64,000 nt of DNA, from contig NZ_FMZO01000015.1 in the NCBI RefSeq assembly GCF_900101395.1, positions 1-64,000 of the forward strand. Reading direction: 5' to 3'. Shown one piece after another: positions 1 to 64,000 of the stretch (position 1 is the stretch's first letter; each line of letters begins with the position of its first letter). Made by a program: the position numbers and the translations under genes. The DNA comes from Niabella drilacis. GTDB lineage: Bacteria > Bacteroidota > Bacteroidia > Chitinophagales > Chitinophagaceae. The notes under the pieces were generated by a model. The model was not told the DNA's origin. It saw only the letters and a list, made by a program, of their open reading frames with translations, and did not search any database.

Positions 1-447
1 GTATATGACTATTTCCTTAAAGACCACCTGGGGAATGTACGGATGATGATCGATGAGAGCGGGAACTTATTGGAGGAGACGCATTATTATCCGTTTGGTT
101 TGACAATGAAAGGTATTAGTTACCAGAATATAACGATAACGGACAATAAATATAGATATAATGGAAAGGAAGAACAGAGGCAGGAGTTTGGGGATGGTTC
201 TGGTCTTGAATGGTTATTTAGTTATATCAAAAATGAAAGATTATTATGGGTGGCAATAGTTGAAATGGTAATATCCTTAGTTACAGGCATTGTATCTGCA
301 GAAAAAGTTAAGAGGACGCAAGGGACATCGAAGCATATGTCAAAGAGGTTAGGACTCCTGATCTTTGGCCTGATGAATATCCTGCCCCCGCTGTTTTTTT
401 ACATAGTTCTCTGTCTATACGCCGGAGGAAGCCGCAACGATCTTTAA
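1..447 (+). CDS. RHS/YD-repeat protein, C-terminal end (5' partial)
   Basis: The frame is open from base 1, so the start lies outside the window. The first residues read [12 protein letters not shown], followed by a YYPFG motif and a YNGKE motif, which are the hallmarks of the RHS-repeat core that ends RHS and polymorphic-toxin proteins. In this family the core normally continues after GLEW into a YDYGAR-type stretch. Here the match stops at about base 213, and the last ~77 residues are unrelated. They hold two hydrophobic segments (around [14 protein letters not shown] and [20 protein letters not shown]) and are AT-richer than the neighbours. The stop codon lies inside the 3' end of the convergent mqnA gene, a 33-bp overlap. 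The tail could be a toxin-like variable end, or an out-of-context fusion left by deletion of the rest of the gene. The RHS assignment is solid; the function of the tail is unknown. Confidence 0.75.
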
Positions 448-1170
448 AAACTGCTCCAGGCCCTTTCTTTTTTCTGCATCAAGCGTATAGCTCAGGTCCT
501 GTGAATAATATTTTTTGAGATCATAGATGCCTTCCGGTATCCGGGCAATCACATCGTCCAGGTGATTGAGGCCATAGGCGTTGGCCTGGTCAAATTCCCG
601 GATAAAATCGCCCGGGAGCTGGCGGGTGCTTACCCAGGCCGCAAAAACAAAGGGCAAGCCGGTAGCGTTTTTCCATTCGCCGGCAAGGTCATAAATGTAT
701 TCAAACCTGGGCCGTTGCTGCAAGGCCCGGTCGCCGATCACCAGGCCAGCGGTGGTGCCGTTGATGGCATCGAGATAAGATTCATTATGGGCATCGATGA
801 GCTCAGGCCGGATCTTCCAGTGGTTTTCAATAAGCCATTTGCACAGGGCAACAGAGGACCGGCTCTGGTAGTCGAGGTAGATCCGCTCCACCTGCTCCAG
901 GGGAACCTGGCTGAATACGCAGACAGACGCTACATCGCCAATGGCGCCGATACAGTAATTGCCGTTGATATAGAATTGCGGTAGCTTTTGGGTAATAGCC
1001 ACGGGAACCAGGCCTACATCGATCCGGCCGCTGAGCAGCAGCTCCGCCAGTTTTGCGGGCACGTCCTCGATCAGCTCGATCTTTTCTCTAATGGGGGGAA
1101 ACTGTAAACCGTATAAAAGGGGCCTTGTATTCAGGTAATTAATTATTCCAACTCTTATCTTTTCTTCCAC
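415..1170 (-). CDS. mqnA: MqnA-type chorismate dehydratase (futalosine menaquinone pathway)
   Basis: The product resembles the MqnA/MqnD periplasmic-binding-fold family. It begins [18 protein letters not shown] and contains the [12 protein letters not shown] segment typical of MqnA. MqnA converts chorismate to 3-enolpyruvyl-benzoate, the first step of futalosine-dependent menaquinone synthesis, in the cytoplasm. I place the start at a GTG at 1170 (251 residues). The longer frame begins with a TTG at 1194 that lies inside a TAATTTTG promoter box, so it cannot be translated from that promoter. The C-terminal end overlaps the convergent RHS remnant by 33 bp. The gene stands alone; no other mqn gene is in the window. 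Confidence 0.85.
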
Positions 1171-1191
1171 GCCGAATCCTTTATTTTTGTG

Positions 1192-1223
1192 CAAAATTAA
1201 TTCGTTTCAGGGTTAAAATTCAA
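1192..1223 (-). promoter_or_regulatory. Bacteroidota-type promoter of mqnA
   Basis: Read on the minus strand, a TTG (-33 element) is followed after 21 bases by TAATTTTG, a perfect TAnnTTTG -7 box. It lies 21 bases before the GTG start chosen for mqnA. The match to the known Bacteroidota sigma-A consensus is direct; its activity is inferred. Confidence 0.6.
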
Positions 1224-1272
1224 TGTTTAGCGTTAAACTTTAAACCTGAGACCTCAAACTTGGAACTTAAGT

Positions 1273-2610
1273 ATGTCTTTAACAGCAATTTCGCCGGTAG
1301 ACGGCCGTTATCATAAACAGGTTCAGCAGCTGCAGGAATATTACAGTGAATATGCCCTGATCAAATACCGCGTGATCGTGGAAATCGAATACCTTTTTTT
1401 CCTGGCGGAGAAAAAGTTTCTGAAATTATCGGCCCCGGCAAAAAAACACCTGCGGGCGGTAATTGAAAATTTCAGTACTGATCAGGCAAAAGCGATCAAG
1501 GAGATCGAAAAAATAACCAATCATGATGTAAAAGCAGTGGAATATTTCCTGAAGGCGGAACTGGATAAAACCGATGCAAAGGAAGCAAAGGAGTGGATCC
1601 ATTTTGGCCTTACCTCGCAGGATGTGAACAATACCGCTATCCCGATGCTGTGGAAGGGCAGCATCGAGCAGGAGCTGATGCCGGCCTATGTAAATCTCCA
1701 GTCGCACCTCAAAGAGCTGGCAAAGCAATGGAAAGATGTGTCTATGCTGGCTAAAACCCACGGGCAGCCTGCTTCTCCTACCAAACTGGGGAAAGAGTTC
1801 ATGGTTTTTGTGGAGCGGATCGACAACCAGGTACAGCAATTTTCCTACATCCCGTTTGCTGCTAAATTTGGCGGAGCTACCGGCAATTTTAATGCGCATC
1901 ATGTGGCTTATCCAAAGACTGATTGGATCAAATTCGGCAACGAATTTGTGGATGAGGTGCTGGGGTTGCAGCGGATGCAGTATACTACACAGATAGAACA
2001 CTACGATAACCTGGCGGCGCATTTTGATGCGATCAAACGCCTGAACACGATCCTGCTGGATCTTTGCCGTGATATCTGGACCTATATCAGCATGGACTAT
2101 TTCAAGCAAAGAACAAAAGCTGGTGAAGTGGGCTCTTCGGCCATGCCGCATAAGGTAAACCCGATCGATTTTGAAAATGCTGAAGGAAACCTGGGCATTG
2201 CCAATGCGCTGCTGGAGCACCTTTCCGCAAAATTGCCGGTAAGCCGCCTGCAGCGGGACCTGACGGATAGCACCGTATTAAGAAATATCGGCGTGCCGGT
2301 AGCACATACGCTTATCGCCATCAAAAGTATTGAAAAAGGGCTGGGCAAACTGGTACTGAATGAACCCAAACTGAAGCAGGACCTGGAAAACAACTGGGCT
2401 GTTGTGGCGGAGGCCATTCAAACGATCCTGCGCAGGGAAAAATATCCGAATCCTTATGAAGCGCTAAAGGCGCTTACAAGAGGTAAGGAGGGCATTACCA
2501 AGAGCGCGATCCACGAATTTATAAAGGGATTAAAGGTTTCCGCTGCTATTAAGAAAGAGCTCCGGCAGATCACCCCGCATAATTACACGGGGATCGTGGC
2601 CCGGTATTGA
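1273..2610 (+). CDS. purB: Adenylosuccinate lyase
   Basis: The 445-residue product is a fumarase/aspartase-superfamily lyase. The signature loop GSSAMPHKVNPIDFENAEGN lies near residues 290-310, and LTSQDVNNTA and KTHGQPASPT lie earlier. It cleaves SAICAR to AICAR and adenylosuccinate to AMP plus fumarate, and so acts twice in purine synthesis. Length and motifs fit the purB subgroup that includes the E. coli enzyme. The ATG at 1273 directly precedes SLTAISPVDGRY, the conserved N-terminus. The spacer upstream (about 1201-1272) is a degenerate AAACTT/CTGA-type sequence of a kind seen in other gaps of this window. Confidence 0.95.
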   Translation: MSLTAISPVDGRYHKQVQQLQEYYSEYALIKYRVIVEIEYLFFLAEKKFLKLSAPAKKHLRAVIENFSTDQAKAIKEIEKITNHDVKAVEYFLKAELDKTDAKEAKEWIHFGLTSQDVNNTAIPMLWKGSIEQELMPAYVNLQSHLKELAKQWKDVSMLAKTHGQPASPTKLGKEFMVFVERIDNQVQQFSYIPFAAKFGGATGNFNAHHVAYPKTDWIKFGNEFVDEVLGLQRMQYTTQIEHYDNLAAHFDAIKRLNTILLDLCRDIWTYISMDYFKQRTKAGEVGSSAMPHKVNPIDFENAEGNLGIANALLEHLSAKLPVSRLQRDLTDSTVLRNIGVPVAHTLIAIKSIEKGLGKLVLNEPKLKQDLENNWAVVAEAIQTILRREKYPNPYEALKALTRGKEGITKSAIHEFIKGLKVSAAIKKELRQITPHNYTGIVARY

Positions 2611-2763
2611 TTGGGAAAATCCACAGAAACACTCATTTTTTATTCGTATTTCCCTGCATTCATAGCACCGGATGGATCAGCAGCCTGCATTATCTGTGCT
2701 TTAACGCTTCCGGGGGCAAACATAGGCGTGCTCAAAGGTACCGGGTGCCGGTGTTTGGGTGGT

Positions 2764-3393
2764 TCAGCGGTTTTTAGAGATCGGTTTGTGCCATTGTACC
2801 TGTCCTGCAACCACGACCACTTCATCGGTTTGTTGAGCCCGTATTTTCTGTTTCTTCCGTTGTTGTTTCCGGATCTGTTTCCGTTCTTTTTTTAGAGGGG
2901 GTATCTGGGACGCGGTCTCTGCTGTTCCGGGCCGGGCTTCAAGGCATTGAGCCGGAGTTGCGGGAAGCAGCGGTGCAGGTGTGGCAAATGGACCCGCTGC
3001 CGAAACTGTTTTTGCAGGCTGACTGATGCGACCGGTTATGATAATCGCGTGCTGCGAGTCTTTTTGGGAAACCTGGGCATTTCCGGTATACGAGAGCACA
3101 AAAAGCAGTACAAACACAGCAGCCACCCTTTTTACCAGGGGCCAGCCTGACCGGGAAATATGGGTGGCAACAGCGTATACGTCTGCGTTATATTCCGTCG
3201 CCAATTGTTTTTCAGTAAGCCGTCCGCATATTTTTTGGGACTGGTGCTGTACGAGGTAGGCGGAAATGGCATCGGGTGTCATGCCGGTAAAATCCACTAC
3301 CGTTTTACAGCAGGTATTGCAGTAGCGGCCGCTTTCACGGGGAACCATGGCTTCCCAGTTTTCATGACAGGGGGTTCGGATCTGAATTTTCAT
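2764..3393 (-). CDS. Membrane protein with N-terminal cysteine-motif domain, paralogue A
   Basis: The 209-residue product has three parts. Residues 1-60 carry a conserved CH..W..M....GR.C..C.K.V.DFT pattern followed by an ICGR motif, which looks like a small zinc-ribbon-type domain. One hydrophobic helix follows (VAAVFVLLFVLSYTG, about residues 90-105). The rest is a proline/alanine-rich then Lys/Arg-rich segment ending in a short beta-like tail. The N-terminal domain recurs in many Bacteroidota proteins, but I know no function for it. The gene lies directly downstream of a paralogue: its GTG or ATG start overlaps or touches the TAG stop of that gene, so the two are probably cotranscribed. 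I prefer the ATG at 3393, which matches the start of the paralogue. Confidence 0.75.
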   Translation of the reverse strand: MKIQIRTPCHENWEAMVPRESGRYCNTCCKTVVDFTGMTPDAISAYLVQHQSQKICGRLTEKQLATEYNADVYAVATHISRSGWPLVKRVAAVFVLLFVLSYTGNAQVSQKDSQHAIIITGRISQPAKTVSAAGPFATPAPLLPATPAQCLEARPGTAETASQIPPLKKERKQIRKQQRKKQKIRAQQTDEVVVVAGQVQWHKPISKNR

Positions 3394-3395
3394 CA

Positions 3396-3926
3396 CTATT
3401 GTTTGGTATCTAATACTACGATTCCTGTAGTAATGAACTTCTTCTGTGCGGTGGAACTATCGCTTTTCAAAACCGCCAATCGTTCTGTTTTATAAAGAGT
3501 TTTTATTTTAAAAGGTTCCGGTTTGGCAGGGCATATAGCTATTCTGCCCAAAAATGCTCCCTCGGCAATAGTAACCGAATCTTTCCTGGCAGTTTTCCGG
3601 GTTGTTTGTGCCTGTGCATCCTGGCTGAATGCAAAAAGCAATAAAAAGATAGCGGCCAGTTTACGCGTGTAACTCAATGCAGATTGCAATACGGATCTTG
3701 TTAAGGACAGGAGTGCTGTTGCTTTTCCCCCGGTGAGCTGACTTCCCGTAAACCGCCCGCAAACCCGCTGTGAGCGGTGCTCTTTAAGATAGGTACGGAT
3801 GGCCTCCGGGCTCATACCTGTAAAATCTATAACGGTTTTGCAACAGGCATTGCAGAAACGCCCTTGTTCCCCGGGGTGCATATTTTCCCAGTCTTCATGA
3901 CAGGGTATTGGGATCTGGATTTCCAT
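3396..3926 (-). CDS. Membrane protein with N-terminal cysteine-motif domain, paralogue B
   Basis: The 176-residue product begins MEIQIPIPCHEDWENM, closely matching the start of the downstream paralogue. It keeps the same motifs in order (GRFCNACCKTVIDFTGM, then RVCGRF). A single hydrophobic helix follows near residues 90-105 (KLAAIFLLLFAFS), ending in an AQAQ sequence that resembles a signal-peptidase site. The C-terminal third differs from the paralogue. An N-terminal cytoplasmic metal-binding domain joined through one helix to a periplasmic tail is a reasonable topology, but it is inferred. The tandem duplication shares its N-terminal halves while the C-terminal ends have diverged. Confidence 0.75.
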   Translation of the reverse strand: MEIQIPIPCHEDWENMHPGEQGRFCNACCKTVIDFTGMSPEAIRTYLKEHRSQRVCGRFTGSQLTGGKATALLSLTRSVLQSALSYTRKLAAIFLLLFAFSQDAQAQTTRKTARKDSVTIAEGAFLGRIAICPAKPEPFKIKTLYKTERLAVLKSDSSTAQKKFITTGIVVLDTKQ

Positions 3927-4000
3927 AATTGCTGTTTTAAGATAGGATGCTGTTATGAAAACAATTGCATAAAACCTTGCCGGGAAAATTTAAGAACAGA

Positions 4001-4594
4001 TCACTCCTTAAACTTTAGCGCATGAAATGCCGGCATGGCAGCGGGGAGGTCCTCTTTATTGTTGAACAGGTAGAAGATATATACATCGGCCTGGTTATCC
4101 CGGTGCAGGGTAACCAGCATACAGTTGCTATATCCTTTTCCGAACGCGGATTTCAGCGGATACACGGTAGTGGCACCCCAGTCGGCATTAAATTCTCTTT
4201 TTACGGCCTCAGGCGGAAAACTTTTAAACCCGGGAACCTGCTGATGGTTGCCGGATGTGTTCATGATCACCGCCATGAGCACCGTTTGGTACATTTTGTT
4301 GGGATGGGCGCCGGCAGGCATCCCGGAAGCACTGTCCTTTGCCCTTTTTTCAAACTGTTCGATCCGCTCTTTCAGCGGACGTATCGAATACCGGATCTCC
4401 AGATCCCTGGTTTTGCTTTTTAAAGCCAGTTCATAGTTCATATCCGGATTGGCTGTTACCGAGAGTGTATCAAAGTTTTCCGGCATTTTAAAATCAAGAC
4501 TTCCGTTATGGAGGCCGTCTTCAAATTTTTTGTTTTGACCATTGCCGGCTATAAAAGTCAGGAGCAGGATGGTTGTAAGGTAAAGGATCCTCAT
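4001..4594 (-). CDS. Secreted protein of unknown function
   Basis: The 197-residue product starts with a clear signal peptide (MRILYLTTILLLTFIAGNGQ) and is otherwise soluble. I recognise no domain. It contains an internal stretch with SGNHQQVPGFKSFPPEAVKREF and ends FYLFNNKEDLPAAMPAFHALKF, suggesting a compact alpha/beta domain that is exported to the periplasm. It lies between the tandem cysteine-motif pair and an M28 peptidase, all on the minus strand, with about 60 bases to the peptidase gene, so it may be in the same transcript. Confidence 0.7.
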   Translation of the reverse strand: MRILYLTTILLLTFIAGNGQNKKFEDGLHNGSLDFKMPENFDTLSVTANPDMNYELALKSKTRDLEIRYSIRPLKERIEQFEKRAKDSASGMPAGAHPNKMYQTVLMAVIMNTSGNHQQVPGFKSFPPEAVKREFNADWGATTVYPLKSAFGKGYSNCMLVTLHRDNQADVYIFYLFNNKEDLPAAMPAFHALKFKE

Positions 4595-4654
4595 GGCAGA
4601 TTTTTACAGGCTATGATGCAGGCTCCTGTCCGTTTACATAAAAAATTCAGGAAA

Positions 4655-5932
4655 TTATTCTTCTTTTACTCTTGTAGGACTGTCCTTGCCTGCAATGATA
4701 GAGGCGGCGCTGATGCCGATGGCCCGGATGATTTCCGTCATATTGGTCAGATCCAGTGTGGCTACTTCGTCGCTGGGTTGGTGGTAGTGAGGTTCATGAT
4801 CCATTTTTGAGGTGGAAATAGTATGTGCCGGTACTCCCAGCCTGGCGAGGGTGGCATTGTCGGAACGATAGAACAGGTCCTCTTTTGGATATGGGTCCGG
4901 ATAAAACGTAAAACCCGACCCGGCCAGGTTTTTCTGAAGAATGGTTCCCAGGGATGATTTTTCAAACCCGGTAATATAGGCGGAGTTCTTACCCCATTTG
5001 CTGTCTGTGCCAATCATTTCTATGTTCAGCATCGCTGCTATTTTTGAGGCATCGAGCTGCCTGCTGAAATACTGCGAGCCAAAGCCTCCCGATTCCTCTG
5101 CCGTAAAGGCCACGAAAATAATAGAACGCTCATTGTTTTTAAGGGCCGCAAAATGATCGGCCAGCAGCATTACGGCCGTTGTGCCGGAAGCATCGTCGTT
5201 GGCGCCATTATAAACAGAGTCTGCATGCACCGGTTTGCCGACCCCCACATGGTCATAGTGCGCAGAAAAGATCACGTATTCATTTTTCCGGGACCTTCCC
5301 GGAAGGATACCTGCTATATTGGCGGCTGGGTGTGCTTTGATGACGTGTGAGGCCCTGATCGTGTAGGTCTGCAGTGCCGGTTTCCCAAGGATAAAAATAG
5401 TGGAGCCTGCCCGTTTAAGAAAGTTCCGTTTAAAAAAGACCAGCCGTTTAAAATCCTGTGCAAAGCTTTCATCGATCAGCACAATATTGTTCCTGCCATT
5501 GTTAACGGCTGTTGATGCTTCCTGGAACAATGAACTGCCGGCGTTGATGGTACTGATCGTATAGCTGGATTTTTCGGTTACTTCGAGCTCCGGCTCGCCG
5601 GTGATAACGATCACATTATCTTTTGAAAGCTCCTTTTGATCTGCATTTGCGGTAAGACCCCTGAATGCAGCACTGTAAACGGTAAATGACTGCAGGAAAG
5701 AATTACCCTGTAAAGGCAGTAGCCCGCTTTTTTTAAAGGAAGCTGCGATAAAGTTGGCAGCCTTGTCGATCTCGGGAGAGAAAATGGCGCGGCCTCTCAT
5801 CTCATCAGCCGCAAGAAAACGGATCGTTTTTTCAACGGCTGCCGTATTCAATCTTGCCGGGATCTCCTGTGCCGCAATATATTGAACGGGGATCCACGCG
5901 AGAAACAATATCCTGGAAATTCGCATATACAT
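4655..5932 (-). CDS. M28-family zinc peptidase, exported
   Basis: The 425-residue product has an N-terminal signal peptide ending AAQ. A protease-associated-like region comes next, then the M28 catalytic domain. The zinc ligands and catalytic residues are visible in order: FSAHYDHVG, GANDDASGT, TAEESGGFGS, NIEMIG and a final DHEPHYHQPSD. M28 enzymes are di-zinc aminopeptidases or carboxypeptidases that trim peptides outside the cytoplasm. All expected ligands are present, so it should be active. Two ATG codons, at 5932 and 5926, could start it; both give the same signal peptide. Substrate preference cannot be told. Confidence 0.88.
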   Translation of the reverse strand: MYMRISRILFLAWIPVQYIAAQEIPARLNTAAVEKTIRFLAADEMRGRAIFSPEIDKAANFIAASFKKSGLLPLQGNSFLQSFTVYSAAFRGLTANADQKELSKDNVIVITGEPELEVTEKSSYTISTINAGSSLFQEASTAVNNGRNNIVLIDESFAQDFKRLVFFKRNFLKRAGSTIFILGKPALQTYTIRASHVIKAHPAANIAGILPGRSRKNEYVIFSAHYDHVGVGKPVHADSVYNGANDDASGTTAVMLLADHFAALKNNERSIIFVAFTAEESGGFGSQYFSRQLDASKIAAMLNIEMIGTDSKWGKNSAYITGFEKSSLGTILQKNLAGSGFTFYPDPYPKEDLFYRSDNATLARLGVPAHTISTSKMDHEPHYHQPSDEVATLDLTNMTEIIRAIGISAASIIAGKDSPTRVKEE

Positions 5933-6200
5933 ATCTTTTAAAAAAGAAAGATAGCAAAAAAGGGGGATTTAGCTCCACTGCCGGCGCAGCTCATACAAAA
6001 CAGATGTTCAGGGATACCAGGGGGAACAAAGTGCGGTCACCCTGTTGCCACCTCCTGCAACGTATAAGCAGTGGCTGCTAAATACAGAAAGGGACGGTAT
6101 GGTTTCTTTCTGGGAAGGAAACCGATGAACAGCAACAGGACCTTTTTGCTGTTTGATTTTATAGCTGCTGGCCCGGCGGGCGGATATAGCACCGGGTATT

Positions 6201-7793
6201 TTAAGCGCTCTTATGTATCTCGCTGCTGAAGTGAAATTCGATATCAGGGTTGTTGGTCATTTCGGTGTTCAGGAACCACTCACTTTGCGCCAGGTAAACC
6301 ATGTTCCCATCCTTATCTTCACCGGTATTGACCTGTTTGAATTTGCCAAAGTCCTCCAGCTTTTTGGAATCTTTACTGGTAAGCCAGCAGGCCTTGTAAA
6401 AGGGCAGGGCCCTGAATTCGACCGAGGCTCCATATTCGTGCAGCAGGCGGTACTGGATCACTTCAAACTGCAGCTCACCCACGCAGCCCACGATCTTTTT
6501 GGTTCCTCCAAACTGGGTGAAGAGCTGGGCTACACCTTCGTCCGTCAGCTGCAATAATCCTTTTTCCAGCTGTTTGGTCTTCATCGGGTCCTTGTTGATA
6601 ACCTCCTTGAAAATTTCCGGGGAAAAGGATGGGATACCGGTAAAATAAAAGTCTTCACCTTCCGTAAGCGTGTCTCCGATCTTAAAGTTGCCGGTGTCAA
6701 ACAGACCAACCACATCCCCGGCATAGGCATCCTGGATGATGCTTTTGTCCCGTGCCATAAAGGAGTAAGGGTTGCTAAAGCGCACGTCCTTATCCAGCCG
6801 TACATGATGAAAATATTTATTGCGTTCAAACTTCCCGGAACAAACCCTGAAAAAAGCGATACGGTCGCGGTGCTTGGGATCCAGGTTGGCATGGATCTTA
6901 AAAATAAAGCCACTCAGTTTTTCTTCTTCCACATCCACTTTCCGGGTGCTGGTATCGCGGCTTTGCGGGGGTGGAGCAATACGGATAAAGGTATCCAGCA
7001 TTTCCTTTACGCCAAAGTTATTGATGGCGCTTCCAAAAAACACCGGCGAAACTCTGGCTGCCAGGTAATCGGCCACATTGAGTTCGCCATTTACTCCATC
7101 TACCAGCTCTACATCTTCTCTCAGGAGCGCGGCATCCGGAGAGCCCAGCCGTGTATCCAGGATGGGATCATCGATATCGGAGATGGCCAGGGTATCTTCT
7201 TCGTCGGCTTTGGTATTGGCAGTAAACAACCGGATATTTTTATCATACAGGTTGTAAACGCCTTTAAAGTCTTTTCCGCTGTTGATAGGCCAGGTCATCG
7301 GGTGCAGCGAAATGCTCAGTTCTTTTTCGATTTCTTCCAGCAGGTCAAAGCGGTTCTTTCCATCGCGGTCCATTTTGTTGATGAACACGATCACCGGCGT
7401 ATCCCGCATGCGGCATACTTCCATCAGGCGGCGGGTTTGTTCTTCCACCCCGTTCACACTGTCTACCACCAGGATCACGCTGTCTACGGCGGTTAAGGTC
7501 CGGAAGGTATCTTCTGCAAAATCTTTGTGCCCCGGTGTATCGAGGAGGTTGATCAGGATATCCTGGTATTCAAAGCTCATTACTGATGTGGCAACAGAAA
7601 TACCCCGCTGCCGCTCGATCTCCATGAAGTCGGAGGTGGCCGATTTCTTTATCTTGTTACTTTTTACGGCACCTGCTACCTGTATGGCTCCTCCAAATAA
7701 CAGGAATTTTTCTGTAAGCGTGGTCTTACCGGCGTCCGGGTGACTGATAATCGCAAAAGTGCGCCGGTGCATGATCTCCTCGTGATACTTCAT
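6201..7793 (-). CDS. prfC: Peptide chain release factor 3
   Basis: The 530-residue product is a translational GTPase of the RF3 group. G1 is HPDAGKTT, G3 is DTPGH and G4 is NKMD; a [10 protein letters not shown] stretch follows, which is characteristic of RF3. RF3 removes RF1 and RF2 from the ribosome after termination. The open frame extends 57 codons further upstream, but RF3 proteins begin about ten residues before [16 protein letters not shown], which fits the ATG at 7793. A TATCTTCG sequence, one mismatch from TAnnTTTG, lies just before this ATG and supports the choice. The gene stands alone. Confidence 0.93.
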
Positions 7794-8032
7794 AAGTGCG
7801 CGAAGATAGGAAGGTTTCCGGTTTTTTTTGCCACTGAAGCACAGAAGGGGTAGCGCAAACGCATCTGAATTGCATGAAAAGAGCGGAACCAGGAACTGTA
7901 AGCGCCTCCTGTTTGTAACAGGTGTTAAAGAGAAACCCCGGTACTTCATCAGTTTCAGCTCCAAAGCCTAAAGCCTTCAGTGTTTCTGTCCCTCTGTGGC
8001 AAACAGGGAAGATACAGAAGCACAGCGTTGCT

Positions 8033-9424
8033 TTATTTCTTTGTTTTCTTTTTAACGGCCGTTGCTTTCTTTTTTGCAGGTGCTGCTTTTTTGTTCCCTG
8101 ATTTCTGAGTTTGCTTTTTGGCGGAAGTTTTTGCCGCAGTACGGGCTGGTTTTGCAGCAGGGGCTTTTACCGTTTTTTTAGCCGGCCTGGGTGCGGGCTT
8201 CAGATCGGATACGGGCATTGCCATGGCCGCACTGGCACGGGCTTCGCCTTCTTCCTCTCCGCCGCCTACCTTGGTCTGCATATAATCTCCAAAAAAATCG
8301 TATGCTTTGCGGGCCATATTGTACATATTGGAGTTCATCTTATTGCCGAGGATGATGATCACTGCTTTTTCATCGATCAGTCTTCCGAATGCGGGAGTGA
8401 ACCCATGCCATTTTCCGTTGTGGTAAATGACATTTTTGCCGTTGGGCAAATTCAGCATCCGCCAGCCCAGGCCATAATTGTGGATGGACGGTTTTTCATG
8501 ACTGTGCGGCTGGTATGCGGAGTCCAGTAACGACTGCCGGATGAAAGCGGGGTTGTACAGGGCCCGGTCCCATTTAAACATGTCTTCCGGCGTGCTGTAC
8601 ACGTTCTTGTCGCCATAGGTATTGTCGAACTGGTCGTTGACCCAAAGCGCTCCGGAGGGTTTGTAGGACATCACCACTTTGCCACTGTCCTCCGGTGTAT
8701 AAATAAAAGTGTGGGTCATTTGCAGCGGGTCAAAGATCGTTTCTTTTACGTACCGGGGAAATTTCTTGCCGGTGACTTTTTCCACGATCAGGGCCAGCAT
8801 CACAAAATTGGTATTGCAATAGGCAAAACGGCTGCCGGGTTTAAACATGGGCGCCGGTTTATATTGTTCAAGAAAATGTAGCACATCGTCATTGGATACC
8901 ATTTGCTTTGGATTCCATTTGGATTTATCTTCCATCACCGAAAGATAGTTGGGCAGCCCGCTCCTGTGCGACAATAGTTGTTCTACGGTTACTGCCGGAT
9001 AGGGGAAGGCGGGGAAGTAATGTGTTACCGGGTCCTGCAATGCTATTTTGGAATCCTGGATAAGCTTTAGCACCGTAACAGCGGTAAAGGGTTTGCTGGT
9101 GGAAGCAAGATGAAACGGTGTATGTGCATCAATGGTATCGGTGCTCCTGTTTGGATTGAGATAACCATGGTATGATTCATACAGGATGTTGCCTCCTTTA
9201 GCTACAAGGATACCTCCGTTGAAACCACGGCGGATCAGTGCCGAATCAAAGAAATCGCTGAGGGTCTTATGGTACCGGGCTTTATCTGCTTCTGTCATTT
9301 GTTCCACATCAAAAACCGCAGGGTTTGCAGGTACGGTCCCCGCTTTTTCTTTCTGGGCCTGTGTTTTCGACTTACAACCAATCGTTAATAATATCCATGC
9401 AGAAACAACTAAAACTCTTCTCAA
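8033..9424 (-). CDS. Serine hydrolase (beta-lactamase/PBP4 fold) lipoprotein with Lys/Ala-rich tail
   Basis: The 463-residue product begins with a lipoprotein signal ending LLTIGC. The class C beta-lactamase-type fold follows, with an S-x-x-K motif in ASTSKPFT, a YCN motif and a C-terminal HNG in YHNGKWHGF, which replaces the usual KTG. Such proteins are esterases, D-aminopeptidases or peptidases rather than true beta-lactamases in most cases. The last ~70 residues are a low-complexity Lys/Ala/Pro tail resembling histone H1-like sequences, unusual for a surface lipoprotein. The start appears to be a TTG at 9424, since no ATG lies before the signal peptide. Substrate is unknown. Confidence 0.82.
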   Translation of the reverse strand: MRRVLVVSAWILLTIGCKSKTQAQKEKAGTVPANPAVFDVEQMTEADKARYHKTLSDFFDSALIRRGFNGGILVAKGGNILYESYHGYLNPNRSTDTIDAHTPFHLASTSKPFTAVTVLKLIQDSKIALQDPVTHYFPAFPYPAVTVEQLLSHRSGLPNYLSVMEDKSKWNPKQMVSNDDVLHFLEQYKPAPMFKPGSRFAYCNTNFVMLALIVEKVTGKKFPRYVKETIFDPLQMTHTFIYTPEDSGKVVMSYKPSGALWVNDQFDNTYGDKNVYSTPEDMFKWDRALYNPAFIRQSLLDSAYQPHSHEKPSIHNYGLGWRMLNLPNGKNVIYHNGKWHGFTPAFGRLIDEKAVIIILGNKMNSNMYNMARKAYDFFGDYMQTKVGGGEEEGEARASAAMAMPVSDLKPAPRPAKKTVKAPAAKPARTAAKTSAKKQTQKSGNKKAAPAKKKATAVKKKTKK

Positions 9425-9529
9425 GGTACAATGATTTTTAAAGGGACAAATTTAGTCTTATCTTGTTCTGACTAAAACTAATGACCTTAAAATTTTAATT
9501 TTTGTTAACTTATTAGGATATTTGCCCGT

Positions 9530-10768
9530 ATGACAAATAAGAAAGAGACCAGTTATCCAAAAGAGAAGATCCGGATTTTGTTCCTGGAAAATATCAGTGA
9601 TTTTGCCGTTCAGCGTTTTAAAGATGAAGGCTATTCCAAAGTGGAAAAGTTGACAAAGGCGCTGACGGAAGAGGAGTTGATCAAGGAAATTAAAAACGTT
9701 CATATTCTTGGGATCCGCTCCAAAACGCGCATTACCAGGAAGGTATTGGATGCGGCTGAAAAGCTGCAGGCAATTGGCTGCTTTTGTATTGGTGTCAACC
9801 AGGTAGATCTTTCCGCTGCTACCGATAAAGGGATCGTGGTGTTTAACGCACCTTACAGCAACACCCGGTCGGTTGCCGAGTTGGTGATTGCCAATGCGGT
9901 AATGCTGATCCGCCGGCTGCCGGATAAGATCAAGGCCGCTCATGATGGGGTGTGGATGAAGGATTCTAAAGGCGCGTATGAGTTAAGAGGCAAAACATTA
10001 GGAATTATAGGTTATGGAAATATCGGCTCGCAGGTGAGCGTACTGGCGGAAGCGATGGGGATGAAAGTGCTGTTTTATGATGTGGAAACAAAGCTGCCGC
10101 TGGGGAATGCCAAGGACTCCAAAACACTGAAAGAACTGCTACAGCAGTCCGATGTGGTTACGCTTCATGTGCCGGATACGCCGCAAACACGGAACCTGAT
10201 CACGAAAAATAACCTCAAATATTTTAAGAAGAATGCGATCCTCATCAACTATGCAAGGGGAGAAGTGGTGAACCTGGACGATCTGAGCAAGGCGATGAAG
10301 GAAGGGCATATCAGTGGTGCGGCCCTGGATGTGTTCCCCTGGGAGCCTGAAAAGAACGGGGATAAATTTACCAGCCCGATGCAAAATATTCCCAATGTTA
10401 TTTTAACACCGCATATAGGGGGAAGCACGGAAGAGGCACAGGAAAATATTGGTGTGGATGTAAGCACCAAGCTGTTTAACTTTATTGAGAAAGGTATTTC
10501 GAACGGCTCGCATACCGTTCCGGCCCTGGCATTACCTTCACAGGAAGGCGTGCACCGGATCCTGCATATTCATTATAACCGGCCCGGGGTGCTTTCTGAG
10601 ATCAATACCCTGTTGTCCAACAACAATATCAACATCACCGGTCAGTATCTGAAAACAAATGATGAGATCGGGTATGTGGTGCTGGATGTAGAAAAAGGCG
10701 TATCGAAGAAGGCCGCGTCCATCCTGAATAATGTAAAGCACACGATCAAAACAAGATTGGTTTATTAG
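9530..10768 (+). CDS. serA: D-3-phosphoglycerate dehydrogenase
   Basis: The 412-residue product has the two-domain D-2-hydroxyacid dehydrogenase fold. The NAD-binding motif is GIIGYGNIGSQ, the catalytic histidine is in LTPHIGGSTEEAQ, and an arginine and glutamate lie in the expected places. A C-terminal ACT domain (HYNRPGVLSEINTLLSNNNI) is the serine-binding regulatory part, as in the E. coli-type enzyme. It oxidises 3-phosphoglycerate to 3-phosphohydroxypyruvate, the first step of serine synthesis. A GATATTTG sequence, one mismatch from the -7 consensus, lies 5 bases before the ATG. A strong terminator follows. Confidence 0.94.
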   Translation: MTNKKETSYPKEKIRILFLENISDFAVQRFKDEGYSKVEKLTKALTEEELIKEIKNVHILGIRSKTRITRKVLDAAEKLQAIGCFCIGVNQVDLSAATDKGIVVFNAPYSNTRSVAELVIANAVMLIRRLPDKIKAAHDGVWMKDSKGAYELRGKTLGIIGYGNIGSQVSVLAEAMGMKVLFYDVETKLPLGNAKDSKTLKELLQQSDVVTLHVPDTPQTRNLITKNNLKYFKKNAILINYARGEVVNLDDLSKAMKEGHISGAALDVFPWEPEKNGDKFTSPMQNIPNVILTPHIGGSTEEAQENIGVDVSTKLFNFIEKGISNGSHTVPALALPSQEGVHRILHIHYNRPGVLSEINTLLSNNNINITGQYLKTNDEIGYVVLDVEKGVSKKAASILNNVKHTIKTRLVY

Positions 10769-10785
10769 TTTTAATAAGCATCAGT

Positions 10786-10819
10786 AATTTAAAAGCCTCC
10801 ACTTGGAGGCTTTTAAATT
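10786..10819 (+). terminator. Rho-independent terminator after serA
   Basis: A perfect 15-bp stem (arms 10786-10800 and 10805-10819) closes a 4-base loop, with AAAAGCCTCC pairing with GGAGGCTTTT in its upper part, followed by T-rich sequence. It lies just after the serA stop codon. Confidence 0.85.
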
Positions 10820-11033
10820 TTATAATGAACCTGTATCAAAATTATTGTTCCAAACCTGCTGCCATGGTTGGTGTCCCCGCTATAGCCTTCAGGTCATGGT
10901 CCGGGCCCGTAGTTATCGTATGGTTTATAAGAACACCTGCCATCCGCTTAAGCGAAAAGGAACGCTTATATCGTTTATATGCGCGGATTCCCCGCCTGAA
11001 ATGATCCGTGCCCAAGACGTAACAAGGCGCAGT

Positions 11034-11059
11034 AAAAAGCCTCCGGTTGGAGGCTTTTT
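11034..11059 (-). terminator. Rho-independent terminator of pyk
   Basis: An 11-bp perfect stem with a 4-base loop (arms 11034-11044 and 11049-11059) ends in a run of five T on the minus strand. It begins two bases past the pyk stop codon. Its AAAAGCCTCC/GGAGGCTTTT core is the same as in the serA terminator 235 bp away. The sequence between the two hairpins holds no convincing gene. Confidence 0.85.
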
Positions 11060-11061
11060 GT

Positions 11062-12558
11062 TTATGGAACTTCGGTAACTTTTATCGTATTGGTATGTAG
11101 CTTCAAATGCACCGGTGTACTGCCCGTACTTACCGCGGTATCCCCGCGTTTGAGGAATCCATTCTTTTTGAGGATATTGATCTGATCCGCAAAAATGGTA
11201 TCCAGGTCGTGCTGGTCATCGTCGTAGAAAAAAGCACGGATGCCCCAGCTCAGGCTTAGCTGATCGATCAGCGTGTGGCTCTTGGTAAATACGTATAACG
11301 GCACTTTAGGGCGATAGCTGCTGAGCATAAACCCGGTATAGCCGCTTTGTGTCATCCCGATCAGTGCATCGGCCCTTGTATCCTTTGCCAGGTTGCAGGC
11401 ATTGTAACAAATAGCATCGCTGGAAAGGGAAGGTGAATGGGGCTGGGGCTGCAGCTCGTTGGCCAGGTCGTAGTGGTATTCTGTTTTTTCAATTTCAAGG
11501 ATGATCTTCCGCATGGTTTGTACCACCAGTGTGGGGTGCTTGCCACTTGCGGTTTCGGCACTCAGCATTACCGCATCCGTACCTTCCAGTACCGCATTGG
11601 CTACATCGGTGATTTCACTGCGGTTGGGTTTGGAGCGGTCGATCATGCTCTCCATCATCTGGGTGGCAACGATCACGGGTTTTGCACGATGAATGCATTT
11701 GCGGATAATGCTTTTCTGGATCAGGGGTACTTTCTCAACCGGGAGCTCCACGCCCAGGTCGCCCCGCGCAATCATAATACCATCGGAGGCATGAATGATC
11801 TCCCGGATATTGGGAATAGCTTCCGGCATTTCGATCTTCGCGATGATCTTGGATTTGCTTTTATGTTTGTCCAGGATCTTGCGAAGTTTTTTAATATCTT
11901 CTACCTGGCGCACAAATGAGAGGGCTACCCATCCCAGCTGTTCTGCTATAATAAAATCAAGGTCCTCAAGATCTTTGGGCGTTAAGGCAGGCAAAGAAAT
12001 TTTTGTATCCGGAAGATTCACTCCCTTTTTGGAAGACAGGAATCCGCCCAGCACTACTTCCACCTTCACATCATTGTTGGGGAGGATCTTCCGTACAATA
12101 ACTTCCAGCTTTCCGTCGTCGATCATTATTTTATTACCCACTTTTACATCCTTGTGAAAATTGGGGTAGGAGATATAGATCTTTTCCTTGGTCCCCACCA
12201 TTTTTTTATTGGTGAAGATGAAGGTATCGCCCGGCTCTACCATGATACCGCCGCCTTCCATTTCCCCTACACGGAGCTTGGGGCCCTGGAGGTCGCCCAG
12301 GATGGCTACGGTTGTGTGTTCTTTGCGGTTGATTTCCCGGATGTATTCGATGATCTGCTTTTTTTCCTCATGCACACCATGGGAAAAATTCAGGCGGAAA
12401 ACGTTTACGCCCGCTTTTACAAGGTCAAGTAACTTATCGTAAGTGTTGCAGGCCGGACCAACGGTAGCCACAATCTTTGTGCGGTTAAAGCTGTGATCCG
12501 TATCCTTGGAAACAGTGGTTGCCAGGGATTTCTTTCGAACTTTTTGCGTTTCTGTCAT
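11062..12558 (-). CDS. pyk: Pyruvate kinase
   Basis: The 498-residue product contains the pyruvate kinase barrel from TKIVATVGPACNTYDKLLDLVKAGVNVFRLNFSHG onward. The MIARGDLGVELP and IVATQMMESMI motifs of the active site are present, followed by a C-terminal allosteric-type domain. It makes pyruvate and ATP from phosphoenolpyruvate. The ATG at 12558 starts an extra ~25 residues before the conserved fold, which is common in the phylum. The upstream neighbour on the same strand is a phosphofructokinase, but a terminator lies between them, so they are likely separate transcripts. Confidence 0.95.
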   Translation of the reverse strand: MTETQKVRKKSLATTVSKDTDHSFNRTKIVATVGPACNTYDKLLDLVKAGVNVFRLNFSHGVHEEKKQIIEYIREINRKEHTTVAILGDLQGPKLRVGEMEGGGIMVEPGDTFIFTNKKMVGTKEKIYISYPNFHKDVKVGNKIMIDDGKLEVIVRKILPNNDVKVEVVLGGFLSSKKGVNLPDTKISLPALTPKDLEDLDFIIAEQLGWVALSFVRQVEDIKKLRKILDKHKSKSKIIAKIEMPEAIPNIREIIHASDGIMIARGDLGVELPVEKVPLIQKSIIRKCIHRAKPVIVATQMMESMIDRSKPNRSEITDVANAVLEGTDAVMLSAETASGKHPTLVVQTMRKIILEIEKTEYHYDLANELQPQPHSPSLSSDAICYNACNLAKDTRADALIGMTQSGYTGFMLSSYRPKVPLYVFTKSHTLIDQLSLSWGIRAFFYDDDQHDLDTIFADQINILKKNGFLKRGDTAVSTGSTPVHLKLHTNTIKVTEVP

Positions 12559-12641
12559 GTTTCGATTTCTAATGTTTATGCCCCGATATATGTCAGGATC
12601 GTATTGCTGATTTTGAACCGGAAGCTACAAATTAAAAACAA

Positions 12642-12666
12642 AAAACCGCGCAACAAAGGCGGTTTT
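12642..12666 (-). terminator. Rho-independent terminator of the phosphofructokinase gene
   Basis: An 8-bp stem AAAACCGC/GCGGTTTT with a 9-base loop follows the phosphofructokinase stop codon on the minus strand, with T-rich sequence after it. Confidence 0.75.
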
Positions 12667-12686
12667 AATTGTTTCAGGGTTTTATT

Positions 12687-13907
12687 TTAGTTCCACTCCA
12701 GTATGTTGTTGAACAGGTACTCCTCCGGATTTTCCAGGTACTTTTTAGCAGCGTCCCTGTCGGCTTCCGTTAAGTAGTGCAGGGCATGTGCAAATACGGT
12801 CTGTGCATCTGCGCTCTGCATATCGATCAGGCGTGGTTTTACCTTTCCTTTTTCGTCCGCAACATCTTTCAGATAAAGTGGGTTGATATTTCCGGTTGCG
12901 TCCGCTGTAACAACGGCGCCGGTAATACCCTGGTCAAAAAGTTTTTTAACACCCATTCCCAGGAAGGTACAGTATTCTAGGTCATAAGCCGTGGGCGCCA
13001 GGCAGCGCAGCTCGTATCCCAATTCTACCGGGCGGCTTTTTACCGGAATATTCAGCTTCTTTAATTCGTTCTGCAAAAGAATATTGTAGATATGTGCCTT
13101 GCTTACATTGCCCAGCTCCGGGTGCCCATGATCATCATAGGTGAACTGGATGCCGGATGCTTTAATGTCGTCATCACTCATGAAGTGGAAAACGCCTTCG
13201 CTTACTACTGCAACGCCGTAAGGGATCTCAAGGATGTTTCTTTTTACGATGGAAGAAACGATCAGCCTGGTGATCTTATCCAGGGTCAGCTTGGTCTTGT
13301 TAAACATTTCGGGGATCACGATCATGGGATAGTGGCAGGCTACGCCGATCCCGAATGCCAGGTGACCGGCTTCGCGTCCCATAGCAGAAACCACAAACCA
13401 GTTGCCGGAAGTACGGGCATCTTCATAAATGGTTTTACCCAGTTTTACCCCTTCTTCCCTTGCGCTCTGGTAGCCAAATGTGGGCTGGCCATAGGGCAGC
13501 GGCAGATCATTATCGATCGTTTTGGGAACGTGAATATTCTGAACAGGAACATTTTTATTCCTGAGGAAGGTTGCAATACGGTTGGCTGTGGAGGCTGTAT
13601 CATCACCGCCGATGGTTACCAGGAGCTGAATATTGTTCTTTTCGAAGAATTCGCTTGTAAACTCATCATCTTTGGGTTTGTACCGGCTCATACGGAGAAA
13701 AGAGCCTCCCCGGCTGAAAATATCGTCCGCAAGTTTGAAATCGATATCTGTGGTCAGTCCGTTACCGTTAAAAAGGTTTTTATATCCGTCGTGCAGGCCA
13801 ATTACCCGGTAGCCGTCTTTTAAAAACGATTTAGCTACAGAACCGATCACCGTGTTAATGCCAGGGGCAGGACCACCGCCCGCAAGAATTACAATACTTT
13901 TCTCCAT
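12687..13907 (-). CDS. PPi-dependent-type 6-phosphofructokinase
   Basis: The 406-residue product is a phosphofructokinase-family protein. At the two diagnostic sites it reads GGDDT (residues 100-104) and PKTIDND (128-134). ATP-dependent enzymes usually have GGDGS and PGTIDND; the Asp and Lys seen here are characteristic of pyrophosphate-dependent enzymes. It would convert fructose 6-phosphate to fructose 1,6-bisphosphate reversibly with PPi. I place the start at the ATG at 13907; the longer frame opens with a TTG two codons earlier. The nucleotide specificity is inferred from family rules, not shown. Confidence 0.85.
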   Translation of the reverse strand: MEKSIVILAGGGPAPGINTVIGSVAKSFLKDGYRVIGLHDGYKNLFNGNGLTTDIDFKLADDIFSRGGSFLRMSRYKPKDDEFTSEFFEKNNIQLLVTIGGDDTASTANRIATFLRNKNVPVQNIHVPKTIDNDLPLPYGQPTFGYQSAREEGVKLGKTIYEDARTSGNWFVVSAMGREAGHLAFGIGVACHYPMIVIPEMFNKTKLTLDKITRLIVSSIVKRNILEIPYGVAVVSEGVFHFMSDDDIKASGIQFTYDDHGHPELGNVSKAHIYNILLQNELKKLNIPVKSRPVELGYELRCLAPTAYDLEYCTFLGMGVKKLFDQGITGAVVTADATGNINPLYLKDVADEKGKVKPRLIDMQSADAQTVFAHALHYLTEADRDAAKKYLENPEEYLFNNILEWN

Positions 13908-13913
13908 ATACAA

Positions 13914-14560
13914 ATTATTATGACTTAAGTGCGCAAATATAAGTGAAATTGATTTTTATTCTGTTCTGTTTGCTGTTATTTAAAGATTATTAAAGCTTAA
14001 CGGTCGTTTGTGTAAAAATATTTAATTACGGGTACTGCAGACCACCCGGCCTGCATGGATACAGAAGGGCAGTGTGTATTATGAAAAAGACCTTAACAGG
14101 TGCTTCACGCGGCGGGTGTAAGGACCATTAAAAAGCCAGGCATAATGCGGTAGCTCCGGTTGCTGTTGCCTCCCGGAAGGGAATGATATCCCGTAACAGG
14201 GATCTGTAACTGGTCAAAAAGGATGGCCGGGATCATGGACCTGCAAGTTAAAACAGATCTGCTGCAATGCAAGAGGAGGCTGCTGGCCGTTTTAAACCCT
14301 CCGTTCACCGTTTTTATCCCAATTTTAAGGGTTTCGTGGCAAAAGGGTAGTTATTTTACAGGTTACTATTGCGGAATACCGGTATTATGAGGTGGATCCG
14401 CAAAGTTTTGGAAAAGCAAGGGGCTGCGGGCAAAAAAATCTTGCGCCGCTTCGCTGCAGGGATCATGGCAGTTCCAAATATTTGGAGTAAGTTTGGTATT
14501 ATAATAGCCGGGTATTATGAGAGGAATCATTACAGGCAGATCAAGCAAGTAAAACAAGGA
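13914..14560. other. Non-coding gap before the kinase/cell-wall cluster
   Basis: About 650 bases separate the divergent phosphofructokinase and kinase genes. An open frame on the + strand from 14369 runs into the kinase, but its first 64 codons have no resemblance to kinase N-termini. A related CCGG(G)TATTATGAG motif occurs twice (near 14387 and 14509). No clear TAnnTTTG box or riboswitch was recognised. The cluster promoter must lie here if the seven genes form one unit. Confidence 0.4.
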
Positions 14561-16078
14561 ATGGAGAATACAACCATTAATGGTTATAAGCTAAAGTACA
14601 AATTGGGCGAAGGGGGCATGGCCGAAGTGTGGTATGCAGAAAACTACCTGCAAAAGCCCGCTGCTGTAAAGGTCTTGCAAAAGCGTTTCTGCGGAATGCC
14701 CGAGGTGGTGAGCCGTTTTGAGAACGAGGCCCGGCTGATGGTGCATCTCAATCATCCGCATATCCGCAATATTTATGATTATTCCACGGTAGACGGATGC
14801 CCCTGCATGATCATGGAATACCTGGAAGGGAAGGACCTTTCCCAGCGGATGAAGGAGGGGATGCATTTTTCGAACCGGCAGCTGATCACCTGGTGGAACG
14901 ATCTTGTAGATGCGCTCCAGTATACCCACCGTAAGAACATTATCCACCGCGATATAAAGCCATCCAATCTTTTCCTGACGGAAGATGGAAAAATAAAGAT
15001 CCTGGATTTTGGTATTGCCAAGCTGCGCGACAATGTTACGGTTACGCAAACCGGTTCCAGGATGGGAACGCTGATGTACATGAGCCCGGAACAGGTGTAT
15101 GATGTTAAAACGCTTTCCTACAAAACGGATATCTATTCTCTTGCCGTTACCTTTTATCACCTGGTCAGCGGCGTAGCACCCTATGATGCTTCGAAAATCT
15201 CCGATTTTGAGATACAGGAAAATATCGTGCGCAGGCATATTGATACTACGGTGCTTCCCGATCCCTGGAAGGGCCTGCTGCCGTTGTATCTTGGGAAAAA
15301 CCCTGAGGACCGGAAGGAACTCCGGCGTATTGATGCAGATATAACAAAGAGCGACGAAACCATCGTATTTACGCCGGTACCCCCGCAACCCATTGAAACG
15401 ATCTATCCGCCGCTGTCCACACACCCGGCACAGAAAACAGGCTCCAACCGGTTCGGGTATATTTTTCTTGTTTTCCTGATCGTGACCGGTCTGATCGTTT
15501 TTGCGTTAAACAAAGACGGGATCTTATCGATGTTCGGTGTAAACCAGGATGCGAATAAACCGGTGGCGGAAAAGCCGGTACCAAAACCCCGTGTTAAAAA
15601 GCAGCCTCAACCAGTGCCTTCTGAGGACCTGAAAACGGATACCGTGGATGCCAGGAACGACACCATGACCTCCACCCAGGTGGTTACCAGCGAAGACCTT
15701 GGGCAAAAGGAAGCCGAAATCAGGAACCGGATCAATGATTATTACCGGATGCGGCAGGATTGCGGAAGCCTGTCCCGGTTTTTCCGGGATACCGTACAGC
15801 AATATTATAACCGGTCTGATGAGTTACTGACCCGCATCCAGAAGGAATGTGCGGCCTATCATGGAAAATGGCGGTTTACCGAAGCCGATATTAATAGTTC
15901 GTCGTATGTATTTACCTATAATCCCAACGGGAATACCTACGTGGATTTTAGTATGCTTTATAAGATAAAACAGAATGAAGCGGATGACTGGATCCCTTAC
16001 AATATCGATGTGTCAGTCGTTTTTGATCAGCAGATGAAGATCGTGCGGATCGTGGAACGGAGGATCGAGAAGCTTTAG
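14561..16078 (+). CDS. Transmembrane Ser/Thr protein kinase (PknB-like), first gene of the cell-wall signalling cluster
   Basis: The 505-residue product starts at the ATG at 14561, just before NGYKLKYKLGEGGMAEVW. The kinase domain covers about residues 5-265: glycine loop GEGGMAEV (16-23), catalytic Lys37 in AAVKV, HRD at 129-131, DFG at 149-151, and an MSPEQ (APE-type) motif. A single helix (FGYIFLVFLIVTGLIVFAL, about 298-316) places the C-terminal ~190 residues outside the membrane. That part contains a Pro/Lys-rich linker and a compact domain with many aromatic residues; it has no PASTA repeats. All catalytic residues are present. It heads a run of same-strand genes encoding FHA proteins, a PP2C phosphatase and a SEDS-PBP fusion, so those are likely targets. 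Confidence 0.9.
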   Translation: MENTTINGYKLKYKLGEGGMAEVWYAENYLQKPAAVKVLQKRFCGMPEVVSRFENEARLMVHLNHPHIRNIYDYSTVDGCPCMIMEYLEGKDLSQRMKEGMHFSNRQLITWWNDLVDALQYTHRKNIIHRDIKPSNLFLTEDGKIKILDFGIAKLRDNVTVTQTGSRMGTLMYMSPEQVYDVKTLSYKTDIYSLAVTFYHLVSGVAPYDASKISDFEIQENIVRRHIDTTVLPDPWKGLLPLYLGKNPEDRKELRRIDADITKSDETIVFTPVPPQPIETIYPPLSTHPAQKTGSNRFGYIFLVFLIVTGLIVFALNKDGILSMFGVNQDANKPVAEKPVPKPRVKKQPQPVPSEDLKTDTVDARNDTMTSTQVVTSEDLGQKEAEIRNRINDYYRMRQDCGSLSRFFRDTVQQYYNRSDELLTRIQKECAAYHGKWRFTEADINSSSYVFTYNPNGNTYVDFSMLYKIKQNEADDWIPYNIDVSVVFDQQMKIVRIVERRIEKL

Positions 16079-16145
16079 TGCGTGAATAGTGAACAGGCAA
16101 TAATGCAGGAGGGATGAAAACCTGTTAAAATTTCAAATTGAAAAT

Positions 16146-17093
16146 ATGTTTGATAAACTAAAAAGATGGCTGTTGCCGGATGAGGAAGAAGAGGAGGAGG
16201 TAAGGCTCACCAACCAGGCGCTGGTGGACCAGGTATTGGTATCGTTTAAAGAAACCATTGAACGGGAATCATTCAACAAACGGATGATGTATGATTGCAG
16301 CTACCTCATCCTGATGCGTCCGGAAGACTATAAACATGCGGAACTGCGGCTTGCCGGTATTACGGAAGGGGTACTGGATGAATTTTACGATTATATCAAC
16401 CAGCGTAAAGACCAGTATCCCCGTTACGAGCCCATCGGCAATTTCTGGGACTTTCAATATTGCCCTGCGGAGCGGGGGGTTGATAACCAGGAGATCGAGC
16501 CCGGAACCATCCAGGTTGTGAGCACGCCTACTTCGGAGAAATCATGGTCGGAGCTCTCTTCCGAGCATATAAAGGTTTCTGTAAGCAGCAAGCATTCCAA
16601 GTATTCCAAATACGATCTGAACCCCACTACCTTTTCCAATATTGATATTTTGTCGAAGGGACATTTCCGGGTAAAATTCCGGAAGGATTTCCTGGGGGAT
16701 TTTACATCCGTGCAGGCGCCCCCGGCGGGGTCGGCGAACAATGCTCCGGCAGACAAGCTGGCTACTATACAGTTCGTGCTCAATAAACAGCGTTATAGTT
16801 TTCCCATGCGGGAAAAACAGCTGAAGATCACAAAGGCTATTGACGGCATGACCAGTACGGCAACATTGCTGTGCATTAATGAGCCCAGCGGAAGCCTTCA
16901 AAAAGAGCATATCATGATCCGGTATGAAGAAGGAGCCCGGGCTTTTTATATTGCTCTGTTTGCAGATGCTTTTGTAAATGAACAAAGGCTGGAGCTGAGC
17001 AGGGTAGGCGAAAACCCGGTATGGCACCCGCTGAAAAGCGAGTCTACTATTGTATGCGGGATCTTTCAGCTGGATTTTAAGGCCGCTGTTTAA
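16146..17093 (+). CDS. FhaA-like protein (DUF3662-like N-terminus, divergent FHA-like C-terminus)
   Basis: The 315-residue product has no signal peptide. Residues about 20-110 (NQALVDQVLVSF, then a YLILMRPEDYKHAELRLAGI stretch and a DEFYDYINQR helix) are arranged like the N-terminal DUF3662 domain of mycobacterial FhaA. The last ~110 residues are beta-rich, with an IQFVLNKQRYSFPMREKQLKI start and a YIALFADAFVNEQRL segment resembling an FHA sandwich. The usual G-R and S-x-x-H phosphothreonine-binding residues are not evident. This makes it a possible scaffold that has lost phosphopeptide binding. The assignment rests on pattern and position between a kinase and a phosphatase; a structure prediction would settle it. 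Confidence 0.55.
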   Translation: MFDKLKRWLLPDEEEEEEVRLTNQALVDQVLVSFKETIERESFNKRMMYDCSYLILMRPEDYKHAELRLAGITEGVLDEFYDYINQRKDQYPRYEPIGNFWDFQYCPAERGVDNQEIEPGTIQVVSTPTSEKSWSELSSEHIKVSVSSKHSKYSKYDLNPTTFSNIDILSKGHFRVKFRKDFLGDFTSVQAPPAGSANNAPADKLATIQFVLNKQRYSFPMREKQLKITKAIDGMTSTATLLCINEPSGSLQKEHIMIRYEEGARAFYIALFADAFVNEQRLELSRVGENPVWHPLKSESTIVCGIFQLDFKAAV

Positions 17094-17199
17094 ATGTTCG
17101 CAGGCCTGAACCTTAACATCGGGGTCCTGCTCCTGGTACCGGATGCTGATCCTACTTAACCGCTCAATATTTTAACTCGTTAACTAAAATAAAACGTGT

Positions 17200-17268
17200 A
17201 TGCTGGGAACCGTAATGCTGATATTGATCATCCTGGTATTTCTGTTACAATCTAAAGTGAAATCATGA
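17200..17268 (+). CDS. 22-residue membrane peptide coupled to the PP2C gene
   Basis: ATG at 17200 opens a 22-codon frame that reads MLGTVMLILIILVFLLQSKV then KS and a TGA stop. It is almost entirely one hydrophobic helix with a short basic C-terminal end. Its TGA overlaps the ATG of the phosphatase gene in the four-base ATGA arrangement, which usually means translational coupling. It sits in an otherwise long gap between two cluster genes. It could be a real membrane microprotein that modulates the kinase, phosphatase or SEDS protein, or only a coupling leader. No homologue is known to me. Confidence 0.45.
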   Translation: MLGTVMLILIILVFLLQSKVKS

Positions 17269-18383
17269 GCAGGACGATTATTTTATACGGGCAAACAGAC
17301 CTGGGGCGCAAACGGGAAGAGAATGAAGATAATTTTATTGCGGTTCCCGGGCTTTGGGCAACTCCCTCACGCGCGCTGGCAGGAGCTATTGACGGCGTTG
17401 GCGGTTATGAAGGAGGGGCAGAAGCTGCGTTGATCGCAAAAGAGACCATTGAAGCGTATTTGCAGAACTTCAGTTTTGGGGCTCCGCGGCAATTGCTGAA
17501 AGAGGCCGCCATTACTGCCAATAATAAGGTGTTTGAACAACGGAAGGCAAACGAAGCACTAAACCGTATGAGCTGTGTGCTTTCAGTAGCAGTACTGGAT
17601 GCTGATAAGGAAATGATGTATGTGGCGCATGTGGGCGACAGCCGCGGCTATGTTTGCCGCAACGGCAGCATGCTGAAAATTACCCGCGACCATTCGTCTG
17701 TAGGAATGAAGGAGGACAGCGGGTATCTCACAGAGGCGGAAGCCATGCAGCATCCGCGCAGGAATGAGATCAGCAAGATGGTGGGCGAGCTGTTCCTGGA
17801 TGCGGAAGATTCTGATCATTATTTTGACATCGGGGAACACAGCTTTTTGCCGGATGATATCGCTTTGTTTTGCTCCGATGGACTTACGGATCTTGTTACC
17901 CAGGCTCAGATGAGCGCCATCTTATCCGCGCCCGGTACACTGCAGCAGAAGGCGCAGCAGCTGATCGATAAGGCCAATGAGCTGGGCGGAAAAGATAATA
18001 TTACCGTGGTATTGGCTACCTATACCATAGCAAAGAAGCCCGGGCGCAAAAAGACCGTAAAACAGGCCATTGAAATTCCTATTGCAAACCCCGAAACAGA
18101 AGCGATTATGCCTGCGTATCATCGCCCTCCCGTCAAAAAAAAAATAAGCATATTGCCGGTCATTATTGCATTGGTTGTAGGGTTTTTGCTGAACTGGACA
18201 GGAACGCGCTCTTTTTTTACCCGGCAGGAGACGCCGCCGGCGGTGCCGGATACATTACCGCTCCGGAACGATACATTGCCGGCGATGGATAGCGCAAGGT
18301 TACAGCAAATGGATACATTAATTAACGCAACGGATACTATTTACAGGGACAGTATCCGCCGTAATGCACTGCAAGGCTATTAA
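17265..18383 (+). CDS. PP2C-family Ser/Thr phosphatase with one membrane helix (PstP-like)
   Basis: The 372-residue product has a full PP2C domain in its first ~255 residues: REENEDNF (17-24), AIDGVGG (41-47), HVGDSRG (122-128), a RDHS motif, CSDGLTD (203-209) and GGKDNITVV (241-249). The metal-binding aspartates are all present. A basic linker and one helix (ISILPVIIALVVGFLLNW, about 294-311) follow, with ~60 Thr/Asp/Pro-rich residues outside. This topology matches mycobacterial PstP, which dephosphorylates the kinases and wall-synthesis proteins encoded beside it. The ATG overlaps the stop of the 22-residue frame, and the next gene starts three bases after its stop, so the genes are tightly linked. 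Confidence 0.92.
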   Translation: MSRTIILYGQTDLGRKREENEDNFIAVPGLWATPSRALAGAIDGVGGYEGGAEAALIAKETIEAYLQNFSFGAPRQLLKEAAITANNKVFEQRKANEALNRMSCVLSVAVLDADKEMMYVAHVGDSRGYVCRNGSMLKITRDHSSVGMKEDSGYLTEAEAMQHPRRNEISKMVGELFLDAEDSDHYFDIGEHSFLPDDIALFCSDGLTDLVTQAQMSAILSAPGTLQQKAQQLIDKANELGGKDNITVVLATYTIAKKPGRKKTVKQAIEIPIANPETEAIMPAYHRPPVKKKISILPVIIALVVGFLLNWTGTRSFFTRQETPPAVPDTLPLRNDTLPAMDSARLQQMDTLINATDTIYRDSIRRNALQGY

Positions 18384-18386
18384 CAG

Positions 18387-21300
18387 ATGAAGCAAAAAAT
18401 AAAACTATATCCAAGACGGATCGAACGGATTCTTTTAGCGGCGGTAACCCTGCTGCTGGGCCTCATGGCCTACCAGTATTACCAGCATAAAAAGGCGGAT
18501 TTTATTAATTCGGATTACGGGTATGAAAGCGGTAAAATGGTAAACCTGGTAGCCCCGGTCCAATCCGCCACGCTGCAGCAGGTTTTTACCAAGGGCGGGT
18601 ATTTTACGGATGAGGAATACATCCGCTTTATTGCCGGGAAAATAAAAACGCTGGTGGAGCAGGAAGGACAATTGCCCAACCTGGGCGCCCTGAACAAAAA
18701 CAGCCTGATGCTTCCCGCTACCGAGTTTTTGAACACTTCCAGTGAGTCCGGCAAGCTGCGCTTCCTGAATGCCATTACACAACTGGATATGGATAGTGCG
18801 CTTTATGCTGCGGAGCTCAGGCATCCTGCAAAGTATCCCGATGAAGTGGCGGTTCAAAATACCAAGACAAAACTGTCGATCCATGGCAGGATACAGCTGG
18901 CTTCTTCAGACAGCAGCGGAGAGCAGGAGGGCGGCGGTGTGCTGGTAAAACTGACAGAGGTCTTCCCCTCTAATTATTATGATACGCTCAGTGTGCAGCC
19001 GGGTAATGAAGCAACAGAATTTTTTGCACGTACCAATGAGAACGGGTCCTATGAGTTCTATAATTTAAAAGCGCAGCGGAATTACCGGGTTATTGCCATG
19101 AAGCCCGGCTATGATTTTGGCCCGGCAAAAGGCATTGCCGCCATTGAGGGCGATCAGTCGTTCAGCTTTAAAGGCCGGCCTCATAAGATCCGGCTCCTGG
19201 ACCGTACAGAGTTCCGCCAGATCAAAAACGATAAGATCTTTACGGTACGTACGCCTGCGGATTTTAAGAAAGAATATTTTACCAACCTCGTCTTGTTTGT
19301 ACTGGCTTTCTGGATCTTCCATTTTGTACTCTGGCTGAAAAATTACCGGAGCGACCAGTTTATTTTACCCCTGTTATTCTTCCTGTCGGGTACCGGTATT
19401 ATGGTATTATATAGTATGCAGGATCCGCTGCGGGACATGATCCATGGAAGCGGCATGGCAAAATGTGTTGCCGGCGTACTGATATTTTTTTCTGTGGTGT
19501 TATTCTTCCTGAAAGAAAATGCGGTGATGCGCTTCTATCATTCCAGGTGGTTTGACCCGGTTCACAGCCTGTTGCCCTTGTCGGGCGGATTAAAAGCCCC
19601 GCGGGGCTACTCCTGGATGCTCCTTTCCATAGTGCTGATGCTGATGCTGGCGTTGATTGGTACCGGTCCGGAGGGAAGCGGGGTAAAAGTAAACCTGTTC
19701 GGGTTTCAGGTGAGCGAGCTGTCAAAGGTATTAATGATCGTATTTTTTGCTGCCTATTTTGCAGTAAATTCCGAATACTTCCGCAATATTCCTGATAACC
19801 GCTGGCTCACGCGGAACAATATAAAGATGCTGCTCTTGTTTGTATTCCTGCTTGGCGTTTATGCAGCGCTGGGGGACCTGGGGCCTGCCATTGTATTATG
19901 TTTGACTTTTTTATTCTTTTATTCGTTTGCAAAAGAGGAGTTCTTTCCCATGATACTGGTGGCGGTGATCTATGTGGTATTGCTTATGATCACCTCCCGG
20001 TTTATCAACAACGCACAGCATGATTATCTTCCATGGCTGGCATTTGTTGCCTGCGCCGGTACGCTGGGGTATGTATTTTTCAGGAAACGGTATGAGTCGG
20101 TATTTTTTATAGTGCTGATCATTTCGTCGTTTATCCTGCTGGCCACCCTGCCTTTTGAGTTTACCCAGCGCCTGGCAGACCGGAACGGGATGTTCCGGAA
20201 TATTTGGGAGAACAAGCTCATCGGGGGCGACCAGGTGGCGCAGGGGATCTGGTCGCTGAATGCCGGCGGCTTTTTGGGGCAGGGGCTGGGAAAGGGATTC
20301 CCGAGCGTCATGCCCGCCTATCATACGGATATGATCCTGGAAAGTATTGGTGAGGAGCTGGGGCTGGTAGCGCTGATCGCTGTCTTCCTGGCATTTGGCC
20401 TGTTGACCTACCGGTCGTTGCTGGCGGCGCGCCGTACCGGAAAGCCGTTTCTTTTTTACCTGGTGGCGGGCATTGCCATTGCCACCATGCTCCAGTTCTT
20501 CCTGATCACGGCCGGAACCCTGGGACTGATCCCGTTAACGGGGATCTCTGTACCTTTCCTGAGCAAGGGCAATGCCGGTATCATCATCACCCTTACTGCA
20601 TTTATGATGGTATTGCTCCTGTCCAATGAGAAAGGCGATGCCCTCGAGATGGAATATGTAAAAAAGAATTTTGACAATGTGAACGCCTATGCGATCCTCA
20701 CGTTCTTTGCGGTGCTGCTCTTTTTTATCGGAACCTTGTTCTGGTACCAGTATAAATCGAATGAATATATTACCAAACCGGCGCTGGTGCTGAACCGCAA
20801 AGGAGCCTGGCAGTACAGCTATAATCCCCGTATCGGTATCTTTTTGCGGGAGATCCGTTCCGGCAATATCTACGACAGGAACGGGGTATTGCTGGCCACA
20901 TCCAGCAAGGCTACTTTTGACCAGTTCAAAAACCGGCTGGTGCCCCTGGGTGCAAACCCGGTACTGTACGGAGAGCAGTTGAAAAGGGATCAGAACCGGT
21001 ATTATCCTTTTGGAGCAGACCTGCTGTTCTGGCTGGGCGATTATAATAAAGAGATCGCCAATGAGGAGGAGGCCGGTTACGCAGCAGAATACCGGCATTA
21101 TACGCTCTTGAAGGGCTTTGATGTTACCAGCACTACTTCTCAAAAAACATCGGACCGTTATAAGGAAGACCGTTTCCTGCCGGTTACGCAAAAGGAATCG
21201 GAGCTGGTCAGGTACGACTATAGTGCGCTGGCGCCTATTTTAAAGGAAGGAAAGGATGGCCAGTGGGTGGAGCTGCAAAATAATAAGGATAAAGATATCC

Positions 21301-22430
21301 GGCTATCCGTGGATGTGGTACTCAACCAAAAGATCAACGCAGTGATCCAGAACACTACCGCCTCCAACTCCTTCCGGACTTCTATGGTTGCGGTCAATGC
21401 CGCCACCGGTGATGTGCTGGCCTCTGCTTCCAACCCCGCGCCTTCCTATAAGGACCTGAAGCTCATCAGTAATATCGATCCTTCCGATTACAGGACCATT
21501 TTTAAGCAGATCTTCCAGGACCGGGTAGTAGTACCTCAGGACCTGGGCATTACGTTTAATTCAAGACCCGGGTCTACAGTAAAGATCATTGATGCCACAG
21601 CGGCTATGAACCAGTATGGCCCGCAGGCGGCACAGTTCAGCTATTTTGTTTACCCGGCTGAGGTGATCCACCAGGGCGAACCGGTAAATACGAATGTGGA
21701 TATGCGTTCGGCGATCGTGCACTCCAGCAACGTGTATTTTATTAAACTGGCTAATGATAAGAACCTGCAGCCCTCTCTTTTTAGCCTGTATGACGCATTG
21801 GGGATGAATATACTGAACCGAGGAGGCTTTCATTTTCAACGGCCCGAAGATTATGACAGTGAGAAATATTTTAAGGAATGGGGCAAATTTGTGGCCCGGG
21901 GAAAGAACATCTTCAACAGCCAGCGGCTGATGAACACACGCAGGAGGCTCCAATCGCCCTATTCGGATCTTGCATGGGGACAGGGGGAGCTTTCGGCCAC
22001 ACCGCTGCATTTGGCAAGAATGACGGGCGCGCTTGCAGACAGTGGTATATTGCAGCCTTCCCGCTTTTTGTTTAAGAGCTGGAGTAATAAAGTAAGTCTC
22101 CAGAAAGCGGCTGCGGTCACTAATCAACCACAGATCGCCCCGCTGATCGGAAGTTTTATGCGGGAGCAATCTGCAAAGGTTTCCGCGGCCTCCGGGCTGG
22201 AAGTGCATGGAAAAACCGGAAGCCCGGAACGGGATAAGCTGGTGAAGAAAGGGGATAAAATGGCGCTGAAACGGGTTACAGACTCCTGGTATACGTTTTT
22301 TGTAGCTTCGCCGAAGTTAAAGGCGCCCATTGCCTTTACGATCCGGATCGAAGAGATCGGGAACTCAGAATATGCCAAAACACTGGCAGTTGATATTTTG
22401 AAACAACTGAAAGGGGCAGGGTATTTTTAA
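18387..22430 (+). CDS. SEDS glycosyltransferase-class B PBP fusion with extra periplasmic domain
   Basis: This 1347-residue protein joins three modules. Residues 1-300 contain an N-terminal helix (about 14-32) and a periplasmic region with a carboxypeptidase-regulatory-like beta domain (about 165-250, with NENGSYEFYNL). Residues ~300-750 are a RodA/FtsW multi-helix domain with GDLGPAIVL, GQGLGKGFPSVMPAYHTDMI and a LIPLTGISVPFLSKGN motif; Asp648 fits the catalytic SEDS aspartate. After a further helix (~768-787), residues 790-1347 form a class B transpeptidase with S-x-x-K at 1063-1066 (PGSTVK), SSN at 1113-1115 and KTG at 1276-1278. Both polymerase and crosslinking activities appear intact. 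In most bacteria these are separate partners (RodA-PBP2, FtsW-FtsI). Its place between PP2C and FHA/kinase genes suggests phosphorylation control of wall synthesis. Confidence 0.92.
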   Translation: MKQKIKLYPRRIERILLAAVTLLLGLMAYQYYQHKKADFINSDYGYESGKMVNLVAPVQSATLQQVFTKGGYFTDEEYIRFIAGKIKTLVEQEGQLPNLGALNKNSLMLPATEFLNTSSESGKLRFLNAITQLDMDSALYAAELRHPAKYPDEVAVQNTKTKLSIHGRIQLASSDSSGEQEGGGVLVKLTEVFPSNYYDTLSVQPGNEATEFFARTNENGSYEFYNLKAQRNYRVIAMKPGYDFGPAKGIAAIEGDQSFSFKGRPHKIRLLDRTEFRQIKNDKIFTVRTPADFKKEYFTNLVLFVLAFWIFHFVLWLKNYRSDQFILPLLFFLSGTGIMVLYSMQDPLRDMIHGSGMAKCVAGVLIFFSVVLFFLKENAVMRFYHSRWFDPVHSLLPLSGGLKAPRGYSWMLLSIVLMLMLALIGTGPEGSGVKVNLFGFQVSELSKVLMIVFFAAYFAVNSEYFRNIPDNRWLTRNNIKMLLLFVFLLGVYAALGDLGPAIVLCLTFLFFYSFAKEEFFPMILVAVIYVVLLMITSRFINNAQHDYLPWLAFVACAGTLGYVFFRKRYESVFFIVLIISSFILLATLPFEFTQRLADRNGMFRNIWENKLIGGDQVAQGIWSLNAGGFLGQGLGKGFPSVMPAYHTDMILESIGEELGLVALIAVFLAFGLLTYRSLLAARRTGKPFLFYLVAGIAIATMLQFFLITAGTLGLIPLTGISVPFLSKGNAGIIITLTAFMMVLLLSNEKGDALEMEYVKKNFDNVNAYAILTFFAVLLFFIGTLFWYQYKSNEYITKPALVLNRKGAWQYSYNPRIGIFLREIRSGNIYDRNGVLLATSSKATFDQFKNRLVPLGANPVLYGEQLKRDQNRYYPFGADLLFWLGDYNKEIANEEEAGYAAEYRHYTLLKGFDVTSTTSQKTSDRYKEDRFLPVTQKESELVRYDYSALAPILKEGKDGQWVELQNNKDKDIRLSVDVVLNQKINAVIQNTTASNSFRTSMVAVNAATGDVLASASNPAPSYKDLKLISNIDPSDYRTIFKQIFQDRVVVPQDLGITFNSRPGSTVKIIDATAAMNQYGPQAAQFSYFVYPAEVIHQGEPVNTNVDMRSAIVHSSNVYFIKLANDKNLQPSLFSLYDALGMNILNRGGFHFQRPEDYDSEKYFKEWGKFVARGKNIFNSQRLMNTRRRLQSPYSDLAWGQGELSATPLHLARMTGALADSGILQPSRFLFKSWSNKVSLQKAAAVTNQPQIAPLIGSFMREQSAKVSAASGLEVHGKTGSPERDKLVKKGDKMALKRVTDSWYTFFVASPKLKAPIAFTIRIEEIGNSEYAKTLAVDILKQLKGAGYF

Positions 22431-22539
22431 GACATCAGCTTTCAGCCATCAGCCTTCAGTATTTAATGAGCCCTGATAAGCTGACAGCTGATACCTGACT
22501 ACTGATCGCTGGCAACTATAAACATTTAACTCCAATACT

Positions 22540-23436
22540 ATGAATTGGTTTAAGAAAAAATTTGAACAATTTTCGGAAAAGCTCAATGCAGATGATACTT
22601 CTTTTGGGGCCATCGAAAAAAAAGAGGAAGGGCGCGTGCCGCAGACTCCAAAAGTGCCGGAGCGGAGTGCTTCATCGGGTCGGGTAGATAATATTGAAGA
22701 GTTAAAGGAGATCACCCTGGGCGCCATCAGCAACACCGTGCGGATGCTGGGCTACAGTAATACGGTGATCTCCGGCCTGGTATTCCATTCTGTATATAAG
22801 GACAATGCAATCGAAAATGTAGGCCTGATGAGCCTGATGAAAGATCCCCGGTTCCTGAGCCGGATAAAAAGGGAACTTAAATCAAGAGGTGTGGCCTATA
22901 AGGACGACCTGCGAATGGAAGTACTGCATGAATCACCTGATACCGGCAAAGTAACTGCGATCACCGAAGGAATCGGCGTGGAGGTACTGACACCTAAAGA
23001 CGTGCTTAAGAAACAAAAGGCCCGTGTGGTAGCTACAGAAGGTGTTACCTGGGAGCCGGAGTACATCCTGGAGCCGACAGGCAAACATTATTTTATCGGC
23101 AGGGGGAAGGACCCGAAAATAGAGAGCGGCCCAAAGATCCACAATGATATAGCCTTTGTAGGGATCGAAGAAAAAAATGAAGAGCAGTACAAGGTGAATA
23201 ATTTTATCAGCCGCTCGCACGCGGTCATCGTATTTGATAAAGAGATAGGCGCTTATAAGCTCTTCCGTTCAAAGTTCCTGAATAATCCTTCCCATAAGAT
23301 CAAGATCTTTAACGCATCGCTGGATGATTTTTCGGGCATCAGTTTAAGCAATGCAACCGTGCCGCATATTTTGAAGAATGGAGATTCGATCTGTTTTAAC
23401 GACAGGATTGTATTGGAGTTTGGATTACTGGACTGA
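22540..23436 (+). CDS. FHA-domain protein with DUF3662-like N-terminus
   Basis: The 298-residue soluble product has a charged first 50 residues, then a helical/beta region (about 55-150, EELKEITLGAISNTVRML) that resembles the DUF3662 domain of FhaA. The C-terminal FHA domain has GRG at 187-189 and SRSH at 224-227, the residues that hold phosphothreonine. Thus, unlike the divergent 16146-17093 protein, this one should read phosphorylated partners, probably the cluster kinases or the SEDS-PBP protein. It lies 109 bases after the SEDS-PBP gene; that spacer is a degenerate CTGA-rich sequence rather than an obvious promoter. Confidence 0.82.
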   Translation: MNWFKKKFEQFSEKLNADDTSFGAIEKKEEGRVPQTPKVPERSASSGRVDNIEELKEITLGAISNTVRMLGYSNTVISGLVFHSVYKDNAIENVGLMSLMKDPRFLSRIKRELKSRGVAYKDDLRMEVLHESPDTGKVTAITEGIGVEVLTPKDVLKKQKARVVATEGVTWEPEYILEPTGKHYFIGRGKDPKIESGPKIHNDIAFVGIEEKNEEQYKVNNFISRSHAVIVFDKEIGAYKLFRSKFLNNPSHKIKIFNASLDDFSGISLSNATVPHILKNGDSICFNDRIVLEFGLLD

Positions 23437-23545
23437 GGCCTAAGTGGGCAGGTTATTGAAGGGATAAGTGGAACATGAGAAGTTGGATCTGAAAGGTAGG
23501 CGGTGGGCAGGGAAATTGAAAAATTAAATCAGAAACAGGAAAAGG

Positions 23546-24916
23546 ATGCATGAATTAGCATTAAAATATGATATCCTTAAAGTGGTGGGCCATGGCGGTT
23601 TTTCGGCCGTGTTCAAGGCCCGGAGCAAAGAGGATCCGGAGCACGTTGTGGCATTAAAACAACTGGATTTTGTGTTGGAAAACGAAGATGCAAAAGAATA
23701 CCGGGATTTTAAGAACGAGGTGGAGATCCTTAAAAGGCTGGATCATCCCAATATCGTGAAGATCTACGATGAGTATATACTGGATAACAAGCCCTCGCTG
23801 GAAATGGAGTATGTGGATGGCGAAACGCTTGAAACCATCATCCAGCGGGAGGGGTATTTTTCTATTGAAGATGCCCTGGAAGTGATTGCACAAATGGCGT
23901 CTGCTTTAAGTTATTGTCATCACTATCATTCCTATGGCAATTCGCCGCTGCACGGGCCCTCCGATTCGGTGATCATCAACCGGGATGCGATCATTCACAA
24001 TGATATCAATCCCAAGAATATTATCCGTACCCGGAATGAAGAGGGGGGCTGGAGGTATGTGCTCATCGATTTCGGGCTGTCTTTTGCAGACCCGGATGCG
24101 GTGCGCCATAGCAAAAAGGAAGACGGGATGGCCGAATATAAGGCCCCCGAAAAATGGAGGGCGGCGCTGGTTGATACCCCTTCGGACATTTATAGTTTGG
24201 GGATCGTTCTTTACGAACTGCTTACCGGAGGGGTGCCTTTTCCTGTTAAAGACTACAAGCAGGCCAACGAAATGATCGCCCTGGAGGAAAAGCACAAGAG
24301 CGCCCCGGTACCGGATATCTGCCGCAAACGGATGGAAGCCATCGAAGCGAGAGAGGGGATAAGGCCGGATGAATGCGATATTCCTGGATGGCTGCAGATG
24401 CTGGTACGGCAATGTCTTGAAAAAGACCCGCTGAAGCGCTTCAGAACGGGACGTGAACTGAACCGTTTTTTTTATAACGGCCTGGATGGGAAGATCGACA
24501 TGCCCGAAACACAGGAGGGTGCGGTCATTGATATTGACCCGGCGGTTCTGCAAAAGAATGCAGGTGCTTATATCGAAGTGAAGCCGAATATCCTTACCGA
24601 AGGTCAGCACTTCTTTATCAATAAAGACCTGATCACTATTGGGCGCTGGAATGATCTGCCGGGAGGAACGGCAGATTTTGGCATCAGGACCTCCGACCGG
24701 TTCATTTCAAAAAATCATTGCCAGATCCTGCGCAGACGTACTGCTGATGGCGGGTATGCTTATTTTTTACAGGATAAAGCCCCCAGTAAGAACGGAACGT
24801 ATTTTAACACGGATAAAAATTCTATACGCTTATCCGATACCACGGAAGTCCTTTTAAAAGAGGGCGATTATTTTTGGGTGGGCAATACAGAAATCGTGTT
24901 TCACCAGGGGGCGTAG
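23546..24916 (+). CDS. Soluble Ser/Thr kinase with C-terminal FHA domain
   Basis: The 456-residue product has a kinase domain over about residues 5-310: GHGGFSAV (15-22), Lys38 in ALKQL, a catalytic loop HNDINPKN (151-158), DFG (175-177) and APE (200-202). The loop has Asn in place of the Arg of HRD, so activity may not need activation-loop phosphorylation, as in other non-RD kinases. An insertion of ~20 residues precedes the loop. The FHA domain (about 345-456) keeps Gly366-Arg367, Ser388/His391 and Asn416-Gly417. No membrane helix is present. A kinase fused to its own phosphothreonine reader could dock on targets phosphorylated by the first kinase. It ends the cluster. Confidence 0.9.
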   Translation: MHELALKYDILKVVGHGGFSAVFKARSKEDPEHVVALKQLDFVLENEDAKEYRDFKNEVEILKRLDHPNIVKIYDEYILDNKPSLEMEYVDGETLETIIQREGYFSIEDALEVIAQMASALSYCHHYHSYGNSPLHGPSDSVIINRDAIIHNDINPKNIIRTRNEEGGWRYVLIDFGLSFADPDAVRHSKKEDGMAEYKAPEKWRAALVDTPSDIYSLGIVLYELLTGGVPFPVKDYKQANEMIALEEKHKSAPVPDICRKRMEAIEAREGIRPDECDIPGWLQMLVRQCLEKDPLKRFRTGRELNRFFYNGLDGKIDMPETQEGAVIDIDPAVLQKNAGAYIEVKPNILTEGQHFFINKDLITIGRWNDLPGGTADFGIRTSDRFISKNHCQILRRRTADGGYAYFLQDKAPSKNGTYFNTDKNSIRLSDTTEVLLKEGDYFWVGNTEIVFHQGA

Positions 24917-24993
24917 TTGGAGGTTCCGAAAGAGATCGGCACCGGTATTGGGTCCGGAACATGAGCACCGTTGTATTCTGATGCCGTTGGGTA

Positions 24994-25170
24994 TTATTTT
25001 TTTATAACGGTTCCGGTAAAGATGTTATCTGCGCTTGTGATTTCTTCCTGCAATGTCATTGTATTACATCGGCAGGCATTTGCTTCTGAAAATGATAGGA
25101 GCAGGAGCACAGCAAGCATGCCCAAACCCGGGACAGGGTGGATGCGGGATTTTACAGACAAGGCTTTCAT
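24994..25170 (-). CDS. Short secreted peptide, probably a truncated CxC family protein
   Basis: A 58-residue frame starts with an ATG at 25170. A signal peptide ends at NA, and the mature part begins CRCNTMTLQEEITSADNIF and continues to a TGTV motif. This beginning (CxC, then a Glu-rich stretch, then AD.(I/V)F.G.V) recalls the N-terminus of netrin/TIMP-like secreted proteins common in the phylum, which are much longer. The frame ends right after a run of seven A, so a slippage mutation may have truncated it. It could still be a real small secreted protein. It lies in the gap between the second kinase and panD. Confidence 0.5.
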   Translation of the reverse strand: MKALSVKSRIHPVPGLGMLAVLLLLSFSEANACRCNTMTLQEEITSADNIFTGTVIKK

Positions 25171-25264
25171 AGAAAAGCTTTAAGCTTCCTGTTTAACGAT
25201 CAAATTCAGCCTGTTTTAACAAAAATCAGCAGCATTGAACCTGTGTAGTCAGCCGTTTCGCAGT

Positions 25265-25609
25265 TCAAAGCTTATTCCCTTCCTTTGGGAAAATGATGGT
25301 AGGCTGATGTTTTTTGGCCTCTTCAAGATCCATAGAAGCATAAGAGATAATGATTACCGGATCACCCACCTGCGCCTTACGGGCGGCGGGGCCATTGAGG
25401 CAGATGGTGCCCGAGCCTCTTTTCCCCTTGATCACATAGGTTTCCAGGCGTTCTCCGTTATGCACGTTAACCACCTGAACTTTTTCGTTTTCAATCAGAT
25501 TGGCGGCATCCATCAGGTCTTCATCAATGGTAATGCTGCCCATATAATTGAGGAAGGCCTCCGTAACAACAGCCCTGTGGATCTTGGATTTAAAAACTTC
25601 TATAAACAT
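25265..25609 (-). CDS. panD: Aspartate 1-decarboxylase
   Basis: The 114-residue product shows the pyruvoyl-enzyme cleavage site GSITID (Gly-Ser) at about residues 26-31, and a [15 protein letters not shown] stretch with the conserved catalytic residues. The proenzyme cuts itself at this Ser to form the pyruvoyl group, and then makes beta-alanine from aspartate for pantothenate synthesis. Length matches the family. A TACCTTTG box (25617-25624 on the minus strand) lies 7 bases before the ATG. panB lies elsewhere in this window, so the pathway is not clustered. Confidence 0.93.
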
Positions 25610-25616
25610 AGGGGCG

Positions 25617-25624
25617 CAAAGGTA
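25617..25624 (-). promoter_or_regulatory. -7 box of the panD promoter
   Basis: TACCTTTG on the minus strand is a perfect TAnnTTTG box 7 bases before the panD ATG, so the leader would be only a few bases long. Confidence 0.6.
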
Positions 25625-25757
25625 CTATTTTTCAAAATATCAATTATTTACCGGCAAAATATTCCTTTTCGTTAACAAATTCTAAAGCCGTTTAGTTGTA
25701 AATATTATTGTAAATTCGTGTATCGGTAAGGAATTTTTTAAGACATATTTAGAATAC

Positions 25758-27671
25758 ATGAAATCGTTTATTGTTACGGCCGGATTGATGTTAATAATGG
25801 GAACCACCCATGCACAAAAAAAACTGACGGCGCTTTCCACTTCCAGGGGAACCATTGTAGCGCACAGGGTTACCTCTGGCGAATCGTTACAGTATTTAAG
25901 CACAAAATACGGGGTATCCCTTGCTACACTTGCAAAGGCAAATGGCATGAAGGGTAGCCAGGAGCTGAAGATCGGGCAAACGGTTAAAGTACCGGTTACG
26001 GCTTCTAACCTGAATACCAAATCCCGGAAGGGGATCCCTGTCTATTACGAGGCGGGGGCAAAGGATAACTTAACAACCATTAGCCGCAAATTCAACCGGG
26101 TGGATGTAAAAACCCTGAAGGCCTGGAACAAGCTGAGAAAAGATGCTGTTTCCAGGGGGCAGGACATCCTGGTTGGGTATATGATGGATAATGCCGCGGC
26201 AAAGAAGGAGAAAAAAGAAGAGGAGCAGACCGAAACGGCCAGGAGTAATGCCGGTGCTACTTTAAAGACAGGACAGAAAGTAACCGTTACTTCCGCCGTG
26301 AATATCCGTAAAGGAGCCAGTACCGGCCAGCCGGTAGCAGGCACGCTGCAAAAAGATGAAGTGGTTACGGTTACGCGGCGAGTGAACGGCGACTGGGTAG
26401 AAGTACGTACAGCCGGGGGACAAAAAGGTTATATGGCCTCCCAGTTTTTGGAGCCGGTAACTGCCCCGCAGGCAGACGAAGAAAAAGAAACAGTTAAAAG
26501 CAGCGTTGTGCTGAAGGCTGGTCAAAAAGCAGCAGCAGCATCGGCGGTGAATATACGCAAGGGGCCGGGCACAGACCAGCCGGTAGTAGGACAGGTAGAG
26601 AAGGATGAAGTGGTAACCATAAGCCGCAGGGTTAATGATGAATGGGCTGCTATCCGTACTGCTGACGGGAAAAAGGGCTATGTGGCTTCCCAGTTCCTGG
26701 GTTCGGCAGATTCAAAGAATAATGATGAGGAAAAAGAAGTGGCAAAGGCGGAAGTGAAAAAAACAGCCGGCAAAAAGGCGAAAGTGGCTTCCGATACGTA
26801 TATTAATATACGGAAAGGGCCGGGCACGGACCAGGCTGTTGTGGGGCAGGCTCAAAAGGACGAAATTATTACCATAACCCGGCAGGTAAATGACGAATGG
26901 GCAGCTGTACGTACCAGCGGCGGAACAGAAGGCTATGCCGCCACTCAGTATCTTGTAGACCCGGCTGCAGAACCGGCAGAACGCCCGGTGGCTAAAAAAG
27001 AGCAGCCGGCTGTCAAAGCAGAAAAGCAAATGGCCATTGTGGGTACGGGGATCAACATCCGGAAGGGACCGGGTACTGAAGAACCGGTAGTAGGCAAGGC
27101 CGAAAACAATGAAATTGTTACAGTAAGTGGCGATACAAAAGGTGAATGGGCCGCAGTGCGTACGGGAGAGGGCGTTACAGGATATATCGCCTCCCGTTTT
27201 CTTGGTCCGGCAGAAAAAGCAGCCCCCGAAAATGAAGCGCCGGAAGCCGTTGTAAAAAAAGCGTCTTCTAAGCCCTCCGGGGAGCAGCCGGCCGCACAGG
27301 CTGTTTCTTCCGCACCGGTTGCCGAAGCGGCACCTCCTCCTGCAAATTTTGACGAAAGCGGATTCTTTAAGACCGCGTACGAGGCACAAACAACTGCTGC
27401 TTCCACAACCGATAAACCGGTGCATGCGGGAGTCTTTAAAACCGATAAAGGCTGGGATGATGGAAAATATTATGCGTTGATCGACGGCGTTCCTTCCGGA
27501 ACGATCATCAAACTATCCAATCCTAATGCAAACACAACGGTGTATGCAAAAGTACTGGGAGATATAAAAAGCCTGAAACAAAAGAACAGTCCGGCCTTGC
27601 GTATTAGTGATGCCGCAGCTACGGCACTCCGCATTAATGCTGCGGATTTTGATGTTGTGGTTACCCATTAA
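25758..27671 (+). CDS. LysM/multi-SH3 wall protein with RlpA-like C-terminus
   Basis: The 637-residue product has a signal peptide ending HAQ and a LysM domain (about residues 35-80, HRVTSGESLQYLSTKYGVS). A second weaker LysM-like repeat (about 95-140) follows. Then come four SH3-type repeats, each with a (V/I)NIRKG motif and a GY.A(S/T) end, at roughly residues 170-230, 250-315, 335-395 and 425-480. The C-terminal ~100 residues (HAGVFKTDKGWDDGKYYALI onward) look like the double-psi barrel found in RlpA/LysM proteins of the phylum. It probably binds peptidoglycan in the periplasm. The SH3 repeats are long DNA-level tandem repeats and may vary by recombination. Confidence 0.85.
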   Translation: MKSFIVTAGLMLIMGTTHAQKKLTALSTSRGTIVAHRVTSGESLQYLSTKYGVSLATLAKANGMKGSQELKIGQTVKVPVTASNLNTKSRKGIPVYYEAGAKDNLTTISRKFNRVDVKTLKAWNKLRKDAVSRGQDILVGYMMDNAAAKKEKKEEEQTETARSNAGATLKTGQKVTVTSAVNIRKGASTGQPVAGTLQKDEVVTVTRRVNGDWVEVRTAGGQKGYMASQFLEPVTAPQADEEKETVKSSVVLKAGQKAAAASAVNIRKGPGTDQPVVGQVEKDEVVTISRRVNDEWAAIRTADGKKGYVASQFLGSADSKNNDEEKEVAKAEVKKTAGKKAKVASDTYINIRKGPGTDQAVVGQAQKDEIITITRQVNDEWAAVRTSGGTEGYAATQYLVDPAAEPAERPVAKKEQPAVKAEKQMAIVGTGINIRKGPGTEEPVVGKAENNEIVTVSGDTKGEWAAVRTGEGVTGYIASRFLGPAEKAAPENEAPEAVVKKASSKPSGEQPAAQAVSSAPVAEAAPPPANFDESGFFKTAYEAQTTAASTTDKPVHAGVFKTDKGWDDGKYYALIDGVPSGTIIKLSNPNANTTVYAKVLGDIKSLKQKNSPALRISDAAATALRINAADFDVVVTH

Positions 27672-27703
27672 AAGCTGCCGGCCCATGCCCGTCCGGCCGT
27701 TGA

Positions 27704-28639
27704 CTAAAACTGGTAGCCCCGCAGGAAATCTTCGACAGCCATCCGCTTTTTACCCTCCAATTGGAGCTCCTTCAGGTCCAGGAATCCATTGGTACATACA
27801 AAGGAGAGGTATGTTTTGGCGTCTGTTTGGAAGGTCCCCGGTTGCTGGTCTGTTGCTGCTTTTCTGACAGAAGCCTTAAATATTTTTAACTTTTTCTGGT
27901 TGAGGAAGGTAAACGCCCCGGGATAGGGAGAAAGCCCCCGTACGAGATCGTAGACTTTTTCAACCGGCTGGCTGAAATCGATAAGGCAGGTTTCTGTAAA
28001 AATCTTAGGCGCATGGCGGAGCGCGGCAGCCCCGGGTTGGGGGATCTCTGTCAGCGATCCGTTTGCCAGCCCTTCTACGGTGGCTACCAGCAAGTTGGCC
28101 CCGATATCCTTCATTTTATCATGAACACTGCCTGCCGTATCGTCTTCGTTTACCGGAAAGTGGTCCTGTAAGAGGATATGGCCGGTATCTATTTCGTGCT
28201 GTAGTTTAAACGTGGTTACCCCCGTTTCCTTTTCTCCATTGATCACTGCCCAATTGATGGGGGCCGCACCCCGGTACTGCGGAAGCAGGGAGCCGTGAAG
28301 GTTGATCGTTCCCATAGGCGGCATGTTCCATACAACCTCCGGCAACATCCGGAAGGCCACGCAGATCTGGAGATCGGCTTTCAAATTCCGCAAAGCATCA
28401 AGGAAGTCCGGGTCTCTCAGCTTTTCGGGCTGGAGTAGGGGCAACTGGTGTTCCAGTGCATATTTTTTTACAGCACTTTGCTGTAATTCCATGCCTCTCC
28501 CTGCTGGTTTATCCGGAGCAGTGATCACACCAACGATTGTGCCGCCTGCCCGGACCAGGGCATCAAGGCTGGCAACTGCAAACTCGGGTGTACCCATAAA
28601 AACGATACGTAATTTCTTTGCCTGTTCATTCAGCGTCAT
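27704..28639 (-). CDS. fmt: Methionyl-tRNA formyltransferase
   Basis: The 311-residue product begins LRIVFMGTPEFAVASLDAL and contains NLHGSLLPQYRGAAPINWA and TTFKLQHEIDTGHIL, the formyl-THF-binding and catalytic region of Fmt. It formylates initiator methionyl-tRNA. The ATG at 28639 is preceded by TATTTTTG with only four bases (CAGC) in between, so the transcript would be leaderless or nearly so. The convergent LysM/SH3 gene ends 32 bases from its stop. Confidence 0.95.
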   Translation of the reverse strand: MTLNEQAKKLRIVFMGTPEFAVASLDALVRAGGTIVGVITAPDKPAGRGMELQQSAVKKYALEHQLPLLQPEKLRDPDFLDALRNLKADLQICVAFRMLPEVVWNMPPMGTINLHGSLLPQYRGAAPINWAVINGEKETGVTTFKLQHEIDTGHILLQDHFPVNEDDTAGSVHDKMKDIGANLLVATVEGLANGSLTEIPQPGAAALRHAPKIFTETCLIDFSQPVEKVYDLVRGLSPYPGAFTFLNQKKLKIFKASVRKAATDQQPGTFQTDAKTYLSFVCTNGFLDLKELQLEGKKRMAVEDFLRGYQF

Positions 28640-28643
28640 GCTG

Positions 28644-28651
28644 CAAAAATA
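28644..28651 (-). promoter_or_regulatory. -7 box of the fmt promoter, leaderless arrangement
   Basis: TATTTTTG on the minus strand is a perfect TAnnTTTG box and ends four bases before the fmt ATG. Confidence 0.6.
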
Positions 28652-28767
28652 GCGGTAAATGATCGATCCTGAAATAACGAAACTGTTCCGGGGAACCCGC
28701 GGGCCTTCTTGACAGAAAGCAAAGGGATCCCCGGTTTTGGCTCTCAGTAGCCGGTGTGTTCAATCAA

Positions 28768-28929
28768 ATGAAAAGCAATTATATGAAATGGCTGTCGGGT
28801 TGCCTGTTCCTGCTTGTTGCCGGCCGTTTTTCAGGGCCGGCGGCTCACAGTGAACGGCATATTCTTCTAAATAGAGGAGGGCCTGCAAATTTCCGGATTC
28901 CCCGAAAAATAGGGGCGCCTGCTTTGTAA
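28768..28929 (+). CDS. Possible small secreted peptide
   Basis: A 53-codon frame starts MKSNYMKWLSGCLFLLVAG, which looks like a signal peptide, followed by a short basic tail with RGGPANFRIPRKIGAPAL. The rest of this 363-base gap between fmt and the FKBP gene holds no other frame. A 12-bp palindrome TTGTAATTACAA (28924-28935) overlaps its stop and lies upstream of the FKBP gene; it could be an operator. Protein status is weakly supported. Confidence 0.3.
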   Translation: MKSNYMKWLSGCLFLLVAGRFSGPAAHSERHILLNRGGPANFRIPRKIGAPAL

Positions 28930-29002
28930 TTACAAATTATGGCATCTGCATAAAAAAGCCTACCTTGCCCTCAAATCAGTTTATTCATTTTAAATTCAAT
29001 CA

Positions 29003-29458
29003 ATGCAACAAGCAAAAAAAGGCGATAAAGTAAAGGTGCACTATCACGGAAAACTGACGACTGGCGAAACCTTTGATTCTTCCGAGGGGCGTGATCCGTT
29101 GCCCTTTGAGATCGGGGGCGGTATGGTGATCAAAGGGTTTGATGACGGCGTTACAGGGATGACTGTAGGTGAAAAAAAGACCATCACCATTCCTGCCGAT
29201 GAAGCCTATGGCCCGGTAAATCCTGATATGGTTATAGAAATGCCGAAAGATCGCCTTCCCCAGGATATGGAAGTGGAAGTGGGGATGCCCCTGGTGATGA
29301 GCGACCCTCAGGGCCAGCAGTTCCAGGTGACCGTAAAGGAGATCACGGAAGACAAGATCGTGCTGGATGCCAATCACCCGCTTGCCGGCAAAGACCTGGT
29401 ATTTGACCTGGAGCTGGTTGAGATAGAAGGCGGAAGCCCCCTGATTATTATGCCTTAA
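29003..29458 (+). CDS. FKBP-type peptidyl-prolyl isomerase, SlyD-like
   Basis: The 151-residue cytoplasmic product begins with an FKBP half domain ([20 protein letters not shown], then [19 protein letters not shown]). The insert-in-flap chaperone region ([17 protein letters not shown], then a VGMPLVM segment) follows, and the domain is completed by [17 protein letters not shown]. This order is typical of SlyD. The histidine-rich metal-binding tail of E. coli SlyD is absent, so a nickel role is unlikely. It should help fold proteins at prolyl bonds. A strong terminator follows within 25 bases. Confidence 0.9.
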
Positions 29459-29480
29459 CAAAGATTAAATGATAATTTGG

Positions 29481-29507
29481 TAAAAGCAGCTTTTAAAGCT
29501 GCTTTTA
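29481..29507 (+). terminator. Rho-independent terminator after the FKBP gene
   Basis: A perfect 12-bp stem (arms 29481-29492 and 29496-29507) with a 3-base loop is followed by T-rich sequence. Confidence 0.8.
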
Positions 29508-29599
29508 TATTTAGTTTTAAATCAATTGAATTGTATTACGTTTTGATAATGTGCCTGTTGTTGTTTTAAGTATATTTATTGTTCATTGAATAAGCGACC

Positions 29600-30847
29600 A
29601 TGACCTATAACTTTACCGTTTCTGACCGTTTTTTGAAGTATGTAACTATTGATACGCAAAGTGATCCCCTGTCGGACAGTGTTCCGTCAACCGCCAGGCA
29701 AAAAGATTTGAGCAGGATCCTGGTTGGTGAGCTGAAAGAGATGGGACTGCAGGATGCGGAGCTGGATGAGTTTGGATATGTGTATGCTTCCATTCCCGCC
29801 AATACGGATAAGCAGGTTCCGGTGATCTGCTTTTGCAGTCATGTTGATACCTCTTCTGATTGTTCAGGTACAGGGGTTAAACCCATTGTACATCAAAACT
29901 ATGATTGCAGGGATATAGTGTTGCCTGATGACCCGCAACAGGTTATCCGGCCTGGCGATCATCCCTATCTGAAAACAAAAAGAGGTGAGGATATCATTAC
30001 AGCCTCCGGTACTACGCTCCTGGGGGCAGATGATAAGGCCGGGGTTGCCATTATTATGGACCTCGTACACTTCCTGACAACCCATCCCGAAGTAAAACAC
30101 GGTACGGTCAAAATCCTGTTTACGCCGGATGAAGAGATCGGCCGCGGGGTAGACCATGTAAACCTGGAAAAACTGGGGGCTGATTTTGGATATACCCTGG
30201 ACGGAGGTGAACGGGGCAGCTATACAGATGAAACCTTTAGTGCCAATGGTGTTACCATACATTTTTATGGAAACAGTATTCACCCCGGTTATGCCAGGGA
30301 TAAGCTCATCAATGCTATCAAAATAGCAGGAACCTTTCTTGACCTGCTGCCCAGGGACGGCTTTAGTCCCGAAACAACAGAAGACCGGGAAGGGTTTGTG
30401 CACCCGGTGCATATAGAAGGCGGCGCCGAAAAGGCCTCACTGAGTTTTATTATCCGCGATTTTGATACCCAGAAACTGAAATTGCATGAGGCCCGGCTGG
30501 AGCAGTTTGCAAAACAGGCTACAGGAAGATATCCCGGCAGCCGGTACGAATTTGCAAGCCGGGAGCAGTACCGGAATATGAAAGAAGTGGTTGATCAGCA
30601 TCCTGAAATAGGGGATTACGTAAAGATCGCAATGGAGCGGAGTGGTATTGAATTTAAAAAGAGCAGCGCAAGGGGGGGGACAGATGGCTCCCGGTTATCT
30701 TTTATGGGCATTCCTTTCCCGGATATCTTTACTGGTGAAATGGCTTTCCATGGCAAACATGAGTACGTAAGCATCCAGGATATGCAAAAGTCAGTGGAAA
30801 CACTGGTCAACCTGGTACAGGTTTGGGAAGAAAGGGCCGCTTCCTGA
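29600..30847 (+). CDS. pepT: Peptidase T (tripeptide aminopeptidase)
   Basis: The 415-residue product is an M20-family zinc peptidase of the PepT group. Zinc ligands and catalytic residues lie in FCSHVDTS, GADDKAG, FTPDEEIG, TLDGGE and a C-terminal HGKHEYV. Length fits PepT. It removes the N-terminal residue from tripeptides in the cytoplasm. It lies alone, with about 90 bases from the preceding terminator to its ATG. Confidence 0.94.
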   Translation: MTYNFTVSDRFLKYVTIDTQSDPLSDSVPSTARQKDLSRILVGELKEMGLQDAELDEFGYVYASIPANTDKQVPVICFCSHVDTSSDCSGTGVKPIVHQNYDCRDIVLPDDPQQVIRPGDHPYLKTKRGEDIITASGTTLLGADDKAGVAIIMDLVHFLTTHPEVKHGTVKILFTPDEEIGRGVDHVNLEKLGADFGYTLDGGERGSYTDETFSANGVTIHFYGNSIHPGYARDKLINAIKIAGTFLDLLPRDGFSPETTEDREGFVHPVHIEGGAEKASLSFIIRDFDTQKLKLHEARLEQFAKQATGRYPGSRYEFASREQYRNMKEVVDQHPEIGDYVKIAMERSGIEFKKSSARGGTDGSRLSFMGIPFPDIFTGEMAFHGKHEYVSIQDMQKSVETLVNLVQVWEERAAS

Positions 30848-31043
30848 TCCCTTTGTTATTTCCCCGGAATTTCCGGGTGGAACGGGCCCGGGTATTTTAA
30901 AAAAAGCGCAATGATGAAGCGCTCCCAGGTCTGCAGCGTAAAGGCAAAAACAGGGTATCATAAAAATGTTATGCGCCCGGACCCGGAAGGTATTCCCGTC
31001 CAGGTAGCTTAATGCTTATCTTTATAAAAATATAATTATTGTT

Positions 31044-31991
31044 ATGGAATTTATTACGAACTTTTGGTGGGTACTGGTTATACTGCTTGTGGTGCTCAGC
31101 GGGTTGTTTACCGTAAACCAGGGCTATATCGGCGTTATTACCATGTTTGGGAAATACCGTCGTATTGTAAAGCCGGGCTTAAATATTAAGATCCCTTTTA
31201 TTGAAAGAGTGTACCGGCGGGTATCTGTTCAGAACCGGTCTGTTGAGCTGGAGTTCCAGGCGGTGACCCAGGACCAGGCCAATGTGTATTTTAAAAGCAT
31301 GTTGCTGTACGCCGTACAGAATGAGCTGGAGGAGACAGTAAAGAAGGTGGCATTCAAATTTATTGATGAGCGGAACCTGATGCAGGCCCTGGTGCGTACC
31401 ATTGAGGGCAATATACGCGCCTTTGTGGCTACAAAGAAGCAGGCCGAGGTATTGGGACTGCGCCGTGAAATTGTACAATATGTAAAAGTGGAGATTGACC
31501 ACACACTTGAGGAATGGGGTTATCACCTGCTGGATCTGCAGATCAACGATATTACATTTGATAAAATGATCCTTGACTCTATGAGCAAGGTGGTTGCCAG
31601 TAACAACCTGAAGGCAGCGGCAGAAAATGAAGGGCAGGCATTGCTGATCACCAAAACTAAATCGGCGGAGGCCGAAGGAAATGCGATCAAGATCAGCGCG
31701 GAAGCAGAACGGGAAGCTGCGCGGCTGCGGGGACAGGGGATCGCCTTGTTCCGGGAGGAAGTGGCCAAGGGGGTATCTTCTGCAGCAGTGGAGCTGCGCC
31801 AGGCGAACCTCGATACCAATTTTATCCTGTTCAGCATGTGGACAGAGGCCATCAAGAATTTTGCAGAGTACGGAAAAGGAAACGTGATCTTCCTGGATGG
31901 CAGTACAGAGGGGATGGAGCATACCATGAAGCAGTTCCAGGCCATGATGATGCGCCCTTCGGGAACCGATGCATTAAAAAAGGGGCAGTAA
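31044..31991 (+). CDS. SPFH/band 7 (stomatin-like) membrane protein
   Basis: The 315-residue product has one N-terminal helix (WWVLVILLVVLSGLFTV) and then a band 7 domain (GYIGVITMFGKYRRIVKPGL, later a EEWGYHLLDLQINDITFD segment). A coiled-coil region rich in Ala/Glu (AEAEGNAIKISAEAEREAAR) follows. Such proteins form membrane-bound oligomers at microdomains and often influence proteases or transporters. There is no adjacent NfeD-type partner. A TATCTTTA sequence, one base from the -7 consensus, lies upstream. Confidence 0.88.
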   Translation: MEFITNFWWVLVILLVVLSGLFTVNQGYIGVITMFGKYRRIVKPGLNIKIPFIERVYRRVSVQNRSVELEFQAVTQDQANVYFKSMLLYAVQNELEETVKKVAFKFIDERNLMQALVRTIEGNIRAFVATKKQAEVLGLRREIVQYVKVEIDHTLEEWGYHLLDLQINDITFDKMILDSMSKVVASNNLKAAAENEGQALLITKTKSAEAEGNAIKISAEAEREAARLRGQGIALFREEVAKGVSSAAVELRQANLDTNFILFSMWTEAIKNFAEYGKGNVIFLDGSTEGMEHTMKQFQAMMMRPSGTDALKKGQ

Positions 31992-32012
31992 ATAACAGGC
32001 GTTGCCCGGCAT

Positions 32013-32873
32013 TTATTTTTCGCTGTTGGCAAAGCCGGCCAGCACAAACCGTTGTTTCCCCTGCATGTCGGTTTTAATAACTGCAGTGAACCCTTTCGTT
32101 TCAAGCAGCTGCCGGGTTTCTTCCGCCAGGTTCTCATGTACTTCCAGGTAGATCCGGCCGCCGGGCGCAAGAACAGCACTTGCGGCGCCCGCTATTTTGC
32201 GGTAAAATAGTAAAGGATCCTCATCCGGAACAAATAAAGCGAGCGCCGGTTCATAGTCTGTCACATTTTTATGCATCGATGTTTGATCAGCAACGGGGAT
32301 ATAGGGTGGGTTGCTTACCAGCACATCAACCTGCGGAAGCTGCGGCCAGTTTGTTTCTTCTAAGAAATCGAGCTGCATAAAGTGGATGTCCTGCTGGTAT
32401 TTAGCTGCATTTTTACGGGCAACTGCCAGTGCCTCTGCGCTGATATCACAACTCGTCACCGTTGCATCCGGGAGCTTTCTTTTCAAAATAACGGGAATGC
32501 ACCCGCTTCCGGTTCCGATGTCTAATATGCGCACGGAAGGCCGGGTCTTATGTTCCTGTATAACGGCATCCACGAGTTCTTCGGTTTCGGGTCTTGGGAT
32601 CAGTACCTGCTTATTGACAAAAAAAGGAATATCATAGAACCAGGCCTCATTCAGGATATACTGGATCGGTTCGGCTTTTAGTAACCGCTTCCTGATATCC
32701 GATAGCATTTTCAGCATACAGGGGTCGGGGTTGAACTGCCGCCCTTCACAGGCCCGGAGATCGAAGCCCGTAAGGTGCGCCACGGCCAGGTACCAGATCT
32801 GCTGCGCTTCATTTTCCGGATAAAGAACCTGCAGCTCCTGTACAAAGCTTTTTTCTACGTTTTTTAAAGACAT
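32013..32873 (-). CDS. prmC: Release factor glutamine methyltransferase
   Basis: The 286-residue product has the N-terminal helical domain of PrmC, a SAM-binding motif ILDIGTGSGCIPVIL and the signature VSNPPYIP, which binds the target glutamine. It methylates the GGQ glutamine of RF1 and RF2. Its ATG is preceded by TAAGTTTG four bases away, and it diverges from ribD across only 32 bases. The -7 boxes of the two genes lie back to back in this gap. Confidence 0.94.
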   Translation of the reverse strand: MSLKNVEKSFVQELQVLYPENEAQQIWYLAVAHLTGFDLRACEGRQFNPDPCMLKMLSDIRKRLLKAEPIQYILNEAWFYDIPFFVNKQVLIPRPETEELVDAVIQEHKTRPSVRILDIGTGSGCIPVILKRKLPDATVTSCDISAEALAVARKNAAKYQQDIHFMQLDFLEETNWPQLPQVDVLVSNPPYIPVADQTSMHKNVTDYEPALALFVPDEDPLLFYRKIAGAASAVLAPGGRIYLEVHENLAEETRQLLETKGFTAVIKTDMQGKQRFVLAGFANSEK

Positions 32874-32877
32874 GCTG

Positions 32878-32900
32878 CAAACTTAATTCTTTTACTTTTG
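32878..32900. promoter_or_regulatory. Divergent prmC/ribD promoters
   Basis: On the minus strand TAAGTTTG (32878-32885) lies four bases before the prmC ATG. On the plus strand TACTTTTG (32893-32900) lies five bases before the ribD ATG. Both fit TAnnTTTG exactly. Their -33 regions must extend into the neighbouring coding sequence, so binding at one may exclude the other. Confidence 0.6.
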
Positions 32901-32905
32901 CAAAA

Positions 32906-33967
32906 ATGGATACAGCAGTACAGGAACTTTATTTGGAACGTTGTTTCCAGCTGGCAAAACTGGGTGCCGGAGCTGTAGCTCCTAACCCGATGGTGGGTGC
33001 CGTGCTGGTATACAAGGACCGGGTCATTGGTGAGGGATACCACCAGCGGTACGGGGAAGCACATGCGGAAGTGCATTGTATCAACCAGGCGCTGGAGCAG
33101 TACCCGGGGCTGATCGAAAAGGCTACGCTCTATGTTTCCCTTGAACCCTGTGCCCATTACGGTAAAACGCCTCCCTGTGCAGATCTGATCATCCGGCATA
33201 AGATCCCAAGGGTAGTGGTAGGGTGTCGTGATCGTTTTGAGGAGGTCAATGGAAAAGGGATCGAAAGGCTGCGGAATGCCGGTGTGGAAGTGGTTGAACA
33301 GATTGCCACGCAGGAAGCTATCACCCTAAACAAACGGTTCTTTACTTTTCACGGGTTAAAACGCCCGTATATTATTTTAAAATGGGCTCAGACAAGGGAT
33401 GGCATCATGGCTTCTCCGGATGGGGAACGCTTAAGGATCACCCATCCGGTGACCAACCGGTTGGTGCACCGGTGGCGCTCGGAAGAAGCCGCTATTATGG
33501 TGGGCGCTGCTACGGCGGTTAAGGATGACCCGCTGCTCGACCGTCGCCACTGGTTTGGAAAAGCGCCGCTGAAGATCGTGGTTGCTGCTTCGGGCGATCT
33601 GCCGGACGATCTGAAATTGCTGCACTCCGGCAGTGCCGCATGGGTATTTAACCGGAAGGAGGAAAAGAAGGGCGCGCAAACGGAGTGGATCAAAATAACA
33701 GCGGGAGACCTGGTAACCGGAATGCTGGATGTATTGTTTCAACGGCAGGTTCAGAGCGTTTTTGTAGAAGGGGGGCGCCGGTTGTTGCAATCCTTTATTG
33801 ATGCAGGCCTGTGGGATGAGGCCCGCGTGATCACTAATACAGAAATGATTGCCGGCGGGGGATTATCGGCTCCGTCATTGCAGGGGCAGGTGCTCCTTCA
33901 GACAACCAAAATTGGGGCAGACGAAATAACAGTTTATAAGCATATACATAATCAGTTTATAGTTTAA
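32906..33967 (+). CDS. ribD: Bifunctional riboflavin deaminase/reductase
   Basis: The 353-residue product has an N-terminal deaminase with zinc ligands in HAEVHC and PCAHYGKTPPC. The C-terminal reductase domain shows LKWAQTRDGIMA and FVEGGRRLLQSF. It carries out the second and third steps of riboflavin synthesis from GTP. Length fits the bifunctional enzyme. A YigZ-family gene begins one base after its stop, so the two are cotranscribed. Confidence 0.94.
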   Translation: MDTAVQELYLERCFQLAKLGAGAVAPNPMVGAVLVYKDRVIGEGYHQRYGEAHAEVHCINQALEQYPGLIEKATLYVSLEPCAHYGKTPPCADLIIRHKIPRVVVGCRDRFEEVNGKGIERLRNAGVEVVEQIATQEAITLNKRFFTFHGLKRPYIILKWAQTRDGIMASPDGERLRITHPVTNRLVHRWRSEEAAIMVGAATAVKDDPLLDRRHWFGKAPLKIVVAASGDLPDDLKLLHSGSAAWVFNRKEEKKGAQTEWIKITAGDLVTGMLDVLFQRQVQSVFVEGGRRLLQSFIDAGLWDEARVITNTEMIAGGGLSAPSLQGQVLLQTTKIGADEITVYKHIHNQFIV

Positions 33968-33968
33968 G

Positions 33969-34592
33969 ATGGACCAGGGAAATTATTATCAGACCATTGA
34001 AACGGGCGGACAGGCAGAATTTAAAGACCGGGGCAGCCGTTTTATTGCCATGGCCTATCCGCTTAAAAATACCGATGAGTTTAAAAAAATACTGGCTGCT
34101 GTAAAAAAAGAGCATCCCAAGGCCAATCATCATTGTTTTGCATACCGCCTGGGCACAGAAGGAAATGCTTTCCGGGTCAGCGATGCAGGCGAACCTTCCG
34201 GAACTGCGGGACGGCCGATATTGGGCCAGATCGACAGCCGGCAGGTGACGGATGTCCTGATCATCGTCGTACGCTATTTTGGCGGTACCCTGCTGGGGGT
34301 GCCGGGGCTGATCAATGCGTATAAATCAGCTGCAGCCATGGCATTGCAGGTAACGCCCCTGGTGCGTAAGCCGGTATTAAAAACCTATCATCTGCAATTT
34401 GACTATACCCAGCTCAACGAAGTGATGAATGTGGTAAAACAATTTGACTGCCTGATCATGAAACAGGAATTGCAGCTGTTTTGTGTAATGGATATCGGTA
34501 TCCCCAAACACCGGCTAACGGAAAGCGTTATGCGGCTGGAGGATATCAGGAACCTGGTGCTGAAGGAGGTAGCGGTCATTGCAGCTTCGTAA
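33969..34592 (+). CDS. YigZ/IMPACT-family protein
   Basis: The 207-residue product has the UPF0029/IMPACT N-terminal domain, with the signature DAGEPSGTAGRPIL and a VVRYFGGTLLGVPGLINAYK stretch, and a C-terminal ferredoxin-like domain. The family is widely conserved; its exact role in bacteria is unclear, and links to translation or stress regulation are suggested by the eukaryotic IMPACT protein. The gene begins one base after ribD. Its end overlaps the convergent rhodanese-thioredoxin gene by 17 bp. Confidence 0.9.
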   Translation: MDQGNYYQTIETGGQAEFKDRGSRFIAMAYPLKNTDEFKKILAAVKKEHPKANHHCFAYRLGTEGNAFRVSDAGEPSGTAGRPILGQIDSRQVTDVLIIVVRYFGGTLLGVPGLINAYKSAAAMALQVTPLVRKPVLKTYHLQFDYTQLNEVMNVVKQFDCLIMKQELQLFCVMDIGIPKHRLTESVMRLEDIRNLVLKEVAVIAAS

Positions 34593-35268
34593 GCACTTTC
34601 TTTTTTGTGATATAACCGAGATGAGACCATTGCAGCTTTCCGTTCTTATAAATGTGCAGTACCGGTAAGGCATCGATCTTCAGGGTATTGGCCAGCTCCG
34701 GATTTTTATCAATATCGATCCGCAGCACGGATACCGTAGCCGCCTTTTCATGCGCGATCTCCTTCAGGTAAGGCTCCATTTTTTTGCAGGGCCCGCACCA
34801 TGCGGCATAAAAATCAACCAGCACCAGTTTGTCGGTCTGTAAAGCCTTTTCAAAATCAGCTTTAGAGAAGAACAGCCCCTTTCCGCCGGCAGTCTTTTCT
34901 TCCGGCAATTGCGCAGCACGCCATTTGAGCATGCCTCCTTCCATTTCATACACCTGTTTAAATCCCTTGCTGCGTAAATAGGCTGCTGCTTTGGCGCTTC
35001 TGCCGCCACTGAGGCAATATACATACACCGGCAGCTCCTTTGGCAATAACAGTGCCTTCCGGCTAAACGAGCTGTCCAGCCAGTTAATGTTCACCGCACC
35101 GGCAATGTGCCCGGCTGTATATTCATCGGGGGTGCGTACGTCCAGTATGTTTTTCTCCGCAGGGGCTTCCGCCTCTTTTTGGAACTGCTGTGCCGGCAGC
35201 GATTGGCTCCAGCCCCGGGTGGTGATCAGCACCGTGAAGACGGTCAACAGGAGAAAAGGATATTTCAT
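34576..35268 (-). CDS. Exported rhodanese-thioredoxin fusion
   Basis: The 230-residue product has a signal peptide (MKYPFLLLTVFTVLITTRGWS). A rhodanese domain follows (about residues 38-115) with the active-site loop CLSGGRSAKA. A thioredoxin domain comes next (about 125-230) with WCGPCKK. Both reactive cysteines are present. The fusion suggests a periplasmic enzyme that moves persulfide sulfur and then reduces it, or a redox partner of the rhodanese. The neighbouring genes give no further clue. Confidence 0.85.
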   Translation of the reverse strand: MKYPFLLLTVFTVLITTRGWSQSLPAQQFQKEAEAPAEKNILDVRTPDEYTAGHIAGAVNINWLDSSFSRKALLLPKELPVYVYCLSGGRSAKAAAYLRSKGFKQVYEMEGGMLKWRAAQLPEEKTAGGKGLFFSKADFEKALQTDKLVLVDFYAAWCGPCKKMEPYLKEIAHEKAATVSVLRIDIDKNPELANTLKIDALPVLHIYKNGKLQWSHLGYITKKKVLTKLQ

Positions 35269-35320
35269 CGCGTATTTTTTATGGGCCGGTACAGGAACTT
35301 TTTATAGCGGGTTTATATCA

Positions 35321-36430
35321 TTATTTCGAGATCCATTTGAGTGATACCGGTATGCCCGTTTTTACCTCGCGGCCGGTTGGCTCGGGCATGCCGGTATCGG
35401 GATTGATTTTGAAAAGGGTGATATTATCGCTTTTCTGGTTGGCTGCAAGCAGCCAGCGACCGGAAGGGTCGATGGTAAAATTCCGCGGAAAATTTCCATT
35501 GGTTGAAACGCTGCCCGCATAATGGATCATCCCGGTTTTGAGGTCGGTTTTATAAACCTCGATCGTGCTGCTGCTGCGCTGCGAAGTATAGAGGAATTTA
35601 TTGTCGGGAGAGAGATGGATATCCGCCCCGGCAGCCTTTCCCTTTTCGGCCTTCAGCCCGTCGGCCGTTTGCAGGTGCCGCAGTTTTCCTTTATGCAAAG
35701 CATAAACGTTGACCGTACCAAACATTTCGTCGATGTTATAGACCCATTTTTTATTTTTTGAAATGACCATATGACGCGGCCCCGCCCCGGGCGCTGTTTG
35801 AATACTGGCTGTATTGGCCGTATCCACTTTTCCTGTTCTGGCATTAAAGGGATAGGAAACGATCTGATCCGTTCCGAGGTCGCATACGAACAGGAATTTA
35901 TTGTCTGGGGATATGGTGGTGCTGTGCACATGTGGCCCGCGCTGGCGGGTGGTATCCGGCCCGCTGCCTTTATGCGTTACCAGTTGCGACAGGGCGCCCA
36001 GTGATCCGTCTTTAAGAATAGGGTAAATGGAAAAACTGCCACTGGAGTAATTGGAGGCAAACAGCCATTGACCACTCCGGTCTGTTTCCAGGTAACAGGG
36101 ATCGTCGCCCATACTTTTTACTGTATTTAAGAGGGTGAGCTTCCCCCTTGCAGGTTCAACGGAAAAGGCGCTGATGCCCCCGTCGGCGGTTTCGTTTACA
36201 GAGTAAACAAAGCGCTGGTCTTTTGAAACAACCTGGAAGGAGGGGTTTGCGGTTTCCACACTGCTCACAGGCTGCAGGGTCCCGGTTTGCGGATCAAAAT
36301 CATAAACGTAGATACCTTTACTTGTACTGTTGTTATGGGTATAGGTACCTGCAACCAGGTACTGGCCAAATGTGTTGCTGGTGGTCATCGCAATACTTAA
36401 AACAAGCCATGAAATAAAAAATGTCCTCAT
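35321..36430 (-). CDS. Exported lactonase-family beta-propeller protein
   Basis: The 369-residue product has a signal peptide (MRTFFISWLVLSIAMTTSN) and a seven-bladed propeller of the 6-phosphogluconolactonase (Pgl) type, with repeated SPDNKFL(F/Y) and (N/D)..G motifs across its length. The cytoplasmic Pgl enzymes lack a signal peptide, so this exported form may act on other lactones. The longer frame opens with a TTG at 36457 that overlaps the TACTTTTG promoter box, so the ATG at 36430 is the better start. Confidence 0.85.
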   Translation of the reverse strand: MRTFFISWLVLSIAMTTSNTFGQYLVAGTYTHNNSTSKGIYVYDFDPQTGTLQPVSSVETANPSFQVVSKDQRFVYSVNETADGGISAFSVEPARGKLTLLNTVKSMGDDPCYLETDRSGQWLFASNYSSGSFSIYPILKDGSLGALSQLVTHKGSGPDTTRQRGPHVHSTTISPDNKFLFVCDLGTDQIVSYPFNARTGKVDTANTASIQTAPGAGPRHMVISKNKKWVYNIDEMFGTVNVYALHKGKLRHLQTADGLKAEKGKAAGADIHLSPDNKFLYTSQRSSSTIEVYKTDLKTGMIHYAGSVSTNGNFPRNFTIDPSGRWLLAANQKSDNITLFKINPDTGMPEPTGREVKTGIPVSLKWISK

Positions 36431-36594
36431 GCTGAAAATTAAAGCGCAAAAGTACAATAAGTTAAGGTTCCCGGAACGGGTTTTGCTTTTATCTGTTTTT
36501 TAACAAATGTCATGCAATCTTCATAACTGCCGGATCTTCTATATATCAAAGACGAACGATCTCAAGAAATTTATAACAATTAAATTGAACTACC

Positions 36595-37044
36595 ATGAAA
36601 CGGATTCTTACTTTTTCAATTGTATCGGTTTTGGCTGTTGCTGTTTTGGGAAGCTGCACCAAGCGGGATCACTGGCGCGATGATAATCGCAATAACAAAG
36701 AGACGGGCATTACGGTTTATGTTTCCGAAGTAGGGTCGGCCTATTCGGTAGTGCGGATGGATTACGACGGTTCTTACGCCGTGGTCTACAGCCTGGAAAA
36801 TGATAAATATTACTGGCCCGAAAAGAACGATGTTATCTATGGCGATTTTTCCATCGGTGGGGGGCGGACCTTATACAATAAGACTGCAGGGTTCAATATC
36901 CGTCTTGAAGTAGATGACTTCTTTGATTACCTGGATGATGCCAAAAGATCTGTGATCCGGAAAGAAGACCAGGGTACAATGACCAGGACGCCCGGTACTA
37001 CGGTTAATCTCCAAAGAAGAACCGGAACACCTGTAAACAAATAG
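36595..37044 (+). CDS. Small lipoprotein of unknown function
   Basis: The 149-residue product has a lipoprotein signal with lipobox LGSC (about residue 21). The mature part is rich in aromatic and charged residues (SYAVVYSLENDKYYWPEKND) and looks beta-rich, ending with a Thr/Arg-rich segment. No domain was recognised. It is monocistronic, with a strong terminator 27 bases after the stop. Confidence 0.72.
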   Translation: MKRILTFSIVSVLAVAVLGSCTKRDHWRDDNRNNKETGITVYVSEVGSAYSVVRMDYDGSYAVVYSLENDKYYWPEKNDVIYGDFSIGGGRTLYNKTAGFNIRLEVDDFFDYLDDAKRSVIRKEDQGTMTRTPGTTVNLQRRTGTPVNK

Positions 37045-37070
37045 TTTTTTTTAGTCCGTTTTCTATACAG

Positions 37071-37099
37071 AGGGCTGCTCAAACGAGCAGCCCTTTTTT
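37071..37099 (+). terminator. Rho-independent terminator after the small lipoprotein gene
   Basis: A perfect 10-bp stem AGGGCTGCTC/GAGCAGCCCT with a 4-base loop is followed by six T. Confidence 0.88.
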
Positions 37100-37634
37100 C
37101 ATGCGGTGTACCAACCGCCCTGGCCTGAAGCTCCGGGCACTTTTATTTTCTTTCCCATCAAACCTCTGAGCGGCCGGTTTTAAATTGGATTTTTCCTGCT
37201 CCAAAGGATCTTCCGGGTTGTTGCGCATACCCCGGATGGCTGAACGAACAGGGAAGCCGTTGTTAATGCGTTCACTTCTGCGATTGATCTGCACCACCTG
37301 CAGGCAATAACCATCATCTCCATTTTACAGGGAATCATTTTTAAACACTGTGTAAGAGGTTATTTGAAAACAGGCGTATTACAAAACCCCCGGCCCTTAA
37401 GAGCAATGAAGGAGTCCTGGTCCTTAATGGATCATCCCTTTCTTAATGTTTTTTAGACGTTCAGATTTACTGCAGGGCTTTGTGAAACTGAAGTTTAAAC
37501 GGCTGCTGAGAATTGCTGGTTGTATTTTACATAGCATCATGGCGCGGGGTAAAGCAAAACGTTTGGCAGAAGGTTTTTGAAGGTGCCGGAAACAGCATTG
37601 CTGATTTCCTTCTTCATAACCCCGGATAAAAAAA
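37100..37634. other. Gap with no recognised gene
   Basis: About 535 bases without a credible frame on either strand. The longest minus-strand frame here starts inside this gap and ends in the upstream terminator, with no family resemblance. It may be decayed DNA next to the foldback element. Confidence 0.4.
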
Positions 37635-37665
37635 GCTGTCCCGGAAATTTCGGGACAGCCTTTCT
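37635..37665 (+). terminator. Isolated terminator-like hairpin
   Basis: A 9-bp stem GCTGTCCCG/CGGGACAGC with a 7-base loop is followed by TTTCTTTTTT. It fits a terminator, but the nearest + strand gene ends almost 600 bases upstream and already has one. It may be a leftover of a deleted gene. Confidence 0.6.
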
Positions 37666-37674
37666 TTTTTAAAG

Positions 37675-37841
37675 TTAGAGCCTGTTTAAATTTTATTGAT
37701 GGAATTTATTATGAAGCTATTTTGGAGCGAAACAAGGAAAATTTTGCAGGCATAGTAGGCCACTATGGCGAAAAATTTAACGCAGTTGCAGCCCAAAACG
37801 GCCATAATAAAGCCATTGAATGAATTTTAAACAGGCTCTAA
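37675..37841. repeat. 167-bp foldback element, MITE-like
   Basis: The outer 16 bases TTAGAGCCTGTTTAAA are perfectly inverted at the two ends, and the whole element is an imperfect palindrome centred at 37758 (CATAGTAGGCCACTATG). Transcribed, it would fold into one long hairpin. It encodes nothing. TA dinucleotides border the GAGCCTG ends on both sides, which would fit a TA target duplication. It is probably a miniature non-autonomous transposon, but its parent element is not in the window. Confidence 0.65.
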
Positions 37842-37859
37842 TTGTTGAATGGACGGGCT

Positions 37860-38369
37860 TTATTTAACAGCAGCATCAGAAGTGCCCCCGGCATTCCAGA
37901 TGCGGTATTTTAATTCGTAGCCATCGGGTACAAATACCACAACCGGCAATTTGCTGTTATAGCGGATCTGCTCGGTCCGGGCGCCAACAAATCTTTCTGT
38001 TTTCTTACTATCGGGGCAGGCCATCATGGTGGAAACCACTGTTCCGTTGGAGGAGAACTCATAGTAAGTATAACCCCATCCCTGCAGGTCTTTTTCTGCA
38101 ATTTTACCATTCAGAGAGCGGGTATTACAGTCGGTAGGCATTACCTTGCCGGGCATCAGTTCTACTTTAAGATCTGCTTCTTCAGCACCTTTGGCCGGTA
38201 AAAGGATCACGTAGCGTTTGTATCCCTTTTTCTCTTTTGGAAAGTGCTCAAGCTGTTTTTGCGCTTCTTCATTTTTTGTCATGGTAGTTCCTGTTTTTTT
38301 GGTCGTACCGCAGGATATCAGTGCTATTGCCAAGAATAAAAAACCTGCTAATTGAATTTGTTTCATCAT
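37860..38369 (-). CDS. eco: Ecotin-like serine protease inhibitor, lipoprotein form
   Basis: The 169-residue product shows clear ecotin sequence: an LKVELMPGK strand, DLQGWGYTYYEF, the reactive loop VSTMMACPDSKK and RYNSKLPVVVF. The loop has methionine at the P1 site, the same as E. coli ecotin, which inhibits trypsin-, chymotrypsin- and elastase-type enzymes. E. coli ecotin is soluble in the periplasm; this one has a lipobox (ALISC), so it should be membrane-anchored. It may protect against host, predator or neighbour proteases. Two ATG codons, at 38369 and 38366, could start it. It lies right beside the foldback element. Confidence 0.93.
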   Translation of the reverse strand: MMKQIQLAGFLFLAIALISCGTTKKTGTTMTKNEEAQKQLEHFPKEKKGYKRYVILLPAKGAEEADLKVELMPGKVMPTDCNTRSLNGKIAEKDLQGWGYTYYEFSSNGTVVSTMMACPDSKKTERFVGARTEQIRYNSKLPVVVFVPDGYELKYRIWNAGGTSDAAVK

Positions 38370-38745
38370 CACTATTGTTTAATGGTTAAACGATCTGTTT
38401 TAAATTTCGCAACACCAGGTTGCAAAAAAAGATGTAGTTGCATAAATGCAGTGTCTGGAAAACAGACCGGCAACAGTTGCAGAAGGTTGTATGGGGGGCG
38501 GAATGATGATCCGGATCAAAAAAAATGGCGTATGCCTCTGAATTACGGGTTGTTTCAGGTCAATGATCAGAAGATATTGTGCAATATTAAGGATCTGACG
38601 CGGAGCTCCGGGCCCGGCATTGTCTTTCATTCCCATATTTCCACATTTGTTACATTTATGCATTCCGGAAAAGAAGAGATTGTTATGCACAGCCCTTTGT
38701 TTGTTTGGTGGCACCGCTTACATTTGCACCCCAACGAATTTTAAA
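38370..38745. other. Gap between ecotin and tex, with the tex promoter
   Basis: Mostly featureless. A perfect TACATTTG -7 box (about 38719-38726) lies 19 bases before the tex ATG. The longer tex frame starts upstream of this box, so its first 42 codons are not translated from this promoter. Confidence 0.5.
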
Positions 38746-41001
38746 ATGGACGTAAAATATATACACCAGATTTCCACAGAGCTGAACCTGCCGGTGAAGC
38801 AGGTGGGAAATGTAGAGCAGTTGCATGCGGAAGGCGCAACAATCCCTTTTATCAGCCGTTACCGCAAGGAGGCAACCGGCAATATGGATGAAGTGCAGGT
38901 GGCCAATGTGATCGATAAGATCCGTTACTATGATGAGCTGGAGAAGCGTAAGGAAACCGTTTTGAAAACCATTGAAGCGGCGGGCAAATTAACCCCTGAG
39001 CTCCGGAAAAGGGTTGAAGAGTGTCTGAATGCTACGGAACTGGAGGATATTTATCTGCCCTATAAGCCCAAGCGTAAAACAAAGGCCTCGGTAGCTATTG
39101 AAAAAGGACTGGAGCCCCTGGCAACGCTGTTGTTTGCACAGGGCAATACCCGGGTGGAAGAAGAGGCCGCTCAATATATTAATGAGCAGGTTAAAGATAC
39201 CGCAGAAGCCTTGCAGGGCGCGCGGGATATTATTGCAGAACGTATTGCGGAAAGCGAGCAGGCAAGAACCCTGGTGCGCGCCATGTTTGCGGAAACTTCC
39301 GTGGTGGCTTCGCGCGTGCTGACAACAAAAAAAGAGGAGGCCGATGCGCAGAAGTACCGGGATTATTTTGATTTTAAAGAGCCTCTTTCAAAATGTCCGT
39401 CGCACCGGATCCTGGCCATCCGCCGGGGCGAAAAAGAAGGGTTCCTGATCATGGATATTTCCATTGAAAAGGATACTGCTGTCGGTTCGCTGAAGACTGA
39501 ATTTGTACGGTCATCCGGTGAAGCGGGCACCCAGGTTGGGCTTGCTGTCGAAGACTCCTATGCCCGGCTGTTGAAACCCGCTATTGAAACCGAGTTCCGG
39601 ATGAACAGCAAGACCTCGGCCGACGAAGAGGCGATCAAGGTATTTGCCGAAAACCTGCGGCAGCTGTTACTGGCTTCACCGTTGGGGCATAAACGGGTGC
39701 TGGCGATCGACCCCGGTTTCAGAACGGGTTGCAAGGTGGTTTGCCTGGATGAGAGCGGCACCTTTCTTAAATATGAAACGATCTTTCCACATGCACCGCA
39801 GAACGATTGGCATGGAGCAGCGGAAGCGCTGAAGCGGCTGGTAAGCAAATATGATATCGAAGCAGTGGGCTATGGGAACGGAACGGCCAGTAAGGAAACC
39901 GAAAAGCTGGTGCGGGGTATCGATTTTGGCAAACCGGTTTCGGTCTTTATGGTCAATGAAAGCGGTGCTTCCATTTATTCTGCCTCCGAAGTAGCCCGGG
40001 AGGAGTTCCCGGATGAGGATGTAACCGTGCGGGGTGCCATCAGCATCGGGCGCCGGTTGCTGGATCCGCTGAGTGAACTGGTAAAGATCGATGCCAAGAG
40101 CATTGGGGTAGGCCAGTATCAGCATGATGTAAACCAGAACCGTTTAAAGGACAGCCTGGACCAGGTGGTGCAAAGTTGTGTAAACTATGTGGGTGTGGAT
40201 GTAAATACCGCCAGCAAGCATTTGCTTATGTATGTATCCGGTTTAACGGCAACCACGGCAAAGAATATTGTAGAATACCGGGTAAAGAACGGGGCGTTCA
40301 AAAGCCGGGGCGAGCTGCTGAAGGTAGCCATGCTGGGGCCCAAAGCATACGAACAATGCGCCGGGTTCTTACGGATTCCGAACGCGGTTAACCCGCTTGA
40401 TAATTCGGCGGTACACCCGGAAAGCTACCCGGTTGTGGAAGCTATGGCCGGCGGCCTGAACTGTACGGTAGCAGAACTGATCACCAGGCTGGAGCTGCGA
40501 AAAGGGATCAAAGCACGGGATTTTGTAACGGAAACGGTAGGACAATATACGATCGAGGATATTTTAAAGGAACTGGAGAAGCCGGGTCGTGATCCCCGGG
40601 AAGCCATCGAAGAATTCCGCTTTGCGGAGGGATTGGCAGCGATCGGAGATCTGAAGGCGGGGATGAAAGTACCTGGCATCGTGACCAATATTACCAATTT
40701 TGGCGCTTTTGTGGATGTAGGGGTAAAGCAGGACGGGCTGGTGCATGTATCGCACCTGGCCAATAAATTTGTAAGCGATCCGAATGAAGTGGTGAAACTG
40801 AACCAGAAAGTAATGGTTACGGTGCTGGAAGTAGATGCCGCCCGGAAACGGATCTCGCTGAGCATGAAAGACGCCGGTTCCGGCGAAAACAGGACCCGCC
40901 CGGCGGGGAACCCGCAAAAGCAGGCTGCAAAGCCGGCACCGGCCGGGAAGAACAGCTTTCAGTCGAGCCTGGATGCTTTGCGGAAGAAGTTTGGGGAGTA
41001 G
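38746..41001 (+). CDS. tex: Tex-family RNA-binding transcription accessory protein
   Basis: The 751-residue product begins with the Tex N-terminal helical region, with IPFISRYRKEATGNMDEVQV. The YqgF-like domain (VLAIDPGFRTGCKVVCLDES), helix-hairpin-helix motifs (GLTATTAKNIVEYR) and a C-terminal S1 domain (GIVTNITNFGAFVDVGVKQD) follow. The order and length match Tex. It binds nucleic acid and influences transcription and RNA handling. I start it at 38746, after the TACATTTG promoter box. The C-terminal ~40 residues are low-complexity Ala/Pro/Lys. Confidence 0.95.
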   Translation: MDVKYIHQISTELNLPVKQVGNVEQLHAEGATIPFISRYRKEATGNMDEVQVANVIDKIRYYDELEKRKETVLKTIEAAGKLTPELRKRVEECLNATELEDIYLPYKPKRKTKASVAIEKGLEPLATLLFAQGNTRVEEEAAQYINEQVKDTAEALQGARDIIAERIAESEQARTLVRAMFAETSVVASRVLTTKKEEADAQKYRDYFDFKEPLSKCPSHRILAIRRGEKEGFLIMDISIEKDTAVGSLKTEFVRSSGEAGTQVGLAVEDSYARLLKPAIETEFRMNSKTSADEEAIKVFAENLRQLLLASPLGHKRVLAIDPGFRTGCKVVCLDESGTFLKYETIFPHAPQNDWHGAAEALKRLVSKYDIEAVGYGNGTASKETEKLVRGIDFGKPVSVFMVNESGASIYSASEVAREEFPDEDVTVRGAISIGRRLLDPLSELVKIDAKSIGVGQYQHDVNQNRLKDSLDQVVQSCVNYVGVDVNTASKHLLMYVSGLTATTAKNIVEYRVKNGAFKSRGELLKVAMLGPKAYEQCAGFLRIPNAVNPLDNSAVHPESYPVVEAMAGGLNCTVAELITRLELRKGIKARDFVTETVGQYTIEDILKELEKPGRDPREAIEEFRFAEGLAAIGDLKAGMKVPGIVTNITNFGAFVDVGVKQDGLVHVSHLANKFVSDPNEVVKLNQKVMVTVLEVDAARKRISLSMKDAGSGENRTRPAGNPQKQAAKPAPAGKNSFQSSLDALRKKFGE

Positions 41002-41123
41002 TATCGTAATCCACATCCCGGCCGTTCCATTGTGGGGAAGCCGTTGCGTGGGGGTAAACCTTTTCCCTGTATTTTTGTAATACATACAGCTTTAGATAAC
41101 ATAAAAAACATTGTAATATGCCG

Positions 41124-41141
41124 CCCCGATAGTTATCGGGG
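41124..41141. repeat. Small inverted repeat between tex and trxB
   Basis: CCCCGATA and TATCGGGG, two bases apart, form a perfect 8-bp inverted repeat. There is no T run, so it is not a typical terminator; a regulatory or repeat role is possible. Confidence 0.4.
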
Positions 41142-41171
41142 TGTTTCGGCAGTATCGATCAAACCATCTAT

Positions 41172-42122
41172 ATGACACAGGAAACAGGAGCAGAAAGAGT
41201 AAAATGTTTAATTATCGGTTCGGGACCTGCGGGTTATACAGCGGCAATCTATGCTTCCCGCGCTAACCTGAACCCTGTTCTATACCAGGGTATTCAGCCC
41301 GGCGGACAGCTGACCATTACCACAGAAGTAGAAAACTACCCGGGATACCCGGATGGTGTACAGGGGCCGGAAATGATGATCGATTTTGAAAAGCAGGCCA
41401 AGCGCATGGGCGCAGATATCCGCTTCGGGATTGCTACCAGGGTCGATTTTTCGGGTCTGCCCCACAAGGTTTGGATCGATGATGAAAAGCTGATTGAAGC
41501 CGATGCGGTGATCATTTCCACCGGGGCATCTGCCAAATGGCTGGGCCTGTCGAGCGAAGAACGTTTGAATGGGTTTGGTGTAAGTGCCTGCGCGGTTTGT
41601 GACGGGTTCTTTTTCAGAGGGAAGGAAGTGGCCATTGTAGGAGCGGGTGATACTGCGGCGGAGGAAGCGCTTTACCTGTCCAAACTTTGTTCTACGGTGC
41701 ATATGCTGGTACGGAAGGATGCTATGCGGGCATCTAAAGTGATGCAGGACCGCGTGTTTAAAACACCCAATATCAAAGTGTATTTCAATACAGAAACCGA
41801 AGAAGTGCTGGGCGAAAAAACGGTTACCGGTGTACGTATCAAAAATAATCAGACAGGGACCGTGGAAGAAATTCCCGTGAATGGCTTTTTTGTGGCAATC
41901 GGGCACCAGCCCAATTCCGATATTTTTAAAGGATTCCTGGATATGGATGAGGCCGGGTATATTAAAACAATACCGGGAACCTCAAAAACCAATATCGAAG
42001 GCGTTTTTGCTTCGGGAGATGTACAGGATAAAATATACCGCCAGGCGGTAACAGCAGCCGGAAGCGGTTGTATGGCGGCATTGGATGCAGAGCGTTACCT
42101 GGGTGAAAAGGGGATTCACTAA
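41172..42122 (+). CDS. trxB: Thioredoxin reductase
   Basis: The 316-residue product has FAD-binding IIGSGPAGYTAAIYASRA, the redox motif CAVCDG and NADPH-binding VGAGDTAAEEALYLS. A second flavin motif, ASGDVQDK, precedes a RQAVTAAGSG segment. It uses NADPH to reduce thioredoxin. Length and motif order are normal for the low-molecular-weight bacterial enzyme. Confidence 0.96.
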   Translation: MTQETGAERVKCLIIGSGPAGYTAAIYASRANLNPVLYQGIQPGGQLTITTEVENYPGYPDGVQGPEMMIDFEKQAKRMGADIRFGIATRVDFSGLPHKVWIDDEKLIEADAVIISTGASAKWLGLSSEERLNGFGVSACAVCDGFFFRGKEVAIVGAGDTAAEEALYLSKLCSTVHMLVRKDAMRASKVMQDRVFKTPNIKVYFNTETEEVLGEKTVTGVRIKNNQTGTVEEIPVNGFFVAIGHQPNSDIFKGFLDMDEAGYIKTIPGTSKTNIEGVFASGDVQDKIYRQAVTAAGSGCMAALDAERYLGEKGIH

Positions 42123-42155
42123 ACAGGTAGGGGTTCCTGCGGAAAAAAACAATGA

Positions 42156-42518
42156 ATGGCACAAGTCATTACCATACACCTGGAGCAGCTCCGCTTCTTT
42201 GCCTTTCACGGACTGTATGCAGAGGAAAAGACAACAGGCAATGCATTTGAAATGAATCTTTCTGTTTCATTTTCCAGGGATGCTGTCGTTATTACAAGGC
42301 TTGAAGATACCCTGAATTATGCGGAGGTATATGGCATCGTAAAAGATGAAATGCAGCGCCCGCGGGAATTGCTGGAAACCTTTCTTACTGAACTGGCCGC
42401 AACTTTAAAGGAACGGTTCCCGGAGATCATCCTGCTAAATATGAGTTTATACAAACTTACTGTTCCGATAGAAGGTTTTGCCGGCAAAGTGGGGGTGGCG
42501 CTGGAACGCCGGTTTTAA
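42156..42518 (+). CDS. folB: Dihydroneopterin aldolase
   Basis: The 120-residue product starts ITIHLEQLRFFAFHGLYAEEK, contains the catalytic Tyr and His region, and ends with a conserved beta strand. It belongs to the T-fold enzymes of folate synthesis. It cleaves dihydroneopterin. It begins about 34 bases after trxB, likely in the same transcript. Confidence 0.9.
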   Translation: MAQVITIHLEQLRFFAFHGLYAEEKTTGNAFEMNLSVSFSRDAVVITRLEDTLNYAEVYGIVKDEMQRPRELLETFLTELAATLKERFPEIILLNMSLYKLTVPIEGFAGKVGVALERRF

Positions 42519-42591
42519 CAGTACTTTCTGATTAAAAGGGGCAGATTATGGTCTCTCTGCTTTACCTTGTAGTCCATAACTACTGTCGTTT

Positions 42592-43314
42592 ATGGAAAAA
42601 CAATTTATTGCTGCCTTTTCTTTCTTTATTTTATTGGTAACGGCCTGCGGCAAAAATGATGTGGCGCTTCCGGCCCGGGAACCGGAAAAGGACACGGTTT
42701 CTTTATGGGCCAACACGGAGAACCGGCTGGCTTTACCGGGTTATGCGGGTAAAGGGTATATGCTGGTTGCATCCGATTCATCCATTGCTGCGGCTGTTTG
42801 GGATGGAGATGGTGTACGGATCAGCGCGCACACACCGGGCAACACCGTTATAACGATCCTGGATAAGATGCTGGGAACTTCCCTGATGAAGATTACTGTT
42901 TTTTCACGGTCGGTAGCAACAGCCTATGGCTGGAGAGGTGTTGAGAACACACAATGGAAAACGGCGGTCATTGTAAAGGCCGGTAATGCTGCAGGTGCTT
43001 TGGAGTTGCAGCACCAACTGCTTGATTCAATAAAAAACGAAATACAGGGCAGCGGTTTTATTTTTCGCGGAAATGAAGCCGCTGAATATTCCAGGAACCG
43101 GCAGCTTTATAAAGTAGCGTATGTCTTTAAAGACTGGATACTTGTGTTAAACCATGAGGGCTGGCAGGAGCAGATCCCGCTGCGCCCGGCAACCTATAAT
43201 GTGATCGGGCTTACACAGGACCTTACAGATAGGTATAAGGCCCGTTATCCTGCCAGGAAAATATCCAAAGTGATCATTACCCGGTATTTTACAGAAGTGC
43301 TTCCTCCCGGCTAA
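42592..43314 (+). CDS. Lipoprotein of unknown function
   Basis: The 240-residue product has a lipoprotein signal with lipobox LVTAC. Residues about 45-105 resemble a bacterial Ig-like beta domain (SSIAAAVWDGDGVRISAHTP, then a NTVITILDK motif). The C-terminal half has a different character, with a helix and a WILVLNHEGWQE segment. No function is recognised. It follows folB at 73 bases. Confidence 0.7.
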   Translation: MEKQFIAAFSFFILLVTACGKNDVALPAREPEKDTVSLWANTENRLALPGYAGKGYMLVASDSSIAAAVWDGDGVRISAHTPGNTVITILDKMLGTSLMKITVFSRSVATAYGWRGVENTQWKTAVIVKAGNAAGALELQHQLLDSIKNEIQGSGFIFRGNEAAEYSRNRQLYKVAYVFKDWILVLNHEGWQEQIPLRPATYNVIGLTQDLTDRYKARYPARKISKVIITRYFTEVLPPG

Positions 43315-43334
43315 CCGGATACTTTTAACTGACT

Positions 43335-43829
43335 TCAATCCTTCCGGCCCAGGTCCTCTTCGCTAAAAGCCAGTGGTAACAGGTCCTTTACCGTATTGAT
43401 GATGTATACGGGGCCTTCCATACCCGATAATAACAGGCGAATAGGCGTTGCGGTGCGTTTTTCGTATTCCGATAAAGCCTGCCGGCACATACCGCAGGGG
43501 GAGATGGGGCGATTGCTGCTGCTATTGACCGGGTGATAAGTAACAGCCAGGGTATGGATCGGCTCATCACTGTATTGAGTTCCCACAGTTGCCAGTAATG
43601 CCCTTTCCGCACAAATGCCAACAGGGTAAGATGCATTCTCCTGGTTGGATCCCACAACGGTGCGGCCATTGGCAAGCTTTGCCGCGCAGGCTACATTGAA
43701 CTTTGAGTAGGGGGCATAAGCTTTCCGGGTGGTTTTCCGGGCCAGCTGCAGCAGAGCCGCGTCCTCATCACTAAGTGCATTGCTGTCTTCAACGATCTTA
43801 TAGGTGAACTGAAATTTTTTTTCCTTCAT
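43335..43829 (-). CDS. cdd: Cytidine deaminase
   Basis: The 164-residue product carries the zinc motifs CAERALLA and PCGMCRQALSEY and a NVACAAKLANGRTVVGSNQE substrate region. It deaminates cytidine and deoxycytidine to uridine forms, for pyrimidine salvage. Length fits the tetrameric class, with ~20 extra residues at the N-terminus. It converges on the upstream lipoprotein gene, 20 bases from its stop. Confidence 0.93.
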   Translation of the reverse strand: MKEKKFQFTYKIVEDSNALSDEDAALLQLARKTTRKAYAPYSKFNVACAAKLANGRTVVGSNQENASYPVGICAERALLATVGTQYSDEPIHTLAVTYHPVNSSSNRPISPCGMCRQALSEYEKRTATPIRLLLSGMEGPVYIINTVKDLLPLAFSEEDLGRKD

Positions 43830-44119
43830 AATACCGGCCCCTGGTGTTTAGAAAAACAAAGAGTATTAAAGATACTGAATATTTTTTTGATGATCGGATC
43901 ATTGACCAGGCGTTCGCTTCATCATCCATAAGAACTAACCCGGGTGTTCCGTACGGCAAACCCATTGGCCGGCCGGCCGCTTACTGCGATGTAATCATGT
44001 AAGGTGGTGTTGCAAACAATAGGGCAAAGGCACTGATGTAACGGCCAGTTATTGCATGAAACAGGCTCTTTTGGCACTGATTTTGATTTAGCAGAAGCAC
44101 TAATCTAAAATATAGATCT

Positions 44120-44863
44120 ATGACAAACCGTATGGGCTTGGCCTTTTTCCTGATGTTTACAACAGTACTGATTGCCGGCTGCCAAAAAGATGACAGCGGG
44201 AGTGGTGATGACCCCGGTTCCACAAAGCCTCCTGGTGGTGGTACCGCCAGGGTAGTGCTGAATGACGCGTTTAAAAATAATAACAATAAATGGTTTGTGG
44301 GCACTTCTGCTACCAATGCGTTATTCTCTGCAACCCTTCATGGTGCAGCTGATGGATTGTGGGCAGAAACTTATGAGCTGAACTACGGTGATATTACTAC
44401 CATCGGTGGTTATGAATATGCTGTTTTTCCAAGGGATATCTTTACAGCCGGGGCAAAAAAATATACTATCGAATGCGCTATAGGTGGTGCGGCGTTTAGC
44501 GAAAAAAGATCCAACTCTTTCTATTATGGCCTGGTGATCAACCTAGACAAAAAAACCAACCGCCATACCAGCTTTTTGCTGAGTACTTCCGATAATTTCG
44601 CCATCTATCAGGGCAAGGCAGACGGCAGCAGCACCAATGTGCCGCTAAAAGGCTGGACGGCCTACACCCCACAGTATGACGGACTGCTCCTCCAAAAGAT
44701 GCGTATAGAAGTTACTGCGGATGGCAAGGGCCGTTTTTTTATCAATAACAAGTTGCTGTTTTCCGGCACTGTTGGCAAAATGAAACCAGACCGGATTGCC
44801 TTTGTAGTGAGCGGTGGTATGTACTGTGCCATAAAATCTATCAAAGCTACACAGGAAAATTAA
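44120..44863 (+). CDS. Lipoprotein with probable jelly-roll (LamG-like) domain
   Basis: The 247-residue product has a lipoprotein signal ending in IAGC, a Gly/Pro/Ser linker, and a beta-rich domain from about residue 45 on. Patterns such as FYYGLVINLDKKTNRHTSFL, then a MRIEVTADGKGRFFINNKLL segment and FVVSGGMYCAIKSI recall concanavalin A-like jelly rolls that bind sugars in exported proteins. No catalytic residues were recognised. It stands alone between two non-coding gaps. Confidence 0.65.
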   Translation: MTNRMGLAFFLMFTTVLIAGCQKDDSGSGDDPGSTKPPGGGTARVVLNDAFKNNNNKWFVGTSATNALFSATLHGAADGLWAETYELNYGDITTIGGYEYAVFPRDIFTAGAKKYTIECAIGGAAFSEKRSNSFYYGLVINLDKKTNRHTSFLLSTSDNFAIYQGKADGSSTNVPLKGWTAYTPQYDGLLLQKMRIEVTADGKGRFFINNKLLFSGTVGKMKPDRIAFVVSGGMYCAIKSIKATQEN

Positions 44864-45336
44864 AACCGGCAGGCAGCTGTTAAAAGATGCAAAAGTTGCG
44901 TAAAGAATGAATATACCTATGATGAAAGGCTGCCTCTGGCACGTTGGATATCAAACCGCAGCTAAAACCAGGAAGAAATGAAATCGGGTTTCGCAAAGGG
45001 ACTTCTTAAAGAGCGTAGGATAAACATATTATAACGGGTGAGGTAAGATTGGAAAGTATAAAGGAATACACCCCGTTTGTTTCCTTGGGAAGCATTGGTG
45101 ATTTATAAAAGAAGAACTTCAGAAAGCTGTTCTCATAATGAACCGGAATCAATTTTATTAAAATGCGTAATTACTAGTGGTTTGTGAGGACACAAACCAC
45201 GGCTCACGCCACGGTCAGTGTCCTCACTGACCGAGAAAAGAAATAATTTTGATGCCGGCTTATTATCATATATAGGGATCAGCAACGGTGTGTCATGATC
45301 CCTCTCCCGGCCTGAAAGGCTATCCGCCATTTACCT
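44864..45336. other. Gap without gene, containing paired hairpins
   Basis: About 470 bases with no credible coding frame. The only structure seen is the pair of perfect hairpins at 45177-45233, annotated separately. Confidence 0.4.
45177..45233. repeat. Two adjacent hairpins with complementary loops
   Basis: The first (45177-45200) is a perfect 10-bp stem, GTGGTTTGTG/CACAAACCAC, with loop AGGA. The second (45212-45233) is a perfect 9-bp stem, CGGTCAGTG/CACTGACCG, with loop TCCT. The two loops are complementary, and the 10-base runs GTGAGGACAC (45184-45193) and GTGTCCTCAC (45218-45227) can pair with each other instead. There is no T run. It may be a REP-like repeat unit or a switching RNA structure. 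Confidence 0.6.
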
Positions 45337-47904
45337 TTAACGTATAATCACCTGCGCCCTTTTCAGGTTGTCGGTACCCTGCAGCACTTTTGCCTTTAAG
45401 GAACTGTTTAATGTCCGGTCGTTTTGCAAAAATGAAGTAACAATATGATCCGCCGATGCAGACTGGTAACTGCCGAAACTGGACTGCAGCCAGTTGCCGG
45501 GAAAGAAAATGTCCCCGGTACTCTGGATCTCCGGCAGCAGCCGCAGTGTCTGCTGCAGGTACTTTTCTGCGGACGGTTGGCGGAGGGGATGGTGAAGGTA
45601 GGAAAGTGCAGCGCTGACGGCCGACTCATTGGAGCGGTTTTCCCGCTGCTGCAGGCCGGCAAAGAACCGGTCTCTGACAACCGGATCAACGGAAAGCGCC
45701 GGCATGATGATCCGGAATCGTTTGGCCCGGTCGGGGTCCTTAATACGCAGCAATTGTTGCTGAAGGAGCTTATCGCTGGTCTTGCTCCTCAGCGCCAGCG
45801 CAAATGCAAGATTGGTATAGTCCTCCTCTTTTAAGACCACATTTGCCGGAGGCTCCTGGCTGTACCAGATGCTATAGAGCCTGGCAGTAGCAGGTTCTGT
45901 GCCGAAAACGGATTGATAACATCCGAAAAGGATCTTTTTGTTATTGGAACTTTTTTGCTGCAGAAGCGCTTTCCAGATACTGTTTTCCAGTTGCCCCGTC
46001 CACCGGCTGCGCTGTTGGGGCGCTATAAAGTTCCAGTAGATGGTACTGATGTAGCCCGTGAGCAGGCGCATGTTCAGTTCCACTGTTTCCCTGGCAAGGC
46101 CGGATTCAAAAAGCCGGAGCAGCTGCAGCGGGGTCGTATAGCGGCCGTTCAGCATGTTCTCATAAAGTGAGATATAGGCAGAAGCCCGGCTTACATAGTT
46201 ATCGATGCTGAAAAGGTGCGGGAGCATGGCTGTATCTATAGGCCATACGCCGTATCCCATACCGGAGGCATTGAACTGGATAAACAGCGGTTGTTTGCGA
46301 TCCAGGGCACGGGGCACTTCCTGTGCGGACAGGCTGTCACTTACGGTAACCGTGCGTACCAGTCCCTTATAGTAAAAGCTGATGTCGAAGCGTTGCGGCC
46401 AGACCCGGTTGCTGCCGGATTCCGCCTTCTGAAAAACGGTGAAGCCGGTAACAGGGCCGCCGGCGGGGGCATATTCTGCTTTATAGTCAAACACGGGCCT
46501 GCCCGGCTCATTTACCCAAACGGCGTTCCAGGCATGGAGATCTGCCGGGGCCAATTCATCCAGGATGCTGATCAGATCGGGCCAGGAGGCATTCTTAAAG
46601 GCATAGGTCTTCAGGTAGGTTTGCACGCCTTTTTGAAAAGCGGCGGCACCCATCAGCTCTTCCAGCTGCCGCATCATTACGGGCGACTTATGATAAATGA
46701 TCCCCCCGTATAAAGTACCCGCTTTTTCGAGATTGTCCAGGGGCTGCCGGATCGGGTTGGCTCCGGCGGTACGGTCGATGGCATAGGCCGGGGGAAGATG
46801 ATCCGTAAGAAACTTTAAGGAAAAGCCCTGTTCATGATGAGGGGTGGCCGTGGCTTTGTCTGCCATAAAATTGGCAAAGACCTCTTTCATCCATACATCC
46901 GAAAACCAGTTCATGGTAACCAGGTCGCCAAACCACATATGGGCTATTTCATGCGCCAGCAGGTGTGAGCGGCTGTTCAATTGCCCCTCTGTTGCATCTC
47001 CTGTAAGAAACAGGGTGGATGCCTGTAAGAGGATGGCACCGGGGTGTTCCATGCCGCCAAACTGGAAGTCGGGGATGGCTACCATTCCATGTTTCTGGAA
47101 GGGGTAGGCAATGCCTGTCCATTGCTCATTAAATTCCACCATTTTTTTATACTGCTCAAAAATGGCATGCAGACTGCTGTTTATCTTTTCGGGGTCCGTC
47201 TCGCGGTAAAGGAATTCGATCTCGTCATCTCTCCATCGCTCCCTGGCAATGCGGAACTTTCCTGCTGCAAATGAAAAAAGGTAGGTGCTGATCTTATCAG
47301 AAGGGGCAAAACGCAGGAACTTTTGCCCGTTACGGATAGCAGAATCCCGGAGCCGCCCGTTGGCGATCGCTACCCAGTCCGGGGGAATAGCAAGGCTGAG
47401 GGTGAAGGTGGCTTTCAGATCGGGTTGATCGAAGCAGGGAAAAACCGTCCGGGCCCGGTCCGGAACAAAGAGGGTATATAAAAATTCCTCCCTCCGGTTC
47501 AGCGCGCCATCGCCTGCAATAAGGTCGAGGTGGATGCGGTTGGCGCCTTTTTTCAGCAGCCGGGCATCAATAATGATATGCTCGTTATCGCAGCGGACCG
47601 GGGTCTCTTTGCCGTTCACAGTGATCTTCTTCAGTTTTTTGGGGTCTTCTTTAAAATCGAGGAGCAGGGGTGCCCCGGTGGCAGCTGTGTAATGAAATGA
47701 TAGCTCTTCTTTCAGGGTAATAGCGGCTGCCGGCCTGCCGGGAATATCGAATGACAGCTCATAATGGAGGTCGGTCAATGTCTGTTCCCTTGATAGGGCA
47801 AGCAGCTCAGAAACCCCTTTGCTGATGGCCGCTTTTTTTGGGCGCTTGTTACAAGAAGCCATACAGACAATAACCAGAATAAAAGAAAACAGCATCCATT
47901 TCAT
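45337..47904 (-). CDS. M1-family aminopeptidase lipoprotein
   Basis: The 855-residue product has a lipoprotein signal with lipobox MASC. The M1 N-terminal beta domain follows (PCFDQPDLKATFTLSL), then the exopeptidase motif GGMEHPG (283-289; usually GAMEN), and the zinc site HEIAHMWFGD (318-327) with Glu341. The C-terminal helical half completes the fold. All zinc ligands are present, so it should be active on the N-termini of peptides outside the cytoplasm. The exopeptidase motif has His in place of Asn, which may change specificity. It diverges from the Tat flavoprotein gene. Confidence 0.9.
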   Translation of the reverse strand: MKWMLFSFILVIVCMASCNKRPKKAAISKGVSELLALSREQTLTDLHYELSFDIPGRPAAAITLKEELSFHYTAATGAPLLLDFKEDPKKLKKITVNGKETPVRCDNEHIIIDARLLKKGANRIHLDLIAGDGALNRREEFLYTLFVPDRARTVFPCFDQPDLKATFTLSLAIPPDWVAIANGRLRDSAIRNGQKFLRFAPSDKISTYLFSFAAGKFRIARERWRDDEIEFLYRETDPEKINSSLHAIFEQYKKMVEFNEQWTGIAYPFQKHGMVAIPDFQFGGMEHPGAILLQASTLFLTGDATEGQLNSRSHLLAHEIAHMWFGDLVTMNWFSDVWMKEVFANFMADKATATPHHEQGFSLKFLTDHLPPAYAIDRTAGANPIRQPLDNLEKAGTLYGGIIYHKSPVMMRQLEELMGAAAFQKGVQTYLKTYAFKNASWPDLISILDELAPADLHAWNAVWVNEPGRPVFDYKAEYAPAGGPVTGFTVFQKAESGSNRVWPQRFDISFYYKGLVRTVTVSDSLSAQEVPRALDRKQPLFIQFNASGMGYGVWPIDTAMLPHLFSIDNYVSRASAYISLYENMLNGRYTTPLQLLRLFESGLARETVELNMRLLTGYISTIYWNFIAPQQRSRWTGQLENSIWKALLQQKSSNNKKILFGCYQSVFGTEPATARLYSIWYSQEPPANVVLKEEDYTNLAFALALRSKTSDKLLQQQLLRIKDPDRAKRFRIIMPALSVDPVVRDRFFAGLQQRENRSNESAVSAALSYLHHPLRQPSAEKYLQQTLRLLPEIQSTGDIFFPGNWLQSSFGSYQSASADHIVTSFLQNDRTLNSSLKAKVLQGTDNLKRAQVIIR

Positions 47905-48015
47905 AGCTGCAAAGATATCATGGTTTGTATATAGGGACGGAAGGCGCAGGTCTGCCGGGAAAAAGAAAACGTTTTTACCTATATTAGCAACTACTTATAC
48001 GATCGTTTGGCATTT

Positions 48016-49725
48016 ATGAAGCGAAGAAATTTTATCGGGCTGTTAGGCGGAAGCAGTGCCGGAGCAGCAATAAGCGCGGCCCTTCCTTTTCATGTTGGGG
48101 AAGCGGGCCCGGGCATTACCAGGGGGGAAAATACGCTTAATGCGGATATAGTGATCGCCGGGGGCGGATTGGGAGGCGTTGCCGCAGCACTGGCCTCCTT
48201 AAGGAACGGGCAATCTGTAATAGTAACGGAGACTACGGACTGGCTGGGTGGTCAGCTTACGGCGCAGGGCGTACCGCCGGACGAGCATCCCTGGATCGAA
48301 ACACATGGAGCGCCACAGTCGTACCGTGATCTCAGGAACCGGATCCGGGATTATTACCGGCAGCATTACCCTTTGACCGGAAAAGAAAAAGCCAATGCCC
48401 AGCTCAACCCGGGGAATGGTGCGGTTTCCCGTCTTTGCCATGAACCGGCTGTAGCAGAGGCCGTGATCCGGCAACTGCTGATGCCCTATATTTCCAGTGG
48501 CCGGCTGCTGCTGCTGACGGAGCACCAGGTGGTACGAGCTGCCGTAAGGGACACAAGGGTAGAATCGCTTACCGTCAGGAATAAGAAAAACGGTGCGCTG
48601 CTTGTGTTAAAGAGTGCCTTCTTTATTGATGCCACCGAGCTGGGCGACCTGCTGCCCTTAACCGGAACGTCCTATGTAACCGGTACGGAATCCCGCCGGC
48701 AAACCGGGGAGCTGCATGCACCCGAAACGGCCGATCCCGGAAATAACCAGGCGTTTACCATGTGTTTTGCTGTTGATTATATCGAAGGAGAACGTCACAC
48801 CATTTCCCGGCCGGCGGATTACCTTTTCTGGAAAAACTATATTCCTGCCCTGAAACCGGCCTGGCCCGGAAAGTTATTAAGTCTCCGCTATGCGCAGCCC
48901 CAAACCCTGCAGGCTAAGGACCTGGGGTTTTCACCAGATGGAAAAGCGACCGGGGAATTGCTGAATTTATGGAACTACCGGAGGATCATCGACCGGAAGA
49001 ACTTTAAGGAAGGGTTTTATAAAGGAGATATCACGATCGTTAACTGGCCACAGAATGATTATATACCCGGCAATATAGTGGATGTAGCAGAGGGTACGTT
49101 TCAAAAGCATGTAGACCGGGCCAAACAGCTCAGCCTGTCATTACTATACTGGCTACAAACGGAGGCGCCCGGGCCCGGCGGTGGGCGGGGATGGCCGGGA
49201 TTGCGCCTGCGCAGGGATATTATGGGTACTGCTGACGGGTTGGCAAAATATCCTTATATCCGGGAGTCGAGGAGAATAAAGGCTCAGTTCACGATCCTTG
49301 AAGAGCACGTAGGCCGGGAAAACAGGGCCCGGGTGGCAACGGCCGGTAAGGAAAAAGCGGCCTCTTTTTTTGATTCCGTCGGTATCGGTTATTATCATAT
49401 TGATCTGCATCCCAGCAGCCGGGGCAATAATTATATTGATTTTCCTTCATTGCCGTTCCAGATCCCGCTGGGCGCCCTGCTGCCGGTGAAAATGGAAAAT
49501 ATTTTTCCGGCGAACAAGAATATCGGAACCACGCATATCACCAACGGCTGTTACCGGCTGCATCCTGTTGAATGGAGCATTGGCGAAGCGGTTGGACTGC
49601 TGCTGGTATTTGCAAAAGCGCAGGGGGTATTGCCGGCAGCCGTACGCCGGGACCGGGAATTGCTGAAAAAATTCCAGGCATTTATACAAACCCAGGGGGT
49701 AGAAACCGAATGGCCCGCCCTGTAA
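48016..49725 (+). CDS. Tat-exported FAD-dependent oxidoreductase
   Basis: The 569-residue product begins MKRRNFIGLLGGSSAGAAIS, a twin-arginine signal with a hydrophobic stretch. An FAD-binding motif follows, DIVIAGGGLGGVAAALASLR, and the rest fits the FAD-dependent oxidoreductase family common in Bacteroidota (a glutamate-rich active site is not obvious). The Tat signal means it folds with its cofactor before export. Substrate is unknown. The longer frame opens with a TTG at 48007; the ATG at 48016 directly starts the Tat signal. Confidence 0.85.
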   Translation: MKRRNFIGLLGGSSAGAAISAALPFHVGEAGPGITRGENTLNADIVIAGGGLGGVAAALASLRNGQSVIVTETTDWLGGQLTAQGVPPDEHPWIETHGAPQSYRDLRNRIRDYYRQHYPLTGKEKANAQLNPGNGAVSRLCHEPAVAEAVIRQLLMPYISSGRLLLLTEHQVVRAAVRDTRVESLTVRNKKNGALLVLKSAFFIDATELGDLLPLTGTSYVTGTESRRQTGELHAPETADPGNNQAFTMCFAVDYIEGERHTISRPADYLFWKNYIPALKPAWPGKLLSLRYAQPQTLQAKDLGFSPDGKATGELLNLWNYRRIIDRKNFKEGFYKGDITIVNWPQNDYIPGNIVDVAEGTFQKHVDRAKQLSLSLLYWLQTEAPGPGGGRGWPGLRLRRDIMGTADGLAKYPYIRESRRIKAQFTILEEHVGRENRARVATAGKEKAASFFDSVGIGYYHIDLHPSSRGNNYIDFPSLPFQIPLGALLPVKMENIFPANKNIGTTHITNGCYRLHPVEWSIGEAVGLLLVFAKAQGVLPAAVRRDRELLKKFQAFIQTQGVETEWPAL

Positions 49726-49831
49726 ATCGTTTGACAGGGTTTAATTGTTTGATCCGTAATGTGTTAATAGGTGCCCTGAAGCATTTCTGCCATTTTCCCG
49801 GAGCGGCAAACACCCCTTACGGGTGAATAAA

Positions 49832-49861
49832 TTTGCATGTGGACATCTTCTCGTACCTTTG
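49832..49861 (+). promoter_or_regulatory. rimO promoter
   Basis: TTTG (49832-49835) and TACCTTTG (49854-49861) are separated by 18 bases, a complete Bacteroidota-type promoter. The -7 box ends 25 bases before the TTG start of rimO. Confidence 0.65.
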
Positions 49862-49886
49862 CAGCTTCTAAAAACAAGATCCCGGT

Positions 49887-51203
49887 TTGAAAGCAAGAAC
49901 ATTAAAGAAAGATAAAGTAAACATCATCACGCTTGGATGCAGTAAGAATATGGTGGATAGCGAGGTGCTGAGCGGCCAGTTAATGGCCAATGACATCAAC
50001 GTGGTGCATGAAAATAAAAAGTTTGATCACAATATTGTAGTAGTAAATACCTGCGGTTTTATTGATAAGGCCAAGGAAGAAAGCATCAACACGATCCTGG
50101 AGCAGGTTGAGTTTAAAAAGCGCGGACGGCTGGATAAGGTATATGTGACCGGGTGCCTGAGTGAGCGGTACCGGAACAACCTGGAGACAGAGATCCCGGA
50201 GGTGGATGCTTTTTTTGGTACTATGGAACTGCCGTTGATCCTGAAACAGTTTGAGGCAGATTATAAGACCGAATTACTGGGGGAGCGGCTGCTGGCCACA
50301 CCTAAACATTATGCATATTTAAAGATCTCCGAGGGATGCAACCGTACCTGTTCCTTTTGTGCCATTCCGCTGATGCGCGGAAAGCATACCAGCAAAACCA
50401 TGGAACAGGTGGTGGCTGAAGCAGAGGGGCTGGTTAAGAAAGGCGTAAAAGAGATCATGCTGATTGCCCAGGAGCTCACCTATTACGGACTGGACATTTA
50501 TAAAAAACGGATGCTGCCCGATCTGCTGAACCGTTTGGCGGATATTCCCGGGCTGGAATGGATCCGTCTGCATTATGCATACCCGACAAAGTTTCCGCTG
50601 GAGATCCTGGATGTAATGCGTCAGCGGGACAATATCTGCAATTACCTGGATATGCCGTTGCAGCATGCTGCAGATAATATGCTGAGCGCTATGAAACGGC
50701 AGATTACAAGGACAGAAATGGAAGAACTTGTAAGCGCCATCCGCGAAAAAGTGCCGGGCATTTGTTTGCGTACTACTTTAATAGCCGGTTTCCCGGGCGA
50801 AACGCTGGATGATCTGGAAGAGTTAAAACAATTTCTTGCAAAAGAACGTTTCGACCGCGTGGGTATTTTTACCTATTCGCATGAAGAGGATACCTCGGCT
50901 TACCAACTGGCAGATACCATTCCCCAGGAGGAAAAGGAGCGCCGCGCCCGGGAGATCATGGAATTCCAGCAGGAGATCTCTTATGAACTGAACCAGGAAA
51001 AAGTAGGCAGGACCTTTAAAACGCTTATTGATAAGAAAGAAGCAGGCCGTTATATCGGCCGTACGGAATTTGACAGCGTAGAGGTCGACAACGAGGTGAT
51101 CATCAATGGTGCCGATAAATTAACGATCGGTGCGTTTTATAATGTGCAGATCGAAAAAGCATATGATTACGACCTGGAAGGTATCGTGACCGGCGTATGC
51201 TGA
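49887..51203 (+). CDS. rimO: Ribosomal protein S12 methylthiotransferase
   Basis: The 438-residue product has the MiaB/RimO domain order: an N-terminal cluster-binding region (ITLGCSKNMVDSE, then VNTCGFID), a radical-SAM motif CNRTCSFC and a C-terminal TRAM domain. The two [4Fe-4S] cysteine sets are complete. It adds a methylthio group to a conserved aspartate of S12. The start is a TTG at 49887; no upstream ATG lies between the promoter and the conserved fold. It stands alone. Confidence 0.94.
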   Translation: MKARTLKKDKVNIITLGCSKNMVDSEVLSGQLMANDINVVHENKKFDHNIVVVNTCGFIDKAKEESINTILEQVEFKKRGRLDKVYVTGCLSERYRNNLETEIPEVDAFFGTMELPLILKQFEADYKTELLGERLLATPKHYAYLKISEGCNRTCSFCAIPLMRGKHTSKTMEQVVAEAEGLVKKGVKEIMLIAQELTYYGLDIYKKRMLPDLLNRLADIPGLEWIRLHYAYPTKFPLEILDVMRQRDNICNYLDMPLQHAADNMLSAMKRQITRTEMEELVSAIREKVPGICLRTTLIAGFPGETLDDLEELKQFLAKERFDRVGIFTYSHEEDTSAYQLADTIPQEEKERRAREIMEFQQEISYELNQEKVGRTFKTLIDKKEAGRYIGRTEFDSVEVDNEVIINGADKLTIGAFYNVQIEKAYDYDLEGIVTGVC

Positions 51204-51519
51204 GACCCCGGTTTCCTCCGGGATGAGGCTTTATGCCAGGTGTGGCTTTATTACCCGATGAACGTTCTTTGGTTTCACGTCTAAAGTTCAACGCTAAATC
51301 CGTTTAATACCGATGATCAACTGAAGGCTGACAACTCCTGTGTTTGTTGCATGTCTCAGGTTTCAGGTTAGATCCGTGTTTTACCCCTCAAAGATCACAG
51401 GTAGGTTCCTGGCTTAACGTGGTGGAACATTGTTGAATGTGGTTGAAGAGTGTTTAAGGGGGGCTGAAAACTGCTCCGAACTTTCGGAGGCTGATAACTG
51501 GAAGCTGACTGCTGACACC
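51204..51519. other. Gap with CTGA-rich degenerate spacer
   Basis: No gene is seen. The stretch contains several variants of CTGA-bearing words (CTGAAGGCTGACAAC, GGCTGATAACTGGAAGCTGA) like those at 22431-22539, and looks like worn intergenic repeat sequence. Confidence 0.4.
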
Positions 51520-51672
51520 TCAGGAATGCTGTTTAAAATACTGGATTTCCCGCTCATGGTTTTTAGCGGCTTCGAGCGTATCAAAGGTTCCGAGATTCCT
51601 GCGTTTGTTTGTTTTCTTATCCGGGTTCCTTGAGTACAACCGGTACTTGCCGGATTTAAGTTTGCGTATCAT
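51520..51672 (-). CDS. Conserved small basic protein
   Basis: The 50-residue product begins MIRKLKSGKYRLYSRNPDKK and continues with a RRNLGTFDTLEAAKNHERE stretch. I recognise this as a short conserved family that occurs in several bacterial phyla without known role. The frame extends 68 codons upstream, but the conserved part starts at the ATG at 51672. Basic residues suggest nucleic-acid contact; this is inferred. It diverges from the following small gene. Confidence 0.75.
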   Translation of the reverse strand: MIRKLKSGKYRLYSRNPDKKTNKRRNLGTFDTLEAAKNHEREIQYFKQHS

Positions 51673-51799
51673 GGTGGATTTATTTAACAATGAGTAATAG
51701 CGGTTCACTATCAAAGTGTTGAGCACCCTGTTGTAATACCGCAATAAGCGGGCCGGGTATCCGGCAGCATTTTTGAAGTTACAGGGGTAAACGACCACC

Positions 51800-52255
51800 A
51801 TGAAAAAAGAAACGTCTTCCCAGAAAATGAATACGATCAGCGAGTGTATCAATAACGCTATAAAAGAAGGATACACGCGGGATTTTTTTATCAGTAGCCC
51901 GGGGCTTTCTCATAATGGCACAGAGCGGTTGTATGCACCCGAAGAGGTGATCATAAAGAATTTTTACCGCTTTGAGGGGGAAAGCGACCCGGCAGATAGT
52001 GCGATCTTATATCTCCTGAAAACCCGGGATGGCACAAGGGGTACCTTACTGGACGCCTATGGCGTATACTCCGATGAGGACATTGCCGCATTCATAAAAG
52101 AGGTAAATGAGATCCATAAAAATAGCCCGGGGATCCGGACAAAACTTAGCCGGTATATAAAGATCGGGATCGGTGCGGCCCTGGCTATGGGAGCGGTAGC
52201 AGGGCTGCTCTATACCAGGAGGGGGCATGCCACCCATAAGTTTGCTATGGGTTAA
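51800..52255 (+). CDS. Conserved small protein with C-terminal membrane helix
   Basis: The 151-residue product resembles a short Bacteroidota family sometimes mislabelled as phosphoribosylpyrophosphate synthetase. The conserved core runs from MNTISECINNAIKEGY to FEGESDPADSAILYLL and LLDAYGVYSDEDIAAFIKEV. A helix near the end (IGIGAALAMGAVAGLLY) is added after the core. The start may be the ATG at 51800 or the internal ATG at 51827, which matches the family N-terminus. Function is unknown. Confidence 0.72.
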   Translation: MKKETSSQKMNTISECINNAIKEGYTRDFFISSPGLSHNGTERLYAPEEVIIKNFYRFEGESDPADSAILYLLKTRDGTRGTLLDAYGVYSDEDIAAFIKEVNEIHKNSPGIRTKLSRYIKIGIGAALAMGAVAGLLYTRRGHATHKFAMG

Positions 52256-52763
52256 GAGGGGAATTTACGCGCCGCAAGGAAGCATTTTTTGTACCTCAGG
52301 TCTGATCAGGTTTTTCTGCCGGTTCCGGTGGAATGCACCGTTTGACCGCAGGAAAATTGCAGCGGTGTTTGTGAAAAAAATGCACATTCCTGTGTATAAA
52401 AGTCTGCAGGAACTTAAAACGGATTTGGTGATAAGGCGATGAGCACCCAGGCATAATTCGTTCATCCCTGTTAATAGATTTTCTTCCGGGGTGTTAACGC
52501 ATATCGAAAGTTATGCACTGAGAAAAACCCGCAGAACCTGAACCGGGTACTATGCCGGGTGCACTTTACCGGTATAACCATACTTCCGGCTGCAAATGGC
52601 TCCGGTAATTATTTACCGGAACTGTAGCTTTATTTCCACATCAGGGTATCCTGTCTTGTTGTTTCTTCAGCAGGTTCATCAGTGGCATTTTATTTTTGGT
52701 AATAAAGCAAAAAACGGATGCAAAGGCATAGAATGTATACATCATTGTTGTTTTAAACTTTTT
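52256..52763. other. Gap with no recognised gene
   Basis: About 500 bases with only short frames on both strands that show no family resemblance. No terminator or clear promoter was seen. Confidence 0.35.
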
Positions 52764-52973
52764 ATGCCCGTAGTAAAAATCATAGAAGCGATCGCGTCAG
52801 CACCGGAAAGTTTTGAAGACGCAATTCAAAACGCAGTAAGCGAGGTCATAAAAACAGTAAGAAATATAGACGCTGTTTCTGTCAAAGATTTTAAAGTGCA
52901 TATAAAAGAAGGCGCCATTCACTCTTACGGGGTGATCTGCAAGATCCCCTTCGGGGTAGAAGAGGGGTCTTAG
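52764..52973 (+). CDS. Dodecin-family flavin-binding protein
   Basis: The 69-residue product VVKIIEAIASAPESFEDAIQ matches the dodecin pattern of beta strand, long helix (AVSEVIKTVRNIDAVSV) and two strands. Dodecins form hollow dodecamers that bind flavins or CoA and store or protect them. Family length fits. The frame extends 56 codons upstream, but the conserved part starts at the ATG at 52764. Confidence 0.85.
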   Translation: MPVVKIIEAIASAPESFEDAIQNAVSEVIKTVRNIDAVSVKDFKVHIKEGAIHSYGVICKIPFGVEEGS

Positions 52974-53069
52974 TGCCCGAAGCTGCAAAGGTTTAAAGGT
53001 GCAAAGCTGCACACACAAAAAGAGTGCCCGGGTGACTATGAACGCGGAAGTCCAAAGACAATATCCGCG

Positions 53070-53885
53070 TCAGTACTGCTCCTGCTCATTGGGGAAATTG
53101 CCCGATTGTACATCGGATATATAGTGCTGAACAGCAGTGGTTGCCTGTTCAAAAATGTTGAGATACTGTCGTAAGAACTTAGGCTTGAACTCTGTGTTGA
53201 TCCCCAGCATATCATGCATGACCAGCACCTGTCCGTCGCAATACCTGCCGGCGCCAATGCCGATGGTCGGAATGTAAAGGCTTTCGGTAACTTCCTTTGC
53301 CAATGATGCGGGGATCTTTTCCAATACAATAGAAAAACACCCGGCTTCCTGCAGCAACAGCACATCTTTTCTGAGTTTGTTAGCTTCATCGTCTTCTTTT
53401 GCCCTTACTGCGTAAGTGCCGAATTTGTAGATCGATTGGGGGGTGAGTCCAAGATGCCCCATGACCGGTATGCCTGCAGAAACAATTTTTTTAATGGAAT
53501 CCACTACTTCTTCGCCTCCTTCCATTTTTACGGCATGGGCGCCTGTTTCCTTCATGATCCGGACAGCAGAAGCAAGGGCAATTTCGGAGTTGGATTGGTA
53601 GGCGCCAAATGGGAGGTCTACCACAACCAGGCAGCGTTTGGCGCCGCGGATAACCGATTGCGCATGGTAGATCATCTGGTCCAGGGTAATGGGCAGGGTT
53701 GTTTCATGTCCGGCCATTACATTGGAGGCTGAGTCTCCTACCAGGATTACGTCAATGCCTGCGCCATCAATAATGCGGGCAAAGGAAAAATCATAAGCGG
53801 TAAGCATGCTGATCTTTTCACCGGCTGCTTTCATTTTTGCCAGGGTGTGCGTGGTTACCCTTTTTACTTCTTTGTTTATGGACAT
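53070..53885 (-). CDS. panB: 3-methyl-2-oxobutanoate hydroxymethyltransferase
   Basis: The 271-residue product has the KPHMT barrel: [36 protein letters not shown] with metal-binding residues, MEGGEE, and [10 protein letters not shown] with a conserved IGIGAG motif. It makes ketopantoate, the first committed step of pantothenate synthesis. The longer frame opens with a TTG at 53912; the ATG at 53885 (MSINKEV) is preferred. Its stop lies close to the ppx-ppk pair, on the same strand, but the order ppk-ppx-panB suggests readthrough rather than a shared function. Confidence 0.94.
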
Positions 53886-53922
53886 GGCTGTATTTAAATT
53901 CTGATTGTTCAATTCTGATAGC

Positions 53923-54810
53923 TCATTGCTGTTTGCAGACCTCGTCGTACAGGCTATGGATCAATCCATCGGCCAGCCCGATCTTGGGAACGAGGATCTC
54001 TTCGGCACCTACCCATTTTAATACGTTTATATAGATCAGCAAGGCGGGTACGATAACGTCTGCGCGGTCCTCACGGAGCTTATAATTGCTCATCCGTTCG
54101 CCAAGGGCCATACTGCTGAACTCCTTATAGTAGTCGCGAAGCAATTCCAGCGAAAGGGGCCTGCCTTCTTTGCGTTTTGACAGGGAGAATACCTTATTGA
54201 TATTTCCGCCGGACCCGATGCCGGTGATTTTTTTGATGCCTTTGAGATGATTGCGGATATCGTTTTTCATTTCCTCCCATTGCGCTTCGGTTACCTGCTG
54301 TTTCAGCAGCCGGATGGTACCGATATTAAAGGAGCGTTTAAAGGTCATGGCCCCATTGGTGAAGCAGGTAAGTTCCGTACTGCCACCACCTACATCTATG
54401 TACAGGTAGGAGCCGTCCCGGGTGAGGTTCTCTGCCACATGACTTTCGTAGATGAGCGCCGCCTCCCGGTCGCCGGAAATGATCTCGATATCCAGACCGG
54501 TTGCTTCTTTTATCTGCCGGATGATCTGCGGGCCGTTTTTTGCGTCGCGCATGGCGGCAGTAGCGCAGGCCTTTACCCGCTCTACCTCGTATGCGTCCAG
54601 CAGGTGGCGGTAGGCCTTCATGGTGCTGAGTATATGCGCCGTTTTGCCCGCCGAAATTTCGCCGCTTTCAAAAACATCAAAACCAAGGCGCAGGGGAACC
54701 CGGATCAGGTTGGATTTTATAAAATCCGGCTTATTCTTTTTGATCATCCGCACGTCCGTGATCAGTAAACGGGCGGCATTACTGCCTATATCGATAGCCG
54801 CTAATTTCAA
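53923..54810 (-). CDS. ppx: Ppx/GppA-family exopolyphosphatase
   Basis: The 295-residue product has the ASKHA-type fold of Ppx/Gpp[15 protein letters not shown] (nucleotide loop), [14 protein letters not shown] and [12 protein letters not shown]. It is shorter than E. coli Ppx (~510) and has only the core two-lobed domain, like many Bacteroidota forms. It removes phosphate from polyphosphate or pppGpp. The start is a TTG directly after the TAG stop of the ppk gene, so the two are translationally adjacent. Confidence 0.9.
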
Positions 54811-56865
54811 CTATGAATATTTTTTTTGGATCAGGTAATTATAAATCACTTCCTGGGATCTTACTTTTTTAGAGGTCGAATGTACATATTTATTTTTAAG
54901 TTCATTATCCAGGACGCGGGCTTTTACGTTATCACTCAGCTGGATGTTCAGGATGTCGATCAGTTCCTTCTTCAGCTGGGGATCCGTAACCGGGCAGGTG
55001 GCTTCTACCCGGTGCTCGATGTTCCGCAGCATCCAGTCGGCCGAAGACAGCAATACCCGGGGATTGCCTCCATTGTGAAAAACAAATACGCGGGCATGCT
55101 CCAGGTATTCATCTACAATGCTGATGGCCGTTACTTTATGTTTGAATCTTTTGTTTTGAGAGAGCATACAGAAAATGCCCCGTACAATCAGCTTTACCAC
55201 TACACCGGCCCGCGCGGCTTCATACAGTTTCTGGATCATGTCGATGTCCGAAAGCGAATTCATCTTAATGATCATTTCCGCCTTTTTACCTTTCCGGGCC
55301 TGTGCAATTTCATGATCGATCAGCTTTACCAGGAAGGTCCGGATGAGGTGGGGGCTGGGGATGATGGTATTGCATTTTGATAAAGCCAGCTCGTTGGCTT
55401 TGGGCTTTTCCAGGTAAGCAAAGATCCGGTTCACATCGGCCATGATCTTTTTATTAGAGGTCAGCAGGCAATGGTCGGCGTAAATACGGGCGGTTTTTTC
55501 GTTAAGATTGCCGGTACTCACAAAACCATAGTGCTCGATGCGGGTGCCCTTTCTTTTTTTGATGACGCAGAGTTTTGCATGCACTTTCATATTGGAAAAA
55601 CCAGTCAGAACAGTAGCGCCTACATCCTCCAGGCGCTGTTTCCATTCCATATTGGCTTCTTCGTCAAAGCGGGCTTTTAGCTCCAGCATCACCGTTACCT
55701 CTTTCCCGTTACGTACCGCATTAACGAGCGCATTGATGATCTTGGACTGGGATGCCAGGCGGTAGCAGGTGATCTTTATCGATATTACTTCCGGATCGAA
55801 GGCCGCCTCCCGGATCAGATCGATGATCGGGGTAAAACTGTGATAAGGGTAGCTCAACAGCACGTCCCGGTGCATGATCACATCGGAAATGCGTTGTTCC
55901 AGCAACAGGGGATGATCAAAAGGCTCTTTCCGTTTGCTTACATTCCTGAAGGCCTTGGAGGGGAAATCGATAAAGTGCCGGAAATTATGAATAGCGCCAG
56001 CGGGGCTGATGGCATCCTGTTTGCCAAACCCCATGCGGGTGACCAGGTAGTTTAACAGGTCCGGATCCATCCGTTCATCATAGGTGAAGCGGACGGGGAT
56101 ACCTCTTTTCCGGTTCTTTAGTCCCGTTTCCAGCTTCTGGATAATAGAAGTATTGTCGGCCGTGTCAATATCGAGTTCCGCATCGCGGGTGAATTTAAAG
56201 ATATTGGCCCTGAACTCATCGTAACCAAGGAAACGGAAGATGTCCGGGAGGTTGAAGATGATGGCATCCTCCAGCAACATAATATCGTGCTGGCTGGCCC
56301 TCGAGGGAAGTTCAATAAAACGTCCCACGGCGGTAACCGGTACTTCTATGATCGCGTATTTGCGATCCTGCCGGTTAAAGCTCTTGCGCATGACCACACC
56401 CAGGAAAATGGATTTATCACGGAGGGCCGGGAATTTCTTTATGTTTTCGATCATCAGGGGGATGATATTCGGACTGATCTCGGCTTCATAAAATTCCCGG
56501 ATGAACTTTTTCTGATTATTGGTGAGCTGTGTTTCGGTGCGGAGGTAGATCTGGTTGCGGTTCAGGCTGCGCTGTACGTTCTTCCAGACCCGCTCAAACT
56601 CTTCCTGCTGGTCGGCCATCAGCCCGTGGATCTGCTCCAGTATTTTCTTGGGGTTTTTCTCCGGGTGCATGTTCAACTTTGATTCGATCCGCAGCATCCT
56701 TTTAAGAGAGGCGATGCGTACCCTGAAAAACTCGTCCCGGTTGTTGGAAAAGATTCCCAGGAACTTGATCCGCTCGTTGAGTGGCACAGTAGGGTCCGCT
56801 GCTTCCTGAAGCACGCGGCCGTTAAAGGCCAGCCAGCTAATATCCCGGGGTATAACCTTCTGCAT
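54811..56865 (-). CDS. ppk: Polyphosphate kinase 1
   Basis: The 684-residue product covers all PPK1 domains: the N-terminal helical domain (RDISWLAFNGRVLQEA), the middle domain, and the two phospholipase-D-like C-terminal domains. The autophosphorylation histidine is kept (KVHAKLCVI, equivalent to E. coli His435) and so is the one in YLEHARVFVF (His592). However, the residue matching E. coli His454, in GFVSTGN (E. coli has AHIGTGN), is Phe. It makes polyphosphate from ATP. I start it at the ATG at 56865; a GTG at 56886 opens a slightly longer frame. ppx follows with no gap. Confidence 0.92.
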   Translation of the reverse strand: MQKVIPRDISWLAFNGRVLQEAADPTVPLNERIKFLGIFSNNRDEFFRVRIASLKRMLRIESKLNMHPEKNPKKILEQIHGLMADQQEEFERVWKNVQRSLNRNQIYLRTETQLTNNQKKFIREFYEAEISPNIIPLMIENIKKFPALRDKSIFLGVVMRKSFNRQDRKYAIIEVPVTAVGRFIELPSRASQHDIMLLEDAIIFNLPDIFRFLGYDEFRANIFKFTRDAELDIDTADNTSIIQKLETGLKNRKRGIPVRFTYDERMDPDLLNYLVTRMGFGKQDAISPAGAIHNFRHFIDFPSKAFRNVSKRKEPFDHPLLLEQRISDVIMHRDVLLSYPYHSFTPIIDLIREAAFDPEVISIKITCYRLASQSKIINALVNAVRNGKEVTVMLELKARFDEEANMEWKQRLEDVGATVLTGFSNMKVHAKLCVIKKRKGTRIEHYGFVSTGNLNEKTARIYADHCLLTSNKKIMADVNRIFAYLEKPKANELALSKCNTIIPSPHLIRTFLVKLIDHEIAQARKGKKAEMIIKMNSLSDIDMIQKLYEAARAGVVVKLIVRGIFCMLSQNKRFKHKVTAISIVDEYLEHARVFVFHNGGNPRVLLSSADWMLRNIEHRVEATCPVTDPQLKKELIDILNIQLSDNVKARVLDNELKNKYVHSTSKKVRSQEVIYNYLIQKKYS

Positions 56866-57192
56866 ATCTTTTCGGTGTATATTCACAATAATAACACTTT
56901 ATCGGCAGAATTACGGGGAATAATCGATGTTTGCATCCGTGTGGATTTTAAATTATTATTAAGAATCTCCCTGGTATTCCGGCCGGGAATTAGGAAGCGG
57001 TACGGTAACCAGGAGACCATCAGATCATCCGGGACTTCCGCGCGGCAATCTTTCCGGTGTGATCTGCCGGCAGCAGCAGCACCGCTCCCAACGGTGGCAG
57101 GATAATGGCAATGACCGTTTAAGAATGCCTGTAGGGGCAACCTTCAAAGCCCTGGACCCAGGGAATGGAACCGGGAGATCTCTAAATGTAGC

Positions 57193-57200
57193 TACATTTG
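57193..57200 (+). promoter_or_regulatory. -7 box of the SpoU methyltransferase promoter
   Basis: TACATTTG is a perfect TAnnTTTG box 23 bases before the ATG at 57224, and it shows that the longer frame opening at 57059 is not the true start. Confidence 0.6.
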
Positions 57201-57223
57201 CTGTTCACTATTTATCGTTTTCA

Positions 57224-57808
57224 ATGACCAATGAACGAAGAGAAAAGCTGGAAAAAGTGATCAGCAAACGCCAGCCGGGGCTGGGCATCGTGCTGGAAAA
57301 TGTCTTTGATCCGCATAATATTTCAGCAGTTATGCGCAGTTGTGATGCGGTGGGTATACAGGATGTTTATATTTTAAACACAAAGATCCCGCGCCATAAG
57401 AAATGGGGCGCAAAAAGCAGTTCAGGTGCCGCCAAATGGTTGTCGGTACATGAGTTTGACCGTACCGAAGAATGTTTTGCTGTATTGAAGAACCGGTATG
57501 ATAAAATATGTACCACCCATTTGAGCTCGGATGCGGTAAGCCTGTATGAAATGGACCTGGTTCAGAACATTGCACTGGTGTTTGGCAATGAACATGGTGG
57601 TGTAAGCGACGAGGTACGGGAGTTGGCAAACGGGAATTTTATCATTCCCCAGGTAGGGATTATCCAGTCATTAAATATCAGCGTGGCCTGCGCTGTAAGC
57701 ATTTATGAGGCCTTCCGCCAGCGGAGCATTGCCGGGTTATACAATGCGCCCCCCGGTTCTGAATATCATCAGCAGCTGCGAACGGAGTGGGGGATCGGGG
57801 AAATTTGA
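57224..57808 (+). CDS. SpoU/TrmH-family RNA 2'-O-methyltransferase
   Basis: The 194-residue product has the three SpoU motifs: ENVFDPHNISAVMRSCDAVG, LVFGNEHGGVSDEV and a SLNISVACAVSIYEAFRQ stretch, which form the knotted SAM-binding site. The motifs and length fit TrmH, which methylates G18 of tRNA, better than the rRNA-specific RlmB group, but the target is inferred. It is started at the ATG at 57224, after the TACATTTG box. Confidence 0.88.
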   Translation: MTNERREKLEKVISKRQPGLGIVLENVFDPHNISAVMRSCDAVGIQDVYILNTKIPRHKKWGAKSSSGAAKWLSVHEFDRTEECFAVLKNRYDKICTTHLSSDAVSLYEMDLVQNIALVFGNEHGGVSDEVRELANGNFIIPQVGIIQSLNISVACAVSIYEAFRQRSIAGLYNAPPGSEYHQQLRTEWGIGEI

Positions 57809-57973
57809 AAACAGGGAAATGCGGGAATACCTTTTCATGGTTGCCCGTTCACATTTACCCGCAACATTTCACGCTGATATTTTACATTTCGCGCAGTTCT
57901 TAGTACTTTTAAATTTTACATCTCAGCAACAACGTTTCACTAACAATATCTCACTAATTAAAATCCTTCAGAT

Positions 57974-58465
57974 ATGCCTTCTTTTGATTTTACCAGTAAA
58001 GTAGACGCACAGGCGCTGGATAACGCCGTAAATGTGGTTAAGAAAGAAATTACCAACCGTTTTGATTTTAAAGGATCACATGTGGTGATCGACCTGGATA
58101 AAAAAGCGTTCAGGATCAATGTGGAGACCGAGGACGATATGAAGATGAAACAGCTGCTGGATGTATTGGTCAGCCGTTCGCACAAACAGGGGATCGCCCC
58201 CGAAGCTTTTGATCTGGGCAAGGAGGGGAGCCAGATCGGGAAGGCCTGGAAAAAAGAGATCGAGGTACGCAATGGTATCCGGCAGGAGGACGCCAAGAAG
58301 ATCATCAAGCTTATTAAAGACGCTGGTCTGAAGGTGCAGGCTTCTATTCATGAGGATGTGGTACGGGTAACGGGCAAGAAGATCGATGATCTGCAAAGCG
58401 TGATCCAGGCGTCAAAAAGCTGGGAGTTGGGAGTGCCGTTGCAGGTGGAAAATATGCGCAGCTGA
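57974..58465 (+). CDS. YajQ-family nucleotide-binding protein
   Basis: The 163-residue product starts MPSFDFTSKVDAQALDNAVN and carries two ferredoxin-like halves typical of YajQ, with KEITNRFDFKGS and GKKIDDLQSVIQ. Some YajQ proteins bind cyclic di-GMP, others bind RNA; which applies here cannot be told. Length fits the family. It lies just before the rpmE2 gene. Confidence 0.93.
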   Translation: MPSFDFTSKVDAQALDNAVNVVKKEITNRFDFKGSHVVIDLDKKAFRINVETEDDMKMKQLLDVLVSRSHKQGIAPEAFDLGKEGSQIGKAWKKEIEVRNGIRQEDAKKIIKLIKDAGLKVQASIHEDVVRVTGKKIDDLQSVIQASKSWELGVPLQVENMRS

Positions 58466-58594
58466 GCAGCCGGAATGTCAGATAAAGAATATTAAATGTA
58501 ACATGTAGAAGGGGGGCGGATCCTATGGCCACGCTGAAAAACAGGGCCTCCATTTTAAATTTTACATTCATTATTTTACATTTAATATTTTTCG

Positions 58595-58602
58595 TACCTT
58601 TG
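58595..58602 (+). promoter_or_regulatory. rpmE2 promoter and leader
   Basis: TACCTTTG is a perfect -7 box about 60 bases before the rpmE2 ATG. The leader holds a small inverted repeat GTACGG/CCGTAC (58626-58631 and 58638-58643), a possible site for ribosomal-protein autoregulation; that role is inferred. Confidence 0.55.
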
Positions 58603-58664
58603 CACCTCAAATTTTATTCATAACCGTACGGCAAAATCCGTACAACCTTAAAAATCATATAATT

Positions 58665-58913
58665 ATGAAACAAGGGCTCCATCCGCAGAACTACCGTTTA
58701 GTAGTTTTTAAAGACATGAGTAACGGCGATACCTTTTTAAGCCGTTCTACTGCCAATTCCAAAGAGAGCATTCAGTGGGAAGACGGCAATGAATACCCGG
58801 TTGTAAAACTGGAAATTTCAAGCACTTCACACCCCTTCTTTACCGGTAAGAATATGCTGGTGGATACGGCAGGTCGTATCGACAAATTCAAAAAGAAATA
58901 CGCCAAGAAATAA
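58665..58913 (+). CDS. rpmE2: 50S ribosomal protein L31, type B
   Basis: The 82-residue product starts [20 protein letters not shown] and lacks the zinc-binding cysteines of the type A protein, which defines the zinc-free type B form. It contains [15 protein letters not shown], with the SHPFFTG motif of L31. It is part of the large ribosomal subunit. A terminator follows within 25 bases. Confidence 0.95.
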
Positions 58914-58937
58914 TTGGTTCAATTTTTTCGATTTTAC

Positions 58938-58966
58938 AAACCCCGGAGCCCCCGGGGTTTTGTTTT
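58938..58966 (+). terminator. Rho-independent terminator after rpmE2
   Basis: A 9-bp stem AAACCCCGG/CCGGGGTTT with a 5-base loop is followed by a T-rich run. Confidence 0.85.
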
Positions 58967-58998
58967 GCCCTCATTTCTGTTTATCTTAGGCGCCTCAT

Positions 58999-60123
58999 AT
59001 GCGTTCTGTCATTTTCACCCATCAACTGTATCAGCCCGGGAAGCTGTTCCCTTTCAGCCTTACAACGGCAGTGGAAGAAATACCGGCAGGCATGATGACC
59101 AACCGCCGCCGTTGGGAACTGATCGTTGAAAAGGAATTGCAACAGGGCCCCGGGCTTTGCTGGTTCATCCCGGCAAACCTCCTGCCTTCCCGTCAATTGA
59201 TAGCGCAACTCAAAACATTTTCGGAAGGCGATTTTCTGCAGCTGGACCCGGGCGGTGTCCTCATCGGTTATGGCCGGGCTGAGGCTGATTTTTCCGGTAC
59301 GCCGGTTGGCCATGTCCCGGGAACGGACCTTGATCTTATCGAATATGGCTGGGATATCTTTGAAAAAAACGCCCGGTTGCTCCATTTTGATTTTGAGCTG
59401 CTTACAGCGGGCCGGCAATCGGCTCCGGCAAATGAAGGAAACCGGCTGAGCACTGCTGGTGCTGTTTTTATAGAAGAAGGCGCCGATGTGCGGTACGCTT
59501 TCATCAATGCAGATGAAGGGCCGGTATATATTTCAAAAAACGCCCTGGTGATGGAAGGTACCTGTATCCGCGGGCCGGTATTTATCGGTGAGCGGGCCGT
59601 GGTAAAGATGGGAACAAGGATCTACGGGGCAAGCTCCATTGGCGCTTATTGCACCGTAGGCGGCGAGATCAAGAATTCGGTGTTGTTTCCCTTTTCCAAT
59701 AAAGCGCACGATGGTTACCTGGGCGATTCGGTGATCGGGAGCTGGTGTAACCTGGGGGCGGGCACCAGTAACAGCAACCTGAAAAATACGGCAGGGAATA
59801 TCCGCATCACTTTGCCATCGGGGTTGTACCGGGCCGGCATGAAATGCGGGGTGCTGATGGGCGATTATTCAAAAGCGGCCATCAATACCTCCTTTAATTC
59901 CGGTACGGTTACGGGGATCTGTACCCATATCTTTGGCGCAGGGCTTACTCCCAAATGGATACCTTCCTTTTCCTGGGGGTATAACACAGATACAATATAT
60001 GACCTGCCAAAAGCGTTAGAACACCTGGAGCGGTGGATGCAAACTAAAAAACAAACCATAACTGAAAACGAAAAAGCGTTAATTACCCATATTTATAATC
60101 AAACAAAAACAAAGAAATCATGA
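58999..60123 (+). CDS. GlmU-family sugar-nucleotidyltransferase-like protein
   Basis: The 374-residue product has an N-terminal region and a C-terminal left-handed beta helix (repeats such as GPVFIGERAVVKMGTRIYGA). It belongs to the GlmU-like family of Bacteroidota. The N-terminal half lacks a recognisable pyrophosphorylase G-rich loop of true GlmU, so nucleotidyl transfer is uncertain. It overlaps tpiA by the 4-base ATGA, so the genes are translationally coupled. Confidence 0.8.
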   Translation: MRSVIFTHQLYQPGKLFPFSLTTAVEEIPAGMMTNRRRWELIVEKELQQGPGLCWFIPANLLPSRQLIAQLKTFSEGDFLQLDPGGVLIGYGRAEADFSGTPVGHVPGTDLDLIEYGWDIFEKNARLLHFDFELLTAGRQSAPANEGNRLSTAGAVFIEEGADVRYAFINADEGPVYISKNALVMEGTCIRGPVFIGERAVVKMGTRIYGASSIGAYCTVGGEIKNSVLFPFSNKAHDGYLGDSVIGSWCNLGAGTSNSNLKNTAGNIRITLPSGLYRAGMKCGVLMGDYSKAAINTSFNSGTVTGICTHIFGAGLTPKWIPSFSWGYNTDTIYDLPKALEHLERWMQTKKQTITENEKALITHIYNQTKTKKS

Positions 60124-60881
60124 GACAGCAAATAGCAGCGGCTAACTGGAAGATGAACTTAACGTATGTAGAAGGACAGCAATTGCTGAAAGATATTCTG
60201 GATGAGAACGTGGAGACCAGCGAGCACCAGGTCGTGATCTTTGGTGTTCCTTTTCCTTACCTGATGACGGCGAATGAGAAGGTAAATACTCTTAAGAATT
60301 TTTATGTAGCGGCCCAGAACTGCTCCAACAAAAAATCAGGCGCCTATACGGGGGAAGTATCTGTGGATATGCTCAAGTCGCTCAATATCCAGTATTGTAT
60401 CATTGGCCATAGTGAACGCCGGGAATACTTCAATGAAACCAACCTTGAAATTTCTGAAAAGCTGGATCTGTTACTGGGAGCGGGTCTGAAGCCCATCTTC
60501 TGTTGCGGTGAGCCGCTGAGCATCCGGGAGGCAGGCACGCAAAATGAATATGTTGAAAAGCAACTGAAGGAATCATTGTTCCACCTGTCTGCAGAAGATC
60601 TGAAGAATGTAGTGATCGCTTATGAACCCATCTGGGCGATTGGTACCGGTAAAACAGCCACTACAGAACAGGCCCAGGAAATTCATGCCTACCTGCGTTC
60701 TGTGATTGCGAAACAGTACAGCCAGGAAGCGGCCGATGGCATTTCCATTCTTTACGGCGGAAGCGTGAAGGCTAACAACGCAAAAGAACTGTTCTCCTGT
60801 CCCGACGTGGATGGCGGCCTTGTTGGAGGTGCATCCCTGGTGGCCGTAGATTTTGTTGAGATCATTAAAGCGTTGAAATAA
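60120..60881 (+). CDS. tpiA: Triosephosphate isomerase
   Basis: The 253-residue product shows AAANWKMNLT at the N-terminus, the catalytic histidine in IIGHSERREYF, the catalytic glutamate in AYEPIWAIGTGKTAT, and the phosphate-binding ILYGGSVKANN. It interconverts dihydroxyacetone phosphate and glyceraldehyde 3-phosphate. Its ATG overlaps the stop of the GlmU-like gene. Confidence 0.96.
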   Translation: MRQQIAAANWKMNLTYVEGQQLLKDILDENVETSEHQVVIFGVPFPYLMTANEKVNTLKNFYVAAQNCSNKKSGAYTGEVSVDMLKSLNIQYCIIGHSERREYFNETNLEISEKLDLLLGAGLKPIFCCGEPLSIREAGTQNEYVEKQLKESLFHLSAEDLKNVVIAYEPIWAIGTGKTATTEQAQEIHAYLRSVIAKQYSQEAADGISILYGGSVKANNAKELFSCPDVDGGLVGGASLVAVDFVEIIKALK

Positions 60882-60890
60882 ACCGTCCAT

Positions 60891-62048
60891 ATGCGGAAGG
60901 TGCTCTGGCTTTGCAGCTGGTATCCCAACAGGTTATCACCTTTTGAGGGCGACTTTGTACAGCGCCATGCACAGGCGGCTTCCCTATACAACCAGGTTCA
61001 TATCATAAAACTCACGCCTGACCCGGATGGGTCGGGCGTTTTATATGATACCAGCCGGGACCCCGGGTATCCGAATCTTACCGAGGAGCTCATTTATTAT
61101 TCTAAAGGCCGGGGGCCACTGAAAAAGATAGGATCTTATTATAAATGGTTCCGGCTTTACAAAAAAGCAGTACGGTCCTATATTAGCCGGGACGGAATGC
61201 CGGACCTGATACATGTCCACATTCCCTTTAAAGCAGGATGGATCGCTTTATGGGCAAAAAGAAAGTTTGGGATCCCATATGTGGTTACCGAGCATTGGGA
61301 TGGATATAATAAGGTGGTCGATCATAACTATGATCAGCGCCCGTCCTGGTTCCGGCGCATGCATAGACGCATCTTTGCTAAAGCCGCCGCCGTGCATTCT
61401 GTAAGTGATTACCTGGGAAAAGAAATTCAGGGGCTGGCAGGCAATGTGCCATATACTGTTATTCCGAATGTGGTTAATACGGCTCTTTTTTTCTATAAAA
61501 AAAGAAATCATAGTGGTCCGTTCCGGTGCCTGCACATTTCCAACGGAGCCAAAAAGAAGAATGTGGAAGGACTCATCAGCGTCTTTAGCCGGCTGCCTGC
61601 TGCTGATTTTTCATTTACAGTTATCGGGCTGCCTGCTGCATTAAATAGTCTGTACCAGGAAAAGTATCCCTTTTTACGGCTGCCGGGTGGTCTGTCTTAT
61701 AGCAAGGTAGCTGAGGAATTGCAGGCTACAGACCTGCTGGTGATCTTTAGCGACTCTGAAAATTCCCCCTGTGTTATCGGGGAGGCCTTCTGCTGTGGAG
61801 TGCCTGTTGTTTCGAGCGATGTAGGGGGGATTGCGGAGCTGGTCAATGAAGCGAACGGAGTCCTTGTACCGGCACGGGATGAGCCTGCCCTGGAAAACGC
61901 GATCCGGCATGTACGCAGGCATTATCCGATGTACGATCAGGAGGCCATTGTTCAGCATGCGCTCCATACCTTTCCTTATGCTGTTGTGGGAAAGAAAATA
62001 ACTGACTGGTACGGGAATATTGTGAGCCCAACCCGGAAGGCGGACTAA
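60891..62048 (+). CDS. GT4-type glycosyltransferase
   Basis: The 385-residue product has the two-Rossmann GT-B layout: an N-terminal part (KVLWLCSWYPNRLSPFEGDFVQRHA) and a C-terminal sugar-nucleotide site with FSDSENSPCVIGEAFCCGVP and a DVGGIAELV motif. The E-x7-E type glutamate is in IGEAFCCGVPVVSSDVGGIAE. It transfers sugar to a growing polysaccharide or lipid; acceptor unknown. It begins nine bases after tpiA. The following genes are on the other strand. Confidence 0.88.
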   Translation: MRKVLWLCSWYPNRLSPFEGDFVQRHAQAASLYNQVHIIKLTPDPDGSGVLYDTSRDPGYPNLTEELIYYSKGRGPLKKIGSYYKWFRLYKKAVRSYISRDGMPDLIHVHIPFKAGWIALWAKRKFGIPYVVTEHWDGYNKVVDHNYDQRPSWFRRMHRRIFAKAAAVHSVSDYLGKEIQGLAGNVPYTVIPNVVNTALFFYKKRNHSGPFRCLHISNGAKKKNVEGLISVFSRLPAADFSFTVIGLPAALNSLYQEKYPFLRLPGGLSYSKVAEELQATDLLVIFSDSENSPCVIGEAFCCGVPVVSSDVGGIAELVNEANGVLVPARDEPALENAIRHVRRHYPMYDQEAIVQHALHTFPYAVVGKKITDWYGNIVSPTRKAD

Positions 62049-62080
62049 AAGGAAGGAGCCTGCTTTTTGTGTCAGCCCTG

Positions 62081-62800
62081 TTACCGGTACCTTGTCCGGA
62101 AGTATATCCGCTGCATCTTTTTAACTGCTTTCTGAAAAAGACTGCGCCGCGACGCCAGGTCTGTCTTTTCAAATGTGCTCCTGGGGCTAAGCTGTATAAA
62201 CGTATAATCGTTTTTGTGCCAGATGTCATAGGTCTCAAAAAAGTCGAGTTTCAGACCGGCCTGGTCGGCATCCTTTATAAAAGTGGATATAACAACCGGC
62301 TGATCGATGATCTGCAGCCCTTCGGAGCCCTGCTCAATGTCGTACACCAGGCTATCGGGGTTAGGGATATTGATCAATATCTTTGTTTGCGGAGTGCAGG
62401 CTTTTAACAGGTTATTTAAAAGCGCCGGGTGCAGCGATAGGGGAACATGCTCCAGCACATCAAATAAGGTGATGAAATCGATATTCTTTAATGTGGGCGT
62501 ATACCGGACAATATCTGCTGTAACAAACCGGGTATGGGCATTGGACAGGTGATCTCCGGCATATGCGACGGACTCCGGGCTGATATCGACTGCCTCGATG
62601 CTTCCCTGCTTTATACAATGGGCTAACAGGCGGGTCAGGGATCCGATGCCACAACCCAGTTCGAGCACCCTGGAGCGTTTGTTGAGTCCCAAACGGATCA
62701 TTCTCCGGTACAGGCCATAGATCCGTTCATTAATGCCTACCCGGACCTGGTACCCGATATAGTCGTCATAGAAGTCGATGATTTTTTGCTGTTCTATCAT
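62081..62800 (-). CDS. SAM-dependent methyltransferase
   Basis: The 239-residue product has the class I motif VLELGCGIGSLTRLLA, then IEAVDISPES and a later FDVLEHVPLSLHP motif. No specific substrate can be assigned, but its placement between an ABC exporter and a glycosyltransferase suggests modification of a surface glycan. It begins about 10 bases after the ABC gene on the same strand. Confidence 0.82.
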   Translation of the reverse strand: MIEQQKIIDFYDDYIGYQVRVGINERIYGLYRRMIRLGLNKRSRVLELGCGIGSLTRLLAHCIKQGSIEAVDISPESVAYAGDHLSNAHTRFVTADIVRYTPTLKNIDFITLFDVLEHVPLSLHPALLNNLLKACTPQTKILINIPNPDSLVYDIEQGSEGLQIIDQPVVISTFIKDADQAGLKLDFFETYDIWHKNDYTFIQLSPRSTFEKTDLASRRSLFQKAVKKMQRIYFRTRYR

Positions 62801-62811
62801 AAATGCCTGTT

Positions 62812-64000
62812 TTAGTATTGCTGTGCCGCAATCATGTTCCGGAACAGCTCAGATTCCCGGCTCAGGGTATCAAAGGTTCCCCTGGCCTGGATCGTTTTGT
62901 TTTTGATGACGTAAATTATATCGGCTTTTTTTATAGTGGCCAGGCGATGCGCAATGATGATCACCGTCCGGTTGCCATGGAGCAGGTCAAGATTTTGCTG
63001 AATGCTGTTTTCAGTAGCGGAGTCCAGCGCTGAAGTGGCTTCATCCAGAACAAAAAGGGAACAGTTCTTATAGAGCTCACGGGCAATAGACAGCCGCTGT
63101 TTCTGCCCGCCCGATATATAGATACCATTGTCGCCAACATGGGTCTGCTCCCTGTTGGGCAGAGATGCTATAAATGTTTCAAGAGATGCATCCCGTACCG
63201 CATTCCGGAAACGGGCATTGTTTTCCGGTGAAGGAGGCGCAAAGAACGTGACATTGTTAAAAATGGTATCATTGAATACAACGGGGTCCTGCGCAATATA
63301 ACCGATCTTATCCCGGTATGAAGGCAGGTTCATGGTTTCAATGGACCTGTTGCCTATAAGAACGGATCCGGACGTAGGAGGGATCAGGCCGATAATAACA
63401 TGGGCCAGTGTGGTTTTCCCGGAGCCGCTTTCACCAACAAATGCAACGGTTTGGTTGAGCGGGATCGAAAGAGATACGTTTTCCAGTATGGTCATTGTAT
63501 CGTACTGAACAGCCACATCGGTCAGTTCAATAGATCCAATATCAGCAGGTTCTTCCTGTAGCGTTCCGGGGGGCTCCCTAAGCTGGTTCATCTGTTTGAT
63601 CATGCGCGTTACGGAACGGACGCTCCCGGTATTTTGTATAAAATGCTGCCAGCTTGTTTGCAACAGGCTTAGTTGCGAAAGGGAGCGGTAAAACAATAAC
63701 AGGCTCACCAGGATGGTGCTTTTGTTGCTCCCGGGGAAAAACCGGAACTGTATATAAATGACCGTGCCAATAACGATGATGGCAACAGGCTCCTTCATTC
63801 CTTCAGACAGGGCCTGGAGCCTGCCCATTTTGAGGTTCAGCTGCTCCGTTTCGTCAACCACAGTTCTCAGCTTTTTCAGGTAGCGCTTAAAGTAATTGGT
63901 TGCTTTAAGATACCGGAAATGAGTGACCGCCTGGATCAGGAAACTGCTGAAGAAATTCCCTTTTTGAGAAACGTCGCCGGAGAGTTTTTGAGTCTTTGAA
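62812..64000 (-). CDS. ABC exporter, permease-ATPase half transporter (5' end off window)
   Basis: The frame is open to the end of the window, so only the C-terminal ~396 residues are present. The last membrane helices come first (VAIIVIGTVIYIQFRF, SLLLFYRSL), then the nucleotide-binding domain with Walker A GESGSGKTT, signature ISGGQKQRLSIAREL and Walker B LFVLDEATSALD. This is the layout of homodimeric exporters such as MsbA, which move lipids or peptides. It is cotranscribed with the methyltransferase and lies near a glycosyltransferase, suggesting lipid-linked glycan export. Confidence 0.85.
   Translation of the reverse strand, partial: SKTQKLSGDVSQKGNFFSSFLIQAVTHFRYLKATNYFKRYLKKLRTVVDETEQLNLKMGRLQALSEGMKEPVAIIVIGTVIYIQFRFFPGSNKSTILVSLLLFYRSLSQLSLLQTSWQHFIQNTGSVRSVTRMIKQMNQLREPPGTLQEEPADIGSIELTDVAVQYDTMTILENVSLSIPLNQTVAFVGESGSGKTTLAHVIIGLIPPTSGSVLIGNRSIETMNLPSYRDKIGYIAQDPVVFNDTIFNNVTFFAPPSPENNARFRNAVRDASLETFIASLPNREQTHVGDNGIYISGGQKQRLSIARELYKNCSLFVLDEATSALDSATENSIQQNLDLLHGNRTVIIIAHRLATIKKADIIYVIKNKTIQARGTFDTLSRESELFRNMIAAQQY

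Follow-up and report, generated by a model that had tools for sequence, protein, structure and literature searches.

Why a Gram-negative bacterium, Niabella drilacis, should encode Ser/Thr kinases, a phosphatase and FHA proteins beside a peptidoglycan synthase, and how such a locus relates to the actinobacterial fhaA-fhaB-pstP-rodA-pbpA-pknA-pknB locus, are the questions considered here. Phosphorylation control of wall synthesis has been studied mainly in Gram-positive bacteria and mycobacteria. Within the window, a stretch of 64,000 nucleotides that forms positions 1 to 64,000 of contig NZ_FMZO01000015.1, positions 14561-24916 hold a seven-gene kinase/phosphatase/FHA/SEDS-PBP cassette. All seven genes are of the kinds named in the preliminary description and lie on the plus strand at the expected positions, with intergenic spacings, in gene order, of 67, 106, -4, 3, 109 and 109 nt.

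The synthase gene (18387..22430, +) encodes SEDS and class B PBP domains in one chain (Pfam FTSW_RODA_SPOVE, 2.7e-33; Transpeptidase, 6.6e-19), which bears out the earlier view that the wall enzymes are fused. An N-terminal CarboxypepD_reg-like (beta-sandwich) module is placed between TM helices. The SEDS Asp and the SxxK, SxN and KTG motifs are invariant in 10/10 aligned fusions; by strict patterns, 76 fusions longer than 1200 aa retain the SEDS Asp in 75 cases, SxxK in 75, SxN in 60 and KTG in 68.

Kinases flank the set. The transmembrane Ser/Thr kinase (14561..16078, +; Pfam Pkinase 1.1e-45 on a longer frame from 14369, the start being set by the 505-aa frames of close relatives) has HRD and DFG motifs, one TM segment by hydropathy at residues 298-316 and an extracytoplasmic part of about 190 aa. 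Its closest solved relatives are StkP and PknA. The kinase-FHA fusion (23546..24916, +; Pfam Pkinase 2.4e-42, FHA 3.7e-8) is predicted to be soluble, as hydropathy gives no TM segment, and its match to the NCBIfam model for TagH, a type VI secretion FHA protein, is far under the cut-off. HxD and DFG, as patterns that we set, occur in 110/113 cassette kinases longer than 380 aa. The two N. drilacis kinases, the only ones scanned, have no Pfam PASTA match and score under the cut-off of the NCBIfam PASTA-kinase model; the reported lack of PASTA sensors thus holds for both by Pfam. The PP2C phosphatase (17265..18383, +; Pfam PP2C 5.3e-13; NCBIfam Stp1 1.4e-54, under cut-off) keeps the conserved motifs and has a C-terminal TM segment by hydropathy at residues 294-312.

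Sequence divergence puts the two FHA proteins that stand alone beyond the reach of Pfam, which gives no FHA match for the FhaA-like protein (FHAn; 16146..17093, +) and an under-cut-off match for FHA2 (22540..23436, +; E 0.049). AlphaFold2 models compared by Foldseek nevertheless place an FHA fold in both, the folding input being 49 of the 71 FHAn and 50 of the 78 FHA2 sequences listed, plus the N. drilacis protein. FHAn combines a putative FhaA_N-like domain with an FHA fold that, by motif counts, has lost part of the phosphate-binding motif, so that its phospho-binding residues are degenerate. FHA2 has an intact phospho-threonine-binding motif, with G187, R188, S224 and R225 in 51/51 sequences and H227 in 48/51. 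With hhalign, the FHAn family aligns weakly and collinearly with actinobacterial FhaA_N (E 2.7e-5, probability 74.5) and four distant members give E 4.3e-4 (probability 34); the Pfam FhaA_N model exceeds its cut-off, among the members scanned, in the distant locus L045 only. An FhaA_N-like N-terminus for FHA2 was rejected (hhalign E 0.074 and 0.24).

Between FHAn and the phosphatase lies a 22-residue single-TM micropeptide (17200..17268, +), whose 3' end overlaps the PP2C start by 4 nt. By hydropathy thresholds of our own setting, a short TM reading frame occurs at this position in 59/72 cassette gaps, compared with 11/281 control gaps. Two other peptide types of the family, to which the Niabella type including the N. 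drilacis peptide does not belong, have in-frame pN/pS values of 0.34 and 0.40 compared with 0.77-2.47 in shifted frames; a short motif served to select and anchor these peptides, so that pN is somewhat lowered, and pS is near saturation. The gap enrichment and the frame-specific constraint in relatives led us to reject a spurious small reading frame, and we conclude that the predicted 22-aa membrane gene is a real gene. It would represent a new membrane micropeptide gene family.

The neighbourhood is conserved. Among the best 80 of 301 related loci, which were chosen by presence of the synthase (its occurrence in 80/80 follows from that choice), 70 carry the five gene kinds all on one strand, and the neighbourhood is also kept in 9/9 further related loci. 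FHA2 is on the synthase strand in 79/80. Scattering of these genes in related genomes had been named beforehand as grounds for abandoning the idea; instead, the order is kept in 66/70 loci with enough flank when genes without a match are passed over, and in 58/70 when no other reading frame of at least 70 aa is allowed between. Around ordinary RodA/FtsW, 11 control loci searched in all reading frames gave no FHA or kinase match and no PP2C at 1e-5, the threshold used for the 80 loci; a single PP2C-like frame of 129 aa was found at E 0.0046 (L133). A chance neighbourhood was rejected on this comparison (70/80 against 0/11). Going by the matches listed, every genome that shows no fusion among them has a best E value of 1.9e-16 or weaker, or none.

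Similar cassettes occur in distant lineages of Bacteroidota, some with fewer parts. Loci L045 and L047 have the FhaA-like protein, the fusion and FHA2, with no PP2C or kinase match in 20 kb, and in L068 and L069 the fusion and FHA2 are the sole parts present within about 9 kb on each side; kinases for these four would have to act from elsewhere. In the distant genome of L048, phosphatase, SEDS and PBP form one chain of 1384 aa, which ties the phosphatase directly to the synthase. A Spirosoma plasmid carries a copy, so the cassette can sit on a plasmid. Beyond Bacteroidota, the analysis covered a small sample made up of plasmid records.

By Pfam, the only two Pkinase matches, the only FHA match and the only PP2C_2 match of the N. 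drilacis genome are all inside the cassette, and the two kinases and one FHA match of each of three other genomes (G269, G261 and G363) are likewise inside it. G249 and G033 have additional kinases, FHA and PP2C outside, so this exclusivity is not general. Replacement of RodA by the cassette was rejected, since MreB and two SEDS genes besides that of the cassette are present in 13/13 genomes checked. The cassette supplements RodA and FtsW and does not stand in for them.

Phylogenies of the domains relate the cassette to Actinobacteria in part. The cassette SEDS is nearest the actinobacterial RodA of the fhaA-pknB locus, whereas the transpeptidase forms its own clade outside that of PbpA (18 of the 26 Bacteroidota fusions collected were used) and far from PBP2 and FtsI, and the PP2C forms its own clade, not joined to PstP (this tree has rows for eight of nine other PP2C loci, all but L170). 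In the SEDS tree (51 rows of 58 collected, with six near-duplicates and one without a domain match omitted), the cassette, distant fusions, actinobacterial RodA and the SEDS of Monoglobus, which has an FHA gene as neighbour, split 100/99 from 21 other rows. The same 100/99 split is recovered in a repeat of 44 rows, omitting seven more (Monoglobus and six others, including four of the five longest). This tree is unrooted and samples few phyla, and the group forms a clade only with a root placed among the FtsW/RodA on the opposite side. An AU test rejected a union of the cassette SEDS with native Bacteroidota RodA/FtsW (p 9.7e-5).

The preliminary description took the locus for a version of the actinobacterial one that mirrors its gene order. 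What stands is the conserved cassette, the SEDS affinity, the weak FhaA_N match, the presence of Ser/Thr kinases and a shared order, FhaA-like protein, membrane PP2C, SEDS and class B PBP, which, with a membrane piece before the PP2C, also occurs in loci of Nocardia, Tsukamurella, Nonomuraea and Actinomyces. What does not stand is the rest of the match: SEDS and PBP are fused behind the beta-sandwich module rather than encoded as rodA and a separate pbpA; the N. drilacis kinases, unlike PknB, lack PASTA; in most cassette loci a TM micropeptide takes the place of FhaB in the fhaA-pstP gap; the other FHA gene comes after that of the synthase; one of the kinases is encoded upstream of the FhaA-like protein; and the SEDS is a third one beside RodA and FtsW. 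(In the three actinobacterial loci that we inspected, FhaB has a hydrophobic stretch at its start.) Because its SEDS is nearest actinobacterial RodA while its transpeptidase and PP2C stand apart from PbpA and PstP and its kinases lack PASTA, the cassette is a relative of the actinobacterial system and no copy of it. Natural SEDS-PBP fusions, single chains that likewise unite SEDS with class B PBP, are said to exist in PMC10449877, where the Rhodococcus RHA1 genome is cited for them. The Rhodococcus plasmid fusion differs from the cassette protein in its length (946 aa), in having, among the genes listed around it, none for a kinase, PP2C or FHA protein, and in falling on the opposite side of the SEDS tree.

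We interpret the cassette, with a probability of roughly 70% and from comparison of sequences, as an auxiliary peptidoglycan synthase that is self-contained and controlled by reversible Ser/Thr phosphorylation. Arguing for this are the conservation of the set and its order and its absence from all 11 control loci, the fusion of PP2C to the synthase in L048, the retained catalytic motifs, and the confinement of kinase and FHA matches to the cassette in several genomes; the two further SEDS genes and MreB argue for the auxiliary role. In mycobacteria, moreover, a single locus encodes FhaA, PstP (described as transmembrane in PMC6554272), PknB and RodA/PbpA, all of them acting in wall growth, according to PMC11898655 and PMC6554272. 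Counter to this reading are the degenerate FHA domain of the FhaA-like protein, the distant members that lack kinase and PP2C, and the absence of a tree link to PbpA or PstP. Alternatively, the regulators could merely share an operon with the synthase and serve another output, such as secretion or transcription. The PpkA-PppA-Fha1 set of Pseudomonas, which also brings kinase, PP2C and FHA proteins together, belongs to type VI secretion. That set acts on Hcp1 secretion, according to PMC6213207. We consider a separate output of the cassette regulators quite improbable, since the constant neighbour here is a wall synthase, with FHA2 beside it in nearly every locus and PP2C fused to it in L048. 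Little more probable is that the fusion is a spare PBP/SEDS, non-essential and tolerant of beta-lactams, that is retained against antibiotic or lysozyme stress: the enzyme is extra to RodA/FtsW, its transpeptidase is remote from PBP2 and FtsI and one copy is on a plasmid, but the regulatory genes around it are far more than a spare enzyme would need. Such a stress role is compatible with the auxiliary synthase, as its trigger.

As to origin, the actinobacterial pstP operon itself may have moved between phyla and then been fused and rearranged. The collinear FhaA-PP2C-SEDS-PBP order, the SEDS affinity, the FhaA_N match, the TM peptide in the slot of FhaB and the plasmid-borne copy would fit such a move. 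We regard it as unlikely, given the separate transpeptidase and PP2C clades, the long branches and the lack of PASTA domains in the N. drilacis kinases; the distant Bacteroidota cassettes and an FHA-SEDS-PBP gene set found in Clostridia point to an old lineage more than to a recent transfer. We give an even chance to an ancient SEDS lineage linked to FHA, kinase and PP2C, which would survive in two branches, actinobacterial RodA and the cassette of Bacteroidota. The 100/99 split in both trees favours it, while the missing root and the few phyla sampled weigh against it.

In the auxiliary phospho-regulated synthase that we favour, SEDS polymerase and class B PBP crosslinker would act as a single protein, with the catalytic residues kept. 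The transmembrane kinase may sense an envelope cue through its extracytoplasmic part and phosphorylate the synthase or its partners at cytoplasmic sites. FHA2 and the kinase-FHA protein, through their intact FHA domains, could dock on these phospho-threonines, assembling or switching the complex, with the FhaA-like protein as a putative scaffold, and the membrane PP2C would reset this phosphorylation-driven complex. The micropeptide may tune kinase, phosphatase or synthase inside the membrane. The synthase would work alongside FtsW and RodA, probably when certain conditions of growth or stress prevail.

Cultured Gram-negative Bacteroidota offer a compact cassette whose polymerase and crosslinker share one chain, joined in one case by the phosphatase. 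It would allow tests of phosphorylation and FHA docking as a SEDS-PBP switch, and is a possible evolutionary link to the mycobacterial locus. If the shared old SEDS lineage is real, mycobacterial 'RodA' would not be the true counterpart of E. coli RodA. The odds seem to us evenly balanced that Bacteroidota have an undescribed third peptidoglycan synthase system, apart from the Rod complex and the divisome, which takes up all detectable Ser/Thr kinases in several genomes, has its own conserved membrane micropeptide and may share, through its SEDS, an old phospho-regulated lineage with actinobacterial RodA.

The preliminary description read window positions 14561-24916 as seven same-strand genes of named kinds, and Pfam, hydropathy and fold evidence bears this out: all seven lie on the + strand, spaced by 67, 106, -4, 3, 109 and 109 nt. 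The first encodes a kinase (Pfam kinase domain, 1.1e-45) with one transmembrane helix, helices here being called by hydropathy. It is followed by FHAn (16146-17093), an FhaA-like protein with no Pfam FHA match and no helix, a 22-residue peptide with one helix, a PP2C phosphatase (Pfam PP2C, 5.3e-13) with one helix, and a SEDS-PBP fusion of 1347 aa (Pfam SEDS, 2.7e-33; transpeptidase, 6.6e-19). FHA2 (22540-23436), which matches Pfam FHA at E 0.049 only, and a kinase-FHA protein (kinase, 2.4e-42; FHA, 3.7e-8) complete the set, both without a helix. The reported lack of PASTA sensors agrees with the first kinase, for whose C-terminal 198 residues, including the end of the helix, a Pfam search at E 1 gives no match. 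Close downstream, one protein (25758-27671) combines LysM with four SH3_3 stretches; such a gene also lies near the cassette in genome G269.

The order of these genes is broadly kept. Of 394 genomes drawn as a sample of the phylum, 10, including the window's own, have a full-length relative of the fusion and 5 further genomes have a long distant one; in the remainder the best E for the fusion is 1.9e-16 or weaker. The FHAn, PP2C, fusion, FHA2 and kinase genes adjoin in all nine full-length loci of this sample outside the window, and the flanks of those loci are mostly unlike across genera, with some common within one genus. Named genomes, when scanned, yielded 301 fusion relatives, the best 80 of which were used for neighbourhood counts; these include Niabella (best identity with the window's fusion, 90%), Niastella, Spirosoma, Fibrella, Larkinella, Pedobacter, Mucilaginibacter and others. 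Among these 80 loci, FHA2 (79), PP2C (76), kinase (75) and FHAn (73) genes lie on the strand of the fusion, and 70 have all five gene kinds there. The order FHAn, PP2C, optional kinase, fusion, FHA2 is found in 66 of 70 loci with enough flank, passing over genes without a match, and in 58 of 70 without any intervening ORF of at least 70 aa; L068, L069, L076 and L081 depart from it. Eleven control 20-kb loci around ordinary RodA/FtsW genes matched SEDS and gave no FHA or kinase match; their sole PP2C-like match is a 129-aa ORF in L133 (E 0.0046), with none at 1e-5. Because the order is kept across relatives and the control loci lack the set, we interpret the cassette as more than a chance neighbourhood; its genes are not scattered in neighbouring genomes.

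Variants of the arrangement also occur. L068 (8926-21371) and L069 (8929-13878) have the fusion and FHA2 without FHAn, PP2C or kinase in the stretch examined, and L113 and L100 carry three tandem kinase genes after FHA2. A Spirosoma oryzicola plasmid (L142, 2244-12800) bears a complete cassette. Among five loci with diverged relatives of the fusion, hereafter distant (L045, L047, L048, L049 and L050), L049 has the cassette order FHAn, PP2C, fusion, FHA2, and L045 and L047 have no PP2C or kinase match nearby. Genome-wide, and in counts that miss strongly diverged members such as FHAn and FHA2, the window's genome has two Pkinase, one FHA and one PP2C_2 match, all at the cassette; three others (G269, G261, G363) each have two kinases and one FHA match, all at the cassette, and two (G033, G249) have further such genes outside it. 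Two other SEDS genes and MreB are present in 13 of 13 genomes tested.

The fusion probably runs from an N-terminal helix through a periplasmic module, a second helix, ten SEDS helices and a PBP helix to a periplasmic PBP, a layout read from the transmembrane pattern, with the first helix below the hydropathy threshold and read by eye. The N-terminal module holds a CarboxypepD_reg-like beta-sandwich, whose match is weak and under cut-off in the window (7.6e-4) and over cut-off in distant L045 (1.4e-11) and L049 (6.7e-12). The Asp in HTDMIL and the SxxK, SxN and KTG motifs, which have catalytic roles, are invariant in an alignment of 10 fusions, and strict patterns for them are found in 75, 75, 60 and 68, respectively, of 76 fusions longer than 1200 aa. 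In L048 a PP2C is fused ahead of SEDS and PBP in a single chain. According to the portions consulted, engineered RodA-PBP2 fusions are active (PMC10449877, PMC6207328), and SEDS-PBP fusions occur naturally, the Rhodococcus RHA1 genome being cited for them (PMC10449877). We also observed one on a Rhodococcus pseudokoreensis linear plasmid (L145, 7249-10089), with an M23 peptidase nearby and no FHA or PP2C listed.

The two FHA proteins are strongly diverged. FHAn is modelled with two domains (mean pLDDT 75.7), the C-terminal one predicted to have an FHA fold. Its best fold match is MDC1 (E 5.5e-6), with the mycobacterial FhaA FHA at 3.2e-4, and its profile matches the SLMAP FHA (1.4e-6) and FhaA FHA (0.01) among PDB sequences. 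In comparisons whose E values each refer to a single comparison, the N-terminal domain matches FhaA_N from four actinobacterial sequences at 2.7e-5 (probability 74.5, collinear positions), four distant members do so at 4.3e-4 (probability 34), and unrelated domain pairs give 0.07 or worse. The Pfam FhaA_N model scores L045 over and L048 under cut-off. Solved FhaA_N is absent from the 50 fold matches listed for FHAn, all of which are FHA or FHA-bearing. Of the phospho-binding residues, the His is present in all 45 FHAn sequences compared, the Ser three positions before it in just 17 of them; by eye, the window's FHAn lacks the usual GR. In FHA2, G, R, S and R are kept in all 51 sequences and the His in 48 of them, and the model shows a predicted FHA fold (mean pLDDT 85.3). 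The FHA2 counterparts in L048 (11479-12753) and L049 (11435-12805) are longer FHA proteins; the former has an N-terminal Swt1-like HEPN domain (Pfam, 7.4e-22) and the latter looks alike by eye.

Of 72 loci, 59 contain a short transmembrane-bearing ORF in the gap from FHAn to PP2C; the corresponding figures are 11 of 281 for the remaining same-strand gaps and 6 of 72 when the antisense strand is read. Two groups of peptides selected by motif, of 38 and 21 distinct sequences, show in-frame pN/pS ratios of 0.34 and 0.40, against 0.85/1.77 and 0.77/2.47 in the shifted frames. Versions of the window's peptide are recognisable in Niabella relatives, and among distant loci a candidate was found in L049 and none in L045, L047 or L048. 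On the Spirosoma plasmid the peptide is absent from an incomplete feature table, and a scan there gave none of the usual kind. FhaB occupies this slot in four actinobacterial loci, and the three FhaB proteins inspected have a hydrophobic N-terminal stretch; one could speculate that the micropeptide replaces FhaB's anchor.

The preliminary description also saw in the locus a mirror of the actinobacterial fhaA-fhaB-pstP-rodA-pbpA-pknA-pknB operon. For SEDS a tree of 51 rows agrees with this: one side of a 100/99 split holds the cassette, the distant fusions, six RodA sequences of actinobacteria and one Clostridia SEDS that has an FHA neighbour. On the other side are 16 RodA/FtsW from Bacteroidota, both E. 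coli proteins (RodA and FtsW), SpoVE, one actinobacterial FtsW and the Rhodococcus plasmid fusion. A repeat with 44 rows, omitting four of the five longest and three more, again gave 100/99. The trees are unrooted, and cassette SEDS would be sister to actinobacterial RodA if the root lies among the FtsW/RodA rows. PP2C and kinases were found at the loci of four of the six actinobacterial RodA; for Embleya a kinase alone was found and for Streptantibioticus neither. In Monoglobus (Clostridia; L154, 3539-6524), genes for SEDS and a PBP directly follow a small FHA gene. A single grouping of all Bacteroidota SEDS was rejected (p-AU 9.7e-5).

The transpeptidase and PP2C trees show no such tie to the actinobacterial proteins. 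In the transpeptidase tree (36 rows) the cassette forms its own clade (100/100); four of the five distant fusions are its neighbours and L050 stands apart, and there is no link to PbpA, PBP2 or FtsI. In the PP2C tree (27 rows) cassette and distant members group together (99/97), and PstP and other Bacteroidota PP2C lie outside this group. On these trees, the proteins do not all share one descent story from the actinobacterial operon.

That operon and its wall roles are described in the portions consulted of PMC11898655 and PMC6554272; the consulted portion of PMC6213207 contains no word beginning 'bacteroid'. No description of the cassette in Bacteroidota was found among the matches listed, in a search thin on subscription papers and so weak as evidence of novelty, and the cassette is probably undescribed. 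It is real and conserved, and we interpret it as an auxiliary wall synthase accompanied by phospho-signalling genes, whose parts suggest a putative regulatory mechanism; it is related to the actinobacterial locus rather than a member of it.
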